A stretch of DNA of 35,247 nt from the IMG/VR virus record IMGVR_UViG_3300006805_000081, positions 1 through 35,247 of that record; one strand, 5' to 3'. The translations under genes were made by a program, and so were the position numbers. Below, one piece after another: positions 1 to 35,247 of the stretch. The stretch is from a virus. Every line of letters starts with the position of its first letter. The first letter of the stretch is position 1. The notes under the pieces were generated by a model, which saw only the letters and a list, made by a program, of their open reading frames with translations, was not told the DNA's origin and made no database searches.

Positions 1-58
1 CTGCATGCATGCGTGTTGCATCGCTCTCATGATTTGTTCTGCGACCTGTGGGACGATC
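1..58. repeat. Terminal direct repeat, left copy (circular join)
   Basis: These 58 bases are identical to the last 58 bases of the window (35190-35247). The methyltransferase gene that runs through them stays in frame across the join and stops 9 bases into the right-hand sequence. That is what a circular or circularly permuted genome cut at an arbitrary point looks like, with the overlap left by assembly. A true 58-bp terminal repeat on a linear virion is possible but would cut the gene. Confidence 0.9.
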
Positions 59-855
59 GCGTTCCCTGCCGCTTTGAGGGCGGCATTTCGCCATCCTCTA
101 GGTCGCACCAGTCCTTCGGGAAGCCCATCATCCATAGTGTAAAGGCAGGTTGCAAGCGCAACTTCACGCCAGTCATCTGCCCATGTATAGGGAGTCTCAT
201 ATTCTCTAGTATCTCTGGATTGCTCAACACATAATTGGTTGCTCCCTTTGCTTTCCAGCTTTTGCTCGTCCTTCTTGTAATATGATCGCTGGCCGATGTT
301 GTGGGCAACAATCCAGACTCTATCTCTCCTGTGCGGCGCACCGACGGCGACAGCTGGAATAATAAGCGGTTGGACTTCGTAACCTTCGCTTTCCAAGTCA
401 GTGCACACTGTTTCGAGAACCATGCCTTCGTTCCAAGTAACGAGGCCACGCACGTTTTCAGCGATGACCCAGTCTGGTCGGACATTCCTGATGATTTCCA
501 GCATTGGAGGCCAGAGGTAGCGGTCGTCTGCCGTTCCTTTTCTTCGTCCAGCGTGGGAGAAGGGTTGGCAGGGGAAGCCTCCGGTGACGATGATGATGTT
601 ATTACCTGTGCCAGTGTTGGACTGAAATCGCTCCGGCTGTACCCCTCCGTCTTGTTTGCGCGTGGTGTCGGCAACAAGGTCGGCGATGTCACCGTAGTAC
701 GTCGCGTCTGGCCAGTGCTTTTTGAGGACTGCGGTTGGGAAGGCTTCCCACTCGCAAAAGATGTGTCGTCGTTCATAGTCAAAGAATACATTATCGAGTG
801 CTAATGAGAACCCGCCAATCCCCGCAAAGAGGTCATAGTGTGTGATTGTCTTCAT
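1..855 (-). CDS. dcm: DNA (cytosine-5) methyltransferase, Dcm-like, continues across the circular join
   Basis: C5-cytosine methylase that transfers a methyl group from S-adenosylmethionine to cytosine in duplex DNA. The frame is open from ATG at 855 to base 1 and, through the join, ends at TAA 35183-35181, giving 287 residues. Family motifs appear in order: DLFAGIGGFS near residue 8 (AdoMet loop), GGFPCQPFS with catalytic Cys at about 96, ENVRGL at 133, APHRRDRVWIVA at 173, and GNAIVPQVAEQI at 264. The target-recognition segment, about residues 190-255, is short. It is the last gene of an operon with KH, sponge-like and GroES genes, and its start overlaps the end of the upstream gene by 23 bases. 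It probably protects phage DNA from host restriction. The target sequence cannot be read from the protein. Confidence 0.95.
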   Translation of the reverse strand, partial: MKTITHYDLFAGIGGFSLALDNVFFDYERRHIFCEWEAFPTAVLKKHWPDATYYGDIADLVADTTRKQDGGVQPERFQSNTGTGNNIIIVTGGFPCQPFSHAGRRKGTADDRYLWPPMLEIIRNVRPDWVIAENVRGLVTWNEGMVLETVCTDLESEGYEVQPLIIPAVAVGAPHRRDRVWIVAHNIGQRSYYKKDEQKLESKGSNQLCVEQSRDTREYETPYTWADDWREVALATCLYTMDDGLPEGLVRPRGWRNAALKAAGNAIVPQVAEQIMRAMQHACMQ

Positions 856-1042
856 GGTTTTTGTACACCTCTCGTACTAGGGAGATGGCGTCGTCGATAG
901 CTTTGTTGTATTGGCACACGGGGCAAGTGCTAGTCGAGCCGTGAGCGTATTCGTCTAACTTGCTGTGTCCTTCCCCAAGTTCATCCAACCGTCTAATGAG
1001 TTCGTCTTGTAGGGAGGTCGTGGGATCTCGACGTGGGTCCAT
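833..1042 (-). CDS. Small CxxC protein of unknown function
   Basis: This 69-residue protein is not recognised. It is charged, begins MDPRRDPTTS, is predicted mostly helical, and has one CPVC pair near residue 40. A single pair cannot complete a zinc site alone, so a dimer or a redox role is possible. It starts two bases after the GroES stop (TGA, C, ATG) and its end overlaps the methylase start, so all three are probably translated from one message. Confidence 0.65.
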   Translation of the reverse strand: MDPRRDPTTSLQDELIRRLDELGEGHSKLDEYAHGSTSTCPVCQYNKAIDDAISLVREVYKNHEDNHTL

Positions 1043-1043
1043 G

Positions 1044-1388
1044 TCACTTCTTTACGGCGATGATGTTCTCGATTGGAGCAATGATAAAGTGCTCGCCGTT
1101 GAGCTTGAGCTCGTCCACTCCAGCATTTGAGAACATGACCGTGTCGCCGACTTTGAGTGGCGACGTCTTCTCTGTGAAGCCGCCCTTTGCCCACTCGCCA
1201 AGGAGATAGGGGGATACCGCAACCACCGTCGCTATTGGTGACTTCTTTTTTTCACTCCCTGCGACGGAATCAGGAATGATAATGCCGCTTTTCGTTTTAC
1301 TCTCGTCCTCCTCCTTCGTCTTCCTTTGCAATATCACCCTTGGCCCGTGAGGGAGCCACGATAACCCTTTCGTCTGTTGCTTTGTCAT
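1044..1388 (-). CDS. groES: Co-chaperonin GroES (Cpn10 family)
   Basis: This 114-residue protein matches the Cpn10 fold along its length. The N-terminal strand GPRVILQRK is followed by KTKSGIIIPDSV, which is the mobile loop that docks on GroEL. Later come ATVVAVSP, LKVGDTVMF and the closing strand GEHFIIAPIENIIAV. It would cap a GroEL ring in the cytoplasm. No GroEL is present in the window, so it must work with the host chaperonin. Phage T4 Gp31 is the known precedent, where the phage co-chaperonin is needed to fold the major capsid protein. An N-terminal extension of about 12 residues and a lysine/serine insertion near residue 50 are unusual. The upstream gene overlaps its start by 92 bases. 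Confidence 0.93.
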   Translation of the reverse strand: MTKQQTKGLSWLPHGPRVILQRKTKEEDESKTKSGIIIPDSVAGSEKKKSPIATVVAVSPYLLGEWAKGGFTEKTSPLKVGDTVMFSNAGVDELKLNGEHFIIAPIENIIAVKK

Positions 1389-1626
1389 TGTTTTCTGATG
1401 CGTTTTCCCCTAATTCAGCAAGGGCTCGACCCAGCCACATGCGTGCCTCAATAACTCGCTGTTCGGAATTGAAAAGGGCCCCGGTGACAATGTCGCCCCA
1501 CCCATGCACGTTTTTAAGCGTGAGAATGAGCTCGCTTATTGCGTCGAGGTCCTTTCGTGCGTTCCTGATTGTTTCTACAATCTGCGCGTTTGAGGGCTTT
1601 TTCGATGTTGTCGTTTCTTCTGCCAT
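1297..1626 (-). CDS. Possible Acb2/Tad1-type helical-hairpin protein (cyclic-nucleotide sponge)
   Basis: This 109-residue protein appears to form two helices: IVETIRNARKDLDAISELI (about 16-34) and SEQRVIEARMWLGRALAELG (about 54-73), followed by a disordered charged tail. Small phage proteins of the Acb2/Tad1 hairpin family, which soak up cyclic oligonucleotide signals of host CBASS or Thoeris defence, have a comparable two-helix build ending in a helix with an EARMW-type segment. The resemblance is from memory and the ligand residues are not verified. The ATG at 1626 was chosen because the residues upstream are the KH gene read out of frame. The 92-base overlap with GroES encodes only the tail. 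It sits with a DNA methylase, which fits an anti-defence role. Confidence 0.55.
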   Translation of the reverse strand: MAEETTTSKKPSNAQIVETIRNARKDLDAISELILTLKNVHGWGDIVTGALFNSEQRVIEARMWLGRALAELGENASENNDKATDERVIVAPSRAKGDIAKEDEGGGRE

Positions 1627-1630
1627 ACGC

Positions 1631-1891
1631 CTAGTGCTCTTTGTGCAGTTCGGGCACGTCAAACTTGAGGGACGCACGCATATCGTGCGCGTACCCTTTT
1701 GTGTAGAGGAGCGTGCGGATGGCCTTTGCCGTCCTGCCCTCCTTACCGAGAATCTTCGGTGCGTCTTTCGGGTCAACGTGCACGGTGAAAAGAACGCCCA
1801 TGTCGTCCTTCTTCGCCTGCACGGTCACCGCTTCCGGAACCGCAACGAGACCTACCACAAGTGCTTCGAGCCACTTTACTGTTTCGTCCAT
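1631..1891 (-). CDS. KH-domain RNA-binding protein, KhpA-like
   Basis: This 86-residue protein is the size of bacterial KhpA. MDETVKWLEALVVGLVA is the family start helix. The strand GVLFTVHVDPKD follows, then the KH loop with its GxxG core (GKEG, 49-52) and the helix RTAKAIRTLLYTKGY. KhpA is a small cytoplasmic protein that binds RNA and pairs with KhpB/Jag in host bacteria. Here it is the first gene of an operon, preceded by an AGAGAG ribosome-binding site 4-5 bases from the ATG at 1891. A GTG at 1924 is in frame but lacks such a site. Its target may be phage or host RNA; this is not visible in the sequence. Confidence 0.88.
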   Translation of the reverse strand: MDETVKWLEALVVGLVAVPEAVTVQAKKDDMGVLFTVHVDPKDAPKILGKEGRTAKAIRTLLYTKGYAHDMRASLKFDVPELHKEH

Positions 1892-1944
1892 AGTTCTCTC
1901 TGTCGTTACAATTTTGCTAATCACCCTCTCGATCGAAGATGTTG

Positions 1945-1975
1945 CCTTAAGTGTAGCAGTGATGAAGTTTTAAGG
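1945..1975 (-). promoter_or_regulatory. Candidate promoter of the KH-GroES-Dcm operon with a palindrome
   Basis: Minus-strand TACACT (1955-1950), preceded by TGC, is an extended -10 element about 60 bases upstream of the KH start. The -35 region (about CTGTCC, 18-base spacer) is poor. CCTTAA (1945-1950) and TTAAGG (1970-1975) form an inverted repeat that covers the -10 and spacer, where a repressor could sit. It lies in the 105-base gap between two genes. Confidence 0.4.
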
Positions 1976-1987
1976 ACAGCGCGTTCG

Positions 1988-1996
1988 TGTGGATAA
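1988..1996 (-). promoter_or_regulatory. Exact DnaA box TTATCCACA
   Basis: TTATCCACA on the minus strand is the strong E. coli DnaA consensus. It lies directly beyond the transglycosylase stop codon and about 33 bases upstream of the KH operon's -10 element. The phage's own DnaA-type DNA-binding domain (6597-6935) is a likely reader. Confidence 0.5.
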
Positions 1997-2542
1997 TCAG
2001 AGCGTCCAGCACGCCCACATCCAGTGATTGCCTTTTGCAAAGTGACTCGCCATGAATGCGAGTGCAAAGTCCGGGTCTGTTGCCTGCTCGCGCGTCACGT
2101 TCGGATGCGCTGGAAGGTGTATCTGCGCCAAGCCCCAGCTGTCCTCGCGTCCGTTTGGTCCGTCCGGGTCCGGGACGTAGCTCTGTATCTTCTCGTCGAA
2201 TGTATTTCCTGTTTCGCAGGCCACCACCCGGTACATGTCGCCGTATGGCACGCCGTACTGCTTCGCGTAGTGCCGTATTTTCGCCTCTACCGCCGGCGTT
2301 GCGTTGTCAGTGGGGTCAGGCATCGCTTCGGGCTCCCACGCCTCCTCTGAGGGCATTTCTGCCTCTTCAGGCGCCTGTTCTGCCCGCGCTACCGAGAGCT
2401 CCACGTGTACCGGAGGCGGTGTCGCCTCTATCCGGTACGGCAGGAGTGTCGCGCTCGCCACAAATGCGAGCGTCAAGAGTGCCCCGCTTGCAATGCCTAC
2501 GAGGACACCTTCTCCGCTTTGGCGCCGGTTTGTTTTTCCCAT
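1997..2542 (-). CDS. Membrane-anchored lytic transglycosylase (SLT/lysozyme-like)
   Basis: This 181-residue enzyme likely cleaves peptidoglycan between N-acetylmuramic acid and N-acetylglucosamine. Residues 12-36 form one membrane segment after a basic start (MGKTNRR), then an acidic, proline-rich linker runs to about 85. The catalytic domain carries VACETGN with the expected Glu at 110, then SWGLAQIHLPAHP (135-147) and an aromatic end, HWMWACW. The domain is short, about 95 residues, and resembles small transglycosylases of Parcubacteria. Starting at ATG 2542 gives a clean signal anchor. It overlaps the end of the methyltransferase gene by 46 bases. It is far from the lysis genes and might act during entry or wall remodelling. 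Confidence 0.85.
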   Translation of the reverse strand: MGKTNRRQSGEGVLVGIASGALLTLAFVASATLLPYRIEATPPPVHVELSVARAEQAPEEAEMPSEEAWEPEAMPDPTDNATPAVEAKIRHYAKQYGVPYGDMYRVVACETGNTFDEKIQSYVPDPDGPNGREDSWGLAQIHLPAHPNVTREQATDPDFALAFMASHFAKGNHWMWACWTL

Positions 2543-3267
2543 CGTTTGATGATGACGTCGACGTAGATCGGATCGAGCTCCATACCATAACAGCTCCTCG
2601 ATGTTTCCTCCGCCGCGATCAGTGTTGACCCGCTTCCAAGGAAGAGATCGAGCACGATGTCGTCTTGTTTTGTAGAATTCCATATTGCTATGCGCACGAG
2701 TTGAAGAGGTTTCTGCGTCGGATGATCGTACTTCGTGTCGCGTTTTAAGCGCCACACGGTACTCTCACCTTTCTCTTCACGCTCGAGCTGTTTTTTAATT
2801 CGCTTGAGGAGTTGCTCGTCGGTGAGCTCCTCCTTCCATTCAGTGTACTCTGCGCGATCGCCGTAAAAGGGCACCTTCTTGCCCTCCCGCGCAACGTACA
2901 GGATCGGTTCATGCTTCCAGCGGTAATCGCCCCATCCCATTGAGGCGACCGCCTTGACCCATATGATCTGATTCTTCACCTTGTAGCCGTTCGCGTTCAG
3001 TGCGTCTTCGAATTCCCGGTGTGTCCGGCTCGCGTAGCAGACGTACGCCGGCGCCATCGGTTTTGACGCATGCGCCATCATCGCAAACGATCCATTTAAG
3101 AGCTGCCGGAATTCCGACTCGCTCATGTTGTCGTTCATGATTTTGTTTGAGGTGTTTTTGCCGCGTCCCGAGTAGTCGACGTTGTACGGCGGATCCGTGA
3201 AGACCATGTCTGCCTGCACCCCCCCATCAGTGTATTCACGTCCTTCGGATCGGTGCTGTCCCCGCAC
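2497..3267 (-). CDS. N6-adenine/N4-cytosine DNA methyltransferase domain (3' part of a frameshifted gene)
   Basis: From about base 3225 downward this frame encodes the catalytic half of a beta-class methyltransferase. The target-base pocket FTDPPYN comes first, then a recognition segment, then HPTQKPLQLV and the AdoMet motif FLGSGSTLIAAE. The order, DPPY before FxGxG, marks the beta class. Its natural N-terminus is the ParB-like domain encoded at 3135-3758 in another frame. The two frames meet at a run of seven G, where one extra G, or a -1 ribosomal slip, restores the usual sequence MGGVQADMVFTDPPYN. The ATG at 3267 is only the first in the frame; the residues before VQAD are out-of-frame product. 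Confidence 0.85.
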   Translation of the reverse strand: MRGQHRSEGREYTDGGVQADMVFTDPPYNVDYSGRGKNTSNKIMNDNMSESEFRQLLNGSFAMMAHASKPMAPAYVCYASRTHREFEDALNANGYKVKNQIIWVKAVASMGWGDYRWKHEPILYVAREGKKVPFYGDRAEYTEWKEELTDEQLLKRIKKQLEREEKGESTVWRLKRDTKYDHPTQKPLQLVRIAIWNSTKQDDIVLDLFLGSGSTLIAAEETSRSCYGMELDPIYVDVIIKRWEKQTGAKAEKVSS

Positions 3268-3758
3268 ATGATGCGATGTCGTCCGAGTTGGTAGATGTCG
3301 CCCCGCTTTGCTTTCGGCTTCTTGATCTTCTCTGCCTCTGCATCCGCGTCGAAGTCATCGTCGCCGTCGTCTTGCTTGAAGAGCTCCTTCAGCGTCTTGT
3401 TATCGAACCCTGCCTCGAGGAGCTCGTCGACGTTGAAGTTATCCTTGAGGAGGTCGCGCTCCCACCCCTCGCGCATCGTCAGCTGATTGTTTGCCACGAG
3501 ATAGCGTTTTTTCTGCTTTGCGGTGAGCCCGGTGTGCACAATGACCGGCACCTCCTTGACGCCCTTTTTCTTGAGCGCTTCGTACCGGCCGTGCCCGGCA
3601 AGTATCACCATCTTTTCGTCCACTTCGATCGGATCTAAGTACCCGAGGTCAGTGATCGATTTCTCGATTCCTTCATCCCAGTGCTTCTTCGGATTGATCG
3701 GGTTCGGTTTGAGGTCGTCAATCTTCACCCGCTTGAGTGTTAGGTCTTTTTCTTTCAT
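3135..3758 (-). CDS. ParB-like N-terminal domain of the split DNA methyltransferase (5' part)
   Basis: Residues 9-105 are a ParB/Srx-type domain: VKIDDLKPNPINPKKH, then ILAGHGRYEALKKKGVKEV, then LTAKQKKRYLVANNQL. This domain commonly precedes phage adenine methyltransferases. An acidic linker and GDIYQLGRHRIMCGDST follow, the usual lead-in to the catalytic domain. The frame is lost at the G7 run (3219-3225) and the last 25-30 residues look like noise. The intact protein would have about 420 residues. It methylates DNA, probably to protect the phage. The upstream bases ACTAACGAAC carry no Shine-Dalgarno. Confidence 0.85.
   Translation of the reverse strand: MKEKDLTLKRVKIDDLKPNPINPKKHWDEGIEKSITDLGYLDPIEVDEKMVILAGHGRYEALKKKGVKEVPVIVHTGLTAKQKKRYLVANNQLTMREGWERDLLKDNFNVDELLEAGFDNKTLKELFKQDDGDDDFDADAEAEKIKKPKAKRGDIYQLGRHRIMCGDSTDPKDVNTLMGGCRQTWSSRIRRTTSTTRDAAKTPQTKS
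3219..3225 (-). other. G7 homopolymer at the methyltransferase frame break
   Basis: Minus strand ATG followed by seven G and TGC. With seven G the ParB-domain frame runs into unrelated residues (GGCRQTW) and terminates about 25 codons on. With eight G, or with a -1 slip, it reads GGVQADMVFTDPPYN. This may be a sequencing error, a phase-variation switch or a programmed slip site. Confidence 0.8.
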
Positions 3759-3767
3759 GTTCGTTAG

Positions 3768-3869
3768 TTATTTTGGCTTGCTTCGCGGAGGTATCGGTTT
3801 GCGCGGAGGCACCTCCGGTTTCGGTGTTTTCCGTGCCCGCGACTCGAATGTAAATCCTTCGAATCCCAT
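3768..3869 (-). CDS. Proline- and lysine-rich micropeptide, 33 residues
   Basis: A small frame fills the gap between RusA and the ParB-methyltransferase. It starts ATG at 3869, five bases after the RusA stop, and ends TAA nine bases before the next ATG. The product starts MGFEGFTFES and ends in a proline/arginine/lysine-rich tail (PEVPPRKPIPPRSKPK). A GGGGG run lies one base before the ATG, closer than usual for a ribosome site. The exact fit between neighbours supports it. No function is recognised. Confidence 0.5.
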   Translation of the reverse strand: MGFEGFTFESRARKTPKPEVPPRKPIPPRSKPK

Positions 3870-3874
3870 ACCCC

Positions 3875-4258
3875 CTATTGTACCCCAGCGATGCCTCGCT
3901 CCTCGAGCGTTACCAGCGCGTGGGGGATTTCGCCCGGACCGGCTTTTCGCTTCGTGACGCGTGCGTCTTCGATGTTCATGTCGTTGTCGTATACTCCCGC
4001 AAATTGCAGGCAGTCCATGATCGTGGTGAGTGCGCCGTCCACGTCCCGATTCCGTTTGTAGACGAGTTCCATGTCAAGCGTGATCGGTCCCTCCATGTGT
4101 TTGATCTTCTGTCCGATGACCTCGACCCACACCATTTCCTCGTAGTCGCGCACCACGTCCGCTTTCAGGATGCCGATCCGGTTCCCCGGCATGTGGATCG
4201 CCCGCTGCCTGTTTTTCTTCGCCGGCACCTCGCCCGGGAGCCGTATCGTTTGCTTCAT
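3875..4258 (-). CDS. rusA: RusA-like Holliday junction resolvase
   Basis: This 127-residue endonuclease is the length of RusA (about 120). It would cut four-way DNA junctions during phage recombination or before packaging. The start PGEVPAKKNRQR is typical. The acidic active-site pattern is kept: RDVDGALTTIMD (Asp 72, 74) and YDNDMNIEDARVTK (Asp 91, 93), matching E. coli Asp70, Asp72 and Asp91. The start at ATG 4258 gives the conserved N-terminus. It belongs to the same minus-strand block as RecT and the nuclease-FtsK gene, so the phage carries annealing, resection and resolution functions. The upstream gene overlaps it by 185 bases. Confidence 0.9.
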   Translation of the reverse strand: MKQTIRLPGEVPAKKNRQRAIHMPGNRIGILKADVVRDYEEMVWVEVIGQKIKHMEGPITLDMELVYKRNRDVDGALTTIMDCLQFAGVYDNDMNIEDARVTKRKAGPGEIPHALVTLEERGIAGVQ

Positions 4259-4436
4259 TCCCTGATTGTACCGCGTCAAAGAGTCGCCCCTGATTCTCCG
4301 GCTCTGCATGCTGTTCGCATTTTGTGCAGAGCGCTCGCTTTGCGCGTTCGTGTGCGAATGCAATTCTGCTCTTCTCGCATCCACTGCACGTGTACGGATA
4401 CACGTGGCGCCACTTCTTGTTTCGTGTTTTTCCCAT
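4074..4436 (-). CDS. Small zinc-finger protein with a long overlap into rusA
   Basis: The first 55 or so residues look real: basic start MGKTRNKKWR, then two CxxC pairs (Cys 17/20 and 37/40), a likely zinc site for nucleic acid or protein binding. From about residue 58 (QSGNEANDT) the chain is the rusA sequence read in another frame and looks non-functional. The third frame ends in a TGA that overlaps the rusA start as ATGA, the spacing other gene pairs here use. A lost base near 4260-4300 could therefore have removed the proper stop. The true product may be about 60 residues. Confidence 0.6.
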   Translation of the reverse strand: MGKTRNKKWRHVYPYTCSGCEKSRIAFAHERAKRALCTKCEQHAEPENQGRLFDAVQSGNEANDTAPGRGAGEEKQAAGDPHAGEPDRHPESGRGARLRGNGVGRGHRTEDQTHGGTDHA

Positions 4437-4437
4437 G

Positions 4438-4671
4438 CTAGTCGTCAGCTGATTCTGTGTCGTCAGTGCGGTGCTCTTCCTGCGCCGGCTTTGCTACTTT
4501 TGCACCCTTCTTCGATGTTCGACCGAGTATCGAAGCGTACTTTTCTCTGCGTATCTCGAAGCCGCACTTGCACGTCAGCATCTCCGGATGCCGTACGATG
4601 AGCGTTCTCGCAAATTCACCCCAGCACGACGGGCACTTGTTTTCCTTTAGGTTTTTCCACGTGAGTCCCAT
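4438..4671 (-). CDS. Zinc-ribbon protein
   Basis: This 77-residue protein starts MGLTWKNLKENKCPSC. Cysteines at 13, 16, 34 and 36 (CPSCWGEF and CKCGFEI) make a zinc ribbon, followed by a helix and a lysine-rich then acidic tail (ends TDDTESADD). Such ribbons bind DNA, RNA or polymerase; which applies here is unknown. The upstream frame to 4815 has low-quality sequence, so ATG 4671 is preferred. It overlaps the end of the upstream gene by 56 bases and stops one base before the next ATG (4436). Confidence 0.7.
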   Translation of the reverse strand: MGLTWKNLKENKCPSCWGEFARTLIVRHPEMLTCKCGFEIRREKYASILGRTSKKGAKVAKPAQEEHRTDDTESADD

Positions 4672-5101
4672 AAGCTTGCGGTTTGTAGACAAGTTTCTCA
4701 ATTTTTGCTGGCTTGTCGTCCAATAAATGCACATTTGTCCAGACAAGATCTCGAAGGTTGTTGAGAGCGTCAAAGAATCTCTGCGGGGATACCTGACGAG
4801 ATTCCATAATTTCATCCATGACTTCTGTCATCTCCTTCGCAGAGTATCGCGCTCCCTCGATTGCTGACACTTCTATCCTTTCTACTCGCCCACTTGATTC
4901 CCGACCAATCATTGCAATGATTGTCGGTTTCGATCCTCCGCCTTTTAGGTAGTATGCCTTGCCGTTCAGTGCTGCTTTTAGCAGCATACTCAAAGGTTCC
5001 GTGCCCATCATCATCTCCTCAGCGTTTTGCAGGATAACTTCTATGTTTTTTGTCGTTGGTTTGATTCCTTTCTTGACTTTCTTTGTTTTTGTTTTTTTCA
5101 T
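4616..5101 (-). CDS. Hypothetical protein, 161 residues, lysine-rich N-terminus
   Basis: Not recognised. It starts with a basic run (MKKTKTKKVKKGIKP), continues as a mixed alpha/beta domain (GSKPTIIAMIGRESSGRVERIEV) and a helical part (SAKEMTEVMDEIMESRQ, FFDALNNLRDLVW), and ends in a proline-rich tail. No enzymatic motif is evident. Its ATG overlaps the stop of the upstream CxxC gene by four bases (ATGA), so it is translated with that gene. It lies among early nucleic-acid genes. Confidence 0.7.
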   Translation of the reverse strand: MKKTKTKKVKKGIKPTTKNIEVILQNAEEMMMGTEPLSMLLKAALNGKAYYLKGGGSKPTIIAMIGRESSGRVERIEVSAIEGARYSAKEMTEVMDEIMESRQVSPQRFFDALNNLRDLVWTNVHLLDDKPAKIEKLVYKPQAYGTHVEKPKGKQVPVVLG

Positions 5102-5292
5102 ACTTTTTCAATTTTGTACCCAGTAATCGTAAGTCTGCGTGGGCGCCCAGTGATCGGTATGTTTCTATTAATTCCTGTCACAAAGGCGTTCAGCATGTCG
5201 ACCACTACTTTGCAGTTGAAGCACCTGTCGCCTATCTCTTCACCACCATTGCTGTTGCGGTGTGGTATGCCGCATTCGATGCATTTTTTCAT
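5098..5292 (-). CDS. Small protein with two CxxC pairs
   Basis: This 64-residue protein has MKKCIECG and CFNCK (Cys 4, 7, 24, 27), a treble-clef or zinc-ribbon-like spacing, then a helix and a basic tail (GRPRRLTITGYKIEKV). It may bind nucleic acid. AAAGGA about nine bases before the ATG is a usable ribosome-binding site, unlike many neighbours. It overlaps the genes on both sides by four bases. Confidence 0.65.
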   Translation of the reverse strand: MKKCIECGIPHRNSNGGEEIGDRCFNCKVVVDMLNAFVTGINRNIPITGRPRRLTITGYKIEKV

Positions 5293-5891
5293 GTTGTTTT
5301 TCCTTTGGTTTTTAATTCCTCAACGTGCCGGCATTTCTTCCGGTACTTGAAGCCCGGGCAGTCGCAAATCCAATCACCGCCTGAGGGTCTGAATTGTTTG
5401 TACTGCACGCCGGCCCGGGTCTTACTGTCCGCAGTCCCTGCTATCGGCAAGTCGAGGAGCTTTTCCTGACCATCGAGGTATGTGCTTGAGACGCCGAGCG
5501 ACTCGCGCATCGCTTTGTATGTTTCAAAGCTCGCCACGACCCGCGCTCGCACTTCTCGCTCAAGCTTGACCATGTACTCCTTTGCCTCGCGTTCGTTGTC
5601 CGGGAGCCAGTATCCGTCTACGTCGGCCAATATCGGCGCCCAGCGCAGTGTGCGCAGATCGCGTACCACTTGGCGGATCTTCCGGAGTGTCGTTTCCTCT
5701 GTCCGGGAGTCAAACTTCGGATGCCCGCCAATATGTGGCAGTGCTTCCGCGATCGCTTTTTGTGTTACCTTTCCGTCGTAGTTTTTCCATTTCGTGTGCA
5801 GGAGTCTGAGCACGTCCCGCTCCTCGGCAGGAATCTCGCTCCTGCCGATTGCCACGACCTGATCGTTGATTTTCTGCCTAAAGTCGTCCAT
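5289..5891 (-). CDS. Helix-turn-helix protein with a C-terminal SWIM zinc finger
   Basis: This 200-residue protein has an N-terminal part with a probable winged helix (residues 35-85: KVTQKAIAEALPHIGG, then TLRKIRQVVRDLRTL). A helical middle (about 105-130) follows, and the C-terminus carries a SWIM-type zinc finger CxCx8CxH (CDCPGFKYRKKCRHVEEL, Cys 176, 178, 187, His 189). SWIM fingers bind DNA or proteins in recombination factors and transposases. Together they suggest a DNA-binding regulator or recombination accessory. The combination is not one I can name. It lies between the candidate origin and RusA. Confidence 0.7.
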   Translation of the reverse strand: MDDFRQKINDQVVAIGRSEIPAEERDVLRLLHTKWKNYDGKVTQKAIAEALPHIGGHPKFDSRTEETTLRKIRQVVRDLRTLRWAPILADVDGYWLPDNEREAKEYMVKLEREVRARVVASFETYKAMRESLGVSSTYLDGQEKLLDLPIAGTADSKTRAGVQYKQFRPSGGDWICDCPGFKYRKKCRHVEELKTKGKTT

Positions 5892-5893
5892 AT

Positions 5894-6109
5894 CTACTTT
5901 TTTCGGATCTCAAAAATCACGCGATCTTTGAGGTCTTGCATCAGCGTTGTGCTCATAATGTCGACCACAATTCCTGCGACTATTTCAGGTGTTCGTTCCT
6001 CAAGCTTTTTCTTCGCTTCAGCTACCAGTACCTCTGCCTCCTTCGTGAGCCGATCCTTGATCGCCGTTTTTAGGAATTCCGGTAACGTTGCCGTGCTATT
6101 TTGTGCCAT
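5894..6109 (-). CDS. Small helical hypothetical protein
   Basis: This 71-residue, almost entirely helical protein has charged repeats (KDRLTKEAEVLVAEAKKKLEER) that could form a coiled coil, and a hydrophobic stretch IVAGIVVDIM. No family is recognised. Its start lies inside the end of the upstream gene (14-base overlap) and it stops two bases before the SWIM-protein ATG. Confidence 0.6.
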   Translation of the reverse strand: MAQNSTATLPEFLKTAIKDRLTKEAEVLVAEAKKKLEERTPEIVAGIVVDIMSTTLMQDLKDRVIFEIRKK

Positions 6110-6386
6110 AGTTTTTGAGTAAATGGTTGAATAATGCTCCCGGTTTTCTGCCTTCCTTGGCGCTCCCGATCATCAGGTGCAGTGCCTGTGCGGTCAGCTT
6201 TCGAGTCCTGCCGAGCCAGTACTTGAAGCGTTTTGTGTCTGTGGGGTTCTCACGCATCACCTCGCGCATCAGTCGTTCGACTGCGTCCGCCTTTGCGCTA
6301 TTGATTCCACCCTTCGTTTTGACTCGCACCTGATGCGCTATCCCCAGTTTCGAGTCCTTGAGCTGTTCTCCGATGGTTTTAATCAT
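6096..6386 (-). CDS. Small basic hypothetical protein next to the candidate origin
   Basis: A 96-residue basic, helical protein, not recognised. The segments ADAVERLMREVMRENP and KYWLGRTRKLTAQALHLMI could be DNA-contacting helices. GAGAGAA before the ATG (6386) is a fair ribosome-binding site. It is the first gene after the 210-base gap with DnaA-like boxes, so a role in replication start is a guess from position only. Confidence 0.6.
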   Translation of the reverse strand: MIKTIGEQLKDSKLGIAHQVRVKTKGGINSAKADAVERLMREVMRENPTDTKRFKYWLGRTRKLTAQALHLMIGSAKEGRKPGALFNHLLKNYGTK

Positions 6387-6596
6387 TTCTCTCTTTTAAT
6401 ACTTATGTTTATTATTATGCCCTGTGGACATCGGGAGAAGTCGATTTTGTGGATTTCTTGCGCTCCAATACCGCCTTCCCGACTGTGCACACTCTGTGGA
6501 TAGCATGTGCTCCATTAGGGGACTTCTCAGGCACTCATATTTTGAGCCGTCGTTTCCCCAGTGCTGTTCCCTAGTTTTCCCCATGTTATCAACAGG
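6387..6596. other. Candidate replication origin: DnaA-like boxes and AT-rich stretch
   Basis: This 210-base gap lies just downstream of the DnaA-domain gene. Near-consensus boxes (TTATNCACA) are CTATCCACA (6503-6495), AAATCCACA (6456-6448) and ATGTCCACA (6431-6423), all in the minus orientation, plus TTATCAACA on the plus strand (6586-6594) and a half-match TGTGCACAC (6484-6492). Beside them, 6387-6419 is strongly AT-rich and could be the unwinding element. A box array flanked by an AT-rich element next to an initiator gene is the usual layout of an origin. None of the boxes is an exact consensus match, and 6396-6584 also holds an open frame with unconvincing composition. Confidence 0.5.
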
Positions 6597-6935
6597 TTAG
6601 AATGTCCACGTTTCTATCGACCTCGGCTCCCCCGGTTCGGGCTTTCCATCGAAGATATCGGGAGCCACTTTTTTGATTCCTTCGATGATTGTCTGCTTTG
6701 CCTTTGCCTTCCGCATCCTGCGGACTCCCGCGAGCACGGTCGTATGGTCTTTTTCGTAGATCTCCCCGAGGAGTGTGTAACTGTACCCGAGGTGATCGTG
6801 TGCGACGAACCATATCGCGTGCCGTGCGTCCGCTATTTCCCGGTCCCGGCGCTTTGACCTGATGTCTTCGACGCGCACGTTTGCTGCCTGTGCGATGACC
6901 TCCTCAATTTTCGCTATTTTCAGTGGTGTCTGCAT
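6597..6935 (-). CDS. Stand-alone DnaA domain IV (DnaA-box binding protein)
   Basis: This 112-residue protein corresponds to only the C-terminal DNA-binding domain of DnaA. IEEVIAQAANVRVEDIRSKR is the start of the domain, ARHAIWFVAHDHLGYSYTLLGEIY is the helix-turn-helix, and KDHTTVLAGVRRM carries the DHTTV signature (63-67) that contacts the TTATNCACA box. The ATPase domain and the DnaB-contact domain are absent, so it cannot melt an origin by itself. It could mark or block DnaA boxes, recruit host DnaA, or repress promoters. It is encoded four bases beyond the nuclease-FtsK gene and just before a gap with box-like sites. Confidence 0.9.
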   Translation of the reverse strand: MQTPLKIAKIEEVIAQAANVRVEDIRSKRRDREIADARHAIWFVAHDHLGYSYTLLGEIYEKDHTTVLAGVRRMRKAKAKQTIIEGIKKVAPDIFDGKPEPGEPRSIETWTF

Positions 6936-6939
6936 GTGC

Positions 6940-9066
6940 CTATTTCTTCAATACGAACCCTTGTAACCGCACCTCGCCGCGGAGTGCGTGGTGCATGAAG
7001 AGCATGTCGCCCTTCCCTGAGAGCTTCTCTGCGCCCGGCTTCCCGAGAATGATTGTCGAGTCCGTTGCGCTCGCTGTTGTCAGCGCTATCCTCGTGGGGA
7101 AGTTGGCTTTGATGAGCCCAGTGATCACATCGACCGACGGCCTTTGCGTTGCGATCACCATGTGGATCCCTGCCGCGCGTCCTAGCTGCGCCAAGCGCAC
7201 CATCAGAAGCTCGACGTTTGCGTCTGCTCGCTTCATTTCGTCGTCGGCGTCGCTCTCCTCGAGCATCTCGATCAGATCTGCCTTGGTGTAGTGCTCGATG
7301 ACCTCGTCAAGGTTCCCGAAGCGCTTCTTCGCCTCCTTGTAGAGCCACGCCTTGCTTTTTGCACCGTAGCTCATTCCGCTCTGTTTCTCTTCCTCAATCT
7401 TCGATCGGATCATCAGGTCAGCGAATTCGTCGACCACGCATACCACGTATGGCAGGCGCTTTGTTGCGTCGCGCTTGCTCGCGTTGTACTCGGCGATGTC
7501 CCGCTTGCCTGCCTTCTCGAGGGTCTTGTAGCGTGACTCCATCTCGTCTGCGAGGTGCAGGAGCGCTCGTACGGCCTCGTTGTGGTCGAAGATGATCTTT
7601 TCCCTGAGGTGCTTTACCTTGCCAAATGCCGAGAGCTCTACGCGCTTCGGATCAATGAGGATCAGCTGCATCTCTTCCGGTGTCATCTGCTTTGTCAGTG
7701 TGCCGATGAGTGTGTGGAGGAGTACCGACTTTCCGGACCCGGTCGTCCCTGCAATCAGGAGGTGTGGCATCTCTCGTAGGTCTACGCTCACGGCTTCTCC
7801 GTTCACGTCTGCCCCTACCGGGAGCTTCATCGTCCCCGGATTGAGGTCTTTAGCCCCTAGAACCGCTGCCGCACGCTTTTCGTTCTCCACTTCGACTCCT
7901 ACCAGCTCTGTGCCCGGAATCGGCGCCACAATGCGAACCTCGCCCTTTGTAGCGAGCACGCTGGCTATGTCGTCCCGGTGCTTTTTGATCGTGGTCATTC
8001 TCACTCCCGCGCTTACCTTGAAGCGATACTGCGTAAACGATGCGCCTGCTCTTGTTTCAACAGGCACCACCGGGATGCCAAATTCCCCGAGGCGCATCGC
8101 TATGCGTTCCTCAGCCGGCAGGTGCTTATTCTCTGCCCGCTCAAGGCGCGATGCCACAAATTTCTTCGAGACAAACGCCACGTCGCGCACTTTGTGGATC
8201 ACCTCGACGTCGCTCATGTCCGCGCTGATCAGTCCCTGCGCGTACAGAAGCCCCGCCTGCTCTCCATCGAATGGGTCGCTAAGGTTTGGCAGGAAGATCG
8301 GATCGCGCTTCAGGTATTCGACCACATCCCTGTAGAGGTTGTAGAAGAATATCCGGTACGGCTCATGGTCGAATGGCACCGCCCAGTCGCGTATCTGCGG
8401 GCTTCCGTCCATGTTTTTCGTGCGCTTGATCTCACGGAAGACTACTCGGTCCGCGGTGATTCCTTTCGCTGCCATCAAAAGATGGAAGAGGAATTGCGCC
8501 TGTACAATCTTGATGTAGTCCTCCGTTTCGTAATCTGTGAAGCTGGTCACGAACTTGGTGTCGATGATCTCGACTGTGCCGTCCTTTTTTTGGTGCACCA
8601 AGTCAGGCACACCAGACGCTGGGAGCGGAAGCATCTCGCCGTCCACTGTCTTGAGCTCTGCCGTCATTTTCTCTTCGCACATGAGTATCTCGTGGTACGT
8701 CGGCTCTTCGGCGAAGTAAAAGTCCATCGCTTGCGCGTAGCCCTTGAGCATTGCCTCACGGCTCCCTATTTTGCCGTAGTTGATGAAGTCATCCGAGTAC
8801 ATGTCGAGGAAGCGGAGCCCCTCGGCGACCGCCATTCCTCGAGCTTCTGTCCGGTCTGTCGGCACCGCAATGTCCGGGTCGCCCCCGTAGTAAACTTGCA
8901 GCGCCTTGTGTCCGGCTTTGCCAATCATTCCGCTCACGCTCATCTTGCCGTCGTATACCCCGAGGATGTCCCGCATCTTGAAGATCAGCGGGTTCCTGAG
9001 AAGTTGCGTCAGCGACGAGTAGTTGAGGTAACTGATCGGCATCGATACCTGCTTTTCGTTATCCAT
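6940..9066 (-). CDS. RecB/Cas4-like nuclease fused to an FtsK/SpoIIIE DNA translocase
   Basis: A single 708-residue frame. Residues 10-260 are a PD-(D/E)xK nuclease of the RecB/Cas4 group: GKAGHKALQ (His 53), SGVPDLV (Asp 155), VEIIDTKF (Asp 169, Lys 171) and IVQAQFLFHLLM (helix with the conserved Gln). Residues 325-405 match the FtsK alpha domain, ending APIPGTELVGVEVEN. The motor follows: Walker A GTTGSGKS (440-447), Walker B VVCVVDEFADL (542-552), GIHMVIATQRPSVDV (633-647) and a typical FtsK end. About 65 extra residues lie between Walker B and GIHMV. The FtsK membrane part and KOPS-reading gamma domain are missing. ATG 9066 overlaps the recT stop by eight bases, so both proteins are translationally coupled. 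It probably pumps and resects DNA ends for RecT. Confidence 0.93.
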   Translation of the reverse strand: MDNEKQVSMPISYLNYSSLTQLLRNPLIFKMRDILGVYDGKMSVSGMIGKAGHKALQVYYGGDPDIAVPTDRTEARGMAVAEGLRFLDMYSDDFINYGKIGSREAMLKGYAQAMDFYFAEEPTYHEILMCEEKMTAELKTVDGEMLPLPASGVPDLVHQKKDGTVEIIDTKFVTSFTDYETEDYIKIVQAQFLFHLLMAAKGITADRVVFREIKRTKNMDGSPQIRDWAVPFDHEPYRIFFYNLYRDVVEYLKRDPIFLPNLSDPFDGEQAGLLYAQGLISADMSDVEVIHKVRDVAFVSKKFVASRLERAENKHLPAEERIAMRLGEFGIPVVPVETRAGASFTQYRFKVSAGVRMTTIKKHRDDIASVLATKGEVRIVAPIPGTELVGVEVENEKRAAAVLGAKDLNPGTMKLPVGADVNGEAVSVDLREMPHLLIAGTTGSGKSVLLHTLIGTLTKQMTPEEMQLILIDPKRVELSAFGKVKHLREKIIFDHNEAVRALLHLADEMESRYKTLEKAGKRDIAEYNASKRDATKRLPYVVCVVDEFADLMIRSKIEEEKQSGMSYGAKSKAWLYKEAKKRFGNLDEVIEHYTKADLIEMLEESDADDEMKRADANVELLMVRLAQLGRAAGIHMVIATQRPSVDVITGLIKANFPTRIALTTASATDSTIILGKPGAEKLSGKGDMLFMHHALRGEVRLQGFVLKK

Positions 9067-9877
9067 GAGTTTCGCTGGTTCCTTCAGGTGTGTGGAGTGC
9101 CGCGCCGACCGCCGGGCCACCTGCGTCTAATCCTGCGCCTTTCATACCCTCGCCCTTGTAGTCCTCCTCGATTGCCTTGCGAATCTCCTTTGACTTCGGC
9201 AGGAGCTTTGCAAGCTGTATAAGGCAGGTTTTCTTCCACATCCACAGCTCGGGATCCTTGTCACTGTTCCATGGACTCTCCTTCGATGCTTTTGCCTTTG
9301 AGAGCTCCTTGATCGCCATGATTTCGTCCTTGCTCATCACCTTGAAGACTCGTCCGCCGTTCGTTGTTTCAACGACTGCGTAGACGCCTATCGGCTCCCC
9401 TTTTTTCTTCCCGAACTTCGTTGGCACGTGCACGAGGCGCGTGTCCAATCCTTCCGAGTACTCGAATTCCTCGTTGTCGTGGACGATGAGCGCCTTGATG
9501 CTTTTCACCTGTTCAGTGCGCCATATCAGCGACACGATGCCCTGATACCCCAGTTGGAACTTCGCCTCGTTTCCGTAGGGGATGATGTACGCCTCGCCCA
9601 TGACTCCGCTCGGCATGAGGCGCAATTGAGCGCTGATCATCAAAGCCGAGAGGAGCGACGTGCGGTCGCACTCGAGCAGTTTCGGCACCTTGCGGATGTA
9701 CTCTACCGAGCTCGTGAGGAATGCCATCGCTTCTTCCTTGTTGCCCCGGTAGTAGCTTGTGATCTGCTTCATGTACTCAGGCGCCGCCATCATTCCTCTG
9801 ACCGTGTCGATCTGCGTCGGAGGTTTTGCGTTCGGCTTTGTGACTCCGTGAGTCGGAAGCTGTCCTTGATCGTTCAT
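9059..9877 (-). CDS. recT: RecT-family single-strand annealing protein
   Basis: This 272-residue protein binds single-stranded DNA and anneals complementary strands. The family core is clear: CDRTSLLSALMISAQLRL, then the turn GEAYIIPYGNEAKFQLGYQG, IVSLIWRTEQVKSIKALIV and HDNEEFEY, and later VMSKDEIMAIK and a tryptophan-rich LWMWKKTCLIQLAKLLP. RecT normally works with an exonuclease encoded next to it; here that partner is the nuclease half of the following fusion gene, whose ATG lies inside the recT stop region. The proline/glycine-rich C-terminus is probably flexible. No Shine-Dalgarno is seen before ATG 9877 (CGAACGAAACA). Confidence 0.95.
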   Translation of the reverse strand: MNDQGQLPTHGVTKPNAKPPTQIDTVRGMMAAPEYMKQITSYYRGNKEEAMAFLTSSVEYIRKVPKLLECDRTSLLSALMISAQLRLMPSGVMGEAYIIPYGNEAKFQLGYQGIVSLIWRTEQVKSIKALIVHDNEEFEYSEGLDTRLVHVPTKFGKKKGEPIGVYAVVETTNGGRVFKVMSKDEIMAIKELSKAKASKESPWNSDKDPELWMWKKTCLIQLAKLLPKSKEIRKAIEEDYKGEGMKGAGLDAGGPAVGAALHTPEGTSETHG

Positions 9878-9914
9878 TGTTTCGTTCGTTTACTGAATAA
9901 AAAGCCGGGCAGTG

Positions 9915-10136
9915 CTACTCCCCGACGTTGCAGTCAGGCACCTCGCCGTGCTCCATGTACCACGCTTCCGGCGTCGTGCCGTACTCGCGTTCTACACATT
10001 GCTCGTAGGTTGCCCACGCTGCTTCTCGCTTTGCGTCTACGTGCTCGAAGTAGAAAAACGAAGACCATAAGATCCCCGCTACTCCGACCGCTGCAAGCGC
10101 AGTGATCGCAAAACCTTTATATTTTTGTGTTGCCAT
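9915..10136 (-). CDS. Small single-span membrane protein, first gene of the replication operon
   Basis: This 73-residue protein has a short basic start (MATQKYKG), one membrane segment (about 9-30, ITALAAVGVAGILWSSFFYF) and a charged outer or inner tail with two cysteines (EQCVEREYG, PDCNVGE). No family is recognised. It is the first gene behind the promoter at 10188-10216, so it is expressed early or strongly. Superinfection exclusion or membrane anchoring of replication are possibilities by analogy only. Confidence 0.65.
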   Translation of the reverse strand: MATQKYKGFAITALAAVGVAGILWSSFFYFEHVDAKREAAWATYEQCVEREYGTTPEAWYMEHGEVPDCNVGE

Positions 10137-10187
10137 TTTCTTTGCGTTACTATCTCTCTCTGCTAATGCTCGACCTTTACATTTCCT

Positions 10188-10216
10188 ATTCTAAATTATC
10201 CCCACTTTATTCTCAA
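10188..10216 (-). promoter_or_regulatory. Sigma70-type promoter of the replication/recombination operon
   Basis: Minus strand TTGAGA (10216-10211), a 17-base spacer and TAGAAT (10193-10188). Each hexamer is one base from consensus and the spacing is optimal. It drives 9915-10136, recT, nuclease-FtsK and the DnaA-domain gene, with a leader of about 44 bases. TTATCCCCA (10196-10204, plus strand), a DnaA-box-like sequence, sits inside the spacer. Confidence 0.72.
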
Positions 10217-10221
10217 TGGCT

Positions 10222-10245
10222 CCACAGTGTATTCACAGTGGATAA
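10222..10245. promoter_or_regulatory. Palindromic operator candidate overlapping a DnaA-like box
   Basis: CCACAGTG, TATT, CACAGTGG (10222-10241) is an imperfect palindrome and also contains CACAGTG twice, 10 bases apart (one helix turn). AGTGGATAA (10237-10245) is one base from a DnaA box. It lies six bases upstream of the -35 element, where an activator or repressor could bind. Confidence 0.5.
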
Positions 10246-10256
10246 CTTGTGAAAGC

Positions 10257-10284
10257 AAAAAACCGCGCAGAATGGCGGTTTTTT
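10257..10284. terminator. Bidirectional intrinsic terminator
   Basis: AAAAAACCGC (10257-10266) and GCGGTTTTTT (10275-10284) form a perfect 10-bp inverted repeat with an 8-base loop, and give a T run on either strand. On the minus strand it ends the lysis operon 25 bases after the holin-like stop (10309) and isolates it from the next promoter. Confidence 0.85.
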
Positions 10285-10308
10285 GAGTGGTTTACCCCGC
10301 GTGGGTTC

Positions 10309-10572
10309 CTAGATCAAATGAAACGGTCGAGAGGTATCCCCTCGTCCCGCTAGCTTCTTCGCGTTGCCGAGCACCATCGCGTTGCGTGCGTGTTTGACGA
10401 TGCCGGTTACCACGAGAGCGATGATTCCTGCCCATACGGTGTCGCCGAAGTGAGTGTCGATCAGCGCAGCAAATTCAGGCGATCCGAGGACGCCAAGAAT
10501 GCCGAGACAGATCAATGTGCCTGCTTCGTAAATGAAAGCCGTAACGCGTACCTTGATGAGTTCGAAGTCCAT
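10309..10572 (-). CDS. Holin-like small membrane protein
   Basis: This 87-residue protein has two membrane segments: about 15-30 (EAGTLICLGILGVLGS) and 46-62 (VWAGIIALVVTGIVKH). A charged tail follows. It directly follows the amidase gene, ten bases apart, so a holin that opens the membrane for the endolysin is the natural reading. The sequence itself does not place it in a named holin family. It is the last gene before the terminator. Confidence 0.7.
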   Translation of the reverse strand: MDFELIKVRVTAFIYEAGTLICLGILGVLGSPEFAALIDTHFGDTVWAGIIALVVTGIVKHARNAMVLGNAKKLAGRGDTSRPFHLI

Positions 10573-10582
10573 ATCGTTAGAG

Positions 10583-11332
10583 TTATTTTTCTGTTAATTC
10601 TAATGCGTGCAGTGCCCCAGTGCACGAACGTTCGTGTGCGCTGAGACGCTTTCCGGAGCCGAATCGCTTCAGCTGTTCAGTCAGCTCCGTGAGTCGTGCG
10701 ATCATTTGCATGATCACTTGAAGGACTGCGTCGCGCTCCTTCAGCACTTCCTCCTTTGTCTTCCCATCGGGAGCCGTAACGACCACCGGCTTGTACTTGA
10801 TGAGAAGGTCGAGGAAGTGATTGTCCGGGATCCCTGTGCCGTAGCAGTCCGTGCTTTGGTAGAAGCGGTGTGGCCGGACACGGTTCACGGACAGGTCAAG
10901 CGTCGTCCCGGGAGCGACAAACAGTCCCCGCTTATTGCCGTTGATCAGGTCGTGAAGGAATTTCGTGATGTCTTCTTCCATCTGTTTTGTCAGCGGATCC
11001 ACTGGCGCGCTCGGATTCGATAGCGGACGGCGGTTATGGTTGCCGATGATGCAAATTCCCACCGACCGAAAGTTGTACCCTATCGTGTGAGCTGTTTCTT
11101 CTCCGATTGCCCGGGTCTGGATGAAGCTTCGATCCTTCGGATCGTACACGATCGTATATCCTATAAAGCATGGTCTGCCTGCAAGCTTCATAAATTGCGA
11201 CGGGAATTCCGGCCACCGCGCTTTGTGTGCGTTGTTGATATATTCGAGCGTGAGATGTTTCGTGGATGCAAAGTTATCCTTCCCGAGACCTCCCGCGTGG
11301 TGCACTACGATTGTGTCAATTGTGTAAGGCAT
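10583..11332 (-). CDS. N-acetylmuramoyl-L-alanine amidase, endolysin (Amidase_2/PGRP fold)
   Basis: This 249-residue zinc enzyme cuts the bond between muramic acid and the peptide stem of peptidoglycan. Zinc ligands and the fold are visible: TIVVHHAGG (His 11/12), FIGYTIVYD, AHTIGYNFRSVGICIIGN, and HRFYQSTDC (His 155, Cys 163). The catalytic domain ends near 175. The remainder is a helical, coiled-coil-like region (residues 190-235) and a short Cys/His tail, without an evident wall-binding repeat. AAGGAAG eight bases before ATG 11332 is a good ribosome-binding site. The start overlaps the HNH gene by 17 bases. Expression is from the leaderless promoter at 11964-11969. Confidence 0.92.
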   Translation of the reverse strand: MPYTIDTIVVHHAGGLGKDNFASTKHLTLEYINNAHKARWPEFPSQFMKLAGRPCFIGYTIVYDPKDRSFIQTRAIGEETAHTIGYNFRSVGICIIGNHNRRPLSNPSAPVDPLTKQMEEDITKFLHDLINGNKRGLFVAPGTTLDLSVNRVRPHRFYQSTDCYGTGIPDNHFLDLLIKYKPVVVTAPDGKTKEEVLKERDAVLQVIMQMIARLTELTEQLKRFGSGKRLSAHERSCTGALHALELTEK

Positions 11333-11957
11333 ATTCTGGCTTCCTTCTTCCGTGCTTGATGTGGCAATTATAGCAAAGAGTCCGGCCGTTGGATATGTCC
11401 CAGAGCACCACGTTGTTGATAGCTTCCTCAATGCTCGTTATTCCCTGCTCAAAGACGATCTCTGCGAACATTTTCGGGTAGTGGTCTACGTGAAGGTTTT
11501 TGCTCCGGATAGGGCAAATTTGGCACTTGTAGTCATCTCGTCGTAGGATCCGCGCGTGCCATTCCTTGTATTTGAAGCACTTCCGGATCGCCTCGAAAAG
11601 AGGAGTATTGCCTTTTGTCAGTGCCCGCCTCACACGCTCACGGAATTCTTCAGATCGCACCTTCCCTATATTTCCAGCCCCCATCCTCTTTCTCAAATCC
11701 TCGGTATAAACTCCTCCGCCAACGTTCCAAACGCTGTAATGGAGTTTCTTTCCCTTATTCCATGGCGTGCGGCACTCACGGGAGCAAAAAACTTGTCTGT
11801 CAATATAGCTGGCTGGCATAAAAATCTCCCCACAGCCAGCGCACGGCCTCGGCTTCACTTTCCCCTTACCGAGCCAGTATCTTGTCGGATTCCTGAGTTT
11901 TGCCTGTCGCATCTTCTCTCTTGATTCAGCCGATAGTGTCCCTGCTTTATAACCCAT
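11316..11957 (-). CDS. HNH endonuclease with NUMOD3-like start and zinc fingers
   Basis: This 213-residue, probably free-standing homing-type endonuclease has an N-terminus GTLSAESREKMRQAKLRN that resembles NUMOD3 DNA-contact motifs. Cys 39, 42, 58 and 62 (CAGC and CSREC) make a zinc finger. The HNH core is KCQIC (145-148), HVDHY (156-160) and LCYNCHIKHG (195-202). It would nick or cut a specific DNA site. It is the first gene of the lysis operon, and the message probably starts at its ATG (11957). Such genes are often selfish passengers, but this one occupies the promoter-proximal slot, so the lysis genes depend on its message. Confidence 0.88.
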   Translation of the reverse strand: MGYKAGTLSAESREKMRQAKLRNPTRYWLGKGKVKPRPCAGCGEIFMPASYIDRQVFCSRECRTPWNKGKKLHYSVWNVGGGVYTEDLRKRMGAGNIGKVRSEEFRERVRRALTKGNTPLFEAIRKCFKYKEWHARILRRDDYKCQICPIRSKNLHVDHYPKMFAEIVFEQGITSIEEAINNVVLWDISNGRTLCYNCHIKHGRRKPEYALHN

Positions 11958-11994
11958 ATTGACAGTATAACACAAATATGCTATGTTTACTAGC
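11958..11994. promoter_or_regulatory. Divergent promoter pair in 37 bases, both leaderless
   Basis: Plus strand: TTGACA (11959-11964), 17-base spacer, TATGTT (11982-11987), then seven bases to the ATG at 11995. Minus strand: TGT followed by TATACT (11969-11964), an extended -10, then six bases to the ATG at 11957. Expected transcription starts fall on, or one base from, the two ATGs. The two promoters overlap, so polymerases would compete. Confidence 0.6.
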
Positions 11995-12132
11995 ATGAAC
12001 CACTGGCTTTGGATAATCCCACTCGTGTTCGTCAGTTACTTGATGTTCGGCTTCTATGGTGCGTTCGCTATTTTTGGCCTAATAGTTTTTATCCAATTCT
12101 GCATCGCGTGGATCAAAAGCACTGCCGAGTAG
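11995..12132 (+). CDS. 45-residue hydrophobic membrane protein, only clear plus-strand gene
   Basis: ATG at 11995 to TAG at 12130-12132. The product starts MNHWLWIIPLVFVSYLM and is hydrophobic throughout, with one long or two short membrane segments (FGFYGAFAIFGLIVFIQF), ending IKSTAE. It fits exactly between a strong-looking plus-strand promoter and the end of the convergent internal-virion gene, which stops three bases beyond it. It could be a second holin or antiholin, or an immunity or exclusion protein expressed against the late flow; position next to the lysis cassette is the only hint. Confidence 0.65.
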   Translation: MNHWLWIIPLVFVSYLMFGFYGAFAIFGLIVFIQFCIAWIKSTAE

Positions 12133-12135
12133 TGC

Positions 12136-14187
12136 CTATTTTCTTATTCCGAGAAGCGCTTTGAGTGCTGCGCGTTTTGCTTCTACGTTCTCACCCATCA
12201 GGAATTTACCAGTGCCCTTTGCTGTTCTAAATAATACATTACCAACGTTGCCTGAGGCAAAGTCTACAGCACCCTCGATTGCCTGTGCTGCGTCCACTGT
12301 GCCACGAGCCACCTGCCCACGTAGTGAGCGCGTCGCCTGTGTCCCGAAGACGTCCTCGAGCATATCAGCAAAGATGACCTGATTGATCACATCCTCGTCT
12401 ACTCGGTATCCGTACTTTTTAGCGGTCGCCTGCATCGTGTTTATAACCTTGATCACGTCCCCGCGGTTCGGGCTATTCGACAAAATTCGGGAAGCCACCT
12501 GCCCTGCCTTAATGCCCGCGAGTGGGTCGTTCACATCGAGCTTCTTCCCGAACACAGCGTGAAGCTCATCCAGCTGATTGATCGTGTCTGACAGGATCGT
12601 GTTCACGGCGTTGTAGTCGGTGAATTGCTTGTCCAGCGCCTCGTCGACGGCCCGGCGCCACCCCTTGAGCAGGTTTGATGCCTCTCCGGTCAGTCCTTCA
12701 GTGCGCTTCCCATATTCCACGTTTGTGTCGATGTAGCGCTTCACGCGGTGCAGGTCGAATGCGTCCTTGGCGCCTTTTATGCGCTTGTAGACGTTTTGGA
12801 TCACTTTCTCGTTGCCCCCGAGACCCTCAAGGGTTGATCCTTCAAAGTTGATCCCCTCATCGCCCAGTGACGCACCTATCTCAGCGAGGTCGTCGTCCAA
12901 GCGTTGCGTAATGGATCCCTGTGCCACCACCTGCTTGCCCTTAAGTCCTGCGGCGATGTCGTCGAGCTTTGCTGAGTTCTCCTTCAGTGTTTTTGAAATT
13001 GCTTTTGCCGGCTTGAGTACCGTTTCGCCCACCATGTCCATCGGTCTATCAATAATGCGCTTATTCTCGCTCGCCTTTGACGCCAGCTCGTACATTTTTC
13101 GTGCCTTTGCTTTGTCTGCGTCGCTCATGGTGCGCACGATCGCAACGTCAGCGTCATCGAAGCCCTGCCTGATCGCTTCTCGAGCTACCTTGTCTGTTTT
13201 GAGGTTTTTGGGAAGTACAGCTTCCACACGTGCCCCGGTTTCCTCTGCCTTGCGCGTCAGTTCAGCAATCACCTTTTTACCTTTCCCGGCTGCTCGTGCC
13301 GCTTCAACGGCCGCGTCTGCTTCCTTCTTCGCGTTTATTGCAGTGATCGTTTCTTCAGGTATCTGATACTTGCCGAGCTTTGCGTTTGTGATCTCCCCGC
13401 TTTCAATCAATGCCCGGAGCTCTGCTTTGCGCTGTGCTCGCCCGGTTAGCGCTCCTGATACTCCGCCAGTAACACCGCCGAGTACCCCGCCTGCCACACC
13501 TCCCACGACTGCTCCTGTTCCGCCTTCGAATAGGATCTCTCCGGTGCTCTTGTCTTCCTGTGCAGCTCGCGCTGCGCTTGTTGCCGCGCCGAATCCAGCG
13601 CCCAGTTTTGCCCCTTCCTTAGCGCCCCTCAATGCACCTTTTGCGAACGTCGTTGCCGCTGGCTTTACGATCGCCTTGCCTGTTGCTGGCAATGTTCCGA
13701 ATGAGATGACGTCGGTCGCTACGCCCGCCGCCTCTCCGAGTACCTGTTTTGTGCTTTTTTTGACAGACGGCACCAGTTCCTCTACCTGCGTTCCGGGAGC
13801 GCTCGCTCGCCTCAAGAGGCGCCTCAGGTTAGTTGTATCCTCACCCTTTGCCTGCTTCTCGCGGATTCGAGCCACGATGCGCTTCTGCATGTCTGTGCTT
13901 CGTGCGCTCTCCTCCTCGATCTGCTTTGTCGCTGTTGGTGCAAATATCGCATCAGCGATGCTCTCGCCGAACCGCTTCTCGCTTTGAATAATTGCACTCC
14001 CCACTTTCTTCGCTGTCCCGAGTATCTTTCCGCCTAACGTTTCGGGTTTTTCTTCTACCGTTGCCACTACAGGAGCGGCGGGAGCAATGCCAAGTTGTCG
14101 TGATTTATTAAAAAGAGAACCCCCGACGGTCTTCCCCTCGGGTTTTATTCCTTGCTCCTTTGCTTTTTCAAGTAGTGATTTTGCCAT
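12136..14187 (-). CDS. Large internal virion (ejection-type) protein, 683 residues
   Basis: No catalytic motif. The start has two copies of a short helix motif, SLLEKAKEQGIKP (4-16) and SLFNKSRQLGIAP (24-36). Middle parts are Ala/Lys-rich helices. Around residues 190-250 there is a glycine-rich, membrane-seeking stretch (GTGAVVGGVAGGVLGGVTGG), as in internal virion proteins that help DNA cross the cell envelope. Long helices then run to the end. It is the last gene of the tail block, next to a second internal-protein candidate, as ejection proteins are in podoviruses. It begins one base after the preceding stop codon. Confidence 0.65.
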   Translation of the reverse strand: MAKSLLEKAKEQGIKPEGKTVGGSLFNKSRQLGIAPAAPVVATVEEKPETLGGKILGTAKKVGSAIIQSEKRFGESIADAIFAPTATKQIEEESARSTDMQKRIVARIREKQAKGEDTTNLRRLLRRASAPGTQVEELVPSVKKSTKQVLGEAAGVATDVISFGTLPATGKAIVKPAATTFAKGALRGAKEGAKLGAGFGAATSAARAAQEDKSTGEILFEGGTGAVVGGVAGGVLGGVTGGVSGALTGRAQRKAELRALIESGEITNAKLGKYQIPEETITAINAKKEADAAVEAARAAGKGKKVIAELTRKAEETGARVEAVLPKNLKTDKVAREAIRQGFDDADVAIVRTMSDADKAKARKMYELASKASENKRIIDRPMDMVGETVLKPAKAISKTLKENSAKLDDIAAGLKGKQVVAQGSITQRLDDDLAEIGASLGDEGINFEGSTLEGLGGNEKVIQNVYKRIKGAKDAFDLHRVKRYIDTNVEYGKRTEGLTGEASNLLKGWRRAVDEALDKQFTDYNAVNTILSDTINQLDELHAVFGKKLDVNDPLAGIKAGQVASRILSNSPNRGDVIKVINTMQATAKKYGYRVDEDVINQVIFADMLEDVFGTQATRSLRGQVARGTVDAAQAIEGAVDFASGNVGNVLFRTAKGTGKFLMGENVEAKRAALKALLGIRK

Positions 14188-14188
14188 G

Positions 14189-15796
14189 TTAGCCGTTGAT
14201 GATCTCGAGGATCTGATCGTCGTTGTAGCCCTCATTTCGGAGCTGGTCGACCTCGTCCTCCGAGTATCCGGCTTCGGCGGCTGCCTGCTTCACAGGGTCG
14301 CCACTCGTCACTGGCTTGAAGATTCTCTCAGGGTCGAGTCCCGAGTCTTTTGCTATATCTTCGTAAAAGCTACGCGAGTCTGTGTAGATGCTCTCCGCAT
14401 CATTGAAGAGGCGGTTTGCAATGTCGACCATATCCTTTCGGTTTTCGTCTGTAAGCCCAGCACCTCCCTTGAGGAGTCGCTCTGTGTATCCTTGTGCGCG
14501 TGCAAGTGCACTCTGCCCTTGGAACGATCGCGCGTACTCTCCTTCCCGCACCACCGACGTCGGATCAAGCATTTTATTGAAAAGTGTCACGAGTGCTTGG
14601 TCAGCGGCCGCCTTTGATCCAGCTGATGCGTTTTTGTCGAGCGCCGCTTTGTATGCCTGATTCGCGCTTCGGTAGCTTCGCTGAAGGTCGCCGAATTGCT
14701 TCACCTCAGGAAGCTGATTGAATTCTTTTCGGAGTGCAGTTTCATCCTTAGAGTTGTCCTCTGGTTCCTTTGGCTTTGCCACGTTTACGCCCGAGAGAAA
14801 TTCTATCGACTTTGCTTTTTCGTCTACCCACGCAAGGCGACCGTCAGGGAATTGCTGGAGTTTGCTCTCGGCGCTTGGCTTTGGCGTTCCTGCTTCTGCC
14901 TCGAGTGTCTTGAGCTGTCCGGTCTTTGGGTCCACGCCGTACGCGAGGATTTTTCCAGTCGCTTCGTCGTAGCGGTACTGGTAGCTGGTTTGCAGTTCCT
15001 TTGGTCGGTTTGCGTTCATGTACGCCTCAAGCAGGACTTCTGATCCGAGTCCGGTGTCTTCGAGAAGATCCTTGACGTCGTCCGGATCGAGGTCGTCCAA
15101 GGTGTAGCCCGCGGACCCGAGCGTTTTGATGTCCTCTATCGCCTGTGTGCGGTTTTTTTCTAGGAATTCGAGGTACTTCTCCGTTTCGCCTTCAATGCGT
15201 GAACGCTCCGCTGCAATGCGCTCATCTGCACGTTCGTCAATGCGCGTGTAAATTGCTTGAATTTCTGCACCCTTCTGTGCCTCTAGTTGACTCACAAGCT
15301 CGGCATTGTATCGGCTTGTCTTCTCTCGCTGTGCTTCTCCTCGAGGCGATCCTGACAGTCCCCCGCGTGCGCCTATTGCGCGTGTACGCCCTGATCGCTC
15401 TTCTCCTCGCTGTCGTTCGTTTCCAATAAGCCCTGCGTATACGTCCTCTACGGCTTTGATTCGTGCCTGCATCTCTGCTGCCGTTTGATTGCGGATCCTT
15501 TCAGCGTCTGACTCCGTGAATTCGTTGGGCTTCTTCATGAATTCGCTCTCAGGCGTCGTATACCGCCTCACAGAGCCCGATCCGGTCGTCCCCTCGACTG
15601 GATTGCCGAAGACGTCAAATCCGGGCTTCCCTTGGCGTCCTACGCGCTCTGACATGGCCTCCGGGCTCTCTACCGGTGCATTCTGTGATAGGTAGCGGTC
15701 TGCCACCTCCTTTGTGCCTGTTGCCACACGCTTCCCCTCGTCGAAGATCTCGTATGTTCCGAACGCTGTTGGTGTTGTGGTGTATCGTTGTGCCAT
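14189..15796 (-). CDS. Internal virion / DNA-ejection-like protein, 535 residues
   Basis: Long helical protein. Residues 95-215 are charged coiled coil (AEMQARIKAVEDVYAGLIGN, RIDERADERIAAERSRIEGE). Residues 340-480 contain the block LVTLFNKMLDPTSVVREGEY ... LLKGGAGLTDENRKDM, a module I know from tail-associated internal proteins of many uncultured phages. The C-terminus (AAAEAGYSEDEVDQLRNEGY) has a UBA-like three-helix look. CAGGT before the ATG is a fair ribosome-binding site. Likely packed in the virion and ejected with DNA; the role is inferred from order and composition. Confidence 0.65.
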   Translation of the reverse strand: MAQRYTTTPTAFGTYEIFDEGKRVATGTKEVADRYLSQNAPVESPEAMSERVGRQGKPGFDVFGNPVEGTTGSGSVRRYTTPESEFMKKPNEFTESDAERIRNQTAAEMQARIKAVEDVYAGLIGNERQRGEERSGRTRAIGARGGLSGSPRGEAQREKTSRYNAELVSQLEAQKGAEIQAIYTRIDERADERIAAERSRIEGETEKYLEFLEKNRTQAIEDIKTLGSAGYTLDDLDPDDVKDLLEDTGLGSEVLLEAYMNANRPKELQTSYQYRYDEATGKILAYGVDPKTGQLKTLEAEAGTPKPSAESKLQQFPDGRLAWVDEKAKSIEFLSGVNVAKPKEPEDNSKDETALRKEFNQLPEVKQFGDLQRSYRSANQAYKAALDKNASAGSKAAADQALVTLFNKMLDPTSVVREGEYARSFQGQSALARAQGYTERLLKGGAGLTDENRKDMVDIANRLFNDAESIYTDSRSFYEDIAKDSGLDPERIFKPVTSGDPVKQAAAEAGYSEDEVDQLRNEGYNDDQILEIING

Positions 15797-15801
15797 ATTT
15801 T

Positions 15802-17367
15802 TTACCTGTAGAAGTACGCAGTCCCGCCCCCTGTGCTACCCGATCCAGTAAGTGTCCCCGCGGCAGGATTCCACGTGATGGTAAGTGATGCGGTCGATGA
15901 ACAGTTTCCAGTGCCAATGTCGCAGTTTGCGACCGTGCCTGAAAGAATTCCCTGACGTTTTAAGACTACCGTGTTGTGGGTCGTGAAGTCAGTCTCTGAG
16001 CTGTTTATGTTCGCAATAATTGTGTTTGTGTAGGCAGGGACTGCAATGGATCCTCCACTGTTGATTGAAGTCGATACCCCTAAGTACTCATCAGCTCTCG
16101 AGGTATCAATGTTGATTTGAGTCGACGATATTGCTTGGCCCACATAAATTGCTGCGGTTCCAACGGTTGTACCTATTGTGCCAACGGCGTCTTGAACATA
16201 GTATTCTCTACCAGCAGTTAGTCCAGTAAACCCGCCAATGACTCCGTCCGTTTGGACAAGCACCTGCTCTCCATCCGTTGCGCTAGTTACTGCAAACCCA
16301 ATGAATTCTTTCGCAAATTCACTATTTGCATCTGAGAGCTGAACCGCACCAGTAGATGTTGCCACATATACAGGTTGAGGAAGTGTGAATCCAGTGATTG
16401 TTGTTGACGCAGTCATGTACGATTGATTGCCGTACCCTATGGTTTTGCCTGTTGCTGTTGAGGTTGCAGTGTACGAAGTTGCTCCGTTAAAGGTTGCAGT
16501 GCCATTGAAGATCCACGCCCCAGTCACTGTGAACGCTTCAGTCAAATCAAGCCACAGCTGATCGAGCTTGCGGTTTATTTTTGAAACAATCACCAGCGGT
16601 CCGGTTCCAGTTGCTGGAGTCGAGCTCGAGTATGCCGTGGTGAGTGCAAGCGGTCGGTTCGGAAGGTCGGTCGTCGTCGATGCAATTTCTGTCGCCGTTG
16701 CAATTTCAAGGATACCGCCCACGCTCTCGGTTGAGGTCGCTGCGCCTTGATTCACGCTGTTGTCGACGTACGCCTTTGATGGGATGTCGAGTGTTGATGT
16801 AAATGTTGGCGCTGTCGTGTATGTGAGCTTACCGTCAAAGGTGAGTGCGTTCGGCAAGTCCTCCTGTCCGTTGATCACGCGCTTCATCTGATTGATGATC
16901 GGCGAGTCCGTGATCTTCACGGTGTCGCCACGGCGGTGTGTCTTCATCAAAGCCGAGCTCGTTGCGTTCGTCAGAGGCCAGTATCCGCGCACTACGTTGG
17001 TGCAGGCAGTCCCGGTACAATCGGCAAGCACGAATTCCTCGTTTGCTGATCCTTCGGAAAGGATGAAGCCGTACGTTGATGAGGCGAGGTTTGTCCCTGT
17101 TTTATCAGTGCCGCGTATGAGCGTGAAGCTCGTTGCTGAGCTTGAAATGCCCGAGGCGATTGCGTCTTCAAAAAGTGGCACTGGCTCCGAAATCTGAAGC
17201 GATGCCGACAGTGAGTTCAGTTGCTCTTCGTAGGTAAACTGGAGATCAAGCACATTCGCTTGCAAACGGTCAAGTCGCGCCTGCATGCTTGACAGACCGA
17301 CCGTCATGGCCATACCCGCGAAGATCAGTGCGATGATGGAGAGTGAGTTGAGTATATCCTTTTTCAT
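15802..17367 (-). CDS. Membrane-anchored tail fibre / receptor-binding protein with Parcubacteria-like sequence
   Basis: This 521-residue protein starts with a short basic head (MKKD), one membrane segment (about 9-27, SLSIIALIFAGMAMTVGLSS), and a coiled coil (residues 28-58). Beta-rich, Ser/Thr-rich repeats follow to the end, with many TATST/SSTT motifs and GLTAGREYYVQDAVG repeats of the kind seen in fibre shafts. Four cysteines (CTGTAC; CDIGTGNC) could form disulfides. The build, an N-terminal anchor with a large outer beta part, is a surface-protein pattern; in position it is a tail fibre. It follows the hub gene. Confidence 0.72.
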   Translation of the reverse strand: MKKDILNSLSIIALIFAGMAMTVGLSSMQARLDRLQANVLDLQFTYEEQLNSLSASLQISEPVPLFEDAIASGISSSATSFTLIRGTDKTGTNLASSTYGFILSEGSANEEFVLADCTGTACTNVVRGYWPLTNATSSALMKTHRRGDTVKITDSPIINQMKRVINGQEDLPNALTFDGKLTYTTAPTFTSTLDIPSKAYVDNSVNQGAATSTESVGGILEIATATEIASTTTDLPNRPLALTTAYSSSTPATGTGPLVIVSKINRKLDQLWLDLTEAFTVTGAWIFNGTATFNGATSYTATSTATGKTIGYGNQSYMTASTTITGFTLPQPVYVATSTGAVQLSDANSEFAKEFIGFAVTSATDGEQVLVQTDGVIGGFTGLTAGREYYVQDAVGTIGTTVGTAAIYVGQAISSTQINIDTSRADEYLGVSTSINSGGSIAVPAYTNTIIANINSSETDFTTHNTVVLKRQGILSGTVANCDIGTGNCSSTASLTITWNPAAGTLTGSGSTGGGTAYFYR

Positions 17368-17376
17368 GGTGAATTA

Positions 17377-17382
17377 ATTATA
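17377..17382 (-). promoter_or_regulatory. TATAAT -10 element just upstream of the 521-residue fibre gene
   Basis: Exact TATAAT on the minus strand, nine bases before ATG 17367, so a message would start two or three bases before the codon. No clear -35 and no Shine-Dalgarno are seen. It lies in the 18-base gap after the hub gene. Confidence 0.4.
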
Positions 17383-17385
17383 ACA

Positions 17386-19296
17386 TTACTCCCTATACTT
17401 GCGTGGGATTTTCGACTGCTTGAGTCGGATATCTTGGAACCTAATAAGCGAGAATGAAAAGTACCCGATGCCTTCGTCGCCGGTCGTCGGATGGTTGGTC
17501 GTACGGAACCGGATCTGTATTTTTTGAAACTTGTCCTGCCCCATGCTGAGCTCGACGAAGTAGTGGTATGCGCTCGTGCCGTCCCCGCCTCCGCCCAGTT
17601 CGTCTTCCCCTATGGTAACCGGGCCAATGGAGACGCTCTGCCCGGTGTCGATGTAGTCGCCGTCCCCTCGGATGTACCCGATCGTGGTGTAGGCGCTGTC
17701 GTCAAGCGCCACGTCGACCGCCACGACCTGTGTCGGGGCAATTTCGCCCTCAAGGAGCAGTTTTTTGACCTTCTTGAGCCGGTCTGGGAAGTCCAAGTCC
17801 CACTGGTGCGATTCCCACGTTGCGGGGATCACACTGTCGTCATCGTCGAAGCCGGAGAATGCAAGGTACGCATTTTCTGATATCGAGTCGCCAAGGACGA
17901 GCATGCCGTCAAAGATGCATCCGTCCGACGAGAAGTAGTCCTCCAAGTCCCACGTCCTGAACAGTTCGTCGTACACCAGCATGCGGTTGTTTGCCGACGC
18001 ACCGGTTATCTTGCATCCCCACATGACCGTATTGCCCTGTCGCTCGCCCCACGCCTCACTGAAATCGTACCCCGAGAGGTCAAGCTGTCGCGAGATCGAT
18101 ATCGGGAGCACCTCTGCGGTATCAGTGTCAATCGTGAGGAGTCTGATCTGCGGGTCACTCTCCGATGCCGTGTCGATGAAGTAGATGCCGTCCCCGGTCG
18201 GCACAGTCCCTCTGTGACTTTGAATACCAATGTTCCGGCGATAGATGTTGTTGTCGGCGTCGGTGTCGTCTGCGGAGAGGATGATGCGGTAAATGGCACG
18301 CTCGTGGAAGCAGTAGTACACGTCGTTGTACACCTCGACTGAAATAATCGCCCCGCCTTCGTCTTGGCGGAGCACATCGCCCTCGCCTGCGACGCGCGTT
18401 GCACTGTAGTCAAAGTCCGCGATGCCCTCGTCGGTCGTATCTTCCCACTGGTAGTCCGCCGTGATCGCCACGGCTCCGGCCGGTGCATTTCCTGCCGTGT
18501 ACGTCAGTGTGATCGCGCCGGTCGTGTAGTTGATTGTGCCGGTCGCCACGCTTGCGCCGTTGACGTGAGTCAGTCCTCCGTTGAAGTCGTCAGTGAATTT
18601 CACGGTTCCGTTTTCCTTCACCACAATGCCGAAACAGGTGCGCTTTGCACCTCCCGCTTTGAAGACCAGTGTGTCGTTGAATACCAAGGTGACGCCGTCC
18701 CCTGTGCCTATTGCTTCTGCCGCTACGCTCGTGTACTTCTCGTTGTCGATCCATGACAGGTACACCGCCGTGCGGTCTTGCTGGAAGTTTGTGCCTCTGC
18801 GGTCCCAGAGGTGCATGCGGTTTTTGTAGATGCCAATTCTGCCCCGGTGCGTCGTTGAGAGGAGGTCGGTGTAGCTCCCCGGGTTTGCGGTCATTATTTT
18901 GTAAATACTCGAATTCGGGCTTGAGACGAACGTCATCGCGCCGGCGAGTGACTGGTAGTTTGCAAATGAGGCATCGTCGTCCTCAGCTTCTGCTGGGAAT
19001 AGATCTGTGCCGATCTCAGTCCACGTTCCCTCGACGTCTGTGGCGTACTCTAGCTTGCGCCCGCGTTTTCTGAAAAGGATCGGAGTTCCGTTTGCTTTGT
19101 ATCCGGTGTGCACGCCGTGGCTTTTCCCGCCAGCGCCGAGTTCCGTGCCGATAACTGCGTACCCACGGCGTATCTCTGTCTTGTCGCCTTTCGTGCGGAA
19201 GTTAAGCATCGACGCAGCGCTCCCGACCGGGATCGATTTCTTTTCAATCCTAGTGACCAGTCCGTGTGTGAAATTTTCTACTTGTTTTACAATCAT
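17386..19296 (-). CDS. Tail hub/nozzle protein, probable beta-propeller
   Basis: This 636-residue, beta-rich protein starts MIVKQVENFTHGLVTRIEKK. It then has repeated short blade-like units (GYAVIGTEL, GVHTGYKANGTPILFRKRGR, VYNDVYYCFHERAIYRIIL, EAWGERQGNTVMWGCKI), the pattern of podovirus nozzle/hub propellers such as P22 gp10 or T7 gp12. A part around residues 195-290 (GDGVTLVFNDTLVF, GTINYTTGAITLTYTAG) looks like an inserted beta domain. No enzyme motif. It starts inside the stop of the adaptor gene (ATGA) and precedes the fibre, matching tail assembly order. Function is from order and fold style. Confidence 0.7.
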   Translation of the reverse strand: MIVKQVENFTHGLVTRIEKKSIPVGSAASMLNFRTKGDKTEIRRGYAVIGTELGAGGKSHGVHTGYKANGTPILFRKRGRKLEYATDVEGTWTEIGTDLFPAEAEDDDASFANYQSLAGAMTFVSSPNSSIYKIMTANPGSYTDLLSTTHRGRIGIYKNRMHLWDRRGTNFQQDRTAVYLSWIDNEKYTSVAAEAIGTGDGVTLVFNDTLVFKAGGAKRTCFGIVVKENGTVKFTDDFNGGLTHVNGASVATGTINYTTGAITLTYTAGNAPAGAVAITADYQWEDTTDEGIADFDYSATRVAGEGDVLRQDEGGAIISVEVYNDVYYCFHERAIYRIILSADDTDADNNIYRRNIGIQSHRGTVPTGDGIYFIDTASESDPQIRLLTIDTDTAEVLPISISRQLDLSGYDFSEAWGERQGNTVMWGCKITGASANNRMLVYDELFRTWDLEDYFSSDGCIFDGMLVLGDSISENAYLAFSGFDDDDSVIPATWESHQWDLDFPDRLKKVKKLLLEGEIAPTQVVAVDVALDDSAYTTIGYIRGDGDYIDTGQSVSIGPVTIGEDELGGGGDGTSAYHYFVELSMGQDKFQKIQIRFRTTNHPTTGDEGIGYFSFSLIRFQDIRLKQSKIPRKYRE

Positions 19297-19988
19297 GAGC
19301 GATATGGATAGTGAAGGTCGATTTGGTTCTCACCGAGCGGCCTCCTCTCGTGCCGCATTCTCGTCCTTCCTCCCATAGCTCGGAGTTTGAATTTTGTGTC
19401 CCACGACACCAATGCCTGTTTCAATTCCCGGAAGGTATTTTTTTGCTCGGGGCTCATGCGGAAGTTGATTTCGTCGCCGTCTATGCCTCCGGTGACCCTG
19501 CTTGCTACAAGCCATGGAAGCACCATGGCACGCTTCCCGGGCCATATTGATTCCTGAGTGTCGTCGTTGTCTGCGGTGATCTCTGTACCGCGCTTTTGGT
19601 AGAGGACGTACACCGTATCGGTGACGCCAGTCCCGGTGAAGTATATCTTCCACAGTCCGGTTGCGTCGTCGTAGGCGAGGTAATAGTAGCCCTCAGCATC
19701 CTTGTACGTTTCCTGCTCGTCAAAGTCGATCGGATGGTAGACGCGCGAGTCGCTTCGCACCGCATCGTCTTGCAGGCGCACCCGGTCAAAGTTTGCTGGA
19801 AGCGAGTGCGCAGTTGTGTATACGTCGCTCGAGACGCGTGCAATGGTCGTTTTAGCCCTCAGGAATGCCCAGTCGCGCTCATCGCGCAGTTCCTGATCAG
19901 CGTTCTCCAGCATCGCAAAAAACAAATCGTCAGAGACGTTGTCGTCGATCAGCTCTTCAAAAATTGTTTTTAGTTCTGCTCCTGTCAT
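19293..19988 (-). CDS. Head-tail adaptor / tail tubular-A-like protein
   Basis: This 231-residue protein has an acidic helical start (GAELKTIFEELIDDNVSDDLFFAMLENADQ), then the segment ARVSSDVYTTAHSLPANFDRVR, a common feature of podovirus adaptor proteins (LPANF/LPADF turn). Beta strands (GLWKIYFTGTG, VYVLYQKRGTEIT) and a basic end follow. It likely bridges portal and hub. It starts two bases after the peptidase stop, and its end overlaps the hub start. Confidence 0.72.
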   Translation of the reverse strand: MTGAELKTIFEELIDDNVSDDLFFAMLENADQELRDERDWAFLRAKTTIARVSSDVYTTAHSLPANFDRVRLQDDAVRSDSRVYHPIDFDEQETYKDAEGYYYLAYDDATGLWKIYFTGTGVTDTVYVLYQKRGTEITADNDDTQESIWPGKRAMVLPWLVASRVTGGIDGDEINFRMSPEQKNTFRELKQALVSWDTKFKLRAMGGRTRMRHERRPLGENQIDLHYPYRS

Positions 19989-19989
19989 A

Positions 19990-20898
19990 TTATTTTTCTG
20001 TCACCATAGGCGGCAGTGCAAAAAGAGACCTGAAAAAGTTTGCCAGTGCTTGCATGAACGATACGCGCGTTTCCGTGAGGAGCTCTATCGAGTAGCGTTT
20101 TGCGTACCCGAAGTCGTAGTTCCACTCGAGCACTTTGTGCGTGTTGTCGTAGTGGTCGAAGACGTACCAGCACTTCCCCTCTTCGTAATCGTACAGCTCG
20201 ACCCAGTGTGAATCCTGCTCGCCGACGTTCTTCCACATCTTCCCTTTGCGCTCCTTCCATGCGAGGACGCTCACACCGACTGGCGAGTATTCGAGTGCCT
20301 CCTTGATTTTCGCTTGCTTCTCTTCCATCGTGCCGTTGACAAAGACCCAGTCGTGGCCGAGCTTGTATTTTCTCAGGAATGCCTTCCCTTTCGTCAGGAA
20401 CGTCTGCGTCATCGGATTCGGCGAGTAGTATTCTTCCCACTCGTTAATGTCTGCACTGAACGGCAGGAGTGCTTCGTCAATGAGTCCAATCTCTGTACGG
20501 ATGATCTCTGCCACTTTGTGCGGATAGTTTCCTCCCTGAGTCGTCCCAGTTCCTACCCCGGTGTATCGCTCGCTCCAGTTGAAATCAACGCCAAAGACGC
20601 GCTTTGCGAGCGTTTCCCAACAGTTCAGCGTGCCGTAGTTTGTGCAGTTGTACGTTTCGAGTCCGTTGCGGTTTTGCAATTCGTCCGGCGGCAAGTACGC
20701 CTTCCATCCATGGCCTCCCGGCATCAGTTTCGGTCCGGATATCTTGGAGTTCGCGCCAAGCACCCACTGGTCAGGCGTGATCTCTTCAGGGAGGAAGCCG
20801 TGATGGACAATCTTTGCTTTCACACGAGCACGCCCTTTGAGCGGAGGCATCCTTTTTGCAATGGGTCGCTTTTTTCTTTTTTGTGTTTTCTTTTTCAT
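19990..20898 (-). CDS. Papain/C39-like cysteine peptidase in the tail module
   Basis: This 302-residue protein has a basic leader (MKKKTQKRKKRPIAKRM) and then a cysteine-peptidase fold. ETYNCTNYGTLNCWETLAKR (Cys 85 or 93 as nucleophile), SERYTGVGTGTTQGGN, PVGVSVLAWKER, DSHWVELYDYEEGKCWYVFD with His 231, and DHYDN (Asp 248) give the C/H/D order. I know related proteins from uncultured phage tail modules. It may digest cell-wall peptides or surface protein during entry, or process virion proteins. The lysine-rich leader resembles the tiny peptide at 25554. ATG 20898 is two bases after the upstream stop. Confidence 0.72.
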   Translation of the reverse strand: MKKKTQKRKKRPIAKRMPPLKGRARVKAKIVHHGFLPEEITPDQWVLGANSKISGPKLMPGGHGWKAYLPPDELQNRNGLETYNCTNYGTLNCWETLAKRVFGVDFNWSERYTGVGTGTTQGGNYPHKVAEIIRTEIGLIDEALLPFSADINEWEEYYSPNPMTQTFLTKGKAFLRKYKLGHDWVFVNGTMEEKQAKIKEALEYSPVGVSVLAWKERKGKMWKNVGEQDSHWVELYDYEEGKCWYVFDHYDNTHKVLEWNYDFGYAKRYSIELLTETRVSFMQALANFFRSLFALPPMVTEK

Positions 20899-20899
20899 A

Positions 20900-21208
20900 T
20901 TAGATACTGTCGATCTTCTTCTCAATCCGTAGGAGCGATTGCTCAATGTTATTCAAACGTTGATCCCGACCTCCCAGTAAGTCCTCCACTTGCTCTCGTG
21001 ACAAAAAGACCGCCGCGCTTTGCTCAAGCATCCCGATATCTTCAGTGTTCTGCGCTACTCGAGCGTTTAGCATGCCCCACGCTACCGCGACCCCGAGTCC
21101 TGCAACGACAAGCCCGCCGACTATCTTCCACAGGAACCCTCCTACCTTTGCCTCGACAATCTCGCCGACGCGCTGGTCGACGTGTTCGAGAATCTGTTCT
21201 AGTGACAT
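20900..21208 (-). CDS. Small membrane protein with coiled coil
   Basis: 102 residues: an amphipathic start (MSLEQILEHVDQRVGEIVEA), one membrane segment (about 24-45, FLWKIVGGLVVAGLGVAVAWG) and a C-terminal coiled coil (DQRLNNIEQSLLRIEKKID). AGGGAA six bases upstream of ATG 21208 fixes the start; the ATG at 21223 lacks a ribosome site. The layout resembles class III holins or spanin-like proteins, but it is inside the tail block, so an oligomeric virion or membrane component is equally likely. Confidence 0.62.
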   Translation of the reverse strand: MSLEQILEHVDQRVGEIVEAKVGGFLWKIVGGLVVAGLGVAVAWGMLNARVAQNTEDIGMLEQSAAVFLSREQVEDLLGGRDQRLNNIEQSLLRIEKKIDSI

Positions 21209-21228
21209 AGTGGTTCCCTGCATAATTT

Positions 21229-21441
21229 TTATGGCGCCCCTTGCGCTTCTTGCGCCTTTTGTATTTCTCTGACAATCAAGGCGTTAATCTCGGGAATGTT
21301 CACCAGTACCCGAAGCACTTCGCCCTGATTGTTTAGAATCACCGTGCGCTCTTGAATCGTTGTGTTGAAATAAAAGATTGAGCCAGCAAGAGCTACAATT
21401 GTGAGTGCTTGGACCGTGACGATTGCGTAGAGTGTTTTCAT
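21229..21441 (-). CDS. Small single-span membrane protein
   Basis: 70 residues with one N-terminal membrane segment (MKTLYAIVTVQALTIVALAGSIFYF, residues 5-25) and a helical outer part ending QKAQEAQGAP. Not recognised. The message probably begins at its own ATG: TATAAT ends six bases before it and no Shine-Dalgarno exists. It precedes the coiled-coil membrane gene, and the pair may act together, for example as a two-part lysis or surface complex. Confidence 0.6.
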   Translation of the reverse strand: MKTLYAIVTVQALTIVALAGSIFYFNTTIQERTVILNNQGEVLRVLVNIPEINALIVREIQKAQEAQGAP

Positions 21442-21447
21442 GTTTTT

Positions 21448-21491
21448 ATTATAGTTGATTTTTTTTTAAATCTGTGCATAGATTATACACA
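21448..21491 (-). promoter_or_regulatory. Leaderless TATAAT promoter with an upstream DnaA-box palindrome
   Basis: Minus TATAAT (21453-21448) stands six bases before ATG 21441, preceded by an A-tract. Upstream, TGTGCATAG (21473-21481) and TTATACACA (21483-21491) face each other and form a near-palindrome. TTATACACA is an exact TTATNCACA match and the other is one base off. The phage DnaA domain could regulate this late promoter. Confidence 0.5.
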
Positions 21492-21498
21492 GTTGCCC

Positions 21499-21963
21499 CT
21501 ATTCCCACGTTGACTTGTTAACTGAGAGTGGACCAATTTCGATGTAATGCCACGCAATATCGCCTTCGGCGTTGCGTGCACATAGCAGTAACTGATCGTC
21601 GTATCCATCATTTCTTGAAACAAACCACAGCACTCCACGCATGCTTTCCCCTTCACAGGGCGGTATTCCAACCCCAGTGTTGAACCACACACCACCGTCG
21701 ACCTCGGTAAGGCGCCCACTTCGGCGGAGCGTATGTGCTTCGCCATCTGACTCAGCGACTGGCAGTCCAGTGTCGGTCTGCTTTTTTATTTCCTCGATTG
21801 CCTTGGCGTCGAGTGGTAAATGTTTTGCGCTCTCTTTTGTGAAGGATTCAGGCGTCTTGCTAGATGCTGGACCACTAAGCATCGGCCCTCCTACAAATGT
21901 AGTAAACCCAGCAGAAGTGATGACTGCTATTAATACGGTCAGTATGTAGTGATTGATTTTCAT
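21499..21963 (-). CDS. Hypothetical anchored or secreted protein in the tail block
   Basis: 154 residues. A hydrophobic start (residues 6-24, YILTVLIAVITSAGFTTFV) acts as signal or anchor; a linker follows, then a compact domain with WFNTGVGIPPCEGESMRGVLWFV and QLLLCARNAEGDIAWHYIEIG, with two cysteines placed for a disulfide. Not recognised; it could be a small fibre accessory or a surface protein. TATAAT (21988-21983) lies inside the end of the giant fibre gene, giving a message with a leader of about 12 bases. Confidence 0.62.
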   Translation of the reverse strand: MKINHYILTVLIAVITSAGFTTFVGGPMLSGPASSKTPESFTKESAKHLPLDAKAIEEIKKQTDTGLPVAESDGEAHTLRRSGRLTEVDGGVWFNTGVGIPPCEGESMRGVLWFVSRNDGYDDQLLLCARNAEGDIAWHYIEIGPLSVNKSTWE

Positions 21964-21966
21964 ATC

Positions 21967-24900
21967 TTATTGCACTGTCTGCATTATATCTTTCTGCCAG
22001 AACCTGAAAGAATACAATGACCACGCTGGAGCGGCCGCCGTTCCACCAGTTGCTCGAATCACTTGGAACACTGGGTATAGTGCTGTTGTTTCAGGAATAG
22101 TGTGCGTGATGCTCCCAACATAGGTCATTGGTCCAGTAAGTGAGTCTTTTATGTAAAAATTCGCTTGTGTGCCACTCACAAATTCGATGCGCATTCTCAC
22201 AATGACTGTGGTCGTTGCTACACTTGTTTCGAGAATCTGCATGGTTGAATTGAAGCACTCAGCGCGCCAATTTGAAATGGTTGAGCTGGCTATAAATCCA
22301 CAGCTTTGTCCAACGGCGGGACCACCTGTGTTGTTGCCGAATCCGAAAAACCTAGTTGTTGTTGTTGCAGTGCCTGTGTTTGCCGCACCGACCACTCCTT
22401 CAAGTATCGGCGTTGATGTCGCACGCCTATAGTTTTGATGTGAAAGATATAGGCTTCCGGTGTCAGCGGTCGAGGCGCTTGAGAGGTTCACAGACATGCC
22501 CGTCGGGCCAAAGTGCCCGCCTGCATTCAAAGCCACAGCGGTTAGCGTAGCATTTGTGACTTCATCGAACGCTATCTTACCGCAGATGTTGTTTGTGTCG
22601 GCGGATATTGCGACCTGAAAAAAAGGAGACTCTTCGCACGCAGTGTAGGTCCACGACGACGATATCGGCCCATTGACATAAAGGGTTGACTTCGCGTTTG
22701 CGTCATCGGCTCCGATAACCACGCGTGCTCCGTTGTCCGAACTAGGAATTATTGGGCCACCATTCGTTGTTGAGGTCGCTCTGATTGTTAAAAGCGGATA
22801 CCCAGTTGACGTCGCGACCTGAAAAAGAGGGCGCCCATTGCTAGGCCATGTTGAACTTGCAACGCTCAACAAAGCGAAAGGTGTTGTTGAACCTATGCCT
22901 AGGTAGCCAGCACTGTTCCACGCACTATTTGCAATTCCACCAAATGAAGCGCCGTCACGGTACTGAAGCTCTGTCCCTGATCCTCCCGGCGTGCCCCCCG
23001 CTCCTCCCTGATCTGTCCCGCAGGAAAATTGCCCAGTTGTGGAGTTATACAGCACTTTATCTGTCGTGCCGTTTGAGCATGAAGTAAGACCCCCTCCGAA
23101 CCACGATGTCGAGGATGCGTATGTCGTTGAGAAAAGCGTCGAGGTCGCGTTGCTGAATTGCTGGAGCGCAGTCCACGTATTCGCGTTTGCGAGGTTTAGG
23201 CCTATCGTGCGCGCGGTGCCTCCGTTATAAGTGCCGGAGAACGTGAGCGTGCCGTTCGTTGCGGTCAGGTCGGCCAAGTTCGAGCCGAGGGCTATGCCCG
23301 AGATAGTCGAGTTGGCGAGGCCTGCGTTTGGTATCGCAAGCGAGGAGCTTGCTGCGCTTACGAGCAAGCCTGCGGCGTTGGTGTATACAAATTGGTTTGC
23401 CGCCCACGGCGTGGTCGTCGCATTCCACGAGACTGCGTTTACCGATCGCACAAGCGGCCAGTTAAACGTGAGCGCGCTTTCTTTTGCGTTGAATGTGTTC
23501 CAGTCGGTGCCAGTGAGGCACCCGAACGTCGACGTGTCTGCGGTATTGCATACCACGTCCACGGTGTTGTCGGCGTCTTGATAAGTTACCGTGATGCCGG
23601 TTTCGGTGTTGCCAGTGAAGAAAGCGCCTGCAGTATCGGCTATGTACTCAGCGAGCGTATCAGCTCCCACGAATATGTTCGTAAACCATCCCGTCACTAC
23701 TGTTGCGAGCGTTGTGCTGGCGTTTGAAAACTGCGACGTTCCTGATGCGTGTATGCCTGCGGTGAATTGCGTCTTGGTCGAGGTCGCCGATCCTGTTACA
23801 CCGAATCCGATGTCTTGATTGTATGAAAAGTCCGGCGCGTATCCGTCGCCACCTGCTCCACCATCGTCGGAGCCGTCGCACAGGTCGGCCGAGCCAGTAA
23901 TGCTCACGCAGAAGTCGTCCCACGAATTGCCAGTCACACCACCGAAAGTCAGGATGCTGGTGATGTCCATTGCGGTCGTTGTTGCATTGGTTGTCGTCGA
24001 GTTTCCTGCACGGAAATTGCCGGGGAATATAACGTGGTTTGGCAAGGACAGCGTCCATGTTCGGTTTGTTGAAATATCTTGCGCGCCTGCTGAGGAGGTT
24101 AGTTGATTTGCCGTCCCTGCAATCGTGAGCGTTGTCGCGCCGAGCGCTTTAGCATCGAGTGTGCTTTGGAGTGGTATCACGTATCCGGTATCGAGTGCAA
24201 TCGCGGCATTGCCACCTATGACGTAGCGATTACTAGTCACGGTCAGTCCTGTCGGCACCGAAAGCGTGCCAGTTGCGACGGAGCCGAGCAAAGCAGGAAA
24301 TCCGTTCGTTGTGGTCCAGTATGAAATATGTCCAGCCGTTTCTTGCGAGGACGTACCGACCGTTCCCGATCCGCCTCCGCCGGTGCACGTGCCTGCGCCA
24401 AGGATGCCGTTTGCGTCGGTGCCAATGCAGTCCAATGATTCAAGCCCTGTCAGACGCACGTCCTTGCCGTAGGAGCGCTGTGTGATCGCGCTTGATGGCG
24501 AGGTCGTTGATGTAAATTGCGGGAGTGTGCTTACGGTATCACCGAGCGGTGCTGATGTATCTGCTCCCTGAGGTTGCATATAGAAAATTGTCCCTGCAAC
24601 AGTTCCGGCAAGTGCTGCGGCTCCGATGAATGCTATGAGTGCAATCGATACAAAGCCACGAGTCGCTGTCGGAATCCTTCGCCTCCGAGGAGGTACTACC
24701 AGTCCGGGATCGTTTGCCTCTATCTCCGGGATCGGCTCGGCTTCCATGTCTTCCGGCTTGGCAATCGTCAGAAATGGCACCTTGTTTATCTTTTGGATCA
24801 TGCCATTCACTGATTCCGCGACTTTCCCTGCTACCGACTCCATCGTCGCTGACGCCTTGCTGATCGGTTCGAACAGTTTTGCCAGCGCTTCCCTGATCGT

Positions 24901-25539
24901 GTTGCCTTCCTTACGTACTGCATCGATGACCGGCCCCACATCGGTCTTTTCGGTCACTGGCTTGGCGTCTATTGCCCCTAGAATGGCGTTTTTGGCGTCT
25001 ACGCTCGCCTGTGCGAGGCGTTCTATGGCTTCTGTGTGGTTTGGCACCTCTATGCCCTGAACCGCTGACAGGACGTCATTTACGGCGCCGAGGATGCGCT
25101 CCTCCGTGCCGGTCAGGTCTACTTTTTGCGGTCTTGGCACCTTGACCGGCTCTTGCTCCTTCAAAATCCCGCGAAGCATGTTGCCGAGTCGCTTGTAGTC
25201 GATGTCCGGGCCGCCTCCTGCCCCGAATGGAGGGGTTGCCCGATCTTGCACAAGGTATACGGCGTTCTCGCGTCCGTAGACGTCGCTCACGGTCGAGTAC
25301 CCGGAGTCCGTGTACACGATCGTTTCGATGTCGATGTAGAATCCCTCGCCCGAGGTGTCCGCAGGTACTTGCCAGTCGCTACGAAAACGCTGACCGCCCT
25401 TGTCGCTCAAGTTGAGCGTTGCGAGCAGCGTATCGTCGTGCGCGTTTCGGATCTTCGCTTGAACGTAGTACGTTCCGCTATCGAATGGATCCGAGAGTTG
25501 CCTGACGACTGCGAATTGTTCCTGCGGTTTGAGTTGCAT
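21967..25539 (-). CDS. Giant fibre / surface adhesin-like protein with an internal membrane segment
   Basis: 1,190 residues. Residues 1-105 are a beta domain (YYVQAKIRNAHDDTLLATLN). Residues 140-255 are helical (DAKNAILGAIDAKP, KASATMESVAGKVAESVNG). RRRR (285-288) then precedes one membrane segment (about 296-319, FVSIALIAFIGAAALAGTVAG). The rest is about 870 residues of beta-rich, Ser/Thr-rich sequence with ATST/SSTT motifs and cysteine pairs. It includes YLGIGSTTPFALLSVASST, a motif I associate with Parcubacteria surface proteins, and a C-terminal lectin-like part. Arginines on the N-terminal side predict the long part outside. It may be a tail fibre using a captured host domain or a protein inserted in the cell surface. 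No peptidase or chaperone is apparent. Confidence 0.72.
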   Translation of the reverse strand: MQLKPQEQFAVVRQLSDPFDSGTYYVQAKIRNAHDDTLLATLNLSDKGGQRFRSDWQVPADTSGEGFYIDIETIVYTDSGYSTVSDVYGRENAVYLVQDRATPPFGAGGGPDIDYKRLGNMLRGILKEQEPVKVPRPQKVDLTGTEERILGAVNDVLSAVQGIEVPNHTEAIERLAQASVDAKNAILGAIDAKPVTEKTDVGPVIDAVRKEGNTIREALAKLFEPISKASATMESVAGKVAESVNGMIQKINKVPFLTIAKPEDMEAEPIPEIEANDPGLVVPPRRRRIPTATRGFVSIALIAFIGAAALAGTVAGTIFYMQPQGADTSAPLGDTVSTLPQFTSTTSPSSAITQRSYGKDVRLTGLESLDCIGTDANGILGAGTCTGGGGSGTVGTSSQETAGHISYWTTTNGFPALLGSVATGTLSVPTGLTVTSNRYVIGGNAAIALDTGYVIPLQSTLDAKALGATTLTIAGTANQLTSSAGAQDISTNRTWTLSLPNHVIFPGNFRAGNSTTTNATTTAMDITSILTFGGVTGNSWDDFCVSITGSADLCDGSDDGGAGGDGYAPDFSYNQDIGFGVTGSATSTKTQFTAGIHASGTSQFSNASTTLATVVTGWFTNIFVGADTLAEYIADTAGAFFTGNTETGITVTYQDADNTVDVVCNTADTSTFGCLTGTDWNTFNAKESALTFNWPLVRSVNAVSWNATTTPWAANQFVYTNAAGLLVSAASSSLAIPNAGLANSTISGIALGSNLADLTATNGTLTFSGTYNGGTARTIGLNLANANTWTALQQFSNATSTLFSTTYASSTSWFGGGLTSCSNGTTDKVLYNSTTGQFSCGTDQGGAGGTPGGSGTELQYRDGASFGGIANSAWNSAGYLGIGSTTPFALLSVASSTWPSNGRPLFQVATSTGYPLLTIRATSTTNGGPIIPSSDNGARVVIGADDANAKSTLYVNGPISSSWTYTACEESPFFQVAISADTNNICGKIAFDEVTNATLTAVALNAGGHFGPTGMSVNLSSASTADTGSLYLSHQNYRRATSTPILEGVVGAANTGTATTTTRFFGFGNNTGGPAVGQSCGFIASSTISNWRAECFNSTMQILETSVATTTVIVRMRIEFVSGTQANFYIKDSLTGPMTYVGSITHTIPETTALYPVFQVIRATGGTAAAPAWSLYSFRFWQKDIMQTVQ

Positions 25540-25553
25540 AGTTTAGTACAATT

Positions 25554-25628
25554 CTACCAGACGTATCGACGCTCGACACGCTTCGCCTTGCGTTTCGGAG
25601 TCTTCTTTTTCCCGGTTTTCTTTTTCAT
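25554..25628 (-). CDS. 24-residue Lys/Arg-rich micropeptide
   Basis: ATG 25628, two bases after the upstream stop, to TAG 25554. The product starts MKKKTGKKKTPKRKAKRVER and ends RYVW; more than half of its residues are lysine or arginine. The tight coupling (TAGCCATG) and position just before the fibre gene argue that it is translated. Such peptides can bind DNA, RNA or acidic proteins such as the scaffold. It resembles the basic leader of the peptidase at 20898. No homologue is known to me. Confidence 0.55.
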   Translation of the reverse strand: MKKKTGKKKTPKRKAKRVERRYVW

Positions 25629-25630
25629 GG

Positions 25631-25921
25631 CTAGGCAGTTGGCGACCAGATCACCGTGACCTTTGTCTGATTCGTCAGGTCGAGTGTGATGCCTTTGTGG
25701 AAGTGCGCGTTCACTTCGATGACGCCGTTTGAGGTCATGAGTGTCGACCCGGTCACTTGGAGCACGACGTTTGCGTCGCCGTCCGAAGGATGGTCAGACA
25801 CCTCGACGTCGCCCGAGGCAACGTCCGCGCCGATGATGATCCGGTGAAGAATCGCCGCTTTCGTCGTCACGACTTTGTCGGCGCCGGCGGTTGCGAAGTG
25901 AGTAATGGTTCCGTATTGCAT
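25631..25921 (-). CDS. Small beta-rich head protein, possibly decoration
   Basis: 96 residues of regular beta strands (MQYGTITHFATAGADKVVTT, AILHRIIIGADV, LQVTGSTLMTSNG, ITLDLTNQTKVTVIWSPTA) without charged surface clusters. Such small sandwich proteins near the coat gene are often decoration or head-completion proteins. It follows a stretch of hairpins in the message (25956-26016). The leader lacks a Shine-Dalgarno and is A/C-rich (CAACAACTCAC). Confidence 0.6.
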   Translation of the reverse strand: MQYGTITHFATAGADKVVTTKAAILHRIIIGADVASGDVEVSDHPSDGDANVVLQVTGSTLMTSNGVIEVNAHFHKGITLDLTNQTKVTVIWSPTA

Positions 25922-25955
25922 GTGAGTTGTTGATAGTTAGTAAGTTTCGGGGCAA

Positions 25956-26016
25956 TCCGTCCCGCAGAAGTGACCGTATGATCCGCTCTGCGGGACGGAC
26001 TGCTGTCAGTCCGTCC
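25956..26016 (-). other. Two mutually exclusive RNA hairpins between capsid genes
   Basis: In the minus-strand message, GGACGGACTG (26016-26007) pairs with CAGTCCGTCC (26002-25993), a 10-bp stem with a four-base loop. The 13 bases TCCGTCCCGCAGA (25999-25987) pair perfectly with TCTGCGGGACGGA (25968-25956). Bases 25993-25999 take part in both stems, so only one can form at a time. No T run follows either stem, so it is not a simple terminator; RNA processing, stability or translation control fit better. Confidence 0.7.
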
Positions 26017-26021
26017 TTTCC

Positions 26022-26522
26022 CTATCGCTCGACTCGGTATGAAACCGAGGTCGTTGCTACTGGGAACGATGACGTTGCAGCACCTGTGTCATTCATGATG
26101 CTGAACGTGATCGTGTCCGTTGATGCGGTGCATCCGGCGACGAACAATCCGCCGAATGGTAGATCGTAGTTGGGAAGTGTGACGTGGCACTGATCGCCTG
26201 CCACTGCTCCTGTGACGGTGCAGGTGAAGGCATCAGTTGATGTTGCTTCCAGCGGAAGCAACGCCGTTGCTGCGTTACAGGTCCCTTCGATCACTTTCGT
26301 CTGACTTGACCCGCTGTCCCCGAGGGTAAAAGCGGGATTGCCTGACGTGCCGTCGAAGACGAGATCGCCTGCGACCCGAAGGCCGTTCACGAAGTCGGTT
26401 TGCTTATGCTCGAGCACTGAGCCCGAGAGTCCGCCTCCGCTCGTGAATGAGAGCACTAGAGCGACCACGGCCACCACGAGTCCGAGACCCGCTACGAATC
26501 CAGTTGTTTTAGAGTTGTCCAT
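26022..26522 (-). CDS. Membrane-anchored capsid-module protein
   Basis: 166 residues. A membrane segment at about 7-27 (GFVAGLGLVVAVVALVLSFTSG) is followed by an extracytoplasmic beta domain with four cysteines (EGTCNAATALLPLEATSTDA, TCTVTGAVAGDQCHVTLP, VAGCTAS). The domain resembles small Patescibacteria surface domains. It is encoded 31 bases after the major capsid gene, where decoration proteins usually lie. It could decorate a virion with membrane contact or be a host-surface protein made in quantity. Not assignable to a family. Confidence 0.62.
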   Translation of the reverse strand: MDNSKTTGFVAGLGLVVAVVALVLSFTSGGGLSGSVLEHKQTDFVNGLRVAGDLVFDGTSGNPAFTLGDSGSSQTKVIEGTCNAATALLPLEATSTDAFTCTVTGAVAGDQCHVTLPNYDLPFGGLFVAGCTASTDTITFSIMNDTGAATSSFPVATTSVSYRVER

Positions 26523-26553
26523 GGTCGTTACTTGTTATCCATTCTAGCGTGAG

Positions 26554-27759
26554 CTAGAAGGCGTCGCTTCTAATGCCTACGTCGACCAGTTGGTCGGCGC
26601 CCTCTGAGAAGGTCTTGAGGCCGAACACCGTCCACGAGACGACGTCCTTACCGATGTATCCGTCGCGTTCCTTGATCAGCATGTTCGGACGCTTTTGGAT
26701 CACGAGGTCGATCGGCTTGCCCTGACCGAAGAGGTTGTGCTGGATCTGCTTGGCGAGCGTCCAGATGTCTGCAGCCGCGGTGAGCGTTTCCGATACCGCG
26801 ATGTAGCTGTACCCGAGAGCAGTGACACGAAGACCTCCCGAAATTGCTGCCGCGCTGATGCCTTTCAGAAGGTTCTGATTCGCTGTCGAGAGCGCTTGGA
26901 ATGTTGCAGAGGTCGTACCCGGTGCGTTAATCGCAGACACGAGATAGCCGGCCGAAACCGCACCGCTCGTTTCTGCTTTCACCTTTCCAGCAGCGTCGAT
27001 CGAACCGGTTTCGAACGTGAACGTCACGCCGTTGATCACGACAGTGTCGCCGTCAGTCGGGGTCGTGCCGATCAAGAGGTCGCCGGTCCAAGCGAGCGCG
27101 TTCGTGCGGATAAGGCGGAAGCCGCCCCAGTAGCCCGAGCGCCCACGCACGCCGTCGCGTCCTGCCTCGTCGCCGAGCATGGATTCACGACCGCCGATGC
27201 GCTGCCAGAGGACGTTGTAAAACTGCGGCGAGATCATTGCCCATCGATCGTCCATATCGATGTCGAGCGCGTCGAGCGCTTCGTTCGCTTCGCCGAAGAT
27301 CTTGTCGATGTTCGACGTAGTGAGCGTGATGCCGTTTTCATCCGTGCCGCCGATGTCACCATCGTCGACGTCTGACGTTGCCGCAGAAAACTGACCGAGG
27401 ACTTCTCCGTCGATCGTGTTTCCGAGCTTGACCGCTGCGTCGTCGGCATAGCGGTTTGCAGTCGGATAATTCGACTGCATTTCGTCGATTTTGCGGATGT
27501 AGAAGGATACTTCCTTCTCCTTGTTAATGACGAGCGACTGGTCGGTATCCGTGACCTCCTGTCGAGAGTATGCTCCGTCACTGGAAAGGTCATTCACTAC
27601 AAGGTTCGAGCGGCTCGGTCGGTGAACGGTGTCACCTCTCTCGAGCGTTGCCTCTTCCTCCATCGAGACGATCTCGCGGTAGCGATCCGTCTTATAGTGC
27701 TTGCGCTGCATTCTTCGGGACCAGTATTCCGGGAATGATGCGCTTACGTTGTTTGCCAT
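26554..27759 (-). CDS. Major capsid protein (HK97/P22-type) with an inserted beta domain
   Basis: 401 residues. The N-terminal arm (FPEYWSRRMQRKHYKTDRYREI) and VVNDLSSDGAYSRQEVTDTDQSLVINKEKEVSFYI match the N-arm/E-loop of podovirus coats; DRWAMISPQFYNVLWQRIGG and YWGGFRLIRTNALAW are P-domain elements; the end DVVSWTVFGLKTFSEGADQLVDVGI is the usual A-domain close. Between about 225 and 338 sits a domain starting DGDTVVINGVTFTFE, a known insertion on phage coat surfaces. It follows the acidic scaffold gene, as expected. The phage GroES may serve its folding. Confidence 0.87.
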   Translation of the reverse strand: MANNVSASFPEYWSRRMQRKHYKTDRYREIVSMEEEATLERGDTVHRPSRSNLVVNDLSSDGAYSRQEVTDTDQSLVINKEKEVSFYIRKIDEMQSNYPTANRYADDAAVKLGNTIDGEVLGQFSAATSDVDDGDIGGTDENGITLTTSNIDKIFGEANEALDALDIDMDDRWAMISPQFYNVLWQRIGGRESMLGDEAGRDGVRGRSGYWGGFRLIRTNALAWTGDLLIGTTPTDGDTVVINGVTFTFETGSIDAAGKVKAETSGAVSAGYLVSAINAPGTTSATFQALSTANQNLLKGISAAAISGGLRVTALGYSYIAVSETLTAAADIWTLAKQIQHNLFGQGKPIDLVIQKRPNMLIKERDGYIGKDVVSWTVFGLKTFSEGADQLVDVGIRSDAF

Positions 27760-27766
27760 AGTTGTA

Positions 27767-27803
27767 GGCGGTTTAAATAAAGTGGTTAATGAACCGCCGT
27801 CAA
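27767..27803 (-). promoter_or_regulatory. Hairpin and weak promoter candidate upstream of the major capsid gene
   Basis: GGCGGTT (27798-27792 in the message) and AACCGCC (27773-27767) form a 7-bp stem with an 18-base loop, just before the coat ATG. TTGACG (27803-27798) is a -35-like match, but the -10 position (TATTTA at 18 bases) is poor. A role in coat expression is likely; which kind is unclear. Confidence 0.35.
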
Positions 27804-27810
27804 CGTGCCG

Positions 27811-28815
27811 TTACCTTCGATTCTTCTTGTGGATCTTAATGCTCGGGCCGGAGCGCTTTTCAAGTTCAGCACTGACCTCGTCGAATTCATCGTCCGAGAG
27901 GTCTGCCCACGGTATTGAGTCAGGGTTTGAGAGATCGTATCGCTTGCTTGCCTTCACCTTGGTTGCACCCCTGTCGCCAGTACTCTCACCGGTGCGTTTC
28001 TTGTCTTTTGGTGCGAGCTTCTCCTTGTTGAGGAGAACGATGTCCCTGAGAGAGTATTTTTGGTACCTCTCGGTGTATGCCAGCTTTTTGACTCTCTCCT
28101 TGATACGAGCAAGGTCTTTACTTCGTACTTCAGGGAAGAGCTTGCGAATGGTCTTTTCCGTTTTCGACATTTCGCGGTTGAATTGTCGTTCCTCTTCTTG
28201 ATCCGCGACCTGCTTGCGCAGTTTTTTGATGTCGTCTACGGAGATCTCCTTACTCATCCGTTTCGTTGCCGCCTTAATGAGCGCCGAGACGAATTCCGGT
28301 CCCTTGTCTTTCGGCAAGCCGTACTTCGTCACGATTTCCTGCACGTCATCAGAGTCCTCATCCACGTCGTCGGCAGTTTCGGAAGCGTTTTGCGCTGCCT
28401 TTTGTAGGTCGCGCTTCATACGCTTCTCAAGCTGTTTCATTTCCTTTTTGTGTTGCCACAATGGAATGAAGCGCTTTGTGCGACCTTGAGGTTGGTCGTC
28501 TTCTTCGTCTTCGTCGTCCTCTTCCTCCTCGTCTTCGTCACCCGCGTCGTCGTCATCTTCGGAATCTTCTTCGTCATCATCCTCGTCCTCGTCGACTTCC
28601 TCTTCTTCGTCTTCGTCGTCGTCAGATTCCTCATCATCTTCCTCTTCGTCCTCCTCGCCGTCTTCTTCCTCTTCATCGTCCTTCTTCCCTTTAGATGCCG
28701 CTTCCGCATCGTCATCGTCATCAGCGACGGTCGGAATGCCCTCATCTTCCATTTCCTTGAGTATTTCGTCAGTGTCCTGATCGGGAGCTCCCCCCTCGTT
28801 TTTGTTTTTACCCAT
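27811..28815 (-). CDS. Scaffold protein with long acidic low-complexity tract
   Basis: 334 residues. Residues 30-112 are almost only Asp and Glu, then basic helical regions follow: HKKEMKQLEKRMKRDLQKAA, KAATKRMSKEISVDDIKKLR and KTIRKLFPEVRSKDLARIKE, and the basic end SIKIHKKNRR. A charged, helical protein directly before the coat gene is the standard place and style of a capsid scaffold; the basic C-terminus would bind the coat. No protease domain is seen. The acidic part may mimic DNA or hold the basic micropeptide. A structured RNA region precedes it. Confidence 0.82.
   Translation of the reverse strand: MGKNKNEGGAPDQDTDEILKEMEDEGIPTVADDDDDAEAASKGKKDDEEEEDGEEDEEEDDEESDDDEDEEEEVDEDEDDDEEDSEDDDDAGDEDEEEEDDEDEEDDQPQGRTKRFIPLWQHKKEMKQLEKRMKRDLQKAAQNASETADDVDEDSDDVQEIVTKYGLPKDKGPEFVSALIKAATKRMSKEISVDDIKKLRKQVADQEEERQFNREMSKTEKTIRKLFPEVRSKDLARIKERVKKLAYTERYQKYSLRDIVLLNKEKLAPKDKKRTGESTGDRGATKVKASKRYDLSNPDSIPWADLSDDEFDEVSAELEKRSGPSIKIHKKNRR
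28497..28735 (-). repeat. GA-rich low-complexity tract inside the scaffold gene
   Basis: Long runs of GAA/GAC/GAT codons encode the Asp/Glu tract. It is prone to sequence slippage and to misassembly, so its length may differ between isolates. Confidence 0.7.
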
Positions 28816-28835
28816 GTCGTTTGGCCTTTTGGTAG

Positions 28836-28987
28836 CCCGCTGGCACTCGCGGGGATCTTATGGAGCGGATGGGTACCCGCCCTCTTAGTACGGTGTTAGT
28901 TTTGGTCCAACACTCAATGACGCGCCTTTCGGCGTCATGTGCTTAGACGATCAGTGTTGTGCGGCCGATCGCCCTCGCCATGACGCC
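28836..28987 (-). other. Structured leader with competing pairings upstream of the scaffold
   Basis: The 184-base gap 28816-28999 holds no convincing gene. In the message, GGCGTCATG (28987-28979) can pair over distance with CATGACGCC (28939-28931), a perfect 9-bp stem. CATGACGCC can instead pair locally with GGCGCGTCAT (28926-28917) around a GAAA loop. Only one can exist. Nearer the scaffold, CCCGC and GCGGG (28836-28853) form another stem. It looks like an RNA switch or processing site in front of the capsid genes. Confidence 0.6.
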
Positions 28988-28999
28988 ACAAAGCGCCGG

Positions 29000-29419
29000 C
29001 TACTTCGCTTCCTTGAGCGTGTAACCTTTTGACTCGTTTTTTTCAACGAACTGCTTCGCAAGATCGCGGAATCCTTTTCCATGATTTTTCTCCGTGTACG
29101 TGCGAACGTGCTTCCCACCTGCGGTGTAAACATGCACGCCTTTGCCTTTCGGCGTGTCGCTCTCTGCGACGTCGACGTCCACCTCATCCTCTGCATCTTC
29201 ATCCGTTCCAGCGTCACCAGCGAGCGCTGCGTCTGCGAGTGCCTTTCGGCCATCAGCGACGAGCTTCTGAAGTTTCTTGAGCGGTGTACTCTCATCATAT
29301 CCTTCTTCAAATTCCACCGACTCTGAAAGTACCTTCAGCTCCTCCAATGCTTCCGGTGCGGTGAGTTTGGATGGCGCCTTTGGTCCCTTCACTTCTTCTG
29401 TCTTAGCTTTTTTTGCCAT
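29000..29419 (-). CDS. Hypothetical head-module protein, acidic centre
   Basis: 139 residues: a basic start (MAKKAKTEEVKGPKAPSK), a helical part (PEALEELKVLSESVEFEE, LKKLQKLVADGRKALADAAL), an acidic stretch (GTDEDAEDEVDVDVAESD), and a small C-terminal domain (HVYTAGGKHVRTYTEKNHGK). No family recognised. Its place between portal and scaffold genes suggests a head-assembly accessory. Confidence 0.65.
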   Translation of the reverse strand: MAKKAKTEEVKGPKAPSKLTAPEALEELKVLSESVEFEEGYDESTPLKKLQKLVADGRKALADAALAGDAGTDEDAEDEVDVDVAESDTPKGKGVHVYTAGGKHVRTYTEKNHGKGFRDLAKQFVEKNESKGYTLKEAK

Positions 29420-29441
29420 GATCGAGTGTCTTTATTTTTTA

Positions 29442-29816
29442 TTAATCGTCGACCTCATCGTCGGCGCTATCGCGTGCATCTTCCTCCTGATAGCGTCGTG
29501 CGACCTTGCCCGGCTTTGCCGTGCCTTTCTGTACCGGATTCGGATCCGCCACAGAAACGCCGACAATGTCGAACCCCGCCGACCCGCTTCGTTCATCCTC
29601 GCGGATCGAGCGTTGCGTGATGCGCAGGGTCACTTCGTAGGTGCTGCCGTTTTTCCACTTGCGTGCTTCCGGCAAGTATTCGAGGTCAATGTCGAGATGC
29701 GGAAAGATCAGCTTTTCCTTGTTGCCACCAATAACTGATTCCGGTCCGTACATGCGCGAGTACGTCTTCCCTTTGATCGTGCGCATTTTTGACTTTTTAG
29801 GAGTTTCCTTTGCCAT
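29442..29816 (-). CDS. Hypothetical head-module protein, leaderless
   Basis: 124 residues, basic start (MAKETPKKSKMRTIKGKTY), a beta-rich centre (EKLIFPHLDIDLEYLPEARK, YEVTLRITQRSIRE) and an acidic tail (DARDSADDEVDD). Not recognised. ATG 29816 follows TATAAT by six bases; the residues of the longer frame upstream are the neighbour gene read out of frame. Confidence 0.62.
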   Translation of the reverse strand: MAKETPKKSKMRTIKGKTYSRMYGPESVIGGNKEKLIFPHLDIDLEYLPEARKWKNGSTYEVTLRITQRSIREDERSGSAGFDIVGVSVADPNPVQKGTAKPGKVARRYQEEDARDSADDEVDD

Positions 29817-29822
29817 ATATAA

Positions 29823-29828
29823 ATTATA
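29823..29828 (-). promoter_or_regulatory. TATAAT six bases before ATG 29816 (leaderless type)
   Basis: Minus TATAAT at 29828-29823 contains the stop codon of the upstream gene (TAA, 29826-29824) and leaves TTATAT before the ATG. No Shine-Dalgarno is present. No clear -35. Confidence 0.45.
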
Positions 29829-30246
29829 GACCCATGCCATGCATGGCACCACCGTATGTTCTACGTTCCTGTGGATTCTTTGGTGTGAGCTCGCGCTCTG
29901 CCTCATGCTCGAGCATCTCTATCGCATTCTCTCGCGGTACAAAAATTGCCAGTGCCTCAGTCATCATGCCCCGCTTTTCCATAAGGATCCGGCGCTCTTC
30001 CTTCTCGAGAGTTGCGTCATTCAAAAGCACGTCATTGATTTCGCGCACGGTCTTCGTGCAGTACGCTATCCACTTTTTCACGACTGGATGCTCGGCAAGA
30101 GACGCCTGTCCGCGTATCTCCTCCAGCATGCGCTCCCACGCATCCATCGTCTTCAAATCAAACGGATGCCACCGCGCGTGCTGTTCACGGACTGCGCGGA
30201 GCTTTGTCTGTACCCGGTCTATTTTCGATTTAAGGCGTGCGCTCAT
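29824..30246 (-). CDS. Hypothetical helical head-module protein
   Basis: 140 residues, helical and charged (MSARLKSKIDRVQTKLRAVR, AWERMLEEIRGQASLAEHP, REINDVLLNDATLEKEERRI), ending TYGGAMHGMGL. It follows the portal gene with an ATGA overlap. The glycine/methionine tail is flexible. By order it may be a portal-associated or head-completion protein; there is no recognised domain. Confidence 0.65.
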   Translation of the reverse strand: MSARLKSKIDRVQTKLRAVREQHARWHPFDLKTMDAWERMLEEIRGQASLAEHPVVKKWIAYCTKTVREINDVLLNDATLEKEERRILMEKRGMMTEALAIFVPRENAIEMLEHEAERELTPKNPQERRTYGGAMHGMGL

Positions 30247-32309
30247 GGTGTTACTACTTCGGTTATCTCATTACTAAGTTGTGCCGTCCCCTCAGGTGTG
30301 CCGGGAGCTGGTTCGTCTGTTGCTCGAGGAAATGCCGGACGGCTTGGCGCTCCTCCCGGTCTACCGTTCCCCACCGCAGGGTCAGCGCCTGCCATACCCT
30401 CTCCCATGCCTCCTGCAAGCTGTTTTTTGATCTGTATCTCACTTGCAATCATGATCGCGTTTTGCTGTGCGTAGGGAATGTGTTTGCGGGCAAATTCGAC
30501 GAGCTTCTCGTACATTTCGATGTCCTTTGCGGGGTCAGTGCTGAATGTCGTCTTCTGTGCAAAGCGGAAGATGTGCTTCACGAATGCAATGGTCGCGCCA
30601 CGGTTTATCATCGGCTCCTTGCCCGCTATGATCTCTTGCATTGCCTTTTCCGCCTCGCCAATCATCTCCGTGTCTGCCGTGTCCGAGAGGTCAAGCGCTT
30701 CGGTTATTTCGTCAGCGTCCCACTCGCCGTTGATGAGGAGCTGTCGGATTGCCCACTCCGGGTTTATACGGTTCGAGAGGTTTGCGTTCACGAGTATTTT
30801 TGCGAGTGTTTCGTCACGCTTCTGCTTCTTGATTGCGTTCTCACGGAATTCCGCTTGTCCTCCGGTTGCTTCCACGTCCCACTCAGGGTTTATGTCTTCC
30901 GTGAATGTGAGGTCTGCTTCAACGCCTGCAAGTCCGAGCATCTCGACTGCGGTTTCGTCGTCTAGGTGCTGAATCATGCCCCACAGGAAGCGCACGCCGA
31001 TCGCCTCGTGGTATTCGGTATAGCTCTTGTTGTAAAGCCCGAGACGGTCTGCCACCTGTTGCAGGTTGCCATAGTAAATTCCCACCTTGCTCTCTTCGCT
31101 CTCGCCCTGCGTGTCGCTCGTGATGCCGGTCTTTTTCCCGGTGTACGCGTCCATGAACTGGATCATGTCAATCGATCCGCTCACCTCAGGCGTCTGAAAT
31201 TCGTAAATGCCGGACGATATCTGCTTGAGGCCTCCCATGGTCGTCGCTTCAACGATGCCGTCAGGTCGCCACTCCAGCTCTTCCGGGTTCGGGAAGATGT
31301 TCGGGTCAAAGGCACGCATGCCGAAGTTGCGCTTCTGCCGGTTGTCGAGTGCCTGATTGAAAATAATATCGATCGCAATTGCTACCGGCCGGAGGTCGTC
31401 TGCTGGCGACTTTGACCAGAAGTTGAATTCGTCAGGATGCGTGTGCCACGCTTCCCACGGCCATAGTCCCGACTTGTCCATCTCCTTCAACGGCACAATG
31501 CGGATCCATGTCCCGGTTTCGTAGTCGAGCGTCACGAGGTAGCGCTTGCCCTTGTAGGTCGTGCCCCACCACGTCAGGTTGAAGACGCTGTCGCCGACGT
31601 AGTCGTATGAGTCAACGTCCAAGCCGTAGCGTGAAAAGCGCTCGATCTTGTTTTTGTACAGCTCCTTGTTTTTCTTCTTCTTGTCGTCAGAGGTCGCGCT
31701 CATCAGCTTGTTCACCTGATCCTTATCGTAAAAGCCGGACTCCACGCCTTCCTCAAGCTCCCACTCGCCTTTGAACAGGTTAATGCGCCCGCAGAAGCGG
31801 TGATTCTCGAGGTGCTCTCCTCCCATCGGCTCTGCGCCGAAGTCGTAGTGGTCTATGATCTCGTAGCGGTTTGCGTACTCAGGATCCGATTCGGTGTAAA
31901 ACTGGCCGATTCCCACGCCGGAGAATGCAGCAAGCTTTTTCTGATTCCGATCCTTGGCGCCCCAACGCATCGCGCGTTTACGAAGCTCCTTTCTCACGAT
32001 CTTGTTTGACATTTCGACCGCCTTCGAATCTGCCTTGTCGTCAGGGTTTGAGTAGGTGATGAGTATCTGCTCGTCGATCTTCGAGAGCAACGTGTCAACG
32101 TATCCGCCCATGGTAGGCAACGGCACGCTGAAACGTCCACGCAATCTCGGCAATGCTTGACCGTGATACAGGTCTTCGTTGATCAGGATCTCTTCCATGC
32201 GCGGTTGCTTGAAGCGGAACGCGGTTTCGATTTGCTTCACGCACTGTCGCGCGATGTCTTCCTTCATCCGTGCAGTCAGTCCATTTTCTTTTTTGGTTTT
32301 CTTAGCCAT
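30243..32309 (-). CDS. Portal protein
   Basis: 688 residues, the length of P22-type portals (about 725). A basic N-terminus (MAKKTKKENGLTARMKEDIA) leads to IETAFRFKQPRMEEILINED and VPLPTMGGYVDTLLSKIDEQ. Then come the portal wing and stem signature regions: FSGVGIGQFYTESDP, RYEIIDHYDFGAEP, LRPVAIAIDIIFNQALDNRQ, IYYGNLQQVADRLGLYNKSY and EAIGVRFLWGMIQHLDD. It forms the ring through which DNA enters and leaves. It stands after terminase and a coiled-coil gene in the normal order. ATG 32309 overlaps the upstream stop by eight bases. The C-terminal 60 residues are Pro/Gly-rich. Confidence 0.88.
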   Translation of the reverse strand: MAKKTKKENGLTARMKEDIARQCVKQIETAFRFKQPRMEEILINEDLYHGQALPRLRGRFSVPLPTMGGYVDTLLSKIDEQILITYSNPDDKADSKAVEMSNKIVRKELRKRAMRWGAKDRNQKKLAAFSGVGIGQFYTESDPEYANRYEIIDHYDFGAEPMGGEHLENHRFCGRINLFKGEWELEEGVESGFYDKDQVNKLMSATSDDKKKKNKELYKNKIERFSRYGLDVDSYDYVGDSVFNLTWWGTTYKGKRYLVTLDYETGTWIRIVPLKEMDKSGLWPWEAWHTHPDEFNFWSKSPADDLRPVAIAIDIIFNQALDNRQKRNFGMRAFDPNIFPNPEELEWRPDGIVEATTMGGLKQISSGIYEFQTPEVSGSIDMIQFMDAYTGKKTGITSDTQGESEESKVGIYYGNLQQVADRLGLYNKSYTEYHEAIGVRFLWGMIQHLDDETAVEMLGLAGVEADLTFTEDINPEWDVEATGGQAEFRENAIKKQKRDETLAKILVNANLSNRINPEWAIRQLLINGEWDADEITEALDLSDTADTEMIGEAEKAMQEIIAGKEPMINRGATIAFVKHIFRFAQKTTFSTDPAKDIEMYEKLVEFARKHIPYAQQNAIMIASEIQIKKQLAGGMGEGMAGADPAVGNGRPGGAPSRPAFPRATDEPAPGTPEGTAQLSNEITEVVTP

Positions 32310-32763
32310 GGGTTTGCTTCTGTGTGCGTACACGCGAGATCTCTTGCAGTGCTTTCCACTCCTCGCTCATGCTCTTGAGCTGATTCTTTAGCACTTTTTG
32401 GTCTTCTACTCGTGCGAATACTTCCTCGATGCGTTCATGTTCTTTTTGTTTCGCTTCGGCTACGAGGTTGCGGATCTCCTGCTCGCGCTTTTCGTGCTCG
32501 ACACGAATGCCGTTCAGAATTTCCATCGCCTCCTTGTCTTGAAAAACCCACGCACCGTTCAGTGCGTACCACGCTTTCATGTGCTTCATCACGCGCTCCA
32601 TCGCTTTCCATACCGGCTCTTTTTCAAACTTAGTGTGCGCGTCTTCGCCGATGCCTCCACGTCGATTTTCCTTTGCGAGAGCACGTCGCTGTTTTCTGTT
32701 TCCAAGGTCAACAGGAATTCCGTGTGCATCAAAATTCTGAAGCGTGGGAGACATTGTTTGCAT
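32302..32763 (-). CDS. Coiled-coil protein between terminase and portal
   Basis: 153 residues. GNRKQRRALAKENRR (near 21-35) is a basic region; the second half (residues 80-150) is a long coiled coil (EIRNLVAEAKQKEHERIEEV). Not recognised; it may be a head-assembly or portal-chaperone factor. ATG 32763 is seven bases after TATAAT with TGC before it (an extended -10), so the message is probably leaderless; a second in-frame ATG lies at 32754. Confidence 0.62.
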   Translation of the reverse strand: MQTMSPTLQNFDAHGIPVDLGNRKQRRALAKENRRGGIGEDAHTKFEKEPVWKAMERVMKHMKAWYALNGAWVFQDKEAMEILNGIRVEHEKREQEIRNLVAEAKQKEHERIEEVFARVEDQKVLKNQLKSMSEEWKALQEISRVRTQKQTHG

Positions 32764-32770
32764 TGTATAA

Positions 32771-32779
32771 ATTATAGCA
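32771..32779 (-). promoter_or_regulatory. Extended -10 (TGC TATAAT), leaderless type
   Basis: TGC (32779-32777) and TATAAT (32776-32771) stand seven bases before ATG 32763, so the transcription start is expected at or one base before the codon. It would drive the coiled-coil gene and portal. Confidence 0.5.
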
Positions 32780-32796
32780 CCGTGCAAGTTGACTCG

Positions 32797-34323
32797 CTAC
32801 CACTCCTGTGCATAGCGTCCGAATCCTCTTGTGTCCGCATTTCTCTGTCCCTTGCCGTGAACCGTCGGCGCTCTCCGGTCACCGCCTTCGTATGGTGTCT
32901 GCGGCACATACGGCTTCGGCTTGTATTCCTTCCGGTCCGGCTCTTCCGGCCACGCGAATGTCATAGCGAGTGCGTCTGCGGTGTCCGGGCTTTCGACCCC
33001 ATCGTCGGTGTACATGTCCTCCTTGCTCTTGAGTGCGATCTTCTTGCTGTCCTTGACCATGTACCTGATGTCCTCCAGCTCTTCAAAGCCACGGTCGCGC
33101 TCTAGCTTGCCTCCTGCCTTGACCCATTCGGCACATTTCCAATACATGAGCGCTCGCAGGTTTTCAAATTCAAGCCCGCGCAGTGATGCGTCCGGATCCG
33201 GCTTGTCGCCTCCCTTAACGCCACGCACATCCTTTCCGAGCTGTTGCTGAAGCAGGTTCCACAGTCCGTGCCCAATGCCTACGTTGTCGATGCCAATGTT
33301 CCGGGACTTGACCTTGTATTTTTGCGCGTAGTGCACGATTTTTGGTGCTACGAGCGTGTGATCGCTCTCCCGCGTGCGGAATACCACCTTTGCCCCAGTA
33401 ACCGTCCTCACGACGACCACAGTGCTGTTTCTGCCCCCTCCTGCGACGTCTATCGCCATCCTTGGCTCGCCCACCATCGGCGCCTCGTCTACTCCTGCCC
33501 GCTCAAGGTCTGCCTGCGTGAGAAGTGGCAGGTATCCGTCCTTGTCCGCTGCGTCTGCTTCAGGGAAGCGCACGTCGTATAAAACTTTGAAAATGTCGGG
33601 ACGCATTTCGTCACGCACCTCGTCTATAAATTCCTCGGAGATTCTTCCTTCGTCGATACCTTGGCGCCAGTCAATGCGCACCTTTCGGTACGCGGGATTC
33701 TTGCTCGCCTTGAAGAAGTGGTTTCGGTAGAAAGGGTTCCCGATCTGCATCAGGAAATTGTCCTTGTACCCGCCGAGCATGCGGATGATGCCCGCGAAGT
33801 GGTCGTCCGACAAAAGCGACGACTCGTCGAGTATGATGTTCGGGCTCCCGAAGCCCATCACAGCGTCCAGCACGTTTTTCTTGCTCTTGCCCTGTGCGGA
33901 GAGGATCTGCACTCCTCCAATCGAGCCGTCTGCCATGCGGAATGTGAGCCGGTCCTTGCTGCGTTCTCGGCGGATGCGCTCTGCGCTCTCGTTCGGCGGT
34001 ATTTCAAACTTCTTCGCTATCAGATCGTTGTCGAAGACGTGGTCGATGATGTACCCCATGATGATCTTCGCCTGATCAGCTTTTGGCGCCACAATCGTCC
34101 ACTTCTCCGGGTAGTGGCTCACGCGCGTCAGCGTCGAAAGCCCCACGGTGAAGCTCTTGCCGTATTGCGTGTACGTTCCTATCCACGAGCGCGGGTCAGT
34201 GCGCCCGGCGATGATGTCGAAGATCTCAAGCTGTCCCGGGGTCAGCGTGATCGGGTTTCCGCTCTCGTCGCTGTAGAGCTCCTGCACCAGTTTGTCTGTG
34301 ATTTCGTTGTAGTAGCGCTTCAT
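32797..34323 (-). CDS. terL: Terminase large subunit
   Basis: 508 residues. The motor drives DNA into the head and the nuclease cuts it. ATPase: a variant Walker A, GTYTQYGKS (49-57), then WTIVAPKADQAKIIMGYII and Walker B NIILDESSLL (163-171), then GNPFYRNHF. Nuclease: MAIDVAGGGRNST with Asp 292, IGIDNVGIG with Asp 346 and ESPDTADALAMTF (444-456), the RNase H-like triad region. The Walker A is unusual in having TQYGKS. ATG 34323 overlaps the upstream stop by four bases. The variant loop may weaken similarity scores but does not argue against function. Confidence 0.92.
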   Translation of the reverse strand: MKRYYNEITDKLVQELYSDESGNPITLTPGQLEIFDIIAGRTDPRSWIGTYTQYGKSFTVGLSTLTRVSHYPEKWTIVAPKADQAKIIMGYIIDHVFDNDLIAKKFEIPPNESAERIRRERSKDRLTFRMADGSIGGVQILSAQGKSKKNVLDAVMGFGSPNIILDESSLLSDDHFAGIIRMLGGYKDNFLMQIGNPFYRNHFFKASKNPAYRKVRIDWRQGIDEGRISEEFIDEVRDEMRPDIFKVLYDVRFPEADAADKDGYLPLLTQADLERAGVDEAPMVGEPRMAIDVAGGGRNSTVVVVRTVTGAKVVFRTRESDHTLVAPKIVHYAQKYKVKSRNIGIDNVGIGHGLWNLLQQQLGKDVRGVKGGDKPDPDASLRGLEFENLRALMYWKCAEWVKAGGKLERDRGFEELEDIRYMVKDSKKIALKSKEDMYTDDGVESPDTADALAMTFAWPEEPDRKEYKPKPYVPQTPYEGGDRRAPTVHGKGQRNADTRGFGRYAQEW

Positions 34324-34664
34324 GGTTTTTGTGGCATTGAACCTCCGGACGTTGGATCGTCAAAGCCGGATCGCGGCCATATGACTTCGAACCTATCAAA
34401 CTCATGCGCCTCGAGCGTGTCTTCCACCATCTCCTTGACCATGGTGTCCACCTCCTCCCGGTCGAGGTCGTCCCGGTACGATTTCACAACGCTCACCACA
34501 AGCCCGATCGCGTTGATCACAAATTCCAGCGTGTCCTCGCACGTTGCTCGTGCAAACTTTGGCCCGGATACCTTAAGGCGCACGGACCCGTCATCGTAAA
34601 TGTACCGGCGTATCAAAACGTCAGAGAATGCTACTACCTGCGGGTTTTTTGGATTGTCGCTCAT
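34320..34664 (-). CDS. Hypothetical protein between the terminase subunits
   Basis: 114 residues. A beta start (VVAFSDVLIRRYIYDDGSVR) and a helical centre (DTLEFVINAIGLVVSVVKSY, REEVDTMVKEMVEDTLEA) end in a Pro/Gly tail (GGSMPQKP). No family recognised. It starts in the ATGA overlap with the small terminase gene and ends in one with the large terminase. It could help the terminase or mark the DNA end; that is from position only. Confidence 0.68.
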   Translation of the reverse strand: MSDNPKNPQVVAFSDVLIRRYIYDDGSVRLKVSGPKFARATCEDTLEFVINAIGLVVSVVKSYRDDLDREEVDTMVKEMVEDTLEAHEFDRFEVIWPRSGFDDPTSGGSMPQKP

Positions 34665-35116
34665 GTCTTTTTTATTTTTACTTTTACCTTGGGCTTCCCG
34701 GCTAGTGCTTCCTTGGCGATCGCTGTGGTGCTTGTCAGTTGCTCGCGCACCTTGCCCGCGATCCGCTCTTCCTTCCTCGAGTACTTGCCTGCCAAGTCGA
34801 GAAGGTTTCGCACGTTGCCCTCGATCTCGCTCATCTGCTTTTGGTTCAGGTTCGCGGTCAGGTTCACTGAGTCCGGGAACAGCTTCTTGAACATGTCGCT
34901 GATCAGGCGCTCGTTTCCGCTCACGATCTTGAGCATCCATATTTCCTTTGGCGTGCATTCCCCAGTTGCTATCCGCTTTGCAAGCTCGGCACGATTGATC
35001 GGTGTATGAAAAAACTCCCACAGGAATTGCGCATTCGATAGCTCCTGATAGGCCGACTTGCGCCCACTGCGTGCTTTCTTCCCATGATTTCCGTTGTTCC
35101 CTATTCTTTTTGCCAT
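34661..35116 (-). CDS. Probable terminase small subunit
   Basis: 151 residues. The start is basic (MAKRIGNNGNHGKKARSGRK), then a helix-turn-helix-like part (RAELAKRIATGECTPKEIWM) and helices (SEIEGNVRNLLDLAGKYSRK) fit the DNA-binding and oligomer parts of small terminases. The lysine-rich end PKVKVKIKKT would contact the large subunit or DNA. Place and size support the call; the sequence does not prove it. A weak TACAAT (35176-35171) stands about 50 bases upstream. Confidence 0.6.
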   Translation of the reverse strand: MAKRIGNNGNHGKKARSGRKSAYQELSNAQFLWEFFHTPINRAELAKRIATGECTPKEIWMLKIVSGNERLISDMFKKLFPDSVNLTANLNQKQMSEIEGNVRNLLDLAGKYSRKEERIAGKVREQLTSTTAIAKEALAGKPKVKVKIKKT

Positions 35117-35180
35117 TGTTGTGTTGTGGAATTAAAACCGTGGAATCGCTCACTTTCGCCACTTTTCCACATTGTACCCC

Positions 35181-35247
35181 TTATTTCCCCTGCATGCATG
35201 CGTGTTGCATCGCTCTCATGATTTGTTCTGCGACCTGTGGGACGATC
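35181..35247 (-). CDS. dcm: 3' end of the Dcm-like methyltransferase gene (wrap-around part)
   Basis: This is the same frame as 1-855. Bases 35247-35190 repeat 58-1 and encode the last residues of the shared part; 35189-35181 add Gly, Lys and the stop TAA. It is not a second gene. Confidence 0.9.
   Translation of the reverse strand, partial: IVPQVAEQIMRAMQHACMQGK
35190..35247. repeat. Terminal direct repeat, right copy
   Basis: Identical to bases 1-58. See the left copy. In a circular map one copy must be dropped. Confidence 0.9.

Follow-up and report, generated by a model that had tools for sequence, protein, structure and literature searches.

Two late phage genes fused in one reading frame place a fibre signal sequence inside a 1190-aa protein

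How does a giant fibre-like protein encoded among the virion genes of a tailed phage come to carry a membrane segment in its interior, and on which side of the membrane would its parts reside? We examined these questions for an ORF at positions 21967-25539 (minus strand, as are its parts and the late genes located below; ATG start; 1190 aa), with coordinates agreeing exactly with those of a preliminary description, in the window, that is, the whole 35.2-kb phage contig analysed. The terminase, SU10-type portal, scaffold and capsid genes lie upstream and in the same direction, so that the ORF falls within the virion gene block, in a late position after the gene for the major capsid protein (phrog_267, 26554-27759), the marker of that block. 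Searches with the full 1190-aa protein against Pfam, PHROGs and PDB sequences, and by tblastn against INPHARED, returned nothing useful.

The preliminary description had called attention to a basic stop and a membrane segment at residues 296-319, and both are present in the sequence. RRRR occupies residues 285-288 (24676-24687) and precedes the single strong hydrophobic segment, at about residues 292-319, of which residues 296-319 (24583-24654) form the predicted membrane/export segment. The most hydrophobic 19-mer of the protein starts at residue 296 (Kyte-Doolittle 2.29), and the apparent insertion energy is -1.25 at residues 292-314 vs +2.4 for the best segment elsewhere; transmembrane and signal calls here combine hydropathy with this energy estimate rather than a trained predictor. 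Taken alone, the hydrophobicity is only moderately unusual: whole-protein shuffles produced an equally hydrophobic segment anywhere in 3.9% of cases and at residues 270-310 in 0.05%. The segment is convincing because it sits at the junction where relatives have an N-terminal signal, and because of the cysteine pattern described below. A strong hydrophobic segment behind a basic stretch is the layout expected for type II (N-in, C-out) insertion or Sec export.

The 1190-aa ORF is a fusion of two late genes

Over its first ~290 residues the ORF matches proteins encoded separately in the related loci L010, L013, L014, L016 and L017 and on L002's contig, with 36-60% identity to the stand-alone proteins in the adaptor-domain region. 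An alignment of these separate adaptor-like proteins, used to query IMG/VR, yielded 53 loci; fusion was counted over the 44 distinct phages, window included, in which the gene is complete. The adaptor part is a gene of its own in 43 of the 44 and is fused only in the window. According to simple rules, which make the counts approximate, the gene after the adaptor encodes a fibre-like protein whose N-terminus is a signal or anchor in 19/44 (with an ATGA overlap in eleven), a ~230-aa tail gene follows in 20/44, and another ORF without a signal in four. Adjacency of adaptor and fibre is thus common but not universal, since the L002 fibre is encoded six genes beyond the adaptor.

Because the next gene in 19/44 starts with a signal peptide or anchor, the segment corresponds to the N-terminal export signal of the downstream gene. 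The L002 fibre, with an N-terminal signal sequence ahead of the matching part, is 49% identical to the ectodomain over about 400 residues. Residues 329-388 (24376-24555; QFTSTTSPSSAITQRSYGKDVRLTGLESLDCIGTD) match L077 immediately after MKKWLLVSLLLFPSLALA-QG, with 46% identity over 151 residues, and in both L002 and L077 the motif QFTSTTSPSxSITQxxYGKxxRLTG stands directly behind a signal peptide that looks cleavable. This conserved N-terminal fibre motif (QFTSTTSPSSAITQRSYGKDVRLTGLE...), a probable docking segment, likewise follows the signals of L016 and L045. The ORF thus joins, in frame, two late phage genes that every other relative found keeps apart. One encodes a cysteine-free adaptor-like protein composed of an Ig-like sandwich and helices, the other a modular fibre whose N-terminal Sec-type signal sequence has become the internal segment 296-319. 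The segment reported earlier as internal is real, but its internal position results from a gene fusion that the preliminary description did not mention.

The adaptor-like part begins with a cysteine-free Ig-like beta-sandwich (residues 1-100; 25240-25539) that AlphaFold models confidently (pLDDT about 81-93), followed by a low-confidence helical or coiled-coil linker ending in RRRR (residues 101-290; 24670-25239), where the modelled helices are unreliable. Foldseek matched the N-terminal domain weakly to the TP901-1 baseplate (4v96; E 9e-4, low TM-score) and, at about 1e-5 to 1e-4, to viral models bearing the names BppU, L-shaped tail fibre or neck passage structure; no sequence match to a BppU model was found in Pfam or PHROGs. 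These fold matches suggest that the domain may be a virion adaptor, while leaving membership of the BppU family unproven.

Beyond the docking motif, residues 389-954 (22678-24375) carry the fibre-like repeats DWNTFNAK, GIGSTTPFALLSV and ATST. The repeats noticed previously are there, GIGSTTPFALLSV once and ATST five times in the 1190 aa, and they are ordinary phage-fibre modules, homologous to those of the same types in phage fibres. The C-terminal region (residues 955-1190; 21970-22677) looks all-beta, and a sequence search with these ~230-236 aa found no relatives; an AlphaFold model of the C-terminal 230 aa was set aside (pLDDT 39).

Cysteine pairs and membrane segments in the late block

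Residues 1-370 contain no cysteine, and the remainder contains 12, in six local pairs (371/385, 544/554, 664/674, 821/840, 968/986 and 1080/1095) whose partners each lie within 19 residues; when the cysteines are placed at random, about 2.5e-5 of trials give six pairs as close. The paired cysteines occur solely beyond the membrane segment, as expected if that part faces an oxidising exterior. Among 21 exported fibres, window included, 136/147 cysteines lie no more than 30 residues from a partner, against 68±7 expected, and the cysteine number is even in 20/21 proteins, although these counts are less independent than the figures imply because the modules share ancestry. Eight controls, consisting of signal-less phage fibres and tail proteins, show no excess (16/39 paired; expected 12.6±3.6), and the signal-less fibres of L043 and L052 have no close pairs. 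Stand-alone adaptor-domain proteins are nearly cysteine-free, with 5 cysteines in 5986 aa vs 116 in 14190 aa for fibres. Cysteine pairing thus lends independent support to a predicted export of the ectodomain. The earlier proposal that about 870 residues lie outside the cell gains backing, at the level of sequence, from the homologous signal peptides at the same place and from the confinement of cysteine pairs to the putative outer part.

The late block of the window's virus group as a whole is unusual. From the capsid gene onward, 24/58 proteins of the window and six relatives have N-terminal membrane segments, vs 0/24 late proteins of SU10 and P22, holin aside (Fisher p 4e-5); L008, a relative by capsid alone (34%), has no such segments in its late proteins. 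In the window, a 166-aa protein directly after the capsid gene (26022-26522; homologue L002_146) has an N-terminal membrane anchor, as does a second fibre-like protein of 521 aa (15802-17367; cysteine pairs 117/122 and 482/489; homologues L016_502 and L002_474), and a 154-aa protein with two cysteines (21499-21963) has an N-terminal signal or anchor. A 96-aa beta protein (25631-25921) lacks the N-terminal anchor of its 134-aa homologue in L017. Relatives in dozens of phages suggest that this group sends fibre-like proteins across the host membrane.

Export is evidently not essential to the adaptor-fibre arrangement, since in L017, L043 and L052 the fibre adjoins the adaptor without a clear signal sequence. 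Signal-less fibres directly after the adaptor gene, found in L043, L044, L046 and L052, while relatives export theirs, provide naturally occurring comparisons for how export is gained or lost. Separately, a signal-bearing fibre-like protein at L013:8771-11314 contains a Phage_cement_2 domain (PF09956), a family usually linked to capsid decoration.

Host and other genes of the window

An amidase-like endolysin gene in the window suggests that the host is probably a bacterium containing peptidoglycan. A genome scan with the N-terminal domain gave one match, a phage contig in a Pacearchaeota bin; this 39.6-kb contig of the group (L018/L013) was probably misbinned into the Pacearchaeota MAG. Across 193 genomes of the Pacearchaeota phylum, the capsid family had one strong match, on L013's contig, and two weak ones. 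An archaeal host, as L013's bin would imply, was rejected in favour of probable misbinning, given the single strong capsid match and the endolysin gene.

Only 2/25 confident window genes are preceded by a Shine-Dalgarno-like motif, and positions -3 and -6 show a strong preference for A, which suggests that initiation in the host may be of a non-SD type. With the motif so rare, the production of two proteins from the fused ORF via an internal ATT start behind GGAGG was judged unlikely. The window also encodes, on the minus strand, a GroES (Cpn10; 1044-1388) and a single ORF combining a PD-(D/E)XK nuclease domain with an FtsK/SpoIIIE-type ATPase (6940-9120), which adjoins a RecT gene (9059-9877). 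Within 2497-3758, also on the minus strand, overlapping frames encode a ParB_N domain (3135-3758) and, at 2497-3267, an N6/N4 DNA methylase, possibly one protein split by a frameshift.

Export of the fibre, alternatives and known systems

The 1190-aa protein is most likely the phage's own receptor-binding-type fibre, predicted to be exported or membrane-anchored, and the combination of gene fusion, internal signal and N-in/C-out orientation of such a fibre probably accounts for the observations jointly. The first ~290 residues would remain in the cytosol with RRRR on the inner face, and about 870 residues would lie outside the cell, where the six local disulphides would form; more generally, fibre-like late proteins of this virus group would be exported rather than assembled in the cytosol only. 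In the likeliest working mode, the infected cell would display the fibre tethered to its membrane, where the protein's inner domain could conceivably bind the virion or a tail part. Several observations weigh against this explanation: export is dispensable in L017, L043 and L052; signals in many relatives look cleavable, so that anchoring may not be general; the late-operon position is at least as easily reconciled with a virion component as with a cell coat; the transmembrane and signal calls depend on hydropathy and an energy estimate; and the structural resemblance to adaptors scores poorly (PDB E about 1e-3, with low TM-scores and unreliable helices). The late position favours a virion role while signal sequences and disulphides favour export, and the two are compatible if it is at the membrane or outside it that fibres and virions come together.

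These same observations bear on the alternatives. If signal peptidase cut the internal segment, the fusion would be a small polyprotein whose adaptor stays inside while the fibre is released and docks onto virions after lysis via the conserved N-terminal motif. The AxA-type sites of close fibre relatives (L077 SLALA-QG, L002 PAAHG-QG, L082 LASA-QG), an ALA-G site within the window's hydrophobic segment and the conserved docking motif immediately behind the signal all fit such cleavage; we nonetheless regard it as less likely, given that the stretch, at about 26 residues, exceeds the usual signal core and contains the ALA site within it, and that internal signals are cleaved less often. An ordinary tail fibre assembled in the cytoplasm, with the hydrophobic stretch never at a membrane and serving oligomerisation or virion docking, would suit the late-gene position, the phage fibre modules, the signal-less L043 and L052 and the 3.9% of shuffles that were equally hydrophobic. 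It is unlikely in view of the positively charged, signal-like N-termini of homologues in 19 phages, the restriction of cysteine pairs to the outer part and the N-terminal anchors of several neighbouring late proteins.

The preliminary description had instead proposed a captured host adhesin, or a protein coating the host and altering attachment of an episymbiont. The architecture is indeed that of an exported fibre, Patescibacteria are reported to possess giant surface proteins that carry signal or TM regions (PMC13059738), and residues 955-1190, having no known relatives, leave room for a host origin of the tip. This proposal now appears very unlikely: the homologues found are all phage genes on phage contigs, in a conserved late virion neighbourhood, albeit with the fibre part compared with phage sequences, and host capture is unnecessary since the repeats are phage-fibre modules common to phage fibres without signals. 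Least probable, in our assessment, is that an assembly or sequencing artefact lost a stop codon in a virus that truly has two genes. The ORF is fused in only 1/44, and no second contig of the window virus was found, but the junction is open across the entire linker without a frameshift scar, and no ATG, GTG or TTG stands shortly ahead of the membrane segment, so that if a single stop had been lost the fibre gene would lack an ordinary start codon.

Returning to the exported fibre as the favoured explanation, we tentatively extend it, with less than even confidence, to a broader proposal: widespread uncultured tailed phages may export receptor-binding fibres and other late proteins via host Sec, form their disulphides outside the cytoplasm and attach them to virions either at the membrane or on its far side, with adaptor and exported fibre here combined in one membrane-spanning protein. 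To our knowledge, tailed phages are not known to export fibre-like proteins routinely. Export signals and paired cysteines in fibre-like late proteins of >40 related phages would imply either a novel way of assembly or fibres that phages make for the cell surface, and the fused window protein provides a single testable molecule linking the two sides of the membrane.

Known systems share parts of this design. BppU-type baseplate/fibre adaptors such as that of TP901-1 (4v96) head fibre proteins with an N-terminal beta-sandwich followed by helices, a build that the window domain may share; the window domain has no Pfam or PHROGs match, a weak structural score and a membrane segment next to it. 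The modular tail fibres L004, L005, L006 and L007 have the DWNTFNxK / GIGxxxPxxKLxV repeats and modular build in common with the window protein, but lack a signal sequence and contain few, unpaired cysteines. By description, the giant surface proteins of Patescibacteria, being large, signal- or TM-bearing and adhesin-like (PMC13059738), also resemble the window protein, which, unlike them, is encoded in a phage virion block. SU10-like podoviruses share with the window the portal family PF23899 and the TerL-portal-scaffold-MCP order, whereas the late proteins of SU10 and P22, except holin, are free of the membrane segments that characterise the window's group.
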